Source: Subtercola sp. Z020
GTDB lineage: Bacteria > Actinomycetota > Actinomycetes > Actinomycetales > Microbacteriaceae
Direction: 5' to 3'
Assembly (NCBI RefSeq): GCF_002931235.1
Contig: NZ_PSTT01000008.1
Span: forward strand, 1-37,930
DNA: 37,930 nt
The notes under the pieces are model-generated. The model had not been told where the DNA came from. It did no database searches and worked only from the letters and a program-made list of their open reading frames with translations. The translations under genes and the position numbers were made by a program. This document shows positions 1-37,930 of the stretch, piece after piece (the first letter of the stretch is position 1; each line of letters starts with the position of its first letter).

Positions 1-29
1 CCCCCACGCCTCGCCCCCCCGCCTGTCCG

Positions 30-185
30 CCGCGAGAGGACGCTAACTGCTCCAACCGCGCCGCATTCCGACGCTTGGCGCCTTCCCGCGCTCGCGGGAA
101 CACTCCACCCATCCGCGGGTACGTGCCGAGAGGGCGCAAGGTGCCGGAATCAGCACGCTTTCCGACAAACAGCGTCCTCTCGCGG
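30..185. repeat. 15-bp inverted repeats enclosing about 126 bp
   Basis: Positions 30-44 (CCGCGAGAGGACGCT) and 171-185 are exact reverse complements. Between them, 83-100 is a second palindrome (TTCCCGCG, two bases, CGCGGGAA). A related CGAGAGGGCGC word lies near 128-138. No gene is visible here; it is the region downstream of the MATE gene. Terminal inverted repeats around a short non-coding core are compatible with a MITE-like element or a large folded 3' region. No flanking target duplication was seen. Confidence 0.5.
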
Positions 186-239
186 GAGGTGCCGGGTACG
201 CGGGCTCGCCGCGCGGGAGGTGTCGGGTTACGCGGGCTC
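181..239. repeat. Imperfect tandem repeat, two 28-bp copies
   Basis: Copies at 181-208 and 212-239 differ by one substitution and one inserted base, with a period of 31. The second copy contains the stop codon and last codons of the MATE gene, so the repeat arose at, or moves, the 3' end of that gene. Confidence 0.7.
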
Positions 240-1586
240 TGCGGCGGAGGCGCCAGCCACGATCCACCGCCCCGAGCGCGCGCGCAGCCCGAGCGTCAGC
301 GCACGGGCCCCGAGGTACCCGTAGCCGAACGCCGCCCACAGCCACACGAGGGCCGCGTCATCCCCGCCGCCCGGCGCGAACAGCAGCACCAGAACCAGCA
401 GCGGCGCATAGATCGCCACATTCACCAGCCCACTGAGCGCCAGGTACCGCGAATCGCCCGCCCCGATCAGCACCCCGTCGAGCACGAACACGTACCCGGC
501 GAGCGGAATGCCGACCGCCATGGCCAGGGCCGTCACCCGCAGCGCCGCCTGCACCTCCGGGCTCGACGTGAACACCGGGCCGAGCAGGCCGAGCCCCGCG
601 ACCAGTGCCACGGCGGCGCCGAGCACGACGCCCGACGCGAGCCCCCAGCGCACCAGCCGCCGCGTCACGAGCATCACCCGCTCGGTGTCGCCCGCCCCCA
701 GCCCGTGCCCGATCAGCGCCTGCCCGGCGATGGCCAGGGCATCCAGAATGAAAGCGAGCGTCGTGAACAGCGTCAGCGCGATCTGGAAGGCGCCGAGCGA
801 CGCGGTTCCGAGGGTGGCCGCCACCGCTACCGTCGCGAGGATCGCCGCCCGCAGCGACGCCGTGCGGAGCAGCAGCCAGGCTCCGGATGCCGCGGCCGAC
901 CCGACACCGTCGAGCCCCGGTCGCAGCAGCGCTCCGCTCGCCCGGGCCGCCCGTACCGCAATCACGATGTAGACCGCCGCCATTGCCCACTGCGCGACCA
1001 CGGTTCCCGCCGCCGAGCCCGCGATGCCCCAGCCGAAGCCGTAGATGAACAGCGCATTGAGCCCGGCGTTGGCCGCGAACCCGGCGACGGCGACGACGAG
1101 CGGCGTGCGGGTGTCCTGCAGGCCACGCAACAGCCCGGTCGCAGCGATGACGAGCAGCATCGCCGGCAGCCCGGCCAGCGACACGGTCAGGTACGTGACG
1201 GCGTCGGCTGCGACATCCGTGGCTCCCGTGAACAGGCCGACGACCGGGCGCGCGAAGACCAGGCCGAGCAGCACCACGACGACGCCCAGCCCGAGCGCCA
1301 GCCACAGGCCGTCGATACCGGCCCGGATCGCCCCGGTGCGGTCGCCCGCGCCGAGCCGGCGCGCGACCGCCGGCGTGGTCGCGTAGGCGAGGAAGATCAG
1401 CAGCCCGATCACCGTCTGCACGACGGCGCTCGCGATTCCGAGGGCGGCGAGCGGCACCTCGCCGAGGTGGCCCACCAGGGCGGTGTCGGTCAGCAGGAAG
1501 AGCGGCTCGGCCACGAGCGCCCCGAGCGCGGGCACGGCGAGGCGCAGGATGTCGCGGTCGAGGCTCTTCACGGGGGGAACGGGCAT
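228..1586 (-). CDS. MATE family efflux transporter, DinF-like
   Basis: A 452-residue polytopic membrane protein with two homologous MatE halves (about residues 12-175 and 235-400), each rich in Ala/Leu/Val/Gly helices, matching the usual 440-470 length. The opening SLDRDILRLAVPALGALVAE and the TDTALVGHLG stretch are characteristic of the DinF/NorM superfamily. Such proteins export cationic drugs or metabolites using Na+ or H+ gradients; the substrate here cannot be inferred. The ATG is preceded by TACGGT-N6, a leaderless-type promoter, with no Shine-Dalgarno. It diverges from the M13 peptidase gene with 98 bp between the starts. The stop lies inside a tandem repeat. Confidence 0.92.
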   Translation of the reverse strand: MPVPPVKSLDRDILRLAVPALGALVAEPLFLLTDTALVGHLGEVPLAALGIASAVVQTVIGLLIFLAYATTPAVARRLGAGDRTGAIRAGIDGLWLALGLGVVVVLLGLVFARPVVGLFTGATDVAADAVTYLTVSLAGLPAMLLVIAATGLLRGLQDTRTPLVVAVAGFAANAGLNALFIYGFGWGIAGSAAGTVVAQWAMAAVYIVIAVRAARASGALLRPGLDGVGSAAASGAWLLLRTASLRAAILATVAVAATLGTASLGAFQIALTLFTTLAFILDALAIAGQALIGHGLGAGDTERVMLVTRRLVRWGLASGVVLGAAVALVAGLGLLGPVFTSSPEVQAALRVTALAMAVGIPLAGYVFVLDGVLIGAGDSRYLALSGLVNVAIYAPLLVLVLLFAPGGGDDAALVWLWAAFGYGYLGARALTLGLRARSGRWIVAGASAAEPA

Positions 1587-1592
1587 CCACCA

Positions 1593-1598
1593 ACCGTA
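1593..1598 (-). promoter_or_regulatory. Leaderless-type -10 box of the MATE gene
   Basis: TACGGT on the minus strand with exactly six bases before the ATG at 1586, so transcription would begin at or next to the start codon. No Shine-Dalgarno precedes the gene. Confidence 0.55.
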
Positions 1599-1608
1599 GC
1601 CAGCGCCC

Positions 1609-1662
1609 CCGACACCCGGCCCGCCGCCCGCCGCCTGCTGCCCGCCGGAGGCCGAGTGTCGG
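1609..1662. promoter_or_regulatory. Inverted repeat between divergent promoters
   Basis: CCGACAC at 1609-1615 and GTGTCGG at 1656-1662 are perfect 7-bp arms lying between the two divergent -10 boxes. It could be a shared operator for the MATE and M13 genes, though the 40-bp separation makes this tentative. Confidence 0.3.
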
Positions 1663-1672
1663 ACGGCGTGAG

Positions 1673-1678
1673 TATTCT
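1673..1678 (+). promoter_or_regulatory. Leaderless-type -10 box of the M13 peptidase gene
   Basis: TATTCT lies exactly six bases before the ATG at 1685, with no Shine-Dalgarno. The arrangement matches the actinobacterial leaderless signature TANNNT-N6-ATG. Confidence 0.6.
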
Positions 1679-1684
1679 GGACGA

Positions 1685-3685
1685 ATGAGCGAAACGGGCA
1701 TCGACACCACCGAACTCGACCCTGCGACCAGGCCGCAGGACGACCTCTTCAGGCACGTCAACGGGCGGTGGATCGCGCGCACAGAGATCCCCGAGGACAA
1801 GGCCCGTTACGGGTCGTTCTACGAGCTCGCCGAAGAGGCCGAGAAGGCCGTGCAGCAGATCATCACCGAGGCGCAGGGCGCCGCAGAGGGCACCGAGGAG
1901 CGCAAGTTCGGCGACCTCTACACGAGCTTCATGAACGAGCAGCGCATCGAGGAGCTCGGAACGACGCCCATCGACGGCCAGCTCGCCCTGGTCGACGCGA
2001 TCTCCTCCGTCGAAGACCTCGTGCGCACCGTCGGGCGGCTCGAACGGCAGGGCGTGGGCGGGTTCTTCCACCTCTTCGTCGACAACGACCCGGGCAACCC
2101 CGAGCGCTACCTCGTGTTCGTGGAGCAGGGCGGCATCACCCTGCCCGACGAGAGTTACTACCGCGAGGAGAAGTTCGCGGGCATCCGCGAGGCGTACGTC
2201 TCGCACATCCAGCGCATGTTCGAGCTCGCCGGCACGGGCGTGGGGGCGGCGGCAGACGAGGGCAGCGCGCCGGCACGCGCCCAGCGCGTCTTCGACCTCG
2301 AGACGGCGATCGCGTCGAAGCACTGGGACAACGTGAAGACCCGTGACGCGCAGGCGACCTACAACCTGCTCTCCTGGTCCGACCTGCTCGCGCTCTTCGC
2401 GGGCGCCGCGGTCGACGGTTCGCCGGCCGGCACCCTGACGATCTGGCGCGACGCCCTCGGCACCCCGGCGGGTGTGCTCGACGAGGTCGTCGTGCGCGAG
2501 CCGAGCTTCCTCGAGGGCCTGTCGAGCCTCATCACCGACGACCGGCTCGAGGCGTGGAAGGACTGGCTCGCCTGGAAGGTCATCCACGGCGCCGCCCCGT
2601 TCCTGCCCTCCGCGTTCGTCGCCGAGAACTTCGAGTTCTACGGCCACACGCTTACCGGCACGCCGTCGATCCGCGCCCGGTGGAAGCGGGGAGTCTCCCT
2701 CGTCGAGGGCTCGATGGGCGAGGCCGTCGGCCGCATCTACGTCGAGCGGCACTTCGGCGGTACCGCGAAAGCCGCGATGGACATCCTCGTCGCCAACCTC
2801 ATCGAGGCCTACCGCCAGTCGATCACCGACCTCGGGTGGATGACGCCGGAGACCCGCGTGCGGGCCCTCGAGAAGCTCGACACGTTCACTCCGAAGATCG
2901 GCTTCCCCGTGAAGTGGCGCGACTATTCGAGCCTCGAACTCGACGCCTCGAGCCTGTTCGACAACGTGCGAGCGACGAGCGAGTTCGAGTTCCAGCGGGA
3001 GCTCGGCAAGGTGGGCAAGCCGCTCGACCGCGACGAATGGTTCATGCTGCCGCAGACGATCAACGCGTACTACAACCCCGGCTTCAATGAGATCGTCTTC
3101 CCCGCCGCCATCCTGCAGTACCCGTTCTTCGACGAGCAGCGGGATGCCGCGGCCAACTACGGCGCGATCGGCGCGGTCATCGGGCACGAGATCGGCCACG
3201 GCTTCGACGACCAGGGTTCGCGCTTCGACGGCGACGGCCGGCTCACCGACTGGTGGACGGAGGCCGACCGTGAGGCCTTCGAGAAGCTGACCGCCTCGCT
3301 CATCGCGCAGTATGACGCCCTCGCCCCCGCGCAGGTGCCCGACCACCACGTGAACGGCGCACTCACCATCGGCGAGAACATCGGCGACCTCGGCGGGCTC
3401 GGCATCGCGTGGAAGGCGTACCTCATCTCCCTCGACGGCGCCGAACCGCCCGTGCTCGACGGGCTGACCGGCGCCCAGCGGTTCTTCCTGTCGTGGGCGC
3501 AGGCCTGGCAGCAGAAGTCGCGAGACGAAGAGGTCATCCGCCTGCTCGCGATCGACCCGCACTCGCCGAACGAGTTCCGCTGCAACCAGATCGTGCGGAA
3601 CATCCCCGAGTTCTACGAAGCCTTCGAGGTCGGCGAGGGCGATGCCCTCTGGCTCGCCCCCGACGATCGCGTGACCATCTGGTAA
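1685..3685 (+). CDS. pepO: M13 (neprilysin/PepO) family zinc endopeptidase
   Basis: A 666-residue peptidase of full family length. The zinc site is HEIGH at residues 501-505 within VIGHEIGHGFDDQG, with the third ligand Glu564 in GENIGDLGG. The substrate-binding NAYYNPGFNEIVFPA segment and the N-terminal DDLFRHVNGRW family opening are present. There is no signal peptide or membrane anchor, so this is a cytosolic oligopeptidase, as in other actinobacterial M13 enzymes. The ATG has a leaderless-type promoter. Its stop overlaps the start of the serine hydrolase by one base (TAATG), so the two are probably translationally coupled. The symbol follows the family name; the native substrate is unknown. 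Confidence 0.95.
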   Translation: MSETGIDTTELDPATRPQDDLFRHVNGRWIARTEIPEDKARYGSFYELAEEAEKAVQQIITEAQGAAEGTEERKFGDLYTSFMNEQRIEELGTTPIDGQLALVDAISSVEDLVRTVGRLERQGVGGFFHLFVDNDPGNPERYLVFVEQGGITLPDESYYREEKFAGIREAYVSHIQRMFELAGTGVGAAADEGSAPARAQRVFDLETAIASKHWDNVKTRDAQATYNLLSWSDLLALFAGAAVDGSPAGTLTIWRDALGTPAGVLDEVVVREPSFLEGLSSLITDDRLEAWKDWLAWKVIHGAAPFLPSAFVAENFEFYGHTLTGTPSIRARWKRGVSLVEGSMGEAVGRIYVERHFGGTAKAAMDILVANLIEAYRQSITDLGWMTPETRVRALEKLDTFTPKIGFPVKWRDYSSLELDASSLFDNVRATSEFEFQRELGKVGKPLDRDEWFMLPQTINAYYNPGFNEIVFPAAILQYPFFDEQRDAAANYGAIGAVIGHEIGHGFDDQGSRFDGDGRLTDWWTEADREAFEKLTASLIAQYDALAPAQVPDHHVNGALTIGENIGDLGGLGIAWKAYLISLDGAEPPVLDGLTGAQRFFLSWAQAWQQKSRDEEVIRLLAIDPHSPNEFRCNQIVRNIPEFYEAFEVGEGDALWLAPDDRVTIW

Positions 3686-4593
3686 TGGCACCCCCGAAGC
3701 GCAAAGACCGGCGACGGGCGCAGCCCGGTCTTCCGAGCGGGCGCCGTTCGAGCGCCCAGAGCGACACGGAGACGTTCAAACGCGGCTTCGTCTCGCTGAC
3801 GAAGCTCGCGCTCTCGGGTGTGCAGATCACGGCGTCGGCTCTGGATGTCGCCACAGAGAAGGTGCTCTTCTCCATAGACGACCACCTGTCGGTGCCCACC
3901 GCCAGCCTCGGCAAGGTGCTGCTGCTCATCGAGGTGGCCGCGCGGCTCACCCAGCGCGACATCTCGGCGCACGGCCTGCTCGACCGAACCGTCGTGGACT
4001 CGGCCGCCGGCACCGGGCTCTGGCAGCACCTCCAGGTGCCCACCCTCCCCGTCGCCGACCTGGCCGTGCTCGTCGGAGCCTCCAGCGACAACCTCGCCAC
4101 CAACGTGCTGCTGCGGCAGATCGGGCTCGACGCCGTGCGGGCGCGGGGCGAGGCACTGGGTCTTCACCGCACCTTCCTGCTCGACAAGGTGCGCGACTAC
4201 CGCGGCCCCGACGACGCCCCGCACTTCTCGGTCGGCTCGGCGCGGGAGCTCGCGACCCTCTTCCGCAACCTCGCGGAGGGCAGCGTGGTCGATGTCGCGA
4301 CCAGCCAGCAGGTGCTCGCCTGGCTCGGCCTCGGCAGCGACCTGTCGATGGTCGCGAGTGCGTTCGGGCTCGACCCGCTGTCGCACGTGCACTCGGACCA
4401 CGGCCTGCTGCTGGTGAACAAGACCGGCTCGGGGCAGGGCATCCGCTCAGAGGTGGGGGTGCTCCGGGGCCCGCGCGCGAGCGTCGCCTACGCCGTCACG
4501 ATGCGCTACAACGACGCCGAGCTCACCGGCCGCCTCGCCGTGCTCGACGGCATGCGCACCCTCGGCACCGACATCCTCGAGTACGTCTACTGA
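3685..4593 (+). CDS. Class A beta-lactamase-like serine hydrolase, no signal peptide
   Basis: A 302-residue protein with the active-site order of the class A beta-lactamase/DD-peptidase fold: SLGK (nucleophile Ser74, Lys77), SDN (134-136) and KTG (246-248). The start is the ATG overlapping the upstream TAA. The N-terminus is Lys/Arg-rich with no signal sequence, unlike true periplasmic beta-lactamases. The omega-loop region reads LLDKVRDYRG and lacks an evident ExxxN deacylation motif, so efficient beta-lactam hydrolysis is doubtful. Coupling to the cytosolic M13 peptidase suggests an intracellular peptide amidase or esterase (inference). Annotation as beta-lactamase would over-call it. Confidence 0.85.
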   Translation: MAPPKRKDRRRAQPGLPSGRRSSAQSDTETFKRGFVSLTKLALSGVQITASALDVATEKVLFSIDDHLSVPTASLGKVLLLIEVAARLTQRDISAHGLLDRTVVDSAAGTGLWQHLQVPTLPVADLAVLVGASSDNLATNVLLRQIGLDAVRARGEALGLHRTFLLDKVRDYRGPDDAPHFSVGSARELATLFRNLAEGSVVDVATSQQVLAWLGLGSDLSMVASAFGLDPLSHVHSDHGLLLVNKTGSGQGIRSEVGVLRGPRASVAYAVTMRYNDAELTGRLAVLDGMRTLGTDILEYVY

Positions 4594-4602
4594 CCCCCGC
4601 TC

Positions 4603-4685
4603 CACGCACGTAATCGAGGATGAGGGCGGGGTTGGGTGCGTTGGGGGCGCCATCGGCGCTCTCGTCCTCAGCTACGCATGTGATG
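4603..4685. repeat. Intergenic palindromic element, copy 1
   Basis: Imperfect inverted repeat between the convergent serine hydrolase and GNAT-Nudix genes: CGTA, three bases, GAGGATGAG (4609-4624), a loop of 36 bases, then CTCGTCCTC, three bases, TACG (4661-4676), with one G-U type mismatch in the 9-bp arm. The 3' half (4650-4669) matches the copy at 19625-19644 in 15 of 20 positions and the 5' half shares CGAGGATGA. It probably acts as a bidirectional terminator or is a small interspersed repeat. Confidence 0.55.
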
Positions 4686-4722
4686 GCGGCGCAACGCGGC
4701 GGGGCGGCGGGCGAGGGCGGGG

Positions 4723-5766
4723 TCAGTCGATGAGGCCACGGGCTACGAGGCGGGCGAGGGTCTCGACGCCGGCCGGGGGGCAGCGGTACGCATCGGCGGA
4801 GGTCACCCAGTGCACCGAGTCGACCTCGGCCGACGGGGTCGGCTCGTCAGAGGTCGTCGCTGCGAACAGCTCCATCACGACCATCCGCCCCTCCGGTTCG
4901 CCGTGCGCCTGCACCGTCACCGTGAACAGGCTCCGGATGCTCGGCTCATCGAGCTCGACGGAAACCTCTTCGCGGCACTCCCTCCGCACCGCGGCGGCGG
5001 CAGTCTCGCCGTCGTCGATCTTGCCCCCGGGCAGGTACAGCACGTCGCGCCCCCGCGCAGTCACCATCAGCACCCGTCGTTCCCGTAGCAGCACCGCAGC
5101 CGCCACCCGGATCGCCGGCATTCCACCAGCGCCCGGCGCCGCCTCCGCCACCGTCGCGCCCCCTCCCGCGCCCGCCTCGGCTGGCGCCGCCGCGCCGAGG
5201 CGCCGCGCCTCCCACTCCGAGCGCAGCAGCGCGTAGACCGCGGTGTCACCCCACCGACCCTTGAACCACAGGTTCTCGCGGAACAGCGCCTCTTGCTGCA
5301 TCCCGAGCCGACCGCAGACGGCCGCGGACGACGTGTTGAGCGGGTCGAGCTGCGCTGCCACGCGATGGGCGCCGAGCTCCGTGACCGCCCAGTCGAGCAT
5401 CCGGCCCGCCGCCTCGGAGGCATAGCCGCGGCCCTGGAACTTCGGGTTGAACGCCCAGCCGATCTCCGCCTGGCCGCTCTCGACGCTGTGCAGGAAGACC
5501 GTGATCTCCCCGATCAGCCGGGAGCTGCCGCCGGAGCCGTCGGCCAGCTCGACACCCACCACCAGCACGTCACCATCGTTCACCAGCGCAGTGGTGGCGA
5601 GCCGCCGGGCGAGGTGTTCGCGCGTCTCGGCCAGCGTGCGCACCTGCCAGAACATGTACTCGACGACCTCGGGCAGGCGCTGGTACGCATGGATGTCTTC
5701 CGCATCGCTCGCGCGCAGCAGTCGAAGCGTGAGCCGGGGCGTACGGATCTCGGAGAACGTCGTCAC
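4723..5766 (-). CDS. GNAT N-acetyltransferase fused to a Nudix hydrolase
   Basis: A 347-residue two-domain protein. Residues 1 to about 187 are a RimJ/RimL-type GNAT domain: TPRLTLRLLRASDAEDIH opening, FNPKFQGRGYASEA acetyl-CoA loop, and the AQLDPLNTSSAAVCGRLGM segment. After an Ala/Gly linker, residues about 218-347 are a Nudix domain whose box starts at GKIDDGE and ends REE-V-S-V; all catalytic Glu residues are present but the conserved Gly near the end of the box is Ser. It likely acetylates an amine and hydrolyses a nucleoside-diphosphate compound, possibly the same metabolite. The start is GTG with CAGGGT-N6 upstream, a degenerate form of the leaderless signature. Confidence 0.88.
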   Translation of the reverse strand: MTTFSEIRTPRLTLRLLRASDAEDIHAYQRLPEVVEYMFWQVRTLAETREHLARRLATTALVNDGDVLVVGVELADGSGGSSRLIGEITVFLHSVESGQAEIGWAFNPKFQGRGYASEAAGRMLDWAVTELGAHRVAAQLDPLNTSSAAVCGRLGMQQEALFRENLWFKGRWGDTAVYALLRSEWEARRLGAAAPAEAGAGGGATVAEAAPGAGGMPAIRVAAAVLLRERRVLMVTARGRDVLYLPGGKIDDGETAAAAVRRECREEVSVELDEPSIRSLFTVTVQAHGEPEGRMVVMELFAATTSDEPTPSAEVDSVHWVTSADAYRCPPAGVETLARLVARGLID

Positions 5767-5793
5767 GCCCCCACCCTGCCAGAAGCGGGCGGG

Positions 5794-7197
5794 TCAGGAG
5801 GCGGCGGAGGCCTCACGCGGAGGCGCGGGGTGCACCGGCGGCACTGACGGGGAGACAGGCGCGACAGGCGCGGCCGGCGCAGCCGTGGCGCCGCTGGCGG
5901 CCCCGGCCACTCGCGTGCCGCCCAGGTGGGCGACCGGCGCGGCAGGCGCGGCGGGCTGCACGCCGAACAGAGCTTCGAGTGCCCCGACGAACGATGCACC
6001 CTCGCCGGCACGGGCGAGTTCGCGGGCGCGCACAGACGGCGTGTGCAGCAGTACCCCGACGAGGTGGCGGAGCGCCGCCTCGGTCTCGGGCGAACTGTCA
6101 CCGCGGGTGCGGGCGCGGCTGATCTCCGCGTCGAGCGCGTCGAAGAAGTGCGACCTCAGGGCGACCACGGCGGGCGTCACTTCGGATTCCACGCGGGCTG
6201 CGCTGTACTCGGCGGCAGCCTCATCCACCATCGCCCGTGCACTCGTCGTCGAGGCGAACTCGTCGATGGGGGCGTGCAGGCTGATCGTCTCGAGGTCGAG
6301 CAACTCGACGCCAGCGATCGACGACACCGCGGGGTCGATGTTCCGGGGAAGACCGAGGTCGATCACGAGGCGGCGCTGCACAGCATCCGGAACCGTCTGC
6401 GCTGCGGTGAAGTCGGCGGCCGTCAGCACGGCGACGGGCGACTGGCTCGCGGCCACGATGACGTCGGAGGCGGCGACGGCGGCGACCAGGTCGTCGCCGA
6501 ACACCTGCGGAATGTCGAGGCGCGCAGCGAACGGCGCGACGCGCGAGGAGGGGGAGTAGACCGTGAAGTCCGTCGCGCCGCGTTCCTGCAGGGCGGTGAG
6601 GCTGACGCGCGCATACTTGCCGGTGCCGATCAGCAGCACGCGGGTCTGGGCCCAGTCGGTGACGCGACTCTCGGCGAGGTCGAGTGCGAGGCGCACGAGC
6701 GAACGGCCTGCCCCACCGACGCCGGTCTTCGTCTTCACGTCACGCGAGGTGTGGGAGGCGCGCTGGAACAGCCGCTCCAGCGCCGACGAGGTGGTGCCTT
6801 CGACGCGCGCCGTGTTCAGGGCGCGCTTCACCTGGCCGGCGATCTCGTCTTCGCCCACCACGACCGACTCGAGCCCACTCGACACCGAGAAGAGGTGCTC
6901 GGCGACGGTGTCGCCCGAGAGAACGGTCACGGCGTCGAAAACGTCACCGGCGTCGACTCCGGATGCCCGGCTCACGGCATCGATCACTTCGTGTGCGGCG
7001 AGGGCACTGCCCGCCGTGAGCGGATCGTCGACGTCGAGGTAGGCCTCGAAGCGGTTGCAGGTCGCCAGCAGCACGGCGCCCTGGATGAAGTCGCTGTCGC
7101 TGACGAGCGTGGGAGCCACAGAAGGTGCGCCGATCGACAGCTTCTCCAGAAGGGTGAAGCTCGCGTTGCGATGGCTCGCAGTCAGGCAGATCAGCAC
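5794..7197 (-). CDS. hemA: Glutamyl-tRNA reductase
   Basis: Reduces Glu-tRNA(Glu) with NADPH to glutamate-1-semialdehyde, the first committed step of heme synthesis. The catalytic Cys is residue 47 in [10 protein letters not shown], followed by the [15 protein letters not shown] segment, the [11 protein letters not shown]-type NADPH fold and the C-terminal dimerisation helices. A Pro/Ala-rich tail of about 55 residues follows the usual end. The GTG at 7197 is chosen because TACGAT lies exactly six bases upstream and the protein then begins [11 protein letters not shown], as expected of the family; TTG at 7200 is the alternative. It runs opposite to the rest of the heme cluster and shares its strand with the toxin-antitoxin pair upstream. 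Confidence 0.95.
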
Positions 7198-7203
7198 CAA
7201 TCC

Positions 7204-7209
7204 ATCGTA
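7204..7209 (-). promoter_or_regulatory. Leaderless-type -10 box of hemA
   Basis: TACGAT on the minus strand followed by GGATTG and the GTG start at 7197. This decides the start codon. A purine-rich GGGAGGGG lies about 22 bases upstream, too far to serve as a ribosome binding site. Confidence 0.55.
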
Positions 7210-7265
7210 AGCGACTTTCCCCTCCCACTACGACGTCTTGTAGAACTCACACCGCGCGCGATGGT

Positions 7266-7526
7266 CTATGAACCGTAGTGGAAGCGGCACTGCCAGATGA
7301 GCACCAGGTCACCACGCACTTCGTAGACCAGACGGTGCTCCGCCGTGATGCGCCGCGACCACACACCAGCCCGTTCGTACCTCAGCATCTCCGGTTTGCC
7401 GATGCCGTTCTCGGGGTCTCGCAGCGTTTCATCGATGAGTCGGTTGATACGCCGCACCATCATCCGGTCATTCTTCTGCCAATGGCCGTAGTGCGCCCAT
7501 CCCCGAGCGGTGAACGCTAGCTTCAC
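7266..7526 (-). CDS. yoeB: Txe/YoeB family toxin, mRNA endoribonuclease
   Basis: An 86-residue toxin that cleaves mRNA at the ribosomal A site. With the GTG start at 7526 the known E. coli YoeB catalytic residues appear at the same numbers: Glu46 (GIGKPE), Arg65 (EHRLVYEV), His83 and Tyr84 (CRFHYGS). The GTG overlaps the antitoxin stop by four bases (GTGA), so toxin synthesis follows antitoxin translation. An upstream extension in the same frame is antisense noise. Codon use in the pair is less GC-biased than in the flanking hem genes, suggesting acquisition by transfer. It lies upstream of hemA on the same strand. Confidence 0.95.
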   Translation of the reverse strand: MKLAFTARGWAHYGHWQKNDRMMVRRINRLIDETLRDPENGIGKPEMLRYERAGVWSRRITAEHRLVYEVRGDLVLIWQCRFHYGS

Positions 7527-7771
7527 GATCGATCGAGTTCGTGGAACTCGATCTCCCCCGCCTGGGACTGCCGCATGCTCTCCAGCAGTTCGCGCGCATT
7601 CGCCGGCGACCGCATGAGGTACTCGAACTCCTTCATGGCACTCCACTCCCTGCTCGAAACGAGCATGGCGTTGCCCCGTCGCGAGGTGATCTCGATGACG
7701 AGCTCGTCGTCGTTCACCTGCTCGATGAGGCTGAAGAGGTTCTTTCGTGCTTCTGACGCTGTGATGGCCAT
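7523..7771 (-). CDS. yefM: Phd/YefM family antitoxin
   Basis: An 82-residue antitoxin beginning MAITASEARKNLFSLIEQVN, the diagnostic N-terminal DNA-binding and dimerisation segment of Phd/YefM. The acidic C-terminal part (ELLESMRQSQAGEIEFHELD) would wrap the toxin. The ATG at 7771 has a good AGGGAG ribosome binding site eight to nine bases upstream; longer in-frame starts back to 8059 run over the hemE region and are rejected. Antitoxin precedes toxin, as in all yefM-yoeB operons. YefM proteins autorepress at palindromes with a TGTAC-type core; a matching inverted repeat lies at 7793-7808. Confidence 0.94.
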   Translation of the reverse strand: MAITASEARKNLFSLIEQVNDDELVIEITSRRGNAMLVSSREWSAMKEFEYLMRSPANARELLESMRQSQAGEIEFHELDRS

Positions 7772-7792
7772 GGCCTTGCTCCCTGCTGACTG

Positions 7793-7808
7793 GTACGAGT
7801 TATCGTAC
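7793..7808. promoter_or_regulatory. Candidate YefM operator overlapping the promoter
   Basis: GTACGA, four bases, TCGTAC: perfect 6-bp arms, extended by CTG/AG flanks. On the minus strand it contains TACGAT (7807-7802), a good actinobacterial -10 box about 31 bases before the antitoxin start. Occupancy by the toxin-antitoxin complex would block polymerase, as in known YefM autoregulation. Confidence 0.55.
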
Positions 7809-7945
7809 AGCTCGACAGGTGGCATTTCGAGAGTATTTGTCATAAATTCAGTGAAGCAGCGACGGGGTGTCGACGGCGCGAGAGGCCGAAATCTGTGGAG
7901 AACTCGCGTTGCAGGCGGGCTCGGGAAAACAGGAGCAAAGCCTGA

Positions 7946-7951
7946 GACAAT
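7946..7951 (+). promoter_or_regulatory. Possible -10 box of hemE
   Basis: GACAAT seven bases before the GTG at 7959. No Shine-Dalgarno sits within normal distance of that GTG (AGGAG at 7931-7935 is over 20 bases away), so a leaderless transcript is plausible. The first base departs from TANNNT, so this is weak. Confidence 0.3.
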
Positions 7952-7958
7952 CGACCAC

Positions 7959-9125
7959 GTGAATCTCCCGACGAGCCCGACCCCCGCAGACTCCCGCGTG
8001 CTCCCCGCCGCCCACCCCCTGCAGAGCGGCCGAACATCCGCCAGCCCCCTCGTCACCACCTACCAGGGCACACGCGGCCCCGTCACCCCGGTCTGGATGA
8101 TGCGCCAGGCCGGCCGCTCCCTCCCCGAGTACCGCGCCCTCCGCGTCGGCACCGACATGCTCGACGCCTGCCTCGACCCCGCTATGGCGAGCGAAATCAC
8201 CCTGCAGCCCGTGCGCCGCCACGGCGTCGACGCCGGTATCTTCTTCAGCGACATCGTCGTTCCGATCAAGCTGGCCGGCGTCGACGTGTCGATCGTCGCC
8301 GGCAAGGGTCCGGTTCTGCCGCATCCGGTGCGCACCGCCGACGACGTGCGAAACCTCCCCACCCTTGACGAGGCCGCCCTCGCGCCCATCTCCGAGGCCG
8401 TCGCCCTGACCGTCGACGCGCTGGGCGACATCCCACTCATCGGATTCGCCGGCGCCCCCTTCACCCTCGCCGCCTACCTTGTCGAGGGCGGCCCGTCGAA
8501 GGACCACATCGCCGCGCGCACGATGATGCACTCCGACCCCGAGAGCTGGCAGGCGCTGATGCGCTGGACCGCCACGGTCACCGGCGCCTTCCTCCGCGCA
8601 CAGATCCTCGCCGGCGCGAGCGCTGCACAGCTCTTCGACTCCTGGGCCGGCGCGCTCTCGCTGGCCGACTACACCGCAAAGGTCGCACCGGCCTCCGCTC
8701 TCGCTCTCGCCCGCGTGCACGGCCTCGAGTACACGGCTCCGGATGCCGCGAGCCGCACCGTTCCGATCGTGCACTTCGGCGTGGGCACCGGGGAGTTGCT
8801 CGGCGCGATGCACGACGTCGGCGCCGATGTGATGGGGGTCGACTACCGCATCCCGCTGGATGAGGCGTCGCGCCGGCTCGGCGGCACGGTGCCGCTGCAG
8901 GGCAACATCGACCCCGCGTTCCTCGCGGCACCGTGGCCGGTGCTCGAGGCGCATGTGCTCGACGTGCTCGAGCGGGGGAAGGCGGCTCCGGCCCACGTGC
9001 TGAACCTCGGGCACGGGGTGCCGCCCGACACCGACCCCGCGGTGATCACACGCCTCGTCGCGTTCGTGCATCAGGTGGCGGCTGACGCTGCATCCTCCCT
9101 TCCCGCCCCGACCCCCGCGGCCTGA
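7959..9125 (+). CDS. hemE: Uroporphyrinogen III decarboxylase
   Basis: Decarboxylates the four acetate side chains of uroporphyrinogen III to give coproporphyrinogen III. Family landmarks are TPVWMMRQAGRSLPEYR, FFSDIVVP, the GFAGAPFTLAAYLVEGG motif, QLFDSWAG and LNLGHGVPPDTDP with the conserved C-terminal His. The protein is 388 residues with about 30 extra N-terminal residues relative to typical enzymes. The GTG at 7959 is the most likely start because the conserved core begins shortly after; a GTG at 7998 is possible. Three bases separate it from hemY, so the two are one transcript. Confidence 0.95.
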   Translation: MNLPTSPTPADSRVLPAAHPLQSGRTSASPLVTTYQGTRGPVTPVWMMRQAGRSLPEYRALRVGTDMLDACLDPAMASEITLQPVRRHGVDAGIFFSDIVVPIKLAGVDVSIVAGKGPVLPHPVRTADDVRNLPTLDEAALAPISEAVALTVDALGDIPLIGFAGAPFTLAAYLVEGGPSKDHIAARTMMHSDPESWQALMRWTATVTGAFLRAQILAGASAAQLFDSWAGALSLADYTAKVAPASALALARVHGLEYTAPDAASRTVPIVHFGVGTGELLGAMHDVGADVMGVDYRIPLDEASRRLGGTVPLQGNIDPAFLAAPWPVLEAHVLDVLERGKAAPAHVLNLGHGVPPDTDPAVITRLVAFVHQVAADAASSLPAPTPAA

Positions 9126-9128
9126 CCC

Positions 9129-10766
9129 GTGCCGGCCGGGCAGAGCGTCGTCGTCGTCGGTGGCGGCGTAGCCGGGCTTGTGGCGGCCCGCACCCTCGCA
9201 CGCAAGGGGTTCCGCGTCACGCTGGTGGAGGCATCCCCCACCCCCGGCGGGTGCGTCGCGACACATACCGTTGCAGGCATACGTCTCGACTCGGGTGCCG
9301 AGAGCTTCGCCACCCGCGGCGGAACCGTCGCCGCCTACCTCGCCGGCCTCGGTCTCGGCGACGAGGTCGTGAGCCCGAACCCCTCAGGCGCCTGGGTGCA
9401 GCTCGAGGGGGATGCCGCGCCGCTGCCGAAGAACACCGTGCTGGGCATCCCGGGTGTTCCGCTCGCCGACGACGTGCGGCGCATCATCGGCTGGTCGGGC
9501 GTTCTGCGCGCCCAGCTCGACCGCTACAGCCCGCTCGTGCGGGTACGCAAACAGAAGAGCCTCGGCGATCTGGTGCGGCGCCGGATGGGGCAGAGGGTGC
9601 TCGACCGCCTCGTCGCCCCGATCGTGTCGGGCGTGCACTCCGCCCACCCCGAGCTCGTCGACGTCGACGCGGTGGCCCCCGGCCTGCTCGCGGCGATGGA
9701 GGTGCAGGGCTCGCTCTCGGGTGCGGTGCTCTCGCTGATCGCGCGCCGCCCCCGCCCCGCCGCGGGCACGCGCGCGGTCGACGACGGCGCGGCGGATGCC
9801 GGTGGCCGGCCCGGAGCGCGCTCCGGATCCGCGGTCGGCGGCCTCGACGGCGGCATGTTCCGCCTCGTCGAGGCGTTGGTCGCCGACTGCGAACGCTTCG
9901 GCGTCGACCTGCAGTTCGGCGTGGGCGTCAGCAGCATCCGCCGCGTCGACATGTCCCAGGCGCCTTCGGGCCCGGCCGCGGCCGGCGCGAAGGGACCCGA
10001 ATCGTTCGACCGCGCCGACCCAGGCACGATTTCGGCCCCTTCGGCCGAACCCGCGGCCGAGTCGGGTGCGGGTGGGCGGGCCGAGCACGGCGAGCACGCG
10101 CACGCGGCCGAGTGGATGACCGTGCTCGACGACGGCTCGGTGCTGGGCTCGAACGGGGTCGTCGTCGCCGCCGGCTTCCGCGCGGCGCTCGGGCTGCTGC
10201 AGAACCTCGACGGGCTGCGTGAGCAGACGGAGGGCGCCGGCTGGCCCGGATCCTCCGCCGTCACCCTCGCCACCCTCGTGCTCGACGCGCCCGAACTCGA
10301 CGCCGCGCCCCGCGGAACCGGCGTGCTGGTGGCCGAAGACGTCACCACGGTCGGTGCCAAGGCGCTCACCCACGCCACCGCGAAGTGGCCCTGGCTGGCA
10401 GCGGCCGCGGGCCCCGGCCGCCACGTGGTGCGCCTCTCCTACGGCCGGGGCGGCGCGACGACGACGAGCGGCGGCGCGGCCCCCACCGTAACCCGGGCCG
10501 ACGCTCTCCGAGACGCGAGCACGCTGCTCGGCATCCGCCTCGACGACGCACAGGTGCGCGGCTTCGCGCTGGCCGAATGGCGCGACTCGCTCGCCTTCGC
10601 GACGAGCGGCCACCGCGCCAGGGTCGACGCCCTCGTCGAGGCCGTGCACGAGCATCCGGGGCTCGAAGTCGTCGGAGCCTGGATCTCGGGGACCGGCCTC
10701 GCCTACGTCATCGACGGAACGAGCGTCAAGGCCTCGGCGCTCGCTGTCAGCCTGCTCAGCACATAG
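9129..10766 (+). CDS. hemY: Coproporphyrinogen III oxidase, FAD-dependent (HemY/CgoX)
   Basis: A flavoprotein that, in Gram-positive coproporphyrin-dependent pathways, oxidises coproporphyrinogen III to coproporphyrin III. The N-terminal dinucleotide motif VVVVGGGVAGLVAARTLARKG, the DSGAESFATRGG segment and the C-terminal TGLAYVIDG flavin contact are present. Its 545 residues exceed the usual 450-480 because of two Ala/Gly/Pro-rich insertions, about residues 207-238 and 276-328. The presence of hemQ downstream argues for CgoX chemistry rather than classical protoporphyrinogen oxidase. Start GTG, three bases after hemE. Confidence 0.93.
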   Translation: MPAGQSVVVVGGGVAGLVAARTLARKGFRVTLVEASPTPGGCVATHTVAGIRLDSGAESFATRGGTVAAYLAGLGLGDEVVSPNPSGAWVQLEGDAAPLPKNTVLGIPGVPLADDVRRIIGWSGVLRAQLDRYSPLVRVRKQKSLGDLVRRRMGQRVLDRLVAPIVSGVHSAHPELVDVDAVAPGLLAAMEVQGSLSGAVLSLIARRPRPAAGTRAVDDGAADAGGRPGARSGSAVGGLDGGMFRLVEALVADCERFGVDLQFGVGVSSIRRVDMSQAPSGPAAAGAKGPESFDRADPGTISAPSAEPAAESGAGGRAEHGEHAHAAEWMTVLDDGSVLGSNGVVVAAGFRAALGLLQNLDGLREQTEGAGWPGSSAVTLATLVLDAPELDAAPRGTGVLVAEDVTTVGAKALTHATAKWPWLAAAAGPGRHVVRLSYGRGGATTTSGGAAPTVTRADALRDASTLLGIRLDDAQVRGFALAEWRDSLAFATSGHRARVDALVEAVHEHPGLEVVGAWISGTGLAYVIDGTSVKASALAVSLLST

Positions 10767-10769
10767 GTC

Positions 10770-10775
10770 TACGAT
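10770..10775 (+). promoter_or_regulatory. Possible internal promoter before the envelope trio
   Basis: TACGAT just after the hemY stop, about 36 bases before the next ATG, which has its own Shine-Dalgarno (CGGAG). It could let the three small genes be transcribed apart from hemE-hemY. The -35 region is unremarkable. Confidence 0.3.
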
Positions 10776-10811
10776 TTACAGACAGGCAATTCACGACTGA
10801 TCGGAGTAATC

Positions 10812-11201
10812 ATGCGCGGAAAGCTGCTTTTCGTGGTCGGCATCGGTGCGGGCTACGTTCTCGGCTCGAGAGCCGGCCGCCAGCGGTACGAGCAGATCAA
10901 GGCGGGTGCCGACAAAGTGTGGCAGTCGCAGCCGGTTCAGGCGGGTGTCTCGCAGGTTCAGGGTTTCGCCAACCAGCGCCTCGACGCGGCGTCGGGCAAG
11001 ATCGCCGACGGCGTTCGCAAGGGCCTCGGCGCGGTTCTGCGCCTCGACGGGTCGAACGCCGGCAACCGCTCCGGTGCACGCGGCGCGAGCAGTGCGGGCG
11101 GCCGCGGCAGTGCGGGTTCCAGCGCGAAGCGCGCGGGCGCAGCCGGTACGAGCACAGGCTCCGGCACCGTCGTTCCGCCGTTGACCGGCTTCGTCGAATA
11201 G
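10812..11201 (+). CDS. Small YtxH-like membrane protein
   Basis: A 129-residue protein with one N-terminal hydrophobic segment, LLFVVGIGAGYVLGSRAGR, followed by basic and amphipathic sequence (RYEQIKAGADKVWQ) and an Ala/Gly/Ser-rich C-terminus. The GxGxGYxxGxRAGRxRYexI pattern resembles YtxH-type small stress proteins. ATG with CGGAG six to seven bases upstream. It heads a three-gene set with the holin-family and DUF3618 proteins that is commonly seen as a unit in actinobacteria; its biochemical role is unknown. Confidence 0.8.
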   Translation: MRGKLLFVVGIGAGYVLGSRAGRQRYEQIKAGADKVWQSQPVQAGVSQVQGFANQRLDAASGKIADGVRKGLGAVLRLDGSNAGNRSGARGASSAGGRGSAGSSAKRAGAAGTSTGSGTVVPPLTGFVE

Positions 11202-11214
11202 GCCGGAGATCACT

Positions 11215-11649
11215 GTGGCCGACCCCGGTGCTTCGTACACCAACCCTCGCAACCCGAAGACGAAACAGTCGCTCGCCGAGTTGGTGAGCGCCCTCCCGAG
11301 CCTCCTCGTCACCCTCGTCAAAGACGAGCTGACGCTGCTGAAGTCCGAGATCGTCAGCCGCGTCTCGAAGCTCGGGATCGGCGCCGGCCTCATCGCCGCC
11401 GCGCTCTTCCTGCTGTTCTTCGTGTTCGCCGTGCTGGTCGCTGCCGCCGTTCTCGGTATCGCGACCGCCCTGCCGGCCTGGCTCTCCGCGCTGATCGTGG
11501 CGGGCGGGCTGCTGCTCATTGCGATCATCCTGATCCTGGTCGGCGTCGCGCAGATCAAGAAGGGTGTGCCACCGGTTCCCGAAGAGTCGATCACCAGCCT
11601 GAAGAAAGACGTGAACGCCGTGAAGGGACTGGGTGAGACCCATGAGTGA
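11215..11649 (+). CDS. Phage holin family (Phage_holin_3_6-type) membrane protein
   Basis: A 144-residue protein: a cytoplasmic amphipathic stretch (LAELVSALPSLLVTLVKDELTLLKSEI), two long membrane helices (about residues 55-88 and 93-115) and a short polar tail. This is the layout of the actinobacterial Phage_holin_3_6 family, a misleading name since these are chromosomal envelope proteins without phage context. The GTG start has CCGGAG upstream. The end overlaps the next gene by eight bases. Confidence 0.85.
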   Translation: MADPGASYTNPRNPKTKQSLAELVSALPSLLVTLVKDELTLLKSEIVSRVSKLGIGAGLIAAALFLLFFVFAVLVAAAVLGIATALPAWLSALIVAGGLLLIAIILILVGVAQIKKGVPPVPEESITSLKKDVNAVKGLGETHE

Positions 11650-12001
11650 CAAGAAGGAGCTCAGCGCGGGCGCACGAACGGGTGCCGCCTCGAAGGCCGC
11701 TGCCGCCGGCCTCAAGAAGAACCAACCGTCGAAGCCCGACAAGCCCAAAGACACGCGCTCGCACGAGGAGATCAAGAACGCGGTCGTCAAGAACCGCGAC
11801 ACTCTCGCCCAGACGCTCGACGCCATCGAGTTCAAGCTGAACGTTCCGAAGCGCGCGAAGTATGAGACCGCGCAGCTGAAGGCGCGCTTCCAGGCGCTCC
11901 GCGAGGAGAACCCGGCGGCCCTGGTGGCCGGGGCCGCGGGAGTCGTGGCGCTCGTCGGCACGGGCATCTTCTTCGGCGTGCGGGCGGCGACCCGTCGCTG
12001 A
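11642..12001 (+). CDS. DUF3618 domain protein
   Basis: A 119-residue protein with a Lys/Ala-rich N-terminus, the DUF3618 core RSHEEIKNAVVKNRDTLAQT (DUF3618 proteins place an arginine or lysine before a helix followed by LxxTLDAIExKLNVP), and one C-terminal membrane helix (ALVAGAAGVVALVGTGIFFGV). The ATG at 11642 overlaps the preceding gene's end, implying coupled translation. Function unknown; the partners suggest an envelope or stress role. Confidence 0.85.
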   Translation: MSDKKELSAGARTGAASKAAAAGLKKNQPSKPDKPKDTRSHEEIKNAVVKNRDTLAQTLDAIEFKLNVPKRAKYETAQLKARFQALREENPAALVAGAAGVVALVGTGIFFGVRAATRR

Positions 12002-12006
12002 CGCCG

Positions 12007-12042
12007 GCCGCGGAATCCAGAACCGCCGCGGCATCCAGAACC
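12007..12042. repeat. Two tandem 18-bp copies
   Basis: GCCGCGGAATCCAGAACC at 12007-12024 is repeated at 12025-12042 with a single A-to-C change. It lies in the 129-bp gap between the DUF3618 gene and hemQ; nothing else distinctive is seen in that gap apart from the hemQ ribosome binding site. Confidence 0.75.
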
Positions 12043-12130
12043 AGAGCACACCACGAGAGACACGCACCACGCCGGGGGGCTTCCACACAGAGACAGTGGG
12101 CCGGGGTTGCCCACCGAAGGAAAGAAGACG

Positions 12131-12859
12131 ATGACAGACCCAGCCCCCAGCACGATCCCTTCGACGTCTGAGCCGATGGGCGAGATGGTCACGGCGTACA
12201 CGCTGTGGGCGGTCTTCCGCCGCAATTCAGAGACGCCGTTCGAACGAGACGGGTACGACGTTCCGTCGCTCGTCTCGGAACTGGATGACGCGGTGCTCAG
12301 CATCGAGGCAGAAGACGTCACTGTGCGGGGCTTCTACGACGTGTCGGGGCTCCGCGCCGATGCCGACCTGATGGTGTGGATCCACGGGGAGACGCCGGAG
12401 ACCCTGCAGTGGGCCCTCCGCCAACTGCGCCGCACCGCCCTCCTCACGGGGCTGCTCCCCGTCTGGAACGCGATGGGGGTTCACCGCGACGCCGAGTTCA
12501 ACAAGCGGCACATGCCGAGCTTCATGCTGGGCAAACCCCCGCAGGGCTGGGTGACCGTCTACCCGTTCGTGCGATCGTACGAGTGGTATCTGCTGCCCGA
12601 GGCCGAGCGGAGCGCCATGCTCCGCGACCACGGCATGAAGGGGGCGGCATTCCGCACGACCCTCGCGAACACGGTCGCGAGCTTCGCGCTCGGCGACTAC
12701 GAATGGATCCTGGCTTTGGAAGACGACGAACTGCTCAATCTGGTCGACATGATGAGAGATCTGCGGCAGACGGATGCCCGCCGGCACGTTCGCGAAGAGG
12801 TGCCGTTCTTCACCGGGCGCCGCATCGGTACCGCCGAGATCGTGGAGGTGCTCCAGTGA
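12131..12859 (+). CDS. hemQ: Coproheme decarboxylase (HemQ/ChdC)
   Basis: The final enzyme of the coproporphyrin-dependent pathway, decarboxylating Fe-coproporphyrin III to heme with peroxide. It belongs to the chlorite dismutase superfamily; the actinobacterial landmarks YTLWAVFRRN, GWVTVYPFVRSYEWYLLP and NTVASFALGDYEW are present. Tyr144 (in VYPF) sits where the radical-forming Tyr of characterised HemQ proteins is expected, and His167 in RDHG is the likely heme ligand. 242 residues. The ATG is chosen over an upstream in-frame TTG because AAGGAAAG lies about eight bases before it. Its stop overlaps the hemH start (GTGA). Confidence 0.95.
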   Translation: MTDPAPSTIPSTSEPMGEMVTAYTLWAVFRRNSETPFERDGYDVPSLVSELDDAVLSIEAEDVTVRGFYDVSGLRADADLMVWIHGETPETLQWALRQLRRTALLTGLLPVWNAMGVHRDAEFNKRHMPSFMLGKPPQGWVTVYPFVRSYEWYLLPEAERSAMLRDHGMKGAAFRTTLANTVASFALGDYEWILALEDDELLNLVDMMRDLRQTDARRHVREEVPFFTGRRIGTAEIVEVLQ

Positions 12860-14118
12860 GCGACGCAGCAGCCGTCGACGCGCCGGCCCCCGTGGGCCCC
12901 GCCACCGATTCCGCCCCCGCCGCCGACCTGAACGCCTTCCCCGAGGGCGTTCTCGTGCGCGCCGCGACAGAGGCCGCGGCATCCGGAGCCGAACACGTCG
13001 AGACGCCGGTCGCGTACGACGCCATTCTGCTGGCCAGCTTCGGCGGGCCGGAGGGGCAGGACGACGTCATCCCCTTCCTCCGCAACGTCACGCGCGGCCG
13101 CGGCATCCCCGACGAACGGCTCGAAGAGGTCGCGCACCACTACCGTGCCTTCGGCGGCGTCAGCCCGATCAACGAGCAGAACCGCGAGCTGAAGGCGGCG
13201 CTCGAAGCCGAACTGGCTCGCCGCGGCATCGACCTGCCCGTGCTCTGGGGCAACCGCAACTGGGCGCCGTACCTGCCCGAGGCGCTCGTCGAGGCGAACG
13301 AGCGCGGCTTCAGCAAGCTCATCGCCATCGGCACCAGCGCCTACAGCTCGTACTCGAGCTGCCGCCAGTACCGCGAGGACTACGCAAAGGCGCTCACGGA
13401 GACCGGTCTCGAGGGCACGCTGCAGATCGACAAGGTGCGCCAGTTCTTCGACCACCCCGGTTTCGTCGCGCCGTTCATCGACGGTGTCGCCGCAGCCTTC
13501 GACGAGATCGAGGTGGCCCTGCCCGGTATCGACCTGGGTACCGAAGTCGAGGTGCTGTTCTCGACGCACTCCATTCCGTCGACGGATGCCGACCGCTCGG
13601 GCCCGCCCGAACGCGGGTTCGGTCCGGGCGGTGCCTACCAGGCGCAGCACCGGGCGGTCGCAGAGGTCGTCATGGAGGCCGTCGGCGTCGGTCGCACCTC
13701 CCTGCCGCAGTGGCAGCTCGTCTTCCAGAGCCGGAGCGGCCCGCCCACCCAGCCGTGGCTCGAGCCCGACATCAACGATGCGATCGAGCTGCTGCCGGCC
13801 CGCGGCATCCGCGCGGTCGTCATCGTGCCGCTCGGGTTCGTGAGCGACCACATGGAAGTCAAGTGGGACCTCGACAAGGAGGCCACCGACACGGCGAACG
13901 AGCACGCGTTGTTCAGTGTTCGCGTGCCGACGCCCGGCGTTCACCAGAAGTACGTGAACGGCCTCATCGACCTCGTTCTCGAACGGGTCAACGGCACCGC
14001 CACGGCCGACCGGCCCTCGCTCACCGCCCTCGGCCCCTGGTACGACGTGTGTCGTTCGGGCTGCTGCGAGAACGTGCGACTCGGGTTCAAGCCTGCGCTC
14101 GCCGGTCTGCAGCCGTGA
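12856..14118 (+). CDS. hemH: Ferrochelatase (coproporphyrin ferrochelatase, CpfC)
   Basis: Inserts Fe2+ into coproporphyrin III. Recognised by YDAILLASFGGPEG, FRAFGGVSPIN-type sequence, the catalytic His in VLFSTHSIPSTDA and QSRSGPPTQPWLEPD. 420 residues, longer than usual because of about 50 low-complexity N-terminal residues. Cysteines at 169 (SSYSSCRQYRED), 399, 403 and 404 (near the C-terminus) recall the [2Fe-2S] ligands of actinobacterial ferrochelatases such as the M. tuberculosis enzyme, although the C-terminal spacing differs. The GTG start overlaps hemQ by four bases; a start at 12955 would trim the extension. Confidence 0.93.
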   Translation: MSDAAAVDAPAPVGPATDSAPAADLNAFPEGVLVRAATEAAASGAEHVETPVAYDAILLASFGGPEGQDDVIPFLRNVTRGRGIPDERLEEVAHHYRAFGGVSPINEQNRELKAALEAELARRGIDLPVLWGNRNWAPYLPEALVEANERGFSKLIAIGTSAYSSYSSCRQYREDYAKALTETGLEGTLQIDKVRQFFDHPGFVAPFIDGVAAAFDEIEVALPGIDLGTEVEVLFSTHSIPSTDADRSGPPERGFGPGGAYQAQHRAVAEVVMEAVGVGRTSLPQWQLVFQSRSGPPTQPWLEPDINDAIELLPARGIRAVVIVPLGFVSDHMEVKWDLDKEATDTANEHALFSVRVPTPGVHQKYVNGLIDLVLERVNGTATADRPSLTALGPWYDVCRSGCCENVRLGFKPALAGLQP

Positions 14119-14131
14119 CCGGTCGGGCCGC

Positions 14132-15076
14132 ATGACACGCAAGCTGACGATAGCCACCCGCGGCAGCGCGCTGGCCCTGGCCCAGACCGGGATGATCGCC
14201 GACGAGCTGACCCGGCTCACCGGCGTCGACGTGACGATCACCGTTGTGACGACGGAGGGCGACACCTCCCGCGCTTCCCTCGCGAGCATCGGCGGCACGG
14301 GCGTGTTCGCGAGTGCCCTGCGGGCGGCGCTCGTCGAGGGTGACTGCGACCTGGTCGTGCACTCGCTGAAAGACCTGCCGACTGCTCCGTACCCCGGTCT
14401 GAGGCTCGCCGCGGTGCCCCTTCGCGAAGACCCGCGCGATGCGCTCTGCGCCCGCGACGGCCTGACTCTGGATGCTCTGCCCGAAGGTGCACGGATCGGA
14501 ACGGGCTCGCCACGGCGCGTCGCCCAGCTCCGAAGTCTGCGGCCGGATGTCGCGGTGGTCGACATTAGAGGTAATGTCGACACCAGGCTGGCAAAGGTGT
14601 CGAGCGGGGAATTGGACGCTGTGGTGCTTGCTGCCGCCGGACTCACAAGGCTTCAGCGGTTGGATGCTGTGTCCGAATTCTTCGATCTCTCCGTCTGGCC
14701 GACAGCACCAGGCCAGGGCGCACTGGCTCTAGAAGCGCGCGAGGAGGACAGCATTCCCGAGTTGACCCAGATCCAGAACGAGGGCTCCCGGCTCTCGATC
14801 GTGGCTGAACGGGCGGTTCTCGCCGCTCTCGAAGCGGGCTGCAGCGCGCCGATCGGCGCATCCTCCACCCTCGCCGACGGCACCCTCACCCTCACGGCCG
14901 TCGTCTACAGCCCCGATGGGTCGGCCGAACTCGGCAGCACGCAGTCGACGACCCTGCCCGCGAACCTGTCGCTGGCCGACGGGGAGGCCGCCGCCTATGG
15001 CCTCGGCTCGTCGATCGCGGCCCAGCTGCTCGACGACGGCGCCGCCGAGCTCGCCGAGCTGGGGGTTGCGCGCTGA
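14132..15076 (+). CDS. hemC: Porphobilinogen deaminase (hydroxymethylbilane synthase)
   Basis: Polymerises four porphobilinogens into hydroxymethylbilane on a dipyrromethane cofactor held by Cys237 (EAGCSAPIGA). The opening IATRGSALALAQT, the DLVVHSLKDLPT loop and IGTGSPRR are classical. 314 residues, normal length. Positions of about 14563-14800 use codons rare in the rest of the window (AGA, AGG, CTA, TTG, CTT, AAT, ATT), while the flanks are GC-ending, suggesting a recombined internal segment. Thirteen bases after hemH; the stop overlaps hemD by one base. Confidence 0.96.
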   Translation: MTRKLTIATRGSALALAQTGMIADELTRLTGVDVTITVVTTEGDTSRASLASIGGTGVFASALRAALVEGDCDLVVHSLKDLPTAPYPGLRLAAVPLREDPRDALCARDGLTLDALPEGARIGTGSPRRVAQLRSLRPDVAVVDIRGNVDTRLAKVSSGELDAVVLAAAGLTRLQRLDAVSEFFDLSVWPTAPGQGALALEAREEDSIPELTQIQNEGSRLSIVAERAVLAALEAGCSAPIGASSTLADGTLTLTAVVYSPDGSAELGSTQSTTLPANLSLADGEAAAYGLGSSIAAQLLDDGAAELAELGVAR

Positions 15077-15861
15077 TGGGCACTCCGACGTCGCCGATTC
15101 CGAAACCCCTCGCCGGCTGGCGCGTGCTCGTGCCGCGCGGTGGGCCGTGGGGGCACGGTGTCGCCTCCGACCTGCGGGGGATGGGCGCGACCCCGCTCGT
15201 CGCGCCGCTCATCAACTTCGCCCCGACCGAAGACCCGTCTGCGCTCGAGAGTGCACTGGAGCGCCTCGCCGCGGGCAACTTCGACTGGCTCACGGTCACG
15301 AGCGCGACCACCGTCGACGTGCTGTCGGCCCACCAGGCACTCGTTCCGGCGGGCACCCGCATCGCCGCCGTCGGCGAGACCACGGCCGCCGCGCTGACCT
15401 CGGCCGGCTACCGGGTCGACCTGGTTCCGCTCGAAGACAACTCGGCAAAGGGCCTGCTCAGCGAGATGAAGCAGTTCGAGGAGGGCGGGGCGTCGCTCCG
15501 CATCCTCACGCTCCGCAGCGAGATCGCGAAGCCGGTGCTGAGCGAGGGCCTGGCCCAGCGCGGTCACTCCGTGGAGTCGGTCGTCGCGTACCGCACGATC
15601 GGCGTTCCGGTCGACCCGAACATCCGCGAAGAGGTCGAGGCGGGGCTGATCCGCGCGATCCTCGTGACGTCGGGGAGCGTTGCCGAGCAGGTGCAGCTGC
15701 AGCTCGGCCCGATCCCCGAGACGACGATCGTGGCGTGCATCGGGCCGGTGACGGCTCAGGATGCCCGCAGCTACGGCCTGCGCGTCGACCTGATCGCGGC
15801 CGACCGCTCGGCCGAGTCCCTCATCCAGACGCTCGTCGACGTGGCGGTCGCCCGGGGCTGA
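15076..15861 (+). CDS. hemD: Uroporphyrinogen III synthase
   Basis: Closes hydroxymethylbilane with D-ring inversion to uroporphyrinogen III. The 261-residue sequence has the two-lobed pattern of the poorly conserved family: GWRVLVPRGGPWG at the start, TVTSATTVDVL in lobe 2, the VESVVAYRTIGV hinge and ILVTSGSVAEQV near the end. The identification is supported by position directly after hemC with a TGATG overlap. A 7-bp tandem repeat begins inside its last codons and runs past the stop. Confidence 0.9.
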   Translation: MGTPTSPIPKPLAGWRVLVPRGGPWGHGVASDLRGMGATPLVAPLINFAPTEDPSALESALERLAAGNFDWLTVTSATTVDVLSAHQALVPAGTRIAAVGETTAAALTSAGYRVDLVPLEDNSAKGLLSEMKQFEEGGASLRILTLRSEIAKPVLSEGLAQRGHSVESVVAYRTIGVPVDPNIREEVEAGLIRAILVTSGSVAEQVQLQLGPIPETTIVACIGPVTAQDARSYGLRVDLIAADRSAESLIQTLVDVAVARG

Positions 15862-15917
15862 GGGCTGACGGTTGAGGGCTGACGGTTGAGGGCTGAGGGC
15901 TGAGGGCTGGCGGCTGA
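15855..15917. repeat. 7-bp tandem repeat across the hemD stop
   Basis: Nine consecutive heptamers: GGGCTGA is the consensus, interspersed with CGGTTGA (twice), GGGCTGG and CGGCTGA. The first copy supplies the last bases and TGA of hemD. It fills the 69-bp gap between the convergent hemD and VOC genes. Copy-number change would not alter HemD because the stop is in the first unit. Confidence 0.85.
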
Positions 15918-15930
15918 CGGCCGGCGGTGC

Positions 15931-16362
15931 TCAGGCGGAGGGCTTCGGGGCGGTGAGCTCGAGCGCGATGTTGTCGGGGTCGCGGAACTCGAGGATGTAG
16001 CCCGACCCGATGTCCTTGATCTCCTCGTGCGCGATGCCGAGCCCGTCGAGCACCTCCACCGCGTCATCGAGGTCGCTTCGAGCGGGCACGGCGAAGCTCA
16101 GGTGGTCGAGGCCGACGCGATTCTCGTCGTAGCGATCGCCGGCCGGCGCGACCGGGCGAAGGCCCAACACCCCGCCGGCGAACTGGTAGATCACGCCGCC
16201 GAACACGAACGCGAGCTGCTCCTTGGTCTGCTCGTCGGCGTCGGCGGGCGGCGCCTCGACGAGCACGTCGAAACCGAACACCGAATCGTAGAACGCCCTC
16301 GAGCGGGCGATGTCGGTGACGGTGAGGCGAAGGTGGGCGTAGTCGACGGCGGCGACGGGCAT
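15931..16362 (-). CDS. VOC family (glyoxalase/bleomycin resistance/dioxygenase) protein
   Basis: A 143-residue vicinal-oxygen-chelate protein with two beta-alpha-beta-beta-beta modules. Metal-ligand positions are suggested by His in DYAHLRLTV, His in GLDHLSFAV and Glu in FRDPDNIALEL, the usual H/H/E arrangement. The substrate cannot be predicted; lyase, thiol-transferase and binding-protein roles all occur in the family. ATG with AGGAG six to seven bases upstream. It sits on the opposite strand within the heme cluster, splitting hemD from hemB, with no obvious role in heme synthesis. Confidence 0.88.
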   Translation of the reverse strand: MPVAAVDYAHLRLTVTDIARSRAFYDSVFGFDVLVEAPPADADEQTKEQLAFVFGGVIYQFAGGVLGLRPVAPAGDRYDENRVGLDHLSFAVPARSDLDDAVEVLDGLGIAHEEIKDIGSGYILEFRDPDNIALELTAPKPSA

Positions 16363-16398
16363 GGGGCGCTCCTGGGGTGGTGGATGATCGGGCGGCGC

Positions 16399-16416
16399 TC
16401 ATCCGGTTGCGGATGA
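16399..16416. promoter_or_regulatory. Perfect hairpin or operator between VOC gene and hemB
   Basis: TCATCCG, GTTG, CGGATGA: 7-bp arms with a 4-base loop, 37 bases upstream of the VOC start and 200 before hemB. It may be an operator for the divergent promoters. The rest of the 253-bp gap is GC-rich with no further gene. Confidence 0.35.
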
Positions 16417-16603
16417 CCGTGGGGGCGGGCTGCGCCCCGACTCCGTAGCTGCCACTGTGCCAGCAGCGCGCGCGTGTGGGCAGACCCTTGCGCGCGGCCC
16501 CCGGAACGGGCATCCTGCGCGCGCCGGAGCACCGCCTTGCGCTGCGGCCGCCTCCCGCCCGCAGCGGCCTCCCGCGCCCAGCCGCCGCACCGACAGCGGA
16601 GCG

Positions 16604-16609
16604 TAGGGT
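16604..16609 (+). promoter_or_regulatory. Leaderless-type -10 box of hemB
   Basis: TAGGGT with exactly six bases (TGAGGC) before the ATG at 16616, and no Shine-Dalgarno at proper distance. It gives hemB-hemL a promoter separate from the hemE-to-hemD run. Confidence 0.6.
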
Positions 16610-16615
16610 TGAGGC

Positions 16616-17620
16616 ATGACTTCACACGGGAACGGCCCCTCGGCCGGTCTGACAGTTCGGCCCCGGCGCCTGCGCGCCACCCCTGCCATGCGGCGCCTCG
16701 TCGCAGAGACCCGGTTGCACCCCGCCGACCTGGTCCTGCCGATCTTCGTGCGCGAGGGCACAGAGCCGCGCCCGCTCAGCTCGATGCCCGGCATCGTGCA
16801 GCACACGACAGAGAGCGTGCGCGCGGTCGTGAACGAAGCCGCCGACCTCGGGCTCGGCGGGGTGATGCTGTTCGGTGTGCCCGACGCCAAAGACGCCATC
16901 GGGTCGGGTGCGACCGACCCCGACGGCATCCTGAACCAGGCGACGAGGGTCGTGGTCGCCGAGGTCGGCGACGCACTCGTGGTGCAGACCGACCTCTGCC
17001 TCGACGAGTTCACCGACCACGGGCACTGCGGCGTGCTCGATGCAGAGGGTCGGGTCGACAACGACGCCACCCTGCTGCGCTATCGCGACATGGCCGTTGC
17101 GCAGGCCGAGTCGGGCAGTGAACTGCTCGGCCTCTCGGGCATGATGGACGGCCAGGTCGCCGCCGTTCGCGACGAACTCGACGCCCGGGGGTTCGCGAAC
17201 ACGGCCATCCTGGCCTACTCGGCGAAGTACGCCTCCGCGTTCTACGGCCCGTTCCGCGAGGCCGTCGGGTCGACCCTGAAGGGCGATCGCAAGACCTACC
17301 AGCAAGACCCGGCCAACCGCCGCGAGGGCCTGCACGAGACGATGCTCGACCTCGAGCAGGGTGCCGACATCGTGATGGTCAAACCGGCCATGAGCTACCT
17401 CGATGTTCTCGCCGACGTGGCAGCTGTGTCGCCGGTACCCGTGTGGGCCTACCAGGTGTCCGGTGAGTACGCGATGATCGAGGCTGCATCGGCGAACGGC
17501 TGGATCGACCGCGAGCGGGCGATCTTCGAGTCGGTGACGGGCATTCGCCGTGCCGGGGCCGACGCGGTTCTCACCTACTACGCTCCCGAGATCGCGCGCA
17601 CGCTGCGCGAGAACCAGTGA
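16616..17620 (+). CDS. hemB: Porphobilinogen synthase (5-aminolevulinate dehydratase)
   Basis: Condenses two 5-aminolevulinates to porphobilinogen. The active-site lysines are Lys204 ([11 protein letters not shown]) and Lys256 ([10 protein letters not shown]). The metal motif reads [14 protein letters not shown]: the first and third zinc cysteines of the DxCxC...C type are kept but the middle one is Asp, intermediate between zinc- and magnesium-type enzymes. 334 residues, full length. It starts its own leaderless-type transcript and is followed 33 bases later by hemL. Confidence 0.96.
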
Positions 17621-17653
17621 CACATTCCCCGATTGTTATTGAAAGGCTCCCTC

Positions 17654-19135
17654 GTGTCTGAATCCGATGTTCTCTTCGCCCGGGCGAGCGTCTCCATTCC
17701 GGGTGGAGTCAACTCGCCGGTGCGCGCTTTCCGTTCGGTCGGCGGTACGCCCCGCTTCCTGGTGTCGGCCCGCGGCCCGCACGTGACCGATGCCGACGGA
17801 GTGGAATATGTCGACCTCGTGAGCTCCTGGGGCCCGGCGATCCTCGGCCACGCGCATCCGGAGGTCGTTCAGGCGGTTCAGGATGCGGCGGCCCGCGGGC
17901 TCTCGTTCGGCGCTTCGACCCCCGGCGAGACCGAGCTGGCCGAAGCGATCAGGGAACGCATCCGGGCGGCCGGCCTCGCCCCCGTGCACAAGGTGCGGCT
18001 CGTCTCCACCGGCACGGAGGCGACGATGACGGCCATCCGTCTCGCACGCGGATTCACCGGTCGCGACCTGCTCGTGAAGTTCGCCGGGCACTACCACGGT
18101 CACTCCGACTCGCTGCTGGCCGAGGCCGGCTCGGGTCTCGCCACGCTCGCGCTGCCCGCGTCTGCCGGGGTCACCGCTGCGACCGCAGCCCAGACGCTGG
18201 TGCTTCCCTACAACGATCTGGATGCCGTGCGGGAGGTGTTCGCAGCCCACCCGGGTGAGATCGCCGCCGTCATCACCGAAGCCGCGGCCGCGAACATGGG
18301 CGTCGTCGCACCGGATCCGGGGTTCAATGCGGCGCTGGCCGACATCGTGCATGAGAACGGTGCGCTGCTCATCGTGGACGAGGTGCTGACCGGGTTCCGC
18401 GTGGGGCCGGCGGGGTGGTGGGGGCTCGACGTGTCGGGCCGCGCTGCGTCGAGCGGGTCGACGCCGGTGGCCGCGGGGGCTGCTGCCGGTGCGGGTGCTG
18501 CTGCGGGTGCGGTCGACGCTGGTTCGGCTGCGCGCGGGGGGAGCCGGGCATCCGGAGCCGTCGCTGACGCGCGCGACCGGGGGGCCGACCTGCCCTACGA
18601 GCCCGACCTCTTCACGTTCGGCAAGGTCGTCGGCGGCGGGATGCCGCTCGCCGCGCTCGGCGGGCGGGCCGACGTGATGGACCACCTCGCTCCGCTCGGC
18701 CCGGTCTACCAGGCCGGAACGCTCTCGGGCAACCCCGTCGCGGTCGCCGCCGGGCTCGCCACCCTGCGGCTCGCCGACGATGCGGTGTACGCGAAGCTCG
18801 ACTCCGCGGCATCCATTCTCTCGAACGCGGTGTCGGATGCGCTCGCCGCGGAGGGCGTGGCGCACGCCGTGCAGCGCGCGGGCAACCTGTTCAGCTTCGT
18901 GTTCGGCGACTTCTCGGGCGGCGGCCCGCGCACCTACGCCGAGGTGCAGGCGCAGGAGTCGTTCCGGTACGCGCCGTTCTTCCACGCGATGCTCGACGCG
19001 GGTGTCTCGCTGCCGCCGTCGGTCTTCGAGGCCTGGTTCGTGTCGGCGGCGCTCGACGATGCGGCAATCGACCGCATCGTCTCGGCGCTCCCGGGCGCGG
19101 CTCGTTCCGCTGCGGAGGTTTCGCGGGCAGACTAG
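17654..19135 (+). CDS. hemL: Glutamate-1-semialdehyde 2,1-aminomutase
   Basis: A PLP enzyme converting HemA's product to 5-aminolevulinate. The cofactor lysine is Lys324 in [27 protein letters not shown] and the [18 protein letters not shown] opening are diagnostic. At 493 residues it is about 50 longer than usual: an Ala/Gly/Ser-rich insertion (about residues 260-312) lies between [12 protein letters not shown] and the lysine strand. That position is a surface loop in known structures (family knowledge), so activity is probably kept. GTG at 17654 is chosen for the GAAAGG site seven bases upstream. Confidence 0.95.
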
Positions 19136-19139
19136 GGCC

Positions 19140-19526
19140 ATGGCAGTCCTGTTCGTGCACCCCGATCGTCTCGAGATCAGGTTGACGCGTGCCGAGAAGG
19201 TCATGTCGCTTCGGCGCAGCGACATCGAGGTGCCGCTCGACAGCATCCGTTCGGCCGTGCTGACCGACGACCCGTGGATCTGGGTGCGCGGCATCCGTGC
19301 GCCCGGGACGGCCGTGCCGCTGACGCTCGCGGTCGGGTCGTGGAAGTTCCACGACGGCAAGGACTTCCTGCTGATCAAGGGCACCCGCACCTCGGTGGTC
19401 ATCGACCTCGACGGCGCCGAGTTCTCCCGCGTCATCGTGACGACGCGGCACTCGCTGACGCTGCTGCGCGCCCTGCGCCTGCCCCCCGCCGAGGCGTCGG
19501 CGGCGACCGAGATCGCCGCCGACTAG
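19140..19526 (+). CDS. Conserved hypothetical protein, beta-rich
   Basis: A 128-residue soluble protein not firmly recognised. Alternating hydrophobic strands (VLFVHPDRLEIRL, DSIRSAVLTDDPWIWVRGI, DFLLIKGTRTSVVIDL) ending in a helix (SLTLLRALRLPP) suggest a small barrel such as a bacterial PH-like domain; this is a guess from pattern only. It begins four bases after the hemL stop, so it is probably re-initiated from the same transcript. No clear Shine-Dalgarno. Confidence 0.75.
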   Translation: MAVLFVHPDRLEIRLTRAEKVMSLRRSDIEVPLDSIRSAVLTDDPWIWVRGIRAPGTAVPLTLAVGSWKFHDGKDFLLIKGTRTSVVIDLDGAEFSRVIVTTRHSLTLLRALRLPPAEASAATEIAAD

Positions 19527-19579
19527 CCCGCCGCGCCCGCCCCGCCCGCGCTCCGCGCCCGCCTCCGTCGGCGCGTCTA

Positions 19580-19656
19580 GCGTCGCAACCGAGGATGACG
19601 CCGCCGATCCCCGGCCCCACGTGCCCATCACGGCTGTGGTCCTCGTTTGCGCACGC
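19580..19656. repeat. Intergenic palindromic element, copy 2
   Basis: CGCAACCGAGGA (19584-19595) pairs with TCCTCGTTTGCG (19640-19651) with one mismatch; GCGT/ACGC extends the stem after a bulge. It lies in the 223-bp gap between the convergent hypothetical and TPR genes and resembles the element at 4603-4685 in both arms and in the CCATC...GTCCTC half. The remainder of the gap, repeats of GCGGAGCGGAG-like sequence, shows no gene. Confidence 0.55.
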
Positions 19657-19749
19657 GCTCGGCGCCGCACGCCCGCAGCGCTCAGCCTCGCCGTGCGACG
19701 CGGGGTGCGGAGCGGAGGTGCGGAGCGGGGGAGCCGGCGGAGCGGAGCG

Positions 19750-22700
19750 TCAGCGGGGGTCGGCGGTCACGGCCGGGCGCGGGGTGGGGGCCGCCAGGGC
19801 GGCCGCGCGGGTGGCGGTGGCGTGCCACTCCGAAGCCGCGAGGTCGGCGACGGGGGTGTCGGGCGGCAGCATGTCGAGGCTGCGACGGTAGATCGGCAGC
19901 GCCTCGTCGTGGCGGTTCTGCGTGACGAGGAGGCGAGCGGTGAAGAGGTGGGCCTGGCCCGCGGATGCTCGGTCGAGCATCCGCTCGAACAACCGCGCCG
20001 CGCGTGCCGAGGTCTCGACCGCTTCGGCTTCCCGCCCGAGATCGTCGTACGCTCGTGCCCGGGACTCCGTGACCGCCGCCAGGAGGGCGTCGATGTCGAA
20101 CGCGTGCCGGGAGGCCAGCTCGATGGCGCGGTCGAGCGTGGCGAGCCCGCCGGCGTAGCCGAAGGCGCACTGCGCGACGCCGAGCAGGTGCAGCGTGTCG
20201 ACCTCGGCGGCGATTCCCTCTGCGGGGGCGCCGTAGGGAGGCACCGCTGCGTGCGCCAGGCCGGGCGGGGTGGGAGGCGGCTGGGCGGCAGAAGGCGAGC
20301 CGGTGAACGGCGGACCGTCGGTGGGTGGTGAGGGGTGGGGTACGTCCGGGATGCGCCGCGCGGCGGCGAGGGTGTGCTGCAGCACGACGATGCAGGCGGG
20401 GTCGTCGTTGTCGAGCTGCAGCCGTGCCAGGGCGAGGCCTGCGTGCACCTCGCCCCGGGCATCCAGAGCCGACCGCGCCTGGGCGAGCGCGAGGTGCAGT
20501 GTGGCGGCGGACGCATCGTCGTCGTCGGCGAGGCGGTGGGCGTTCGCGAGGCAGAGCAGCACGTCGAGGCGGCTGACCTCGTGGCTGTCGTTGGCTGTGA
20601 GTTCGGCGCCACCAGGCAGCTCGTCGTAGGCACGGAGCAGCTCGGCGGCGGCCTCGGCTCCGCGATCGGCGTCGACGAGCGCGCGCGCCAGCCGGAACCG
20701 CAGGGCGCCGAGCGCGGGATGCCGCGTGAGCGCGGACCCGGCCCCGGCGCTCCCATCGCAGGCGGCGTCACCGCCTGAACCAGCCTGAGACGCAGACCCC
20801 GCCTCCGCCTCGGCCACCGCCATGCGCCACGCCTCGATCACGCCCGGCCGGATCCGCAACTCCTCGAGCAGGGAGGCCAGCGCCACACACGCATCGATGA
20901 CCCCCTTGCCGTACCGCAGTTCGAGGTAGAGCGACAGGGCCCGGTCGGCGTCGTCGAGGGCGCACCGCGGGTCGTCCGCCTGCTGCACGAGTCCGGCGCG
21001 CAGCAGCAGCGCGTTCGCGCGCATCGCCCTGTCGAGATCGTGCCGCAGCAGACGATCGAGCGTCGCGCGCGCCCACGCAGCCTCGCCGAGGGCCACCTGC
21101 GCGTGCGCCAGCAGGGCGAGGGGGCGCTGCACCTCCGCGGAGTCCGGGTCGTGCCCGCACAGCGCGACGGACGACAGCAGGTACCCGACCGCCTCGCCGG
21201 CCCGGCCCTCCCGCAGCCGCAGCTCGCCGAGCGCGTTCAGGATGCTCACCTGCGCCTCGGCGTCGTACTGCTCGTCCCGCGTGCGCGCCAGCTCGCGCTC
21301 GAGATCGCCGCGGCGGCGCTCGGGCGGCACCCCGAACAGGAGGAGGCCCAGCTCGGTCTCCACCTCGGCCAGGTCGATGCGCTCGGCCGCATACAGGTCG
21401 TCGATGCGCCAGGCCGCCACCTGTTCGGCTCGCTCGCGGTCGCCACGCTCGACGGCGAGCCGGATCTCGAGTTCGCGAAGCGCGGCTCGGGTGCGAGCGC
21501 GTTCGGTTTCGTCGCCGGCCGGTGCGAAGGACTGTGGTGCGGTGGCGGCATTCTCAGCGGCTGGATGCGCCCCCGCTGAGTGCATGGGCGGCATGCCGGC
21601 GGCCCCGGTCCTGGTAGTTCCTGCCCCCGTCTGCGCCGGCCACAGTGGTGGGTGCTCGGCCGCGGAACCGGTCTGCCCCTGCATTCGCGTGAGCTCGGTG
21701 GCCGTGTCTTCTGTGCCTGGACGTCGCGCATCCGCATCCAGCCCGCTCGGCCGATGCGCGGCTGGCGCCCGCTTCGGGGTGGCGGATGCGCGGTCGAGCA
21801 CGTCGTGCCCCGCGCGAAGCGCGTCGGCTGCGCCCAAGCTGTCCTCGACGCTCGCCCTCTCTCGCGCCATCCGCAGCCACTCGACCGCGGAGCGCGCGGA
21901 GCGGCGGTGTTCGGCGATACCCGCTCGGTCACGGCCCGCGTGCTCGACGGCGCCGCGCCTTGCGACGGATTCGTCGTCGGAGCGGCCGACGCGGGAGCGT
22001 TCGCTGGTGTCGCTGGTGTCGCTGGTGCTGCTGGTGTGGCTGATCGTGGCAGCCGGGTCGGCGGTCTCGCTGGTCGCGCCCGCCGTGCCATCTGCTGAGC
22101 GGGCCGCGCCTGCCGTGCCAGCCGCCGTGCCGGCCGCGCCTGCCGTGCCAGCCGCGGGCGATATGCCCGCCACCAGCGCCGCGACGCGGCGGTCACTCAG
22201 CACCTCCGCCTGCGCGACGCGGTCGCTGAACGCTGTGTTGCCGTTCCGCCTGTCGAATGCCAGGGCAATACGCTGCGCAGCGGCCCAACAGGCATCGGAG
22301 AGCGCCTCGGCAGTCACAGGTGCCGGTAGTTCACCCAGCACGGCCCGGAGTGCGGGATGCTCGGCTGCCGCGATGGGAACGTGCGGGCCGAGCATCCATT
22401 CGCCCCGCTCGCGGTGAGAGGCCGGGGCCGCACCCGCCCCCGACCTGGACTCGCCCGCAGCCGACGGACGCGGAGCCGACTCGCACACGAGGTCGAGCAG
22501 CGCGCCGAACGCGAGCAGCAGAAGCAGTTGCGACCTCTCATCGAACGGATCGGACACCAGCGCCGCGAGGTGCAGCCGAACCAGCAGCAGCCCGCGTTCG
22601 AGGTAGCCGCCGGCGCTGCAGAAGTCGACGTGCAGCGCCAGCGTGCAGGGGTCAGGCGGGCTCTCCTGCAGCAGCGCGCAGCCGCGCAGGTGTTCGAGGT

Positions 22701-23454
22701 AGGCGTCGGAGAGCTGGCCGTTCTCGAGCAGAGGCACCAGCGACTCGGCGATGCGCCGCCCGGCCGCGAAGGCGGGGCCGGCGTTGGCGGCGCTGCCTGC
22801 GGCGGCCCCCACGCCGGCACCGGCGCCGACGGAGAGGCCGGAAGCGGCACCGCCCCCAGCATCGGCATCGGCAGCGCCGAGGCCCCCGGCACCGCCCCCG
22901 CCCCGAGACCGCCGCAGCAGGCGCTCCACGTGCGCCCGCCGCCGACGGAGCTCCGACACATTCCCGCAGGCATCCGCCACCTCGAACCGCGCCCGCGCCT
23001 TCAGCAGATCGGCAGCGGGCCCGTCATCCCCCTCGGACATCAGCTCGCACAACTCGTCAAGCACCTGGTTCACCGTCGACAACCGGCACCGCGTGTTCGA
23101 TGCCAGCGCACCTGGCACGGCGGCGAGCACGACAGCCAGGTCGTACGGCGGAACCCTCGCCGCGAACCGTTCCGCGTCGTCGAGGTGCCGCTCGAGGCAC
23201 CATTCCGCGTGGGCGAGCAGTTCACCGCTCGCACCCCCGCGCGTCGCAGCGTCGGCGATCCGAAGGCGGGCGCGGTACTCCAGGCCCGTGTCGCCGCTGG
23301 TCTGTGCGAGGCGCAGCACCTCCGCGAGCAGTGCGCCGCGCACTCCACCCGCGGGCAGCCGGTCCGCCGCGAACAGCAGGTGGTCGGCATTCTGTCCGCC
23401 GGCCGCGCCGATAGGTGGCTGGGGCTGTCGATGGTTCTGGATGTCGCTGCTCAT
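19750..23454 (-). CDS. Very large TPR-type helical repeat protein
   Basis: 1234 residues, almost entirely helix-forming Ala/Leu/Arg/Asp sequence with tetratricopeptide-like pairs, clearest near the C-terminus (RLDVLLCLANAHRLADDDD, YAGGLATLDRAIELASRHAF, AYDDLGREAEAVETSARAAR). Low-complexity linkers at about residues 178-232, 428-500, 558-658, 881-908 and 1035-1078 split it into helical blocks. No catalytic, DNA-binding or membrane motif was found; it is probably a scaffold. The ATG overlaps the upstream gene's stop (TGATG), so it is translated together with the membrane protein. The start at 23454 is preferred to an extension inside that gene. Confidence 0.8.
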   Translation of the reverse strand: MSSDIQNHRQPQPPIGAAGGQNADHLLFAADRLPAGGVRGALLAEVLRLAQTSGDTGLEYRARLRIADAATRGGASGELLAHAEWCLERHLDDAERFAARVPPYDLAVVLAAVPGALASNTRCRLSTVNQVLDELCELMSEGDDGPAADLLKARARFEVADACGNVSELRRRRAHVERLLRRSRGGGGAGGLGAADADAGGGAASGLSVGAGAGVGAAAGSAANAGPAFAAGRRIAESLVPLLENGQLSDAYLEHLRGCALLQESPPDPCTLALHVDFCSAGGYLERGLLLVRLHLAALVSDPFDERSQLLLLLAFGALLDLVCESAPRPSAAGESRSGAGAAPASHRERGEWMLGPHVPIAAAEHPALRAVLGELPAPVTAEALSDACWAAAQRIALAFDRRNGNTAFSDRVAQAEVLSDRRVAALVAGISPAAGTAGAAGTAAGTAGAARSADGTAGATSETADPAATISHTSSTSDTSDTSERSRVGRSDDESVARRGAVEHAGRDRAGIAEHRRSARSAVEWLRMARERASVEDSLGAADALRAGHDVLDRASATPKRAPAAHRPSGLDADARRPGTEDTATELTRMQGQTGSAAEHPPLWPAQTGAGTTRTGAAGMPPMHSAGAHPAAENAATAPQSFAPAGDETERARTRAALRELEIRLAVERGDRERAEQVAAWRIDDLYAAERIDLAEVETELGLLLFGVPPERRRGDLERELARTRDEQYDAEAQVSILNALGELRLREGRAGEAVGYLLSSVALCGHDPDSAEVQRPLALLAHAQVALGEAAWARATLDRLLRHDLDRAMRANALLLRAGLVQQADDPRCALDDADRALSLYLELRYGKGVIDACVALASLLEELRIRPGVIEAWRMAVAEAEAGSASQAGSGGDAACDGSAGAGSALTRHPALGALRFRLARALVDADRGAEAAAELLRAYDELPGGAELTANDSHEVSRLDVLLCLANAHRLADDDDASAATLHLALAQARSALDARGEVHAGLALARLQLDNDDPACIVVLQHTLAAARRIPDVPHPSPPTDGPPFTGSPSAAQPPPTPPGLAHAAVPPYGAPAEGIAAEVDTLHLLGVAQCAFGYAGGLATLDRAIELASRHAFDIDALLAAVTESRARAYDDLGREAEAVETSARAARLFERMLDRASAGQAHLFTARLLVTQNRHDEALPIYRRSLDMLPPDTPVADLAASEWHATATRAAALAAPTPRPAVTADPR
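22101..22154. repeat. 30-bp-period direct repeat inside the TPR gene
   Basis: GGCCGCGCCTGCCGTGCCAG occurs at about 22102 and again 30 bases later, coding for the Gly-Thr-Ala-Gly-Ala linker of the large protein. It keeps the reading frame, so length variation of the linker would be tolerated. Confidence 0.6.
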
Positions 23455-25694
23455 CAGTAGGGCAACCGCCCCAACGACTGTCCGGGGCTCCACTGCGGGG
23501 TCGTCGTTCGGCGCGCAGGCGCCGGTGCGGCGTCGGAGGTCTCGCCACCGGGCAGCTCCGCGCCCGGACCACGCAACTCCCCCGCACCGGCCGCGCCCGC
23601 ACCGGACGCCGCGTCGGCGCCCCCAGCCGCAGGGCCGGCCGACCCAGTTGGCTGGCCGTCAGGCCCCGCTGCACCGAGCAGCTGCTCGAAGCGCAGGTCG
23701 CCGACGGGTGCCTCGGCAACCGGCGGCTGGCCGAAGTTGCTCCGGCGCGGCGCAGCCTCGCCCTTCTTCCGCAGCCGTCTCTCCCGGTGCGACCAGCCGT
23801 TCCACGGTTCGGCATCGTGCGGCGTGCGCTCGGGAGGCTCCGTCGTCGGTTCCACGGGGCCCGTCGGAGGGATCTCGATGGGCGCCATGTCACCGGGCGG
23901 CGCAGGCGTGCCCGATCCGTCGGTGGCAGTGCCGGTCAGGATGGCGCTGAACTCTTGCGGCGCGGCGTCGCGTGGTGGAGCAGCCGGTTCCGCGGCGTGC
24001 GTGGCGGCCGGGATGCCCTCCGCGGCAGCGGTGGGGGCAGCCATCCCTGCGGGGTAGGCGGGGTCGATCGAACGGGTGGGGTGCGTGGGATCGGCGGGGT
24101 AGCCCTGCTGCGGATGGTCGGTCGGTTCGAGAGGCTCGACCTCGCGCGTGGCAACCCTGTCTCCGCCCTCGCCTGTGGGCACCGAAATTCCCACCGCACT
24201 CGCGCGCTCGCCGCCGCCCGCCTCGGCCGTGCCGCCGACCTCGCCCGCGCCGCCCGACGCCGCCACCGCCCAAGCACCCACGCCGGCCACCACGCGTTCG
24301 AGCGGGCCGCGGCCGAGCAGGGCCCGCCAGACGCTGGCCGCCGCGCCGAGCGCCGCCCACACGGCGGCGGCCGCCAGGAGCGGCAGCCAGGGTTCGAGCG
24401 CGGCTGGCAGCAGCACCTCGAGCGCCCGGTGCAGAAGCACGAAAGACCTCGGAGCGAACAGAATCGTCGCGAAGAGCAGGGCGGATGCGGTGAGCGCGGT
24501 CGATCCGAGCGCAGCGATCGGAAACACCAGCCAGCGGAGCGGTTTCGCCAGCAGCAGGCAGAGCGCGAGCACCGAGAGGGCGATCGCCGTCGCACCCAGT
24601 ACGTCGAGGAGGGTCGCGTGCTGTGTGATGGGCGCCGCCGGGGGCGCGAACGTTCCCGGCTCGAGTCGGTCGCCGAGGGATGACCCGAGCAGCGCCCTCG
24701 CGACGGTGGCCGGCGACGACGCGGAACTCGGCTGGGGAAGCACGCGCTCGACGAGCAACGCCGATGCCAGCGCGATCGCGAAGAGCGCACCGCCGGCGGC
24801 GAGGAGGGCGAAGGGGCGCCAGATGCGGTCGCGACGCAGGCGGCCGACGGCGAGCCCGACCAGGAACGGCGCCGTCCAGGTGAGCGGCGGGAACGCCGTG
24901 CTGGTCAGGAGGGCGGCGAGCGCCGGGCCGAGGGATGCTGCGGGGGCGTCGGTGTGCGGGGTGGGGGAGTCGAGCATCCAGAGCCGCAGCAGAACGGTGG
25001 CGGAGGGAAGAACGACCACGCAGGCGGAGGCGACGATGAAGAGGGTGCGTGCCCGCCACCGCCGGAAGAACAGGGCGCCGAAGGTGAGTGCGCCGATCAC
25101 CGGCAGCATCACCGCGGGTGCCGCGACGGTTGTGGCCGCGACGGCTGCACCTGCGAGTGCGGAGTCCGAGCCGGGACCGGGTGCGGTGACCGGAGGGGTG
25201 CCCGTCGCGGTGACCGCCGCGGCTGCAGCTACGGCACCGGCCGCGAACAGCACGACCGCCCGCACGGCGACCCGGAGGCCGTCCGCGACCCGAAGCCCGT
25301 CGGCGCTCGCCGCGCGCACCGAGGGCACCGCGCCGCCCACCGCGCTCACCGCACGCACCGCGCTCGACGACGGCACCGCCCCCGCAGCCGACCGCAGCAT
25401 CAGCGACGCCGACGCCCCCGCCAGCAAGAAGAAGAGCGCCGCCGTGACGAGCGCGACCAGCGAGTGAGCCCACCCTCCCGGCGTCAGTGCCCCACAGAGA
25501 AGCCCCAGAACGGCGAGGCCGCGGGCGACGTCGACCCCGAGCATCCGGCCCGCCCCGCCGAAGAGTCGAACCGGCAGACGCGCCCACCAGCCGGGGCGGG
25601 CGGGCCCCCGAACGACAGCGACCCCGACGGTGTACGCGCCGGTTTCGACGCTGCGGTGATCAGGGGCGACCGATCGCGGTGCGGGGCTCGGCAT
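23454..25694 (-). CDS. YeiB/DUF418-like polytopic membrane protein with disordered tail
   Basis: A 746-residue membrane protein. After a short N-terminus comes GVDVARGLAVLGLL (residues 53-66), the first-helix signature of the YeiB/DUF418 and related acyltransferase-like families, then about ten hydrophobic helices up to residue 468, including PPLTWTAPFLVGLAVGRLRR, typical of DUF418. The last 280 residues are Pro/Ala/Glu/Thr-rich and appear disordered, ending in the cytosol by inference. Family members are proposed to move acyl groups or substrates across the membrane. ATG with AAGGA eight bases upstream. It is coupled to the TPR protein, which may bind the tail. Confidence 0.75.
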   Translation of the reverse strand: MPSPAPRSVAPDHRSVETGAYTVGVAVVRGPARPGWWARLPVRLFGGAGRMLGVDVARGLAVLGLLCGALTPGGWAHSLVALVTAALFFLLAGASASLMLRSAAGAVPSSSAVRAVSAVGGAVPSVRAASADGLRVADGLRVAVRAVVLFAAGAVAAAAAVTATGTPPVTAPGPGSDSALAGAAVAATTVAAPAVMLPVIGALTFGALFFRRWRARTLFIVASACVVVLPSATVLLRLWMLDSPTPHTDAPAASLGPALAALLTSTAFPPLTWTAPFLVGLAVGRLRRDRIWRPFALLAAGGALFAIALASALLVERVLPQPSSASSPATVARALLGSSLGDRLEPGTFAPPAAPITQHATLLDVLGATAIALSVLALCLLLAKPLRWLVFPIAALGSTALTASALLFATILFAPRSFVLLHRALEVLLPAALEPWLPLLAAAAVWAALGAAASVWRALLGRGPLERVVAGVGAWAVAASGGAGEVGGTAEAGGGERASAVGISVPTGEGGDRVATREVEPLEPTDHPQQGYPADPTHPTRSIDPAYPAGMAAPTAAAEGIPAATHAAEPAAPPRDAAPQEFSAILTGTATDGSGTPAPPGDMAPIEIPPTGPVEPTTEPPERTPHDAEPWNGWSHRERRLRKKGEAAPRRSNFGQPPVAEAPVGDLRFEQLLGAAGPDGQPTGSAGPAAGGADAASGAGAAGAGELRGPGAELPGGETSDAAPAPARRTTTPQWSPGQSLGRLPY

Positions 25695-25760
25695 GCGGAG
25701 TTCCTTCTCGTCGTGGTGGTCCCACGACGAGAGTAGGGGCGCTTCGCCTTAAAGTGAAAT

Positions 25761-26768
25761 TCACTCAGCTGTCTGTAAGCTACGAGCGCTTCGGCGCTTC
25801 ACATCGACGACCGTTCGGCCGCGGATCTCGCCCGCAATGATGCGCGGGGCGATGTCGAACACGTCGGCCAGACCGACGGTGGTCGTCAGCGCGTCGAGCA
25901 GCTGGGGGTCGAGATTGGTCGCCAGCGCGGCCCAGGCGCGCTCGCGGAGGTCGAGCGGGGCATCCACCGAATTCGCCCCGGTGAGCGTGACCGAGCGCAG
26001 GATGAACGGCATCACCGAGGTGGGAAGGTCACCGCCCTGAGCCAGCCCGCAGGCGACGACCACGCCACCGTAGGTGGTCTGGGCGAGCACATTCGCGAGG
26101 GTCGCGCTGCCCACGGAGTCGATGGCGGCCGCCCAGCGCTGGGACTGCAGCGGCTTGCCGAGCTCGGAGAACTGCGCCCGGTCGACGACCTCCGTTGCGC
26201 CGAGGCTGCGCAGGTAGTCGCCCTGTTCCGCGACGCGCCCGGTCGAGGCGGTCACGGCGTAGCCGCGCGCGGCGAGCAGGGCGATCGCGATCGAACCGAC
26301 ACCTCCGGCCGCGCCCGTGACCAGGACCGGCCCATCGCCGGGCGTCACTCCCGCGTCTTCCAGCGCCAGAACGGCGATCATCGCCGTGAAGCCGGCCGTG
26401 CCGATGGCGGCCGCCCGAGCGGACGTCAGCGAATCGGGCAGGCTCACCAGGGAATCCGCCCGCACCTTTGCCTTCTGCGCGAACCCGCCGAAGCGCTTCT
26501 CGCCGATGCCGTCGCCGTTCAGGGTGACCCGGTCGCCCACCGCGAAGCGCGGGGATGCCGACGCCGTCACTGTTCCGACGAGATCGATGCCCGGAACAAG
26601 CGGGAACGCGCGCACGATCTGGCCCATATCGAGCAGCGCAAGACCGTCTTTGTAGTTGACGCTCGAGAACTCCACATCGATCGCGACCTCTCCTTCGGGG
26701 AGAAAGTCGTCGTCGACCTCGGTCAGGGTGGCGGGTGCGTCTTCTGTGACGACGATGGCAGTGAACAT
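25761..26768 (-). CDS. acuI: MDR-family quinone/acrylyl-CoA reductase (AcuI/YhdH type)
   Basis: A 335-residue zinc-independent medium-chain reductase. AcuI/YhdH hallmarks are FSSVNYKDGLAL, PLVPGIDLVGTV, the Rossmann motif VTGAAGGVGSIAIALLA and the end RGRTVVDVK. Members reduce acrylyl-CoA or related enones with NADPH, detoxifying acrylate. About ten extra C-terminal residues follow the family end. The ATG has a TAGGGT-N6 leaderless promoter, which faces that of the LssY_C gene only 44 bases away. Confidence 0.9.
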   Translation of the reverse strand: MFTAIVVTEDAPATLTEVDDDFLPEGEVAIDVEFSSVNYKDGLALLDMGQIVRAFPLVPGIDLVGTVTASASPRFAVGDRVTLNGDGIGEKRFGGFAQKAKVRADSLVSLPDSLTSARAAAIGTAGFTAMIAVLALEDAGVTPGDGPVLVTGAAGGVGSIAIALLAARGYAVTASTGRVAEQGDYLRSLGATEVVDRAQFSELGKPLQSQRWAAAIDSVGSATLANVLAQTTYGGVVVACGLAQGGDLPTSVMPFILRSVTLTGANSVDAPLDLRERAWAALATNLDPQLLDALTTTVGLADVFDIAPRIIAGEIRGRTVVDVKRRSARSLQTAE

Positions 26769-26774
26769 GACTTC

Positions 26775-26780
26775 ACCCTA
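26775..26780 (-). promoter_or_regulatory. Leaderless-type -10 box of acuI
   Basis: TAGGGT on the minus strand, six bases (GAAGTC) before the ATG at 26768. Its -35 zone (about 26798-26803) overlaps the -10 box of the divergent LssY_C gene. Confidence 0.6.
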
Positions 26781-26800
26781 CAGATGCCGCGCCGGTGCTT

Positions 26801-26806
26801 TACGGT
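26801..26806 (+). promoter_or_regulatory. Leaderless-type -10 box of the LssY_C gene
   Basis: TACGGT, six bases (TGGATC), then the ATG at 26813. This supports that ATG rather than the in-frame GTG at 26795, which would lie upstream of the transcript start. Confidence 0.6.
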
Positions 26807-26812
26807 TGGATC

Positions 26813-28336
26813 ATGACTCAGACCGGGCTGCCCCCGACCGGCTCCTCGGCGTCTCCGTTCGTGCCGGCGGCGACCCGGGCCCTCCCCGCGCCGGAGCGGC
26901 GACGCGCCTCGCTGATGGTGCTGCTCGACAACGTCTACTTCTTTCTCGGTGCCGTCGCGGCAGGCTGGCTCGCGTATCTGGTTCTGACCGAGACGTTCAG
27001 CCGCGGGTTCGAGTACATCTGGTTCCTGCTGGTGTTCTGGCTGCTGATCGCGTACCTGCTTCTGCCCCGCATCCACAGCATGCTCACGCTGATCTATGTG
27101 CCCGACTACTTCATCGGGCGTGCCCGCACCCATGAGGGGTTGCTCGGCGACCCCGTTAACCTCGCGCTGTTCGGTTCCGAGGCGCAGCTGCACACGGCGA
27201 TGCTGGCTGCAGGATGGCACAGGGCCGACGAGGTCGGCTTTCGCAGTGCGCTCCGCATCGTGACGTCGACGATCTTCCGGCGCAGCTACTCCGACGCACC
27301 GGTGAGCCCGCTCTACCTGTTCGGCAACATCCAGGACTTCACCTACCAGCAGGAGGTCGCGGGTAACCCCGCGAAGCGCCACCATGTTCGATTCTGGAAG
27401 ACGCCGCCCGGCTGGCTGCTGCCCGGCGGATACTCGGCCGAGTGGATGGCCGCCGGCACGTATGACAGGAATGTCGGCCTCTCGTTGTTCACCCTGCAGG
27501 TCACGCATCGCATCGAACGCGAGACGGACATCGAACGCGACCACATCGTGACCACTCTCGAGCAGGCCAACCCGCAGGGCGTCTTCACCGTCATCCGCAA
27601 CTTCTCGACGGGCTACCACGCCGTGAACGGCGGGGGCGACGCGATCACGACAGACGGTGACCTGCCGATCATCGACCTGCGTCCCGTGGCTGTGAGCGAG
27701 GCGGGCGCAGCCAGCGCCGCTGTGGTCGACGCGTCTGCGGCGCCGGCCGACTCCTCGCTGCTCGGGCGGCGAGTCATCAAGACGGCCAGGGACTCAGGCT
27801 CGTCGAACCGGGTCAAGCGGCCGATCTCGATCTACGTGAGCTACCTGCTGATGGTGGTGCGGGGTGCGATCGGGGTCGGATCGGTCGTCGTCGTGCTGAC
27901 GACCTGGGCCGACTCCATTGCGACGGTGACCATCGACCTCCCTGTGGTGCCCGACATCGACACCCGCGATCTCGCAAATGCGCTGCTCTGGGTGATCATC
28001 GGATTCTCTGTGGTGGCGTATGTGGCGTACCTCCTTCTCGCCCAGCTGGTGTTCGCGGGCTTCAACGGGGCTCGGTTCGTGGTGCTCGGCATCAGTTCGC
28101 TCGGCGTGCTCGCCGTGGCGGTCGACTACGTGACCAACGGCACGGCGATCACCCTGACGACCGGTCTCGTCAACCTGTCGTTCGACATTCTCGTGCTGTT
28201 CTCCCTGTCGAGCTCAGACGCTCGGGTGTTCGCCCGGCAGCGCCGCGTGCGCCGCTCTGCCGAGCGTGAGGCCCAGCGCGCCACCCAGCCCGAGACCCAG
28301 CGCACCGCCGAGCGCGCCGCTCAGCGCCTCAGTTGA
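26813..28336 (+). CDS. LssY_C domain membrane protein
   Basis: A 507-residue protein. Two N-terminal membrane helices (VYFFLGAVAAGWLAYLVL and YIWFLLVFWLLIAYLLL) are followed by the LssY C-terminal domain (DPVNLALFGSEAQLHTAMLAAGW, SPLYLFGNIQDFTYQQEV, HHVRFWK, THRIERETDIERD), then a polar linker and about four more helices near the C-terminus. LssY_C occurs alone or fused to DedA and PAP2 modules; its activity is unknown. The gene ends in an 8-base overlap with the convergent isocitrate-lyase-family gene. Confidence 0.85.
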   Translation: MTQTGLPPTGSSASPFVPAATRALPAPERRRASLMVLLDNVYFFLGAVAAGWLAYLVLTETFSRGFEYIWFLLVFWLLIAYLLLPRIHSMLTLIYVPDYFIGRARTHEGLLGDPVNLALFGSEAQLHTAMLAAGWHRADEVGFRSALRIVTSTIFRRSYSDAPVSPLYLFGNIQDFTYQQEVAGNPAKRHHVRFWKTPPGWLLPGGYSAEWMAAGTYDRNVGLSLFTLQVTHRIERETDIERDHIVTTLEQANPQGVFTVIRNFSTGYHAVNGGGDAITTDGDLPIIDLRPVAVSEAGAASAAVVDASAAPADSSLLGRRVIKTARDSGSSNRVKRPISIYVSYLLMVVRGAIGVGSVVVVLTTWADSIATVTIDLPVVPDIDTRDLANALLWVIIGFSVVAYVAYLLLAQLVFAGFNGARFVVLGISSLGVLAVAVDYVTNGTAITLTTGLVNLSFDILVLFSLSSSDARVFARQRRVRRSAEREAQRATQPETQRTAERAAQRLS

Positions 28337-29105
28337 GCGGGCGCGTGCCGCCCGGCAGGGCGCCGTTCGCGTAGAGGTCGATCGCGAGGTCGGCGAGCGC
28401 GGTGAGCGCCACCCGCTGAGACCACGGGCCGTACGAGATGCGGGCGACACCGAGCTTCTCGAGGGTGGCGGGCGCGAGCGACCCGGGAACGCCGATGACG
28501 CTCACCCGGCGCTCGCCGATGCCGGCCACGAGCTGTTCGACCGTGCCCAGGTCGAGCTTGCCGGGCACGAACACGCAGGCGGCCCCCGCGTCGAGAAAGG
28601 CGCGGCCGCGGGCGATCGCGTCGGCGATCACCTCGTCGACCGGGCGGTCCCCGGCCTTCACGAAGGCGTCGGTGCGCGCATTCAGAACGAAGTTCACGTT
28701 CTCGGCCTCTGCGGCCGCGAGAGCGTCGGCGACGGCGGCGACCGCTTCGCCGAACGGCTTCATCCGGTCTTCGAGATTGGCGCCGACCACACCCACGCCG
28801 ATCGCCCGGCGCACGGTTTCGCCGGGCGAGCCGTACCCGGCTTCGAGGTCGGCGCTCACCGGCAGGTCGGTCGCGCCGGCGATGCGCCCCACCATGTCGA
28901 GCATCAGCTCGACGGGAATCTGCTCACCGTCTTCGTAGCCGTAGAGCGCGGCGATGCTGTGGCTGGCCGTCGCCAGCGCGGTCGTCTCGGGAATGTCGGC
29001 CACCGCGCGGGCGCTGACCACATCCCACACGTTCACGACGGAGAGGATCTCGGGGGAGGTGTGCAGCCGGAGGAGTTCGTCGGCCTTGGTCTGGATCGTT
29101 GTCAT
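28329..29105 (-). CDS. Isocitrate lyase/PEP mutase family protein
   Basis: A 258-residue single-domain TIM barrel. Family features are VVNVWDVVSARAV, ALATASHSIAALYGYEDG, the acidic LPVSADLEAGYG, GVNLED-type sequence (VGANLEDRM) and FVLNARTDAF. The KKCGH-type motif of true isocitrate lyase is absent, so it belongs with PEP-mutase-like enzymes acting on C-C or P-C bonds of 2-oxo acids or phosphonates; no phosphonate genes are nearby. Leaderless-type promoter TAGGGT-N6-ATG. Confidence 0.9.
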   Translation of the reverse strand: MTTIQTKADELLRLHTSPEILSVVNVWDVVSARAVADIPETTALATASHSIAALYGYEDGEQIPVELMLDMVGRIAGATDLPVSADLEAGYGSPGETVRRAIGVGVVGANLEDRMKPFGEAVAAVADALAAAEAENVNFVLNARTDAFVKAGDRPVDEVIADAIARGRAFLDAGAACVFVPGKLDLGTVEQLVAGIGERRVSVIGVPGSLAPATLEKLGVARISYGPWSQRVALTALADLAIDLYANGALPGGTRPLN

Positions 29106-29111
29106 TCCCCC

Positions 29112-29117
29112 ACCCTA
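29112..29117 (-). promoter_or_regulatory. Leaderless-type -10 box
   Basis: TAGGGT on the minus strand with GGGGGA between it and the ATG at 29105. GGGGGA might act as a Shine-Dalgarno only at zero spacing, so leaderless initiation is likelier. Confidence 0.55.
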
Positions 29118-29140
29118 GGTCGGGCCCCCACGAAGCACCC

Positions 29141-30073
29141 TCAGCCTGCAGAAACGGTGTGCAACTCGCAGAAGACGGCGGTTGTGGAGGAGCAGTCTGC
29201 ACAGACGACGAGTTGGCGTCGGCACGCCGGATCGAGACAGTTCTGCATACGGCTGGTCGCCTCGCCGCAGTCGACGCACGAGGCGATCGGCAGGGCATCC
29301 GGAGTGAAATCGACCGACATGCGGTCGTCGAAGACGTACAGCGAGCCCTTCCAGAGCCCCGAGTCACCGTAGGTCTCGCCGTAGCGCACGATGCCGCCGT
29401 CGAGCTGGTACACCTCGGAGAACCCGCGCGACACCATCAGCGACGACAGCACCTCGCAGCGGATGCCCCCCGTGCAGTACGTGACCACGGGCTTGGACTT
29501 GAGATGGTCGTACCGCCCGCTGTCGAGCTCGGCGACGAACTCGCGCGTGTTGCTGACCGACGGAACCACGGCGCCCTCGAAGCGCCCGATCTCGGCCTCG
29601 AACGAATTGCGACCGTCGAAGAAGACGACCTCGTCGCCCTGCTCGTCGACGAGGGAGTGCAGTTGCTCGGGCGTCAGCCTGCGGCCGCCGCCGACGACCC
29701 CACCCGCGTCGACCACGAGCTCGCCGGGCGCGCCGAAGCTGACGATCTCGTCGCGCACCCGCACGCTCAGCCGCGGAAAGTCGAGCGAGTACCCGTGCGG
29801 CGCTCGCGGCGTGGGGCTCGCTGCGTCGAGCCCGCTGCCCTCGCTCCACTTCACGTCGACGTTCGCGAACGCCCGGAACTCGCGGGTCTTGCGCAGGTAG
29901 GTCTTGACCGCGTCGAGCTCGCCGCCGAGCGTGGCATTGATGCCCTGCCCGGAGATCAGGATGCGTCCCCGCAGCCCGAGGCTCTCGCAGAGGTCGCGCT
30001 GCCACAGGCGAACGGCGTCAGGGTCGGCCAGCGGAGTGAACACATAGAACAGAATGATCTTCGAAACCGCCAC
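29141..30073 (-). CDS. trhO: tRNA uridine(34) hydroxylase, rhodanese-like
   Basis: A 310-residue member of the YceA/TrhO family that hydroxylates U34 of tRNA using oxygen. The N-terminal acylphosphatase-like domain ([16 protein letters not shown]) precedes a rhodanese domain with the catalytic loop [11 protein letters not shown] (Cys200, conserved Cys206). A C-terminal cysteine-rich tail ([27 protein letters not shown]) is the usual zinc-binding extension. Start GTG with TAAAAT-N6 upstream, the most consensus-like -10 in the window. The mnm/cmo pathway context is elsewhere. Confidence 0.95.
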
Positions 30074-30079
30074 CCAGAG

Positions 30080-30085
30080 ATTTTA
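30080..30085 (-). promoter_or_regulatory. Leaderless-type -10 box of trhO
   Basis: TAAAAT on the minus strand followed by CTCTGG and the GTG start at 30073. Confidence 0.6.
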
Positions 30086-30092
30086 GCCGCCG

Positions 30093-30860
30093 CTACACCG
30101 ACCCGCCCCCGGGGCCCTGTGCCGCGAGCCATTCCGCGAACGTCACGCGCCCCTCCGTCGCCGCCCCGTCGCCGCGAAGCAGCCCGCTCCGCATGCCGCG
30201 CCAGTAGGCGCCGGGCAGTGACACCCCCACGACCCGCCTGCGTGAGCCGCGCCGCTCGGCGACCGCGCGAACCATGGCGAGCAGCGTCTCATCCTGCGGG
30301 CCACGGAGGTCGGGATGCCGCCCCGACGCCGGTGCCGGCGCTTCGGCGATCGCGACGAGCGCTTCCGCGACATCCAGAGCCGCAACCGGCCGCAACAGCC
30401 CCGTCGGAACCAGCGCGAGGGGCCCGACAGCCCCGCGGGCGAGAATCTGGTCGGCGAACTCGTGGAACTGGGTTGCGCGCAGGATGCTGTGCGGTACGTC
30501 TGCGGCTTCGACGAGCCGCTCCTGCTGCACCTTGCCCGCGTAATAGCTGAGCGGCAGGGCGTCGACCCCGACGATCGACAGGGCGATGTGGTGCCGCACG
30601 CCGCACCGCTCCTCTGCGGCGAGCAGCGCCGAGGTGCCGGCCGCGAAGAAGGCGCGCGAACGCGCTGCCGAGGTCGTCTGGATGCTCGTGACGTCGACGA
30701 CGGCGTCTGCACCGCGCAGGGCGTGGTCGAGGCCCCGGCCGGTGACGACGTTCTGGCCGGTGGCGCGCGAGAGCGGTACGACGTCGTGCCCGTGGCGGGT
30801 GGCGGCTTCGACGACATGGCGCCCGACGGTACCGGTCGCGCCGGCGACGACGATCCTCAC
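30093..30860 (-). CDS. NmrA-like/atypical SDR oxidoreductase
   Basis: A 255-residue NAD(P)-binding protein opening RIVVAGATGTVGRHVVEAAT, with LRGADAVVDVTSIQT and YYAGKVQQERLVEAADVPHSI, typical of NmrA/SDR_a5 proteins that reduce or sense dinucleotides. The GTG at 30860 starts the Rossmann strand directly; upstream extension gives no family sequence. It diverges from an ECF41 sigma gene. ECF41 loci characteristically carry a carboxymuconolactone decarboxylase, oxidoreductase or epimerase ('COE') gene, and this fits as the regulated partner. Confidence 0.88.
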   Translation of the reverse strand: MRIVVAGATGTVGRHVVEAATRHGHDVVPLSRATGQNVVTGRGLDHALRGADAVVDVTSIQTTSAARSRAFFAAGTSALLAAEERCGVRHHIALSIVGVDALPLSYYAGKVQQERLVEAADVPHSILRATQFHEFADQILARGAVGPLALVPTGLLRPVAALDVAEALVAIAEAPAPASGRHPDLRGPQDETLLAMVRAVAERRGSRRRVVGVSLPGAYWRGMRSGLLRGDGAATEGRVTFAEWLAAQGPGGGSV

Positions 30861-30943
30861 CGCGCACCACCCGACGGGCAGACAGACGGGGCGTGGATGA
30901 TCGGCAGCAGCGCACGACAGGAAGGTTCTCTCATACCCTGTTC

Positions 30944-30970
30944 GACGACGCAGCGCAGCCGAATGTGAGG
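30944..30970 (-). promoter_or_regulatory. Candidate ECF41-type promoter of the oxidoreductase gene
   Basis: Minus strand: CCTCACA (30970-30964), 16 bases, CGTC (30947-30944). From memory, ECF41 promoters resemble TGTCACA-N16-CGTC, so five of seven -35 and all -10 bases agree. The transcript would have a leader of about 75 bases. Tentative. Confidence 0.35.
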
Positions 30971-30994
30971 CAGTGACCGACGAAAGGAGCACGA

Positions 30995-31900
30995 ATGCCC
31001 GGCGACCCGACCGGCCCCGACCACGAACGCCCCCATCTCACCGGGCTGGCCTTCCGGATGCTCGGCACCCGCTCCGACGCAGAAGACGCCGTCCAGGAGG
31101 CCTACCTCCGCTGGTACCGGTTGCCGGAGGCCGAGCGCGCCCTCGTCGCGAACCCGGCGGCGTGGCTCACCCGGGTCACCGCGCGCGTCTGTCTCGACCA
31201 CCGGGGATCGGCCCGGGTTCGCCGCGAGCAGTACGTCGGAGAGTGGCTGCCCGAACCTCTGCCCGCGTTCTCGGCCGGGGGAGCATCCGGAATCCTCACG
31301 ACAGGCAGCCGGGCGACCGACCCGCTCGACGCCGTCGCGCTCGACGAGACGGTCAGTACCGCGTTGCTGGTGGTACTCGAGACCATGACGCCGGCCGAGC
31401 GGGTCGCGTTCGTGCTGCATGACGTCTTCAGCGTGCCGTTCGCCGAGATCGCCGAAATCGTCGGGCGATCCACGGCCGCCGTGCGTCAGCTCGCGGTGTC
31501 GGCGCGGCGTCGCATCGCCGAGGAGCGTCGCGGAACCGTCACGCGCGACCGGCACGACGAGGTGGCGAGGGCGTTCGGCGCGGCGGCAGCGGGCGGCGAC
31601 CTCGTCGAGCTCATGACGCTGCTCGACCCCGACATCGTCGTGCGATCCGACGGCGGAGGCTTCGTGAGTGCGGCGCGACGCCCGGTGCGCGGCGTCGACA
31701 ACGTCGCGCGGTTCCTGCTGGGTGTGGTGGCGAAGAACCCCGACGCGACCGTCGAGCCGAGGCTCACCGCCGACGGCCTCGGCTTCGTCACCGTGGTCGA
31801 GGGCCGGGTGACGGGAGTGGCCACGCTGGCCGTGCGGGGCGACCGGGTCGTCGACATCTGGCTGGTGATGAACCCCGAGAAGCTGTCGGCGTGGAACTGA
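30995..31900 (+). CDS. ECF41-group RNA polymerase sigma factor
   Basis: A 301-residue sigma factor: sigma2 (LTGLAFRMLGTRSDAEDAVQEAYLRW), sigma4 (MTPAERVAFVLHDVFSVPFAEIAEIVGRS, AAVRQLAVSARRR) and a fused C-terminal SnoaL-like domain that replaces an anti-sigma factor. The ECF41 signatures are all present: YVGEWLPEP at residues 80-88, DGGG at 219-222 and NPEKL at 293-297. No membrane anti-sigma gene is adjacent, as expected for this group. ATG with AAAGGAG six to seven bases upstream. It may control itself and the divergent oxidoreductase gene. Mycobacterial homologues are called SigJ. Confidence 0.93.
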   Translation: MPGDPTGPDHERPHLTGLAFRMLGTRSDAEDAVQEAYLRWYRLPEAERALVANPAAWLTRVTARVCLDHRGSARVRREQYVGEWLPEPLPAFSAGGASGILTTGSRATDPLDAVALDETVSTALLVVLETMTPAERVAFVLHDVFSVPFAEIAEIVGRSTAAVRQLAVSARRRIAEERRGTVTRDRHDEVARAFGAAAAGGDLVELMTLLDPDIVVRSDGGGFVSAARRPVRGVDNVARFLLGVVAKNPDATVEPRLTADGLGFVTVVEGRVTGVATLAVRGDRVVDIWLVMNPEKLSAWN

Positions 31901-31903
31901 CCG

Positions 31904-32917
31904 CTACAACCATCCCCGCTTCTTGAAGGCGAAGTACAGCGCGACGCCCGACCCGAGCATCAGCGCCAGGGCGAACGGGTACCCGTAGGTCCAGGTCAGC
32001 TCGGGCATGTCCTGGAAGTTCATGCCGTAGATCGCCGCCACCAGCGTCGGCGCGAACAGCACCGCCGCCCACGACGAGATCTTCTTCACCTGCTCGCCCT
32101 GCGCCAGGCTCGTCTCCGTCATGCGCTGCATCTCGTCGTTCTGCCGCTCGGCGATGAGTGTCGAATGCACCGTCAGGGCGTTCTCCAGTAGCGACCGGAA
32201 GGAATCCGTGCGCTCCACGATGCGAACGACGTGGTCGGCGACATCCCGGAAGTGCCGTTTGATCTCGAGCTCCGCCTCACCCTGCAGGCCGTCGACGAGG
32301 CGCGACATCATGTCGTCGAGCGGCCGGGTCGCGCGCTGAAAGTCGATGACCTCCCGAAGCAGATCGTAGATGCGCTTCGACACGGCGCGGTCCCCGTTGA
32401 ACAGCTGGTCCTCGATCTCGTCGATGTCGTTCTCCAGCCCGGCGAGCACCGGGGCGTATTCGTCGACGATCAGGTCGAGGATGCCGTAGAGAATCGTGTG
32501 CGGACCCTCAGCGAGAAGGGTGGGATGCTCCTCCAGGCGCTTGCGCACGGACTTGATCTCGGGAAAATCCGAATGGTTCACCGAGACCACGAAATCGGGC
32601 CCCATGAACACGTGCACCTCGCCGAACTTCACCTTCTCGACGTCGTCGAGGTAGTGAGCGGGTCGCAGAACGAGAAAGAGCGTGTCGCCGTAACGGTCGA
32701 GTTTCGAACGCTGGTGGCCGGTGAGGGCATCTTCGACCGCGAGGTGGTGCAGGCTCAGTTCGTCGGCGACAGCCTGCAGTTCCTTCTTGTCGGGGTGGCT
32801 CAGGTCGATCCACGCGACGCCGTGGTGCGCCCGCATCACCTCGAAGGTCTCGTCGAGATTCTTCGGTTCGGCAGCGCGCCGACCGTCGACGTACACCGCG
32901 TTGTCTGTGATGGTCAC
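31904..32917 (-). CDS. corA: CorA family Mg2+/Co2+ channel
   Basis: A 337-residue channel subunit: an N-terminal cytosolic alpha/beta domain with long helices, then two C-terminal membrane helices. The pore signature YGMNF (Gly298-Met299-Asn300) begins the periplasmic loop FQDMPELTWTYG, and the basic KKRGWL tail faces the cytosol. Pentamers form gated divalent-cation channels. The GTG at 32917 (VTITDNAVYVDGRR) matches the usual N-terminus and has AGGA about 13 bases upstream; an in-frame ATG at 32980 would add 21 unlikely residues. Only three bases separate its stop from the convergent sigma gene. Confidence 0.93.
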   Translation of the reverse strand: MTITDNAVYVDGRRAAEPKNLDETFEVMRAHHGVAWIDLSHPDKKELQAVADELSLHHLAVEDALTGHQRSKLDRYGDTLFLVLRPAHYLDDVEKVKFGEVHVFMGPDFVVSVNHSDFPEIKSVRKRLEEHPTLLAEGPHTILYGILDLIVDEYAPVLAGLENDIDEIEDQLFNGDRAVSKRIYDLLREVIDFQRATRPLDDMMSRLVDGLQGEAELEIKRHFRDVADHVVRIVERTDSFRSLLENALTVHSTLIAERQNDEMQRMTETSLAQGEQVKKISSWAAVLFAPTLVAAIYGMNFQDMPELTWTYGYPFALALMLGSGVALYFAFKKRGWL

Positions 32918-32955
32918 TGGATGCCCGTGTTCCTGTTTGCTCGTCGTACCCACTT

Positions 32956-32972
32956 CGGGCGCCGAGCGCCCG
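32956..32972. promoter_or_regulatory. Perfect 17-bp palindrome upstream of the DAHP synthase leader
   Basis: CGGGCGC, CGA, GCGCCCG: 7-bp arms with a 3-base centre, between corA and the leader peptide. It covers the expected -35 position of the leader promoter (about 32968-32973), so a repressor bound here would block transcription. A purely GC-driven coincidence is possible. Confidence 0.4.
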
Positions 32973-32990
32973 CAGATCATTGTGCACCGC

Positions 32991-32996
32991 TAGAGT
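32991..32996 (+). promoter_or_regulatory. Leaderless-type -10 box of the DAHP synthase leader
   Basis: TAGAGT followed by six bases (GAGAGC) and the ATG at 33003. Transcription would start at the first base of the leader peptide gene. Confidence 0.6.
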
Positions 32997-33002
32997 GAGA
33001 GC

Positions 33003-33059
33003 ATGCACGGTCGTTGGTATGCGTATTTCGGGTTGGCTCAGGGAGGGCTGACGCTGTAG
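33003..33059 (+). CDS. Aromatic-rich attenuator leader peptide
   Basis: An 18-codon open frame, MHGRWYAYFGLAQGGLTL, ending in TAG. Codons 5, 6, 8 and 9 are Trp, Tyr, Tyr and Phe, the end products of the pathway begun by the DAHP synthase 107 bases downstream. It is followed by a perfect terminator hairpin and then the structural gene, the classical ribosome-mediated attenuator order. Stalling at aromatic codons when their tRNAs are uncharged would leave the following leader RNA free to refold, permitting read-through. A comparable leader (aroR) before aroF is known in Corynebacterium to my recollection. Function is inferred from sequence alone. Confidence 0.75.
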   Translation: MHGRWYAYFGLAQGGLTL

Positions 33060-33087
33060 TCGCGCGCACCACCTTCCAGAGCCTTCC

Positions 33088-33120
33088 GGCAGAGACAACG
33101 GTCTCTGCCTTTCGCCTTTA
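33088..33120 (+). terminator. Intrinsic terminator of the DAHP synthase attenuator
   Basis: GGCAGAGAC, AACG, GTCTCTGCC: a perfect 9-bp stem with a 4-base loop, followed by TTTCGCCTTTA, notably T-rich for this genome. It lies 28 bases after the leader stop and 47 before the structural gene, so it would end transcription early. GGAGGGCT (33042-33049) can pair with AGCCTTCC (33080-33087) immediately upstream; the full antiterminator could not be settled by eye. Confidence 0.8.
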
Positions 33121-33151
33121 AACGGCGGGTCGGCCGAGGTGCTGCTCGCCA

Positions 33152-33165
33152 GAACGGAACCGTTC
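33152..33165 (+). promoter_or_regulatory. Inverted repeat at the DAHP synthase start
   Basis: GAACGG, AA, CCGTTC immediately before the ATG at 33167. No good Shine-Dalgarno is otherwise seen, and GGAA lies in this repeat, so a hairpin here could hide the ribosome binding site. Confidence 0.3.
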
Positions 33166-33166
33166 C

Positions 33167-34261
33167 ATGAGCTCCACCGACGACCTCAGGGTCACTCGTT
33201 TCGCGCCGTTGCCGACGCCCGCCTCACTGCGGAGAGAGATCGCCCTCTCGGCTGAGAACCTCGCTCTCGTCTCCTCCACCCGCGACCAGATCGAGGCCAT
33301 CCTGCGGGGCGACGACCCGCGCCTGCTTCTGGTCGTCGGGCCGTGCTCGGTGCACGACCCCGATGCAGCGATCGAGTACGCCCGGCGCCTCGCCCCGCTG
33401 GCCGAGGAAGTGAGTGGTTCCGTGCTCGTTGTGATGCGCGTGTACTTCGAGAAGCCCCGATCGACCGGCGGATGGAAGGGTCTCATCAACGATCCCTTCC
33501 TCGACGGCACCCACCGCGTCGCCGACGGGCTGCGCATCGCGCGCCTGCTGCTGCGCGACATCCTCGACCTCGGGCTGCCGGTGGGGTGCGAGTTCCTCGA
33601 GCCGACGAGCCCGCAGTACATCGCCGACGCTGTGAGCTGGGGCGCGATCGGGGCGCGCACCACCGAGAGCCAGATCCACCGTCAGCTCGCCTCCGGAGTG
33701 TCGATGCCGGTCGGCTTCAAGAACGCCACAGACGGCGACGTGCAGGTCGCGGTCGACGGATGTGTCTCCTCGGCCCAGTCGCACGTCTTCTTCGGCATCG
33801 ACGAGCACGGCATGGCCGCCGCCGTCGAGACCACCGGCAACGCGGCCGGCCACGTCATTCTGCGGGGTGGCCGGGGCGGCCCGAACTTCTCGTCGGCCTC
33901 CCTCGCGGCTGCGGCCGGGCTGCTGGCAAAGGCCGGACTCGAGCCGCACGTGGTCGTCGATGCCAGCCACGCCAACAGCGGCAAAGACCACGTTCGCCAG
34001 GTCTCGGTGGTTCGCGAGCTCGCGGCGCAGCTCGAAGCGGGAGACCCGATTTCGGGCATCATGATGGAGAGTTTCCTGGTCGGCGGTGCGCAGAAGCTCG
34101 ATGCGTCCGCGCTCGGCCAGCTGGTGTTCGGCCAGAGCGTGACGGATGCGTGCATCGACTGGGACACGACGGCGGTTCTGGTGCGCGAACTCGCCGCCGC
34201 GGCATCCACTCGCCTGCCCGACACCGCGCGTCGGTTGGTGGATGTCGGAGGCGCGAACTAG
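33167..34261 (+). CDS. aroF: 3-deoxy-7-phosphoheptulonate (DAHP) synthase, type I
   Basis: Condenses PEP and erythrose-4-phosphate, the entry to aromatic amino-acid synthesis. 364 residues of the E. coli AroF/G/H (AroA-I-alpha) type: LLLVVGPCSVHDPDAA with metal-ligand Cys60, MRVYFEKPRSTGGWKGLI, GARTTESQ, GFKNATDG and VVDASHANSGKD. The first N-terminal residues form the feedback-binding region in E. coli homologues, so allosteric inhibition by an aromatic amino acid is likely; which one cannot be said. It sits behind the attenuator and in front of the AlkA-like gene, 13 bases away. The symbol is by type; aroG would serve equally. Confidence 0.94.
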   Translation: MSSTDDLRVTRFAPLPTPASLRREIALSAENLALVSSTRDQIEAILRGDDPRLLLVVGPCSVHDPDAAIEYARRLAPLAEEVSGSVLVVMRVYFEKPRSTGGWKGLINDPFLDGTHRVADGLRIARLLLRDILDLGLPVGCEFLEPTSPQYIADAVSWGAIGARTTESQIHRQLASGVSMPVGFKNATDGDVQVAVDGCVSSAQSHVFFGIDEHGMAAAVETTGNAAGHVILRGGRGGPNFSSASLAAAAGLLAKAGLEPHVVVDASHANSGKDHVRQVSVVRELAAQLEAGDPISGIMMESFLVGGAQKLDASALGQLVFGQSVTDACIDWDTTAVLVRELAAAASTRLPDTARRLVDVGGAN

Positions 34262-34274
34262 GGTGACGCCCAGA

Positions 34275-35246
34275 ATGCACACCCTCATCGCCGACCCGCG
34301 GCCCCTCACCTCGACGTACGCTCCCGCGCGCCCGGTGAACCTGCGGCAGACGGTGGGGCCCCTGCTGCGCGGCCAGCACGAGCCGACCATGCGGCTCACG
34401 CCGACAGGTTTCTGGCGAGCGGTGCGCACGCCCGAGGGTACGGCCACCCTGCACGCGGAGTCGCGCGCAGACGGGTCGGTCTGTGCAACCGCCTGGGGCG
34501 ACGGTGCCGAGTGGGTTCTGGATGCTCTGCCCGACCTGCTCGGCGCGGGCGACGACTGGAGCGGGCTCGACCTCTCGGGTGTGCCGCCCCTCGCCGAGGT
34601 GCGCAGGCAGCATCCCGGGCTGTGGCTCACGTCGACGTCGCTGGTCTTCGAGTCGCTCGTTCCGAGCATCCTGGAGCAGAAGGTGACCACGATCGAGGCC
34701 CGGCGCGCCTGGCGCTACCTCGTGGGCAGGTTCGGAGAACGGCCGCCGGGCCCGGCCCCCGACGGCATGCGGGTGCAGCCGAGCGCGCGGCAGTGGGCGC
34801 TCATCCCGTCGTGGGAGTGGCACAGGGCCGGCGTCGGCCCGAACCGGTCGCGCGCGGTGCTGGCGGCGGCGGCCGTCGCAGCCGGGCTCGATCGGCTGGC
34901 GCACCGCGGGGTTCCTGCATCCGGTGGCGCTGCCCGCGCGGCGCGGCGTTTCGACGACGTGCTCGAGAAACTGCAGACGGTGCACGGCATCGGCCCGTGG
35001 ACGGCTGCGGAGACGAGCCAACGCTCCCACGGGCATCCGGATGCCGTCAGCGTCGGCGACTACCACCTCGCAGCGCACGTCGGGTGGGTGCTGATCGGCG
35101 AGCCGGTCGACGACGACGGCATGCTCGAGCTGCTCGAGCCGTGGCGCGGGCACCGGCAGCGGGTCGTGCGGCTCATTCTGGCCAGCGGAGTGCCGAAGCC
35201 GAAGTTCGGGCCGCGCGCCACGATCCAGGACCACCGGTGGCATTGA
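34275..35246 (+). CDS. AlkA-like DNA-3-methyladenine glycosylase
   Basis: A 323-residue HhH-GPD base-excision glycosylase. The hairpin is VHGIGPWTAAETS (residues 236-248) and the likely catalytic Asp262 is in SVGDYHLAAHVGW. The SILEQKVTTIEARRAWRYL helix corresponds to the usual region before the fold core, and the N-terminal third is the mixed-sheet domain of the AlkA type. It removes alkylated bases. The ATG at 34275 has AGGGTGA eight bases upstream; a GTG at 34263 with GGAGG ten bases before it is equally possible. Probably on the DAHP synthase transcript. Confidence 0.87.
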   Translation: MHTLIADPRPLTSTYAPARPVNLRQTVGPLLRGQHEPTMRLTPTGFWRAVRTPEGTATLHAESRADGSVCATAWGDGAEWVLDALPDLLGAGDDWSGLDLSGVPPLAEVRRQHPGLWLTSTSLVFESLVPSILEQKVTTIEARRAWRYLVGRFGERPPGPAPDGMRVQPSARQWALIPSWEWHRAGVGPNRSRAVLAAAAVAAGLDRLAHRGVPASGGAARAARRFDDVLEKLQTVHGIGPWTAAETSQRSHGHPDAVSVGDYHLAAHVGWVLIGEPVDDDGMLELLEPWRGHRQRVVRLILASGVPKPKFGPRATIQDHRWH

Positions 35247-35269
35247 GCCGCTGACGCGGTGCCGGCGGA

Positions 35270-35275
35270 TATGGT
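35270..35275 (+). promoter_or_regulatory. Leaderless-type -10 box of the PutA-like gene
   Basis: TATGGT, six bases (CGGAAC), ATG at 35282, in the 35-base gap after the glycosylase gene. It indicates independent transcription. Confidence 0.55.
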
Positions 35276-35281
35276 CGGAAC

Positions 35282-37930
35282 ATGGTCGACCAGAAGTTCG
35301 AGAGCCGCGCCGTTCCGACCTCAGCGGGCGACGAGCCCGATCCGATCGGGGCCGAGGCCGTCGCGCTCGTGCAGCAGTGGCTCGCGGCTGACTCGCCCGA
35401 GACCGGCGCGCCGAACCCGGAGTTCTCGACGGCGCAACTCGCCTTCACCGCCGCGCTTATCGACGGCGTGCTGCGACCCGACGACAGCGCCGTCGCGGCA
35501 CGCACCCTCGAACGACTCGCGGCGCGCACGCCCGAGCTGGTTCCCGCCCGCTTGCGGTCGGCGCTGCGACTCGGCGGAACGGTCGGCGAGGCGCTGCCCT
35601 GGGCTGTGGTGCCCACGGTGCGGCGTGTGCTGCGTCGCACCGTGGCGCCGCTTGTCGCCGACGCGACCCCGTCGAGGCTCGGCGAGACCCTCGCGCGCCT
35701 CAGCGCCGACGGGTCGCGGGTCACCCTCGACGTGGTGGGGGAGCTGGCACGTGGCGTGGCCGGGGCGGCCCGATACCGCGCGGAGGTGGGTGCGCTGCTC
35801 GCCCGCCCCGGCGTGCACGGTGTGTCTGTGCGGCTGTCGTCCCTCGTGGCCGCGGCCGACCTGTCGCTGTGGGAGTTCGATGAGACCGTCGGCCGGGTCG
35901 CGGAGGCGCTGGTGCCGCTCGGCCGGCAGGCGCTGTCGCTGTCGCGCGGCGGTGGAGCCTTCGCCGAGGGGTCGGCCGCTGGGCCCGCCGGGGTTTCGAC
36001 CGGGGCGTCGACCGCGGCGTCGACCGGGGAGGTGGCCGCAGCGGTGGCCGCGGCATCCGGAGTTCGCGGACCGCTCATCACCCTCGACGCCGACCAGCAC
36101 CGTCACCTCGATCTGGCGGTCGCCGTGTTCCGGAACGTGCTCTCCCGCAGCGAGTTCGCGCAGCTCGAGGCCGGCATCACGCTGCAGGCCGACCTGCCCG
36201 ACTCGCTCGCCGCGCTGCGCGACCTGCAGGGCTGGGCGAGCGCACGCGTGGCGGCGGGCGGCGCGCCGATCACCGTGCGCCTCGTGCGGAGCGGCGATCG
36301 CGCGGCCGAACGCGTCGAATCGGCGGTGCGTGGCTGGCCGCTCGCCATCGACACAGATCCGGTCGACGTCGACCGCGCGCTCGCCCGCCTGCTCGACGCT
36401 GCGCTGACGCCGGAGCGTACGGCCGCCGTTCGCATCGTGCTCGCCGCAGACGACCTGTTCGACACGGCGCTCGCGGTGCTGCTGGCCGAGCGCCGGGGGT
36501 GCGCAGGCCGGCTCGCGCTCGAACTGCCGCCGGGAATGCGGCCGACCGTGGCCTCCCGGGTGCGGGAGTCAGTCGGTGCTGCGCGTGCTGGTGGGGCTGG
36601 CGATGCGGTGTGGCGGCGGATGCCCGTGGTGCACCCGCGGGAGTTCGCAGCAGTGAGCCCCTACCTCGTCCGGCTGGGCGATCAGAAGGCCGACACCGAT
36701 GTCGAAGGCCGGGATGCCCGTTTCCTGGCGTCGCTCGCCGGGCTGTCGCTGGCGGATCCCGGGCGCGAGGCGTTCGCTGTGATGGACTCGATCCTCGACT
36801 CCGACGAGGCGGTTGAGGATGCGCGGCCACCCCGATCCCCTCGCACACAGGATCGCACCCTCGCCACAGAGCTCGTGCCGCCGGAGCCCGGGCCGTTCAC
36901 GAACACGACCGACACCGACCTCTCGCTGCCCAGCAACCGGGAGTGGGCGCGGCGCATCGTCGACCGCGCTGCGGCCTCCCGGCTCGGGGTCGACACCCTC
37001 AGCGCGGCGCGGCATCGTGACGCGCTGCTGGCCGCGGGTGCGGCTGTCGCCGGTTCCAGCGATGCGGGTGACGGCGATGCGGGTGATGTGGATGCCGGCG
37101 CTGTCGATGCCGGCGCCGCGGATGCGCGTGCGGGTCTTCGGGCGCTCATCCATTCGACCGCCGAGGCGGGCACCCGCTGGGGCGCCCAGTCTGCAGCGGA
37201 GCGGGCGGCCCACCTCCGCAGGGCGGCGCTCTCCCTCGAAGCCAACCGCGACCGCCTCGTCGAGGTGATGCTGAGCGAGGCCGCCGCGCCCTTCGACGCC
37301 GCCGACGCGCAGGCGAGTGCGGCCGTCGACTCCGCTCTGTTCTCGGCGGGACTGGCGCTCGACCTCGAGCGGATCGATGGTGCGCGCCACCAGCCTCCGG
37401 CCCTGGTCGTGGTCGTTCCGTCGGCCGATGCTCCCGTCGCGTCGCCCGCGGGCGCGGTGCTGCGCGCGTTGGCGGCCGGCGCTGCCGTGCTGCTGCGGCC
37501 AGCGCCCGGGGCCGGCCGGGCATCCGCGGTGCTCGCCGAGGCGCTGTGGGAGTCGGGCATCCCGCGCGATGCGCTCGTGCTCGTCGATCTCGCCGCCGCC
37601 GCTACCGATGGCGACGCCGATGCCGACGAGGCGGTGGGCGGCGGAGGACTCCTCCGCACCCTGATCGCCGACCCGCACATCGAGCACGTGCTGCTGGAGG
37701 GCGACCGCGAGACTGCGGCGCTGTTCCGCTCGTGGCGCTCCGACCTCTCGCTTCTCGCCGAGACGGGCTCCGGGTACTCCGTCGTGGTGACGCCGAGCGC
37801 GGATCTCGCCCTCGCGGCGTCCAACATCGCAGCGACCGAGCTAGCCGCCGCCGGCCCTCGCGCCGCCGCCACGCCGGCCGACGACACCGCCACTCCTCCC
37901 ACCGCTGCGACCCCCGCCAGCCCCAGCACC
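35282..37930 (+). CDS. Degenerate PutA-like protein (proline dehydrogenase/P5C dehydrogenase paralogue), 3' end beyond window
   Basis: 883 codons, open to the window edge. The layout follows actinobacterial PutA: N-terminal helices (LRLGGTVGEALPWAVVPTVRRVLRR), a barrel (DLPDSLAALRDLQGWASARV, VRGWPLAIDTD) and an aldehyde dehydrogenase part from about residue 539 (FTNTTDTDLSLPSNREWARRI). Catalytic motifs are altered: QAY is QAD (residues 302-304), VRLVKGA is VRLVRSGD (332-339), HNLFD is DDLFD (390-394), the RRxxEN site is RLGDQ (464-468), PWNFP is PSADAP and the nucleotide-binding KPA is RPA. Comparison is with family motifs from memory. An Asp/Ala repeat lies near residues 594-618. It is likely a pseudoenzyme, though intact as a frame. 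Confidence 0.85.
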   Translation, partial: MVDQKFESRAVPTSAGDEPDPIGAEAVALVQQWLAADSPETGAPNPEFSTAQLAFTAALIDGVLRPDDSAVAARTLERLAARTPELVPARLRSALRLGGTVGEALPWAVVPTVRRVLRRTVAPLVADATPSRLGETLARLSADGSRVTLDVVGELARGVAGAARYRAEVGALLARPGVHGVSVRLSSLVAAADLSLWEFDETVGRVAEALVPLGRQALSLSRGGGAFAEGSAAGPAGVSTGASTAASTGEVAAAVAAASGVRGPLITLDADQHRHLDLAVAVFRNVLSRSEFAQLEAGITLQADLPDSLAALRDLQGWASARVAAGGAPITVRLVRSGDRAAERVESAVRGWPLAIDTDPVDVDRALARLLDAALTPERTAAVRIVLAADDLFDTALAVLLAERRGCAGRLALELPPGMRPTVASRVRESVGAARAGGAGDAVWRRMPVVHPREFAAVSPYLVRLGDQKADTDVEGRDARFLASLAGLSLADPGREAFAVMDSILDSDEAVEDARPPRSPRTQDRTLATELVPPEPGPFTNTTDTDLSLPSNREWARRIVDRAAASRLGVDTLSAARHRDALLAAGAAVAGSSDAGDGDAGDVDAGAVDAGAADARAGLRALIHSTAEAGTRWGAQSAAERAAHLRRAALSLEANRDRLVEVMLSEAAAPFDAADAQASAAVDSALFSAGLALDLERIDGARHQPPALVVVVPSADAPVASPAGAVLRALAAGAAVLLRPAPGAGRASAVLAEALWESGIPRDALVLVDLAAAATDGDADADEAVGGGGLLRTLIADPHIEHVLLEGDRETAALFRSWRSDLSLLAETGSGYSVVVTPSADLALAASNIAATELAAAGPRAAATPADDTATPPTAATPASPST
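37061..37137 (+). repeat. Degenerate 15-bp repeats inside the PutA-like gene
   Basis: Repeated GATGCGGGTGAC/GATGCCGGCGCT units code for Asp-Ala-Gly-(Asp/Ala)-(Gly/Val/Ala). They form a linker within the aldehyde dehydrogenase-like part where intact PutA proteins have continuous helix. Confidence 0.65.

Follow-up and report, generated by a model that had tools for sequence, protein, structure and literature searches.

The leader locus and its promoter

Does the 18-codon open reading frame (ORF) that precedes a DAHP synthase gene of Subtercola sp. Z020 act as a ribosome-operated sensor of aromatic amino acids and, if so, how does it signal to the gene downstream? The original prediction, made from a 37,930-nucleotide stretch of DNA (hereafter, the window), described a frame with Trp, Tyr, Tyr and Phe at codons 5, 6, 8 and 9, the hexamer TAGAGT six nucleotides upstream of the ATG, a 9-bp hairpin and a DAHP synthase gene downstream. 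We confirmed every one of these elements at its position and located the following features:

32991-32996, + strand: -10 hexamer TAGAGT, N6 spacing to the ATG at 33003; TAnnnT conserved in relatives
33003-33056, + strand: leader ORF, 18 codons, peptide MHGRWYAYFGLAQGGLTL, stop TAG at 33057-33059; core conserved in relatives
33015-33029, + strand: control codons TGG TAT GCG TAT TTC (W5 Y6 A7 Y8 F9); aromatic codons conserved
33015-33024, + strand: segment a, lower 5' strand of hairpin I, paired by RNAalifold with the region 3' of the stop
33032-33046, + strand: segment A (GTTGGCTCAGGGAGG), partner of B or C; A:C covaries
33045-33052, + strand: segment B, upper 3' strand of hairpin I; pairs with A
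33062-33071, + strand: segment a' (GCGCGCACCA), lower 3' strand of hairpin I; pairing in 65% of cells (tested register)
33072-33083, + strand: segment C (CCTTCCAGAGCC), partner of A or F
33088-33109, + strand: hairpin P2, 9 perfect bp, GGCAGAGAC (33088-33096), loop AACG, GTCTCTGCC (33101-33109); covaries
33110-33122, + strand: tail TTTCGCCTTTAAA 3' of P2, a candidate termination or pause site
33124-33127, + strand: 3' side of helix P3, opposite CGCC of the tail TTTCGCCTTTAAA
33124-33139, + strand: segment F (GGCGGGTCGGCCGAGG), possible partners C, the tail (as P3) and G in duplex tests
33145-33150, + strand: segment G (CTCGCC), 5' of the DAHP synthase start, complementary to GGCGGG of F
33167-34261, + strand: class I DAHP synthase (aroF-type), 364 aa (PF00793, E=3.9e-84)

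The TAGAGT-N6-ATG arrangement predicts a transcription start at or near the A of the ATG, i.e., a leaderless leader. All 157 loci with enough upstream sequence carried a TAnnnT hexamer 6-8 nt upstream of the leader start (6 nt in 80, 7 nt in 75 and 8 nt in 2), versus a background at 6-7 nt of 170 in 11,000 ATGs of related loci (1.5%), and this comparison includes scan loci whose leader starts were chosen so as to favor a TAnnnT at 6-7 nt. A T-rich -35 (TTTG) was visible in the pooled upstream regions. The -35 of the window promoter is poor and is overlaid by a perfect 6+3+6 palindrome (32957-32971), to which the original prediction had attributed a possible repressive role. Although the palindrome exists in the window, repression at this site is a highly improbable main control of the locus, as the palindrome is absent upstream of the three congeners compared (L002, L003 and L004). 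The second palindrome of that prediction, before the DAHP synthase start codon, recurs in these three congeners only in an altered form. On the opposite side of the promoter, the divergent gene at 31904-32980 (minus strand), which we take to be CorA-like, has a GMN motif and a likely start downstream of the listed ATG. A search of the 3.5-Mb host genome with the window enzyme found no second copy of the class I DAHP synthase; a class II DAHP synthase (PF01474) is encoded on a different contig.

We also asked how often such an arrangement would be found by chance. The combination of an ORF of 8-40 codons, two or more aromatic residues among its first 15 codons and a TAnnnT 5-8 nt upstream occurred once on both strands of the window, at 33003, and in 2 of 1097 random 560-nt windows of related loci. 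Further, the leader RNA of the window folded better than 200 of 200 shuffles (z -2.91). By these counts, the leader arrangement before the DAHP synthase gene is not a chance occurrence. Rfam 15 gave no match anywhere in the window at gathering score, the only sub-threshold matches to the element being Hammerhead_II (18.3 bits against a gathering score of 37, on the other strand) and PVT1_3 (E=6). The leader peptides of two relatives (L006 and L032) had no match in Pfam, the window peptide being too short for a profile search, and those of L006, L032 and L067 had none in NCBIfam.

Distribution of the leader and its sensor codons

The original prediction had pointed to orthologous DAHP synthase genes as the place where the frame and the hairpin should recur. 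Among 249 genomes of the family, 22 had a DAHP synthase match and 19 an intact one (two weak matches, with E values of 3e-4 and 7e-4, were not counted, and the match of genome G063 was in two pieces with the middle of the protein absent), and the leader was present in 18 of the 19 intact orthologues, so this check went in favor of the prediction. The leader core was mostly RWYAYF, the other versions being RWYAYG/D/V, RWYTYR or RFWYVYE. The peptide was identical to that of the window in L003 (genome G140, same genus) and in L104, which is Subtercola boreus P27479 (NBXB01000003.1). The one exception, L013 (reverse strand), has an intact DAHP synthase without a leader, and its congener L014 retains a divergent leader (MNRFWYVYE). 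The two pieces in G063 (L020 and L023) are neighbors covering residues 2-109 and 193-301, and the sequence 5' of them looks transposase-like by eye.

A scan for the core motif, which detects only leaders resembling the search pattern, extended the set to at least 117 loci. Titles were listed for 80 of these and placed 78 in Micrococcales (mostly Arthrobacter, Pseudarthrobacter, Sinomonas and Microbacterium), one in Sporosarcina and one in Nocardioides. The elements of the latter two (L038, with the title Sporosarcina beigongshangi, and L098, a Nocardioides MAG) are Arthrobacter-like, and their records may be misassigned. A DAHP synthase motif followed the leader in 110 of the 117 scan loci listed; the sequence of six others runs out within 450 nt of the leader, and the gene of the last one (L067) has a variant motif. 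At L034, a one-base difference abolishes the usual leader stop, which could be a sequencing error or decay.

In the order, 79 of 396 genomes matched a covariance model (R1; E up to 0.01), and in the phylum 16 of 396 did (E up to 0.1), with chance matches included in both counts. Of 40 order loci fetched, we dropped one repeat (L221) and read 39: 29 elements stood before a DAHP synthase gene, 3 before tyrS and 7 were chance matches. At the class level, the leader preceded DAHP synthase in 28 of the 29 best-scoring loci from 75 genomes (host genome excluded). We then read a further set of 67 loci (the best-scoring 27 new loci of 137 genomes, 20 chosen for genus spread and 20 more from the 75-genome set, with L324 repeating L235), reduced to 66 because L322 has no gene motif in its stretch. 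The leader was present in 51 of these and absent from 15, namely 13 loci that are all those read from family f103, one from f21 and one from g502. Beyond the host order, the leader precedes many, but not all, of the DAHP synthase genes read. The core also varied by lineage (RWYWRF, RRYPYF, AYWRF and AYFWF). The aromatic-codon leader, the leaderless promoter layout and the alternative helices before DAHP synthase that are seen in the window are conserved across genera and families.

Which amino acids the leader reads was examined at 158 loci (18 from the family, 117 from the scan and 23 of the 39 order loci), comprising 81 distinct leaders. Trp, Tyr and Phe codons all lay within the first 12 codons in 76 of the 81, and the W-Y-x-Y-F core was retained in 52. 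The reading of several aromatic tRNAs by one leader, as predicted from its codons, is therefore normal for these leaders; the original prediction had considered the arrangement unusual, yet it is rather the rule. Within the first 12 codons of the 158 leaders, Tyr was encoded by TAT 294 times and never by TAC, compared with 0 TAT and 16 TAC in three frames of the window, and Phe was encoded by TTT 126 times and TTC 30 times, compared with 3 and 31 in the three frames. Phe was missing after the second Tyr in eight distinct WYxY leaders, five of which have Phe at codon 3 or 4 instead; an upstream Phe was present in only 1 of the 52 leaders that keep the downstream one (Fisher p 6e-5, relatedness ignored).

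The retention of the W-Y-x-Y-F core in 52 of 81 distinct leaders might also be expected if the ORF encoded a conserved small protein with a function of its own, the RNA helices being incidental. We consider this hardly credible. At L010, L016 and L108, which are among the leaders without the downstream Phe, a two-base difference shifts segment A into another frame. The second half of the peptide is thus read differently and the RNA segment is kept, so that A is conserved at the RNA level and the aromatic residues at the codon level. Compensatory changes favor RNA pairing as well, and the ORF is located 5' of DAHP synthase or, in its Tyr-codon version, 5' of tyrS. The latter version has the same layout and was represented in family f12, where a leader with a Tyr codon (e.g., MHLRHDYPHGSGTSRAVVRPPTP) precedes tyrosyl-tRNA synthetase genes (loci L213-L215, L325-L331 and L333). 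Leaders were present in all eight readable loci among nine close tyrS matches. In seven of the eight, the first 12 codons had no aromatic residue other than Tyr; L326 had Phe as well.

Predicted alternative helices around the leader frame

In an alignment of 36 representatives (A2), 89% of the cells of A:C, P2 and P3 were paired and 18 of the 27 base pairs had changes on both sides (8/14 in A:C, 7/9 in P2 and 3/4 in P3). These amounted to 63 both-side-changed cells versus 18.5 in shuffles (0/500), and sliding the partners brought pairing down to 41-50%. The covariation of A:C (95% of cells paired) and P2 (81%) is strong and argues for both helices, although alignment-free A:C duplexes beat shuffles in only 48 of 79 wider leaders. 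For C:F, the register differs between lineages; in the Arthrobacter register, 68% of the cells were paired and three of eight pairs had changed on both sides. Of 114 leaders, 88 had an alignment-free C:F duplex below the 5th percentile of shuffles, as did 40 of the 79 wider leaders. The covariation support for C:F is moderate. Hairpin I (a:a' topped by A:B) had 75% of its cells paired, and its A:B part 94% with no pair changed on both sides; covariation of the hairpin in A2 was not above that of shuffles, and the folding energy of its region lay under the 5th percentile of shuffles in 59 of 79 leaders of the class. Folding thus points to hairpin I, for which there is little covariation. The stretch from A to C folded better than hairpin I in 98 of the 114 leaders and 70 of the 79 wider ones. 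An F-G duplex under the 5th shuffle percentile was obtained for 77 of 114 leaders, a soft count as the tested segments overlap in some sequences. The folding tests of the 114 leaders carry some noise, because P2 was misplaced in 14 of them (stems of 2-4 pairs), with a fifteenth having a stem of 6, and in some Microbacterium sequences the regular expression used to find the tail placed it wrongly.

Hairpin I, A:C and C:F are mutually exclusive, and P2 is compatible with all three. The classical antitermination at the 9-bp hairpin implied by the original prediction did not find support: in the aligned relatives, the P2 stem varies freely and has no conserved pairing partner elsewhere, and P2 covaries only within itself, which led us to reject an antiterminator opposing it. 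The element also departs from a classical trp-type attenuator in that its alternative helices A:C and C:F do not overlap P2 and, therefore, provide no strand-sharing antiterminator.

Does P2 terminate transcription? The T-rich tail anticipated for the window does follow the hairpin, but it is only moderately T-rich, and a simple terminator scan did not call P2 and its tail (0 found, 0.3 expected). The U-tract is also mostly poor in relatives (CCTTCGCCAT in 56 of 123), and some lineages (L232 and L253) have U-rich P2 tails. We considered and rejected the idea that P2 represents a terminator type common in the genome. In the host genome, the tail pattern SCCTTTCGYCNTT was found once, at the element itself, as often as its reversed control, and the pattern SCCCTTCGCCNTTT had zero occurrences in genome G328. 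P2 may still act as a weak terminator: three chance matches of the covariance model (L212, L216 and L224) are hairpins with a similar tail, and that of L216 seems by eye to follow the 3' end of a tRNA-like sequence. Hairpins at gene ends in related loci were surveyed as well, but the 40 strong ones, several of which are the element itself, are too small a sample for a decision.

Probable AroR-type attenuation and its possible output

The element is very probably a Subtercola member of the AroR-type attenuators, with a translated ORF at the 5' end controlling the downstream class I DAHP synthase gene. The leaderless layout, the aromatic codons, A:C, P2, C:F and hairpin I, all of them sequence evidence, are the grounds for this reading; on the other side stand L013 and the 15 of 66 wider loci without a leader. 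An aromatic short ORF lies directly before the class I DAHP synthase gene of the window, and a hairpin with a U-rich, if imperfect, tail separates the two. This type of device is already known from aroR, and the window element would be a further case of it. The aroR leader is reportedly leaderless (from work attributed to Neshat and colleagues, 2014), as is predicted for the window element.

In the accessible text of the sources, the aroR attenuator of aroF (cg1129) in Corynebacterium glutamicum resembles the window in having a short aromatic-codon leader before a DAHP synthase gene (PMC11802643, PMC4046766, PMC3890552). Its F-Y-F leader precedes aroF, whose expression is raised under Phe limitation (PMC11802643, PMC4046766) and unaffected by Tyr supply (PMC11802643). 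A difference is apparent in the core (F-Y-F rather than W-Y-A-Y-F). Like the host genome, that of C. glutamicum encodes two DAHP synthases, and aroR precedes the gene of one of them (PMC4046766). The C:F and P3 pairings proposed here come from the comparison of the present leaders. F-Y-F leaders with a window-like layout were found in two of the three g502 loci (L285, MRMWRFYFSKAPEAETS; L286, MRNWRFYFEWGSGR) and no leader was found in the third (L287); we infer that g502 is Corynebacterium. The F-Y-F leaders join the published aroR to the leaders described here and suggest that the attenuator of one industrial Corynebacterium belongs to a family spread across several actinobacterial families.

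Other actinobacterial attenuators share parts of the design, as far as the accessible text of the sources goes. In the ilvBNC attenuator of C. glutamicum, the leader ORF starts at about the transcript start and three alternative hairpins share a segment, yet the codons are for branched-chain amino acids and terminator and antiterminator share GCC, whereas P2 of the window shares no segment (PMC11857589). The trp attenuators of Streptomyces and Corynebacterium also combine a leader peptide, alternative hairpins and a U-rich-tailed hairpin (PMC1262725, PMC8079986), and that of S. lividans is leaderless (PMC8079986); they differ in having Trp codons and in being located before trp genes. In their accessible portions, Seliverstov et al. 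found no conserved structures before genes of amino-acid pathways beyond those listed (PMC1262725), and a DAHP synthase leader is absent from a list of eight leaders in S. lividans (PMC8079986) and from one of three in C. diphtheriae. The only DAHP synthase leader mentioned in the literature searched, which excludes most subscription journals, is that of Corynebacterium, and the peptide string RWYAY is absent from it. Within that searchable literature, the wide leader family and its tyrS version appear to be unreported.

By the logic of leader-peptide attenuation, the position of the ribosome would select among hairpin I, A:C and C:F. The ribosome would start at the 5' end of the transcript and read the aromatic codons as the RNA polymerase moves on. 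With plentiful aromatic aminoacyl-tRNAs, it would clear the ORF, hairpin I would re-form and C would be free to pair with F, cutting expression, probably because the RNA polymerase is released at P2 and the U-rich tail that follows it. A shortage of Trp, Tyr or Phe would stall the ribosome at codons 5-9 and so prevent hairpin I, allowing A to take C, and expression would rise. Equilibrium folding does not predict a response at codons 5-6, because the stretch from A to C outfolds hairpin I, and a ribosome masked at codon 9 favors C:F rather than A:C, which goes against the model in its simple version.

The model is least secure at its final step, where the signal would act on either termination at P2 or initiation at the start of the DAHP synthase gene. 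By homology with aroR, we lean toward an output at the transcript level; an output at the level of translation is doubtful, and one at both levels is unlikely. Termination at P2 is favored by the transcript-level description of aroR and the U-rich tails in L232 and L253, and disfavored by the lack of any helix competing with P2 and by the poor tails of most leaders.

A tentative alternative is a translational relay, in which the choice between A:C and C:F decides whether G or F covers the ribosome-binding site of the DAHP synthase gene, with P2 acting as a pause or spacer. In favor of the relay, masking codon 9 in the 114 leaders reduced A:C from 11.7 to 2.1 pairs, raised C:F from 1.1 to 6.2 and lowered the opening energy of the DAHP synthase start region in 81 leaders (higher in 22). 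The effect was smaller when C was shuffled (mean -1.69 vs. -0.51 kcal/mol, p 0.003, in 46 sequences left from 51 after dropping five with misplaced P2). Within the codon 5-9 footprint suggested in the original prediction, folding points to codon 9 as the position where a stalled ribosome would free C; masks at codons 5, 6 and 8 were weaker (51 lower and 31 higher, 56 and 33, and 64 and 27, respectively, of 114). Stalls at aromatic codons also lowered the mean opening energy of the start region in 15 of 27 class-level leaders and raised it in 6, a set in which starts were set by rule and some look wrong (e.g., L230 and L236). The direction of the relay is, however, lineage-dependent: Arthrobacter-like leaders open with C:F and Mycobacteriaceae-like leaders with A:C, and F covering the ribosome-binding site in Arthrobacter would give the switch the opposite sign. 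Folding supports sequestration of the ribosome-binding site by an alternative helix in Arthrobacter-like leaders, but not consistently in Subtercola, where the effects were +0.02, -1.11, +1.42 and +1.84 in L001-L004 and -2.02 in L079, and the DAHP synthase gene of the window lacks a clear Shine-Dalgarno. A comparable case is that of the short Cys-rich ORFs of mycobacteria, reportedly leaderless sensor ORFs that control downstream genes in an actinobacterium (Canestrari and co-workers, 2020), as the window ORF, with its predicted leaderless start, would do; they differ in sensing cysteine and in their translational output. In the accessible text, those of M. smegmatis control downstream translation (PMC9031893), as a relay would, whereas the aroR data are reported at the transcript level (PMC11802643).

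The family of leaders suggests that sensor codons and RNA switch evolve separately, and it opens to experiment the weighting of three amino acids by a single leader and the timing of a leaderless ribosome relative to the RNA polymerase. Beyond the AroR-type reading, one might speculate, with considerable reserve, that the element is an old actinobacterial RNA sensor whose leaderless ORF integrates three aromatic tRNAs, whose helix chain signals to the enzyme start with P2 as a timed pause, and from which a codon swap gave the Tyr sensor of tyrS. In the AYFWF-type lineages (L288, L291, L294, L301 and L316), P2 is apparently missing and segment C forms, by eye, a hairpin with a segment just downstream. 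In L294, six T follow this hairpin, an arrangement resembling that of a classical attenuator.
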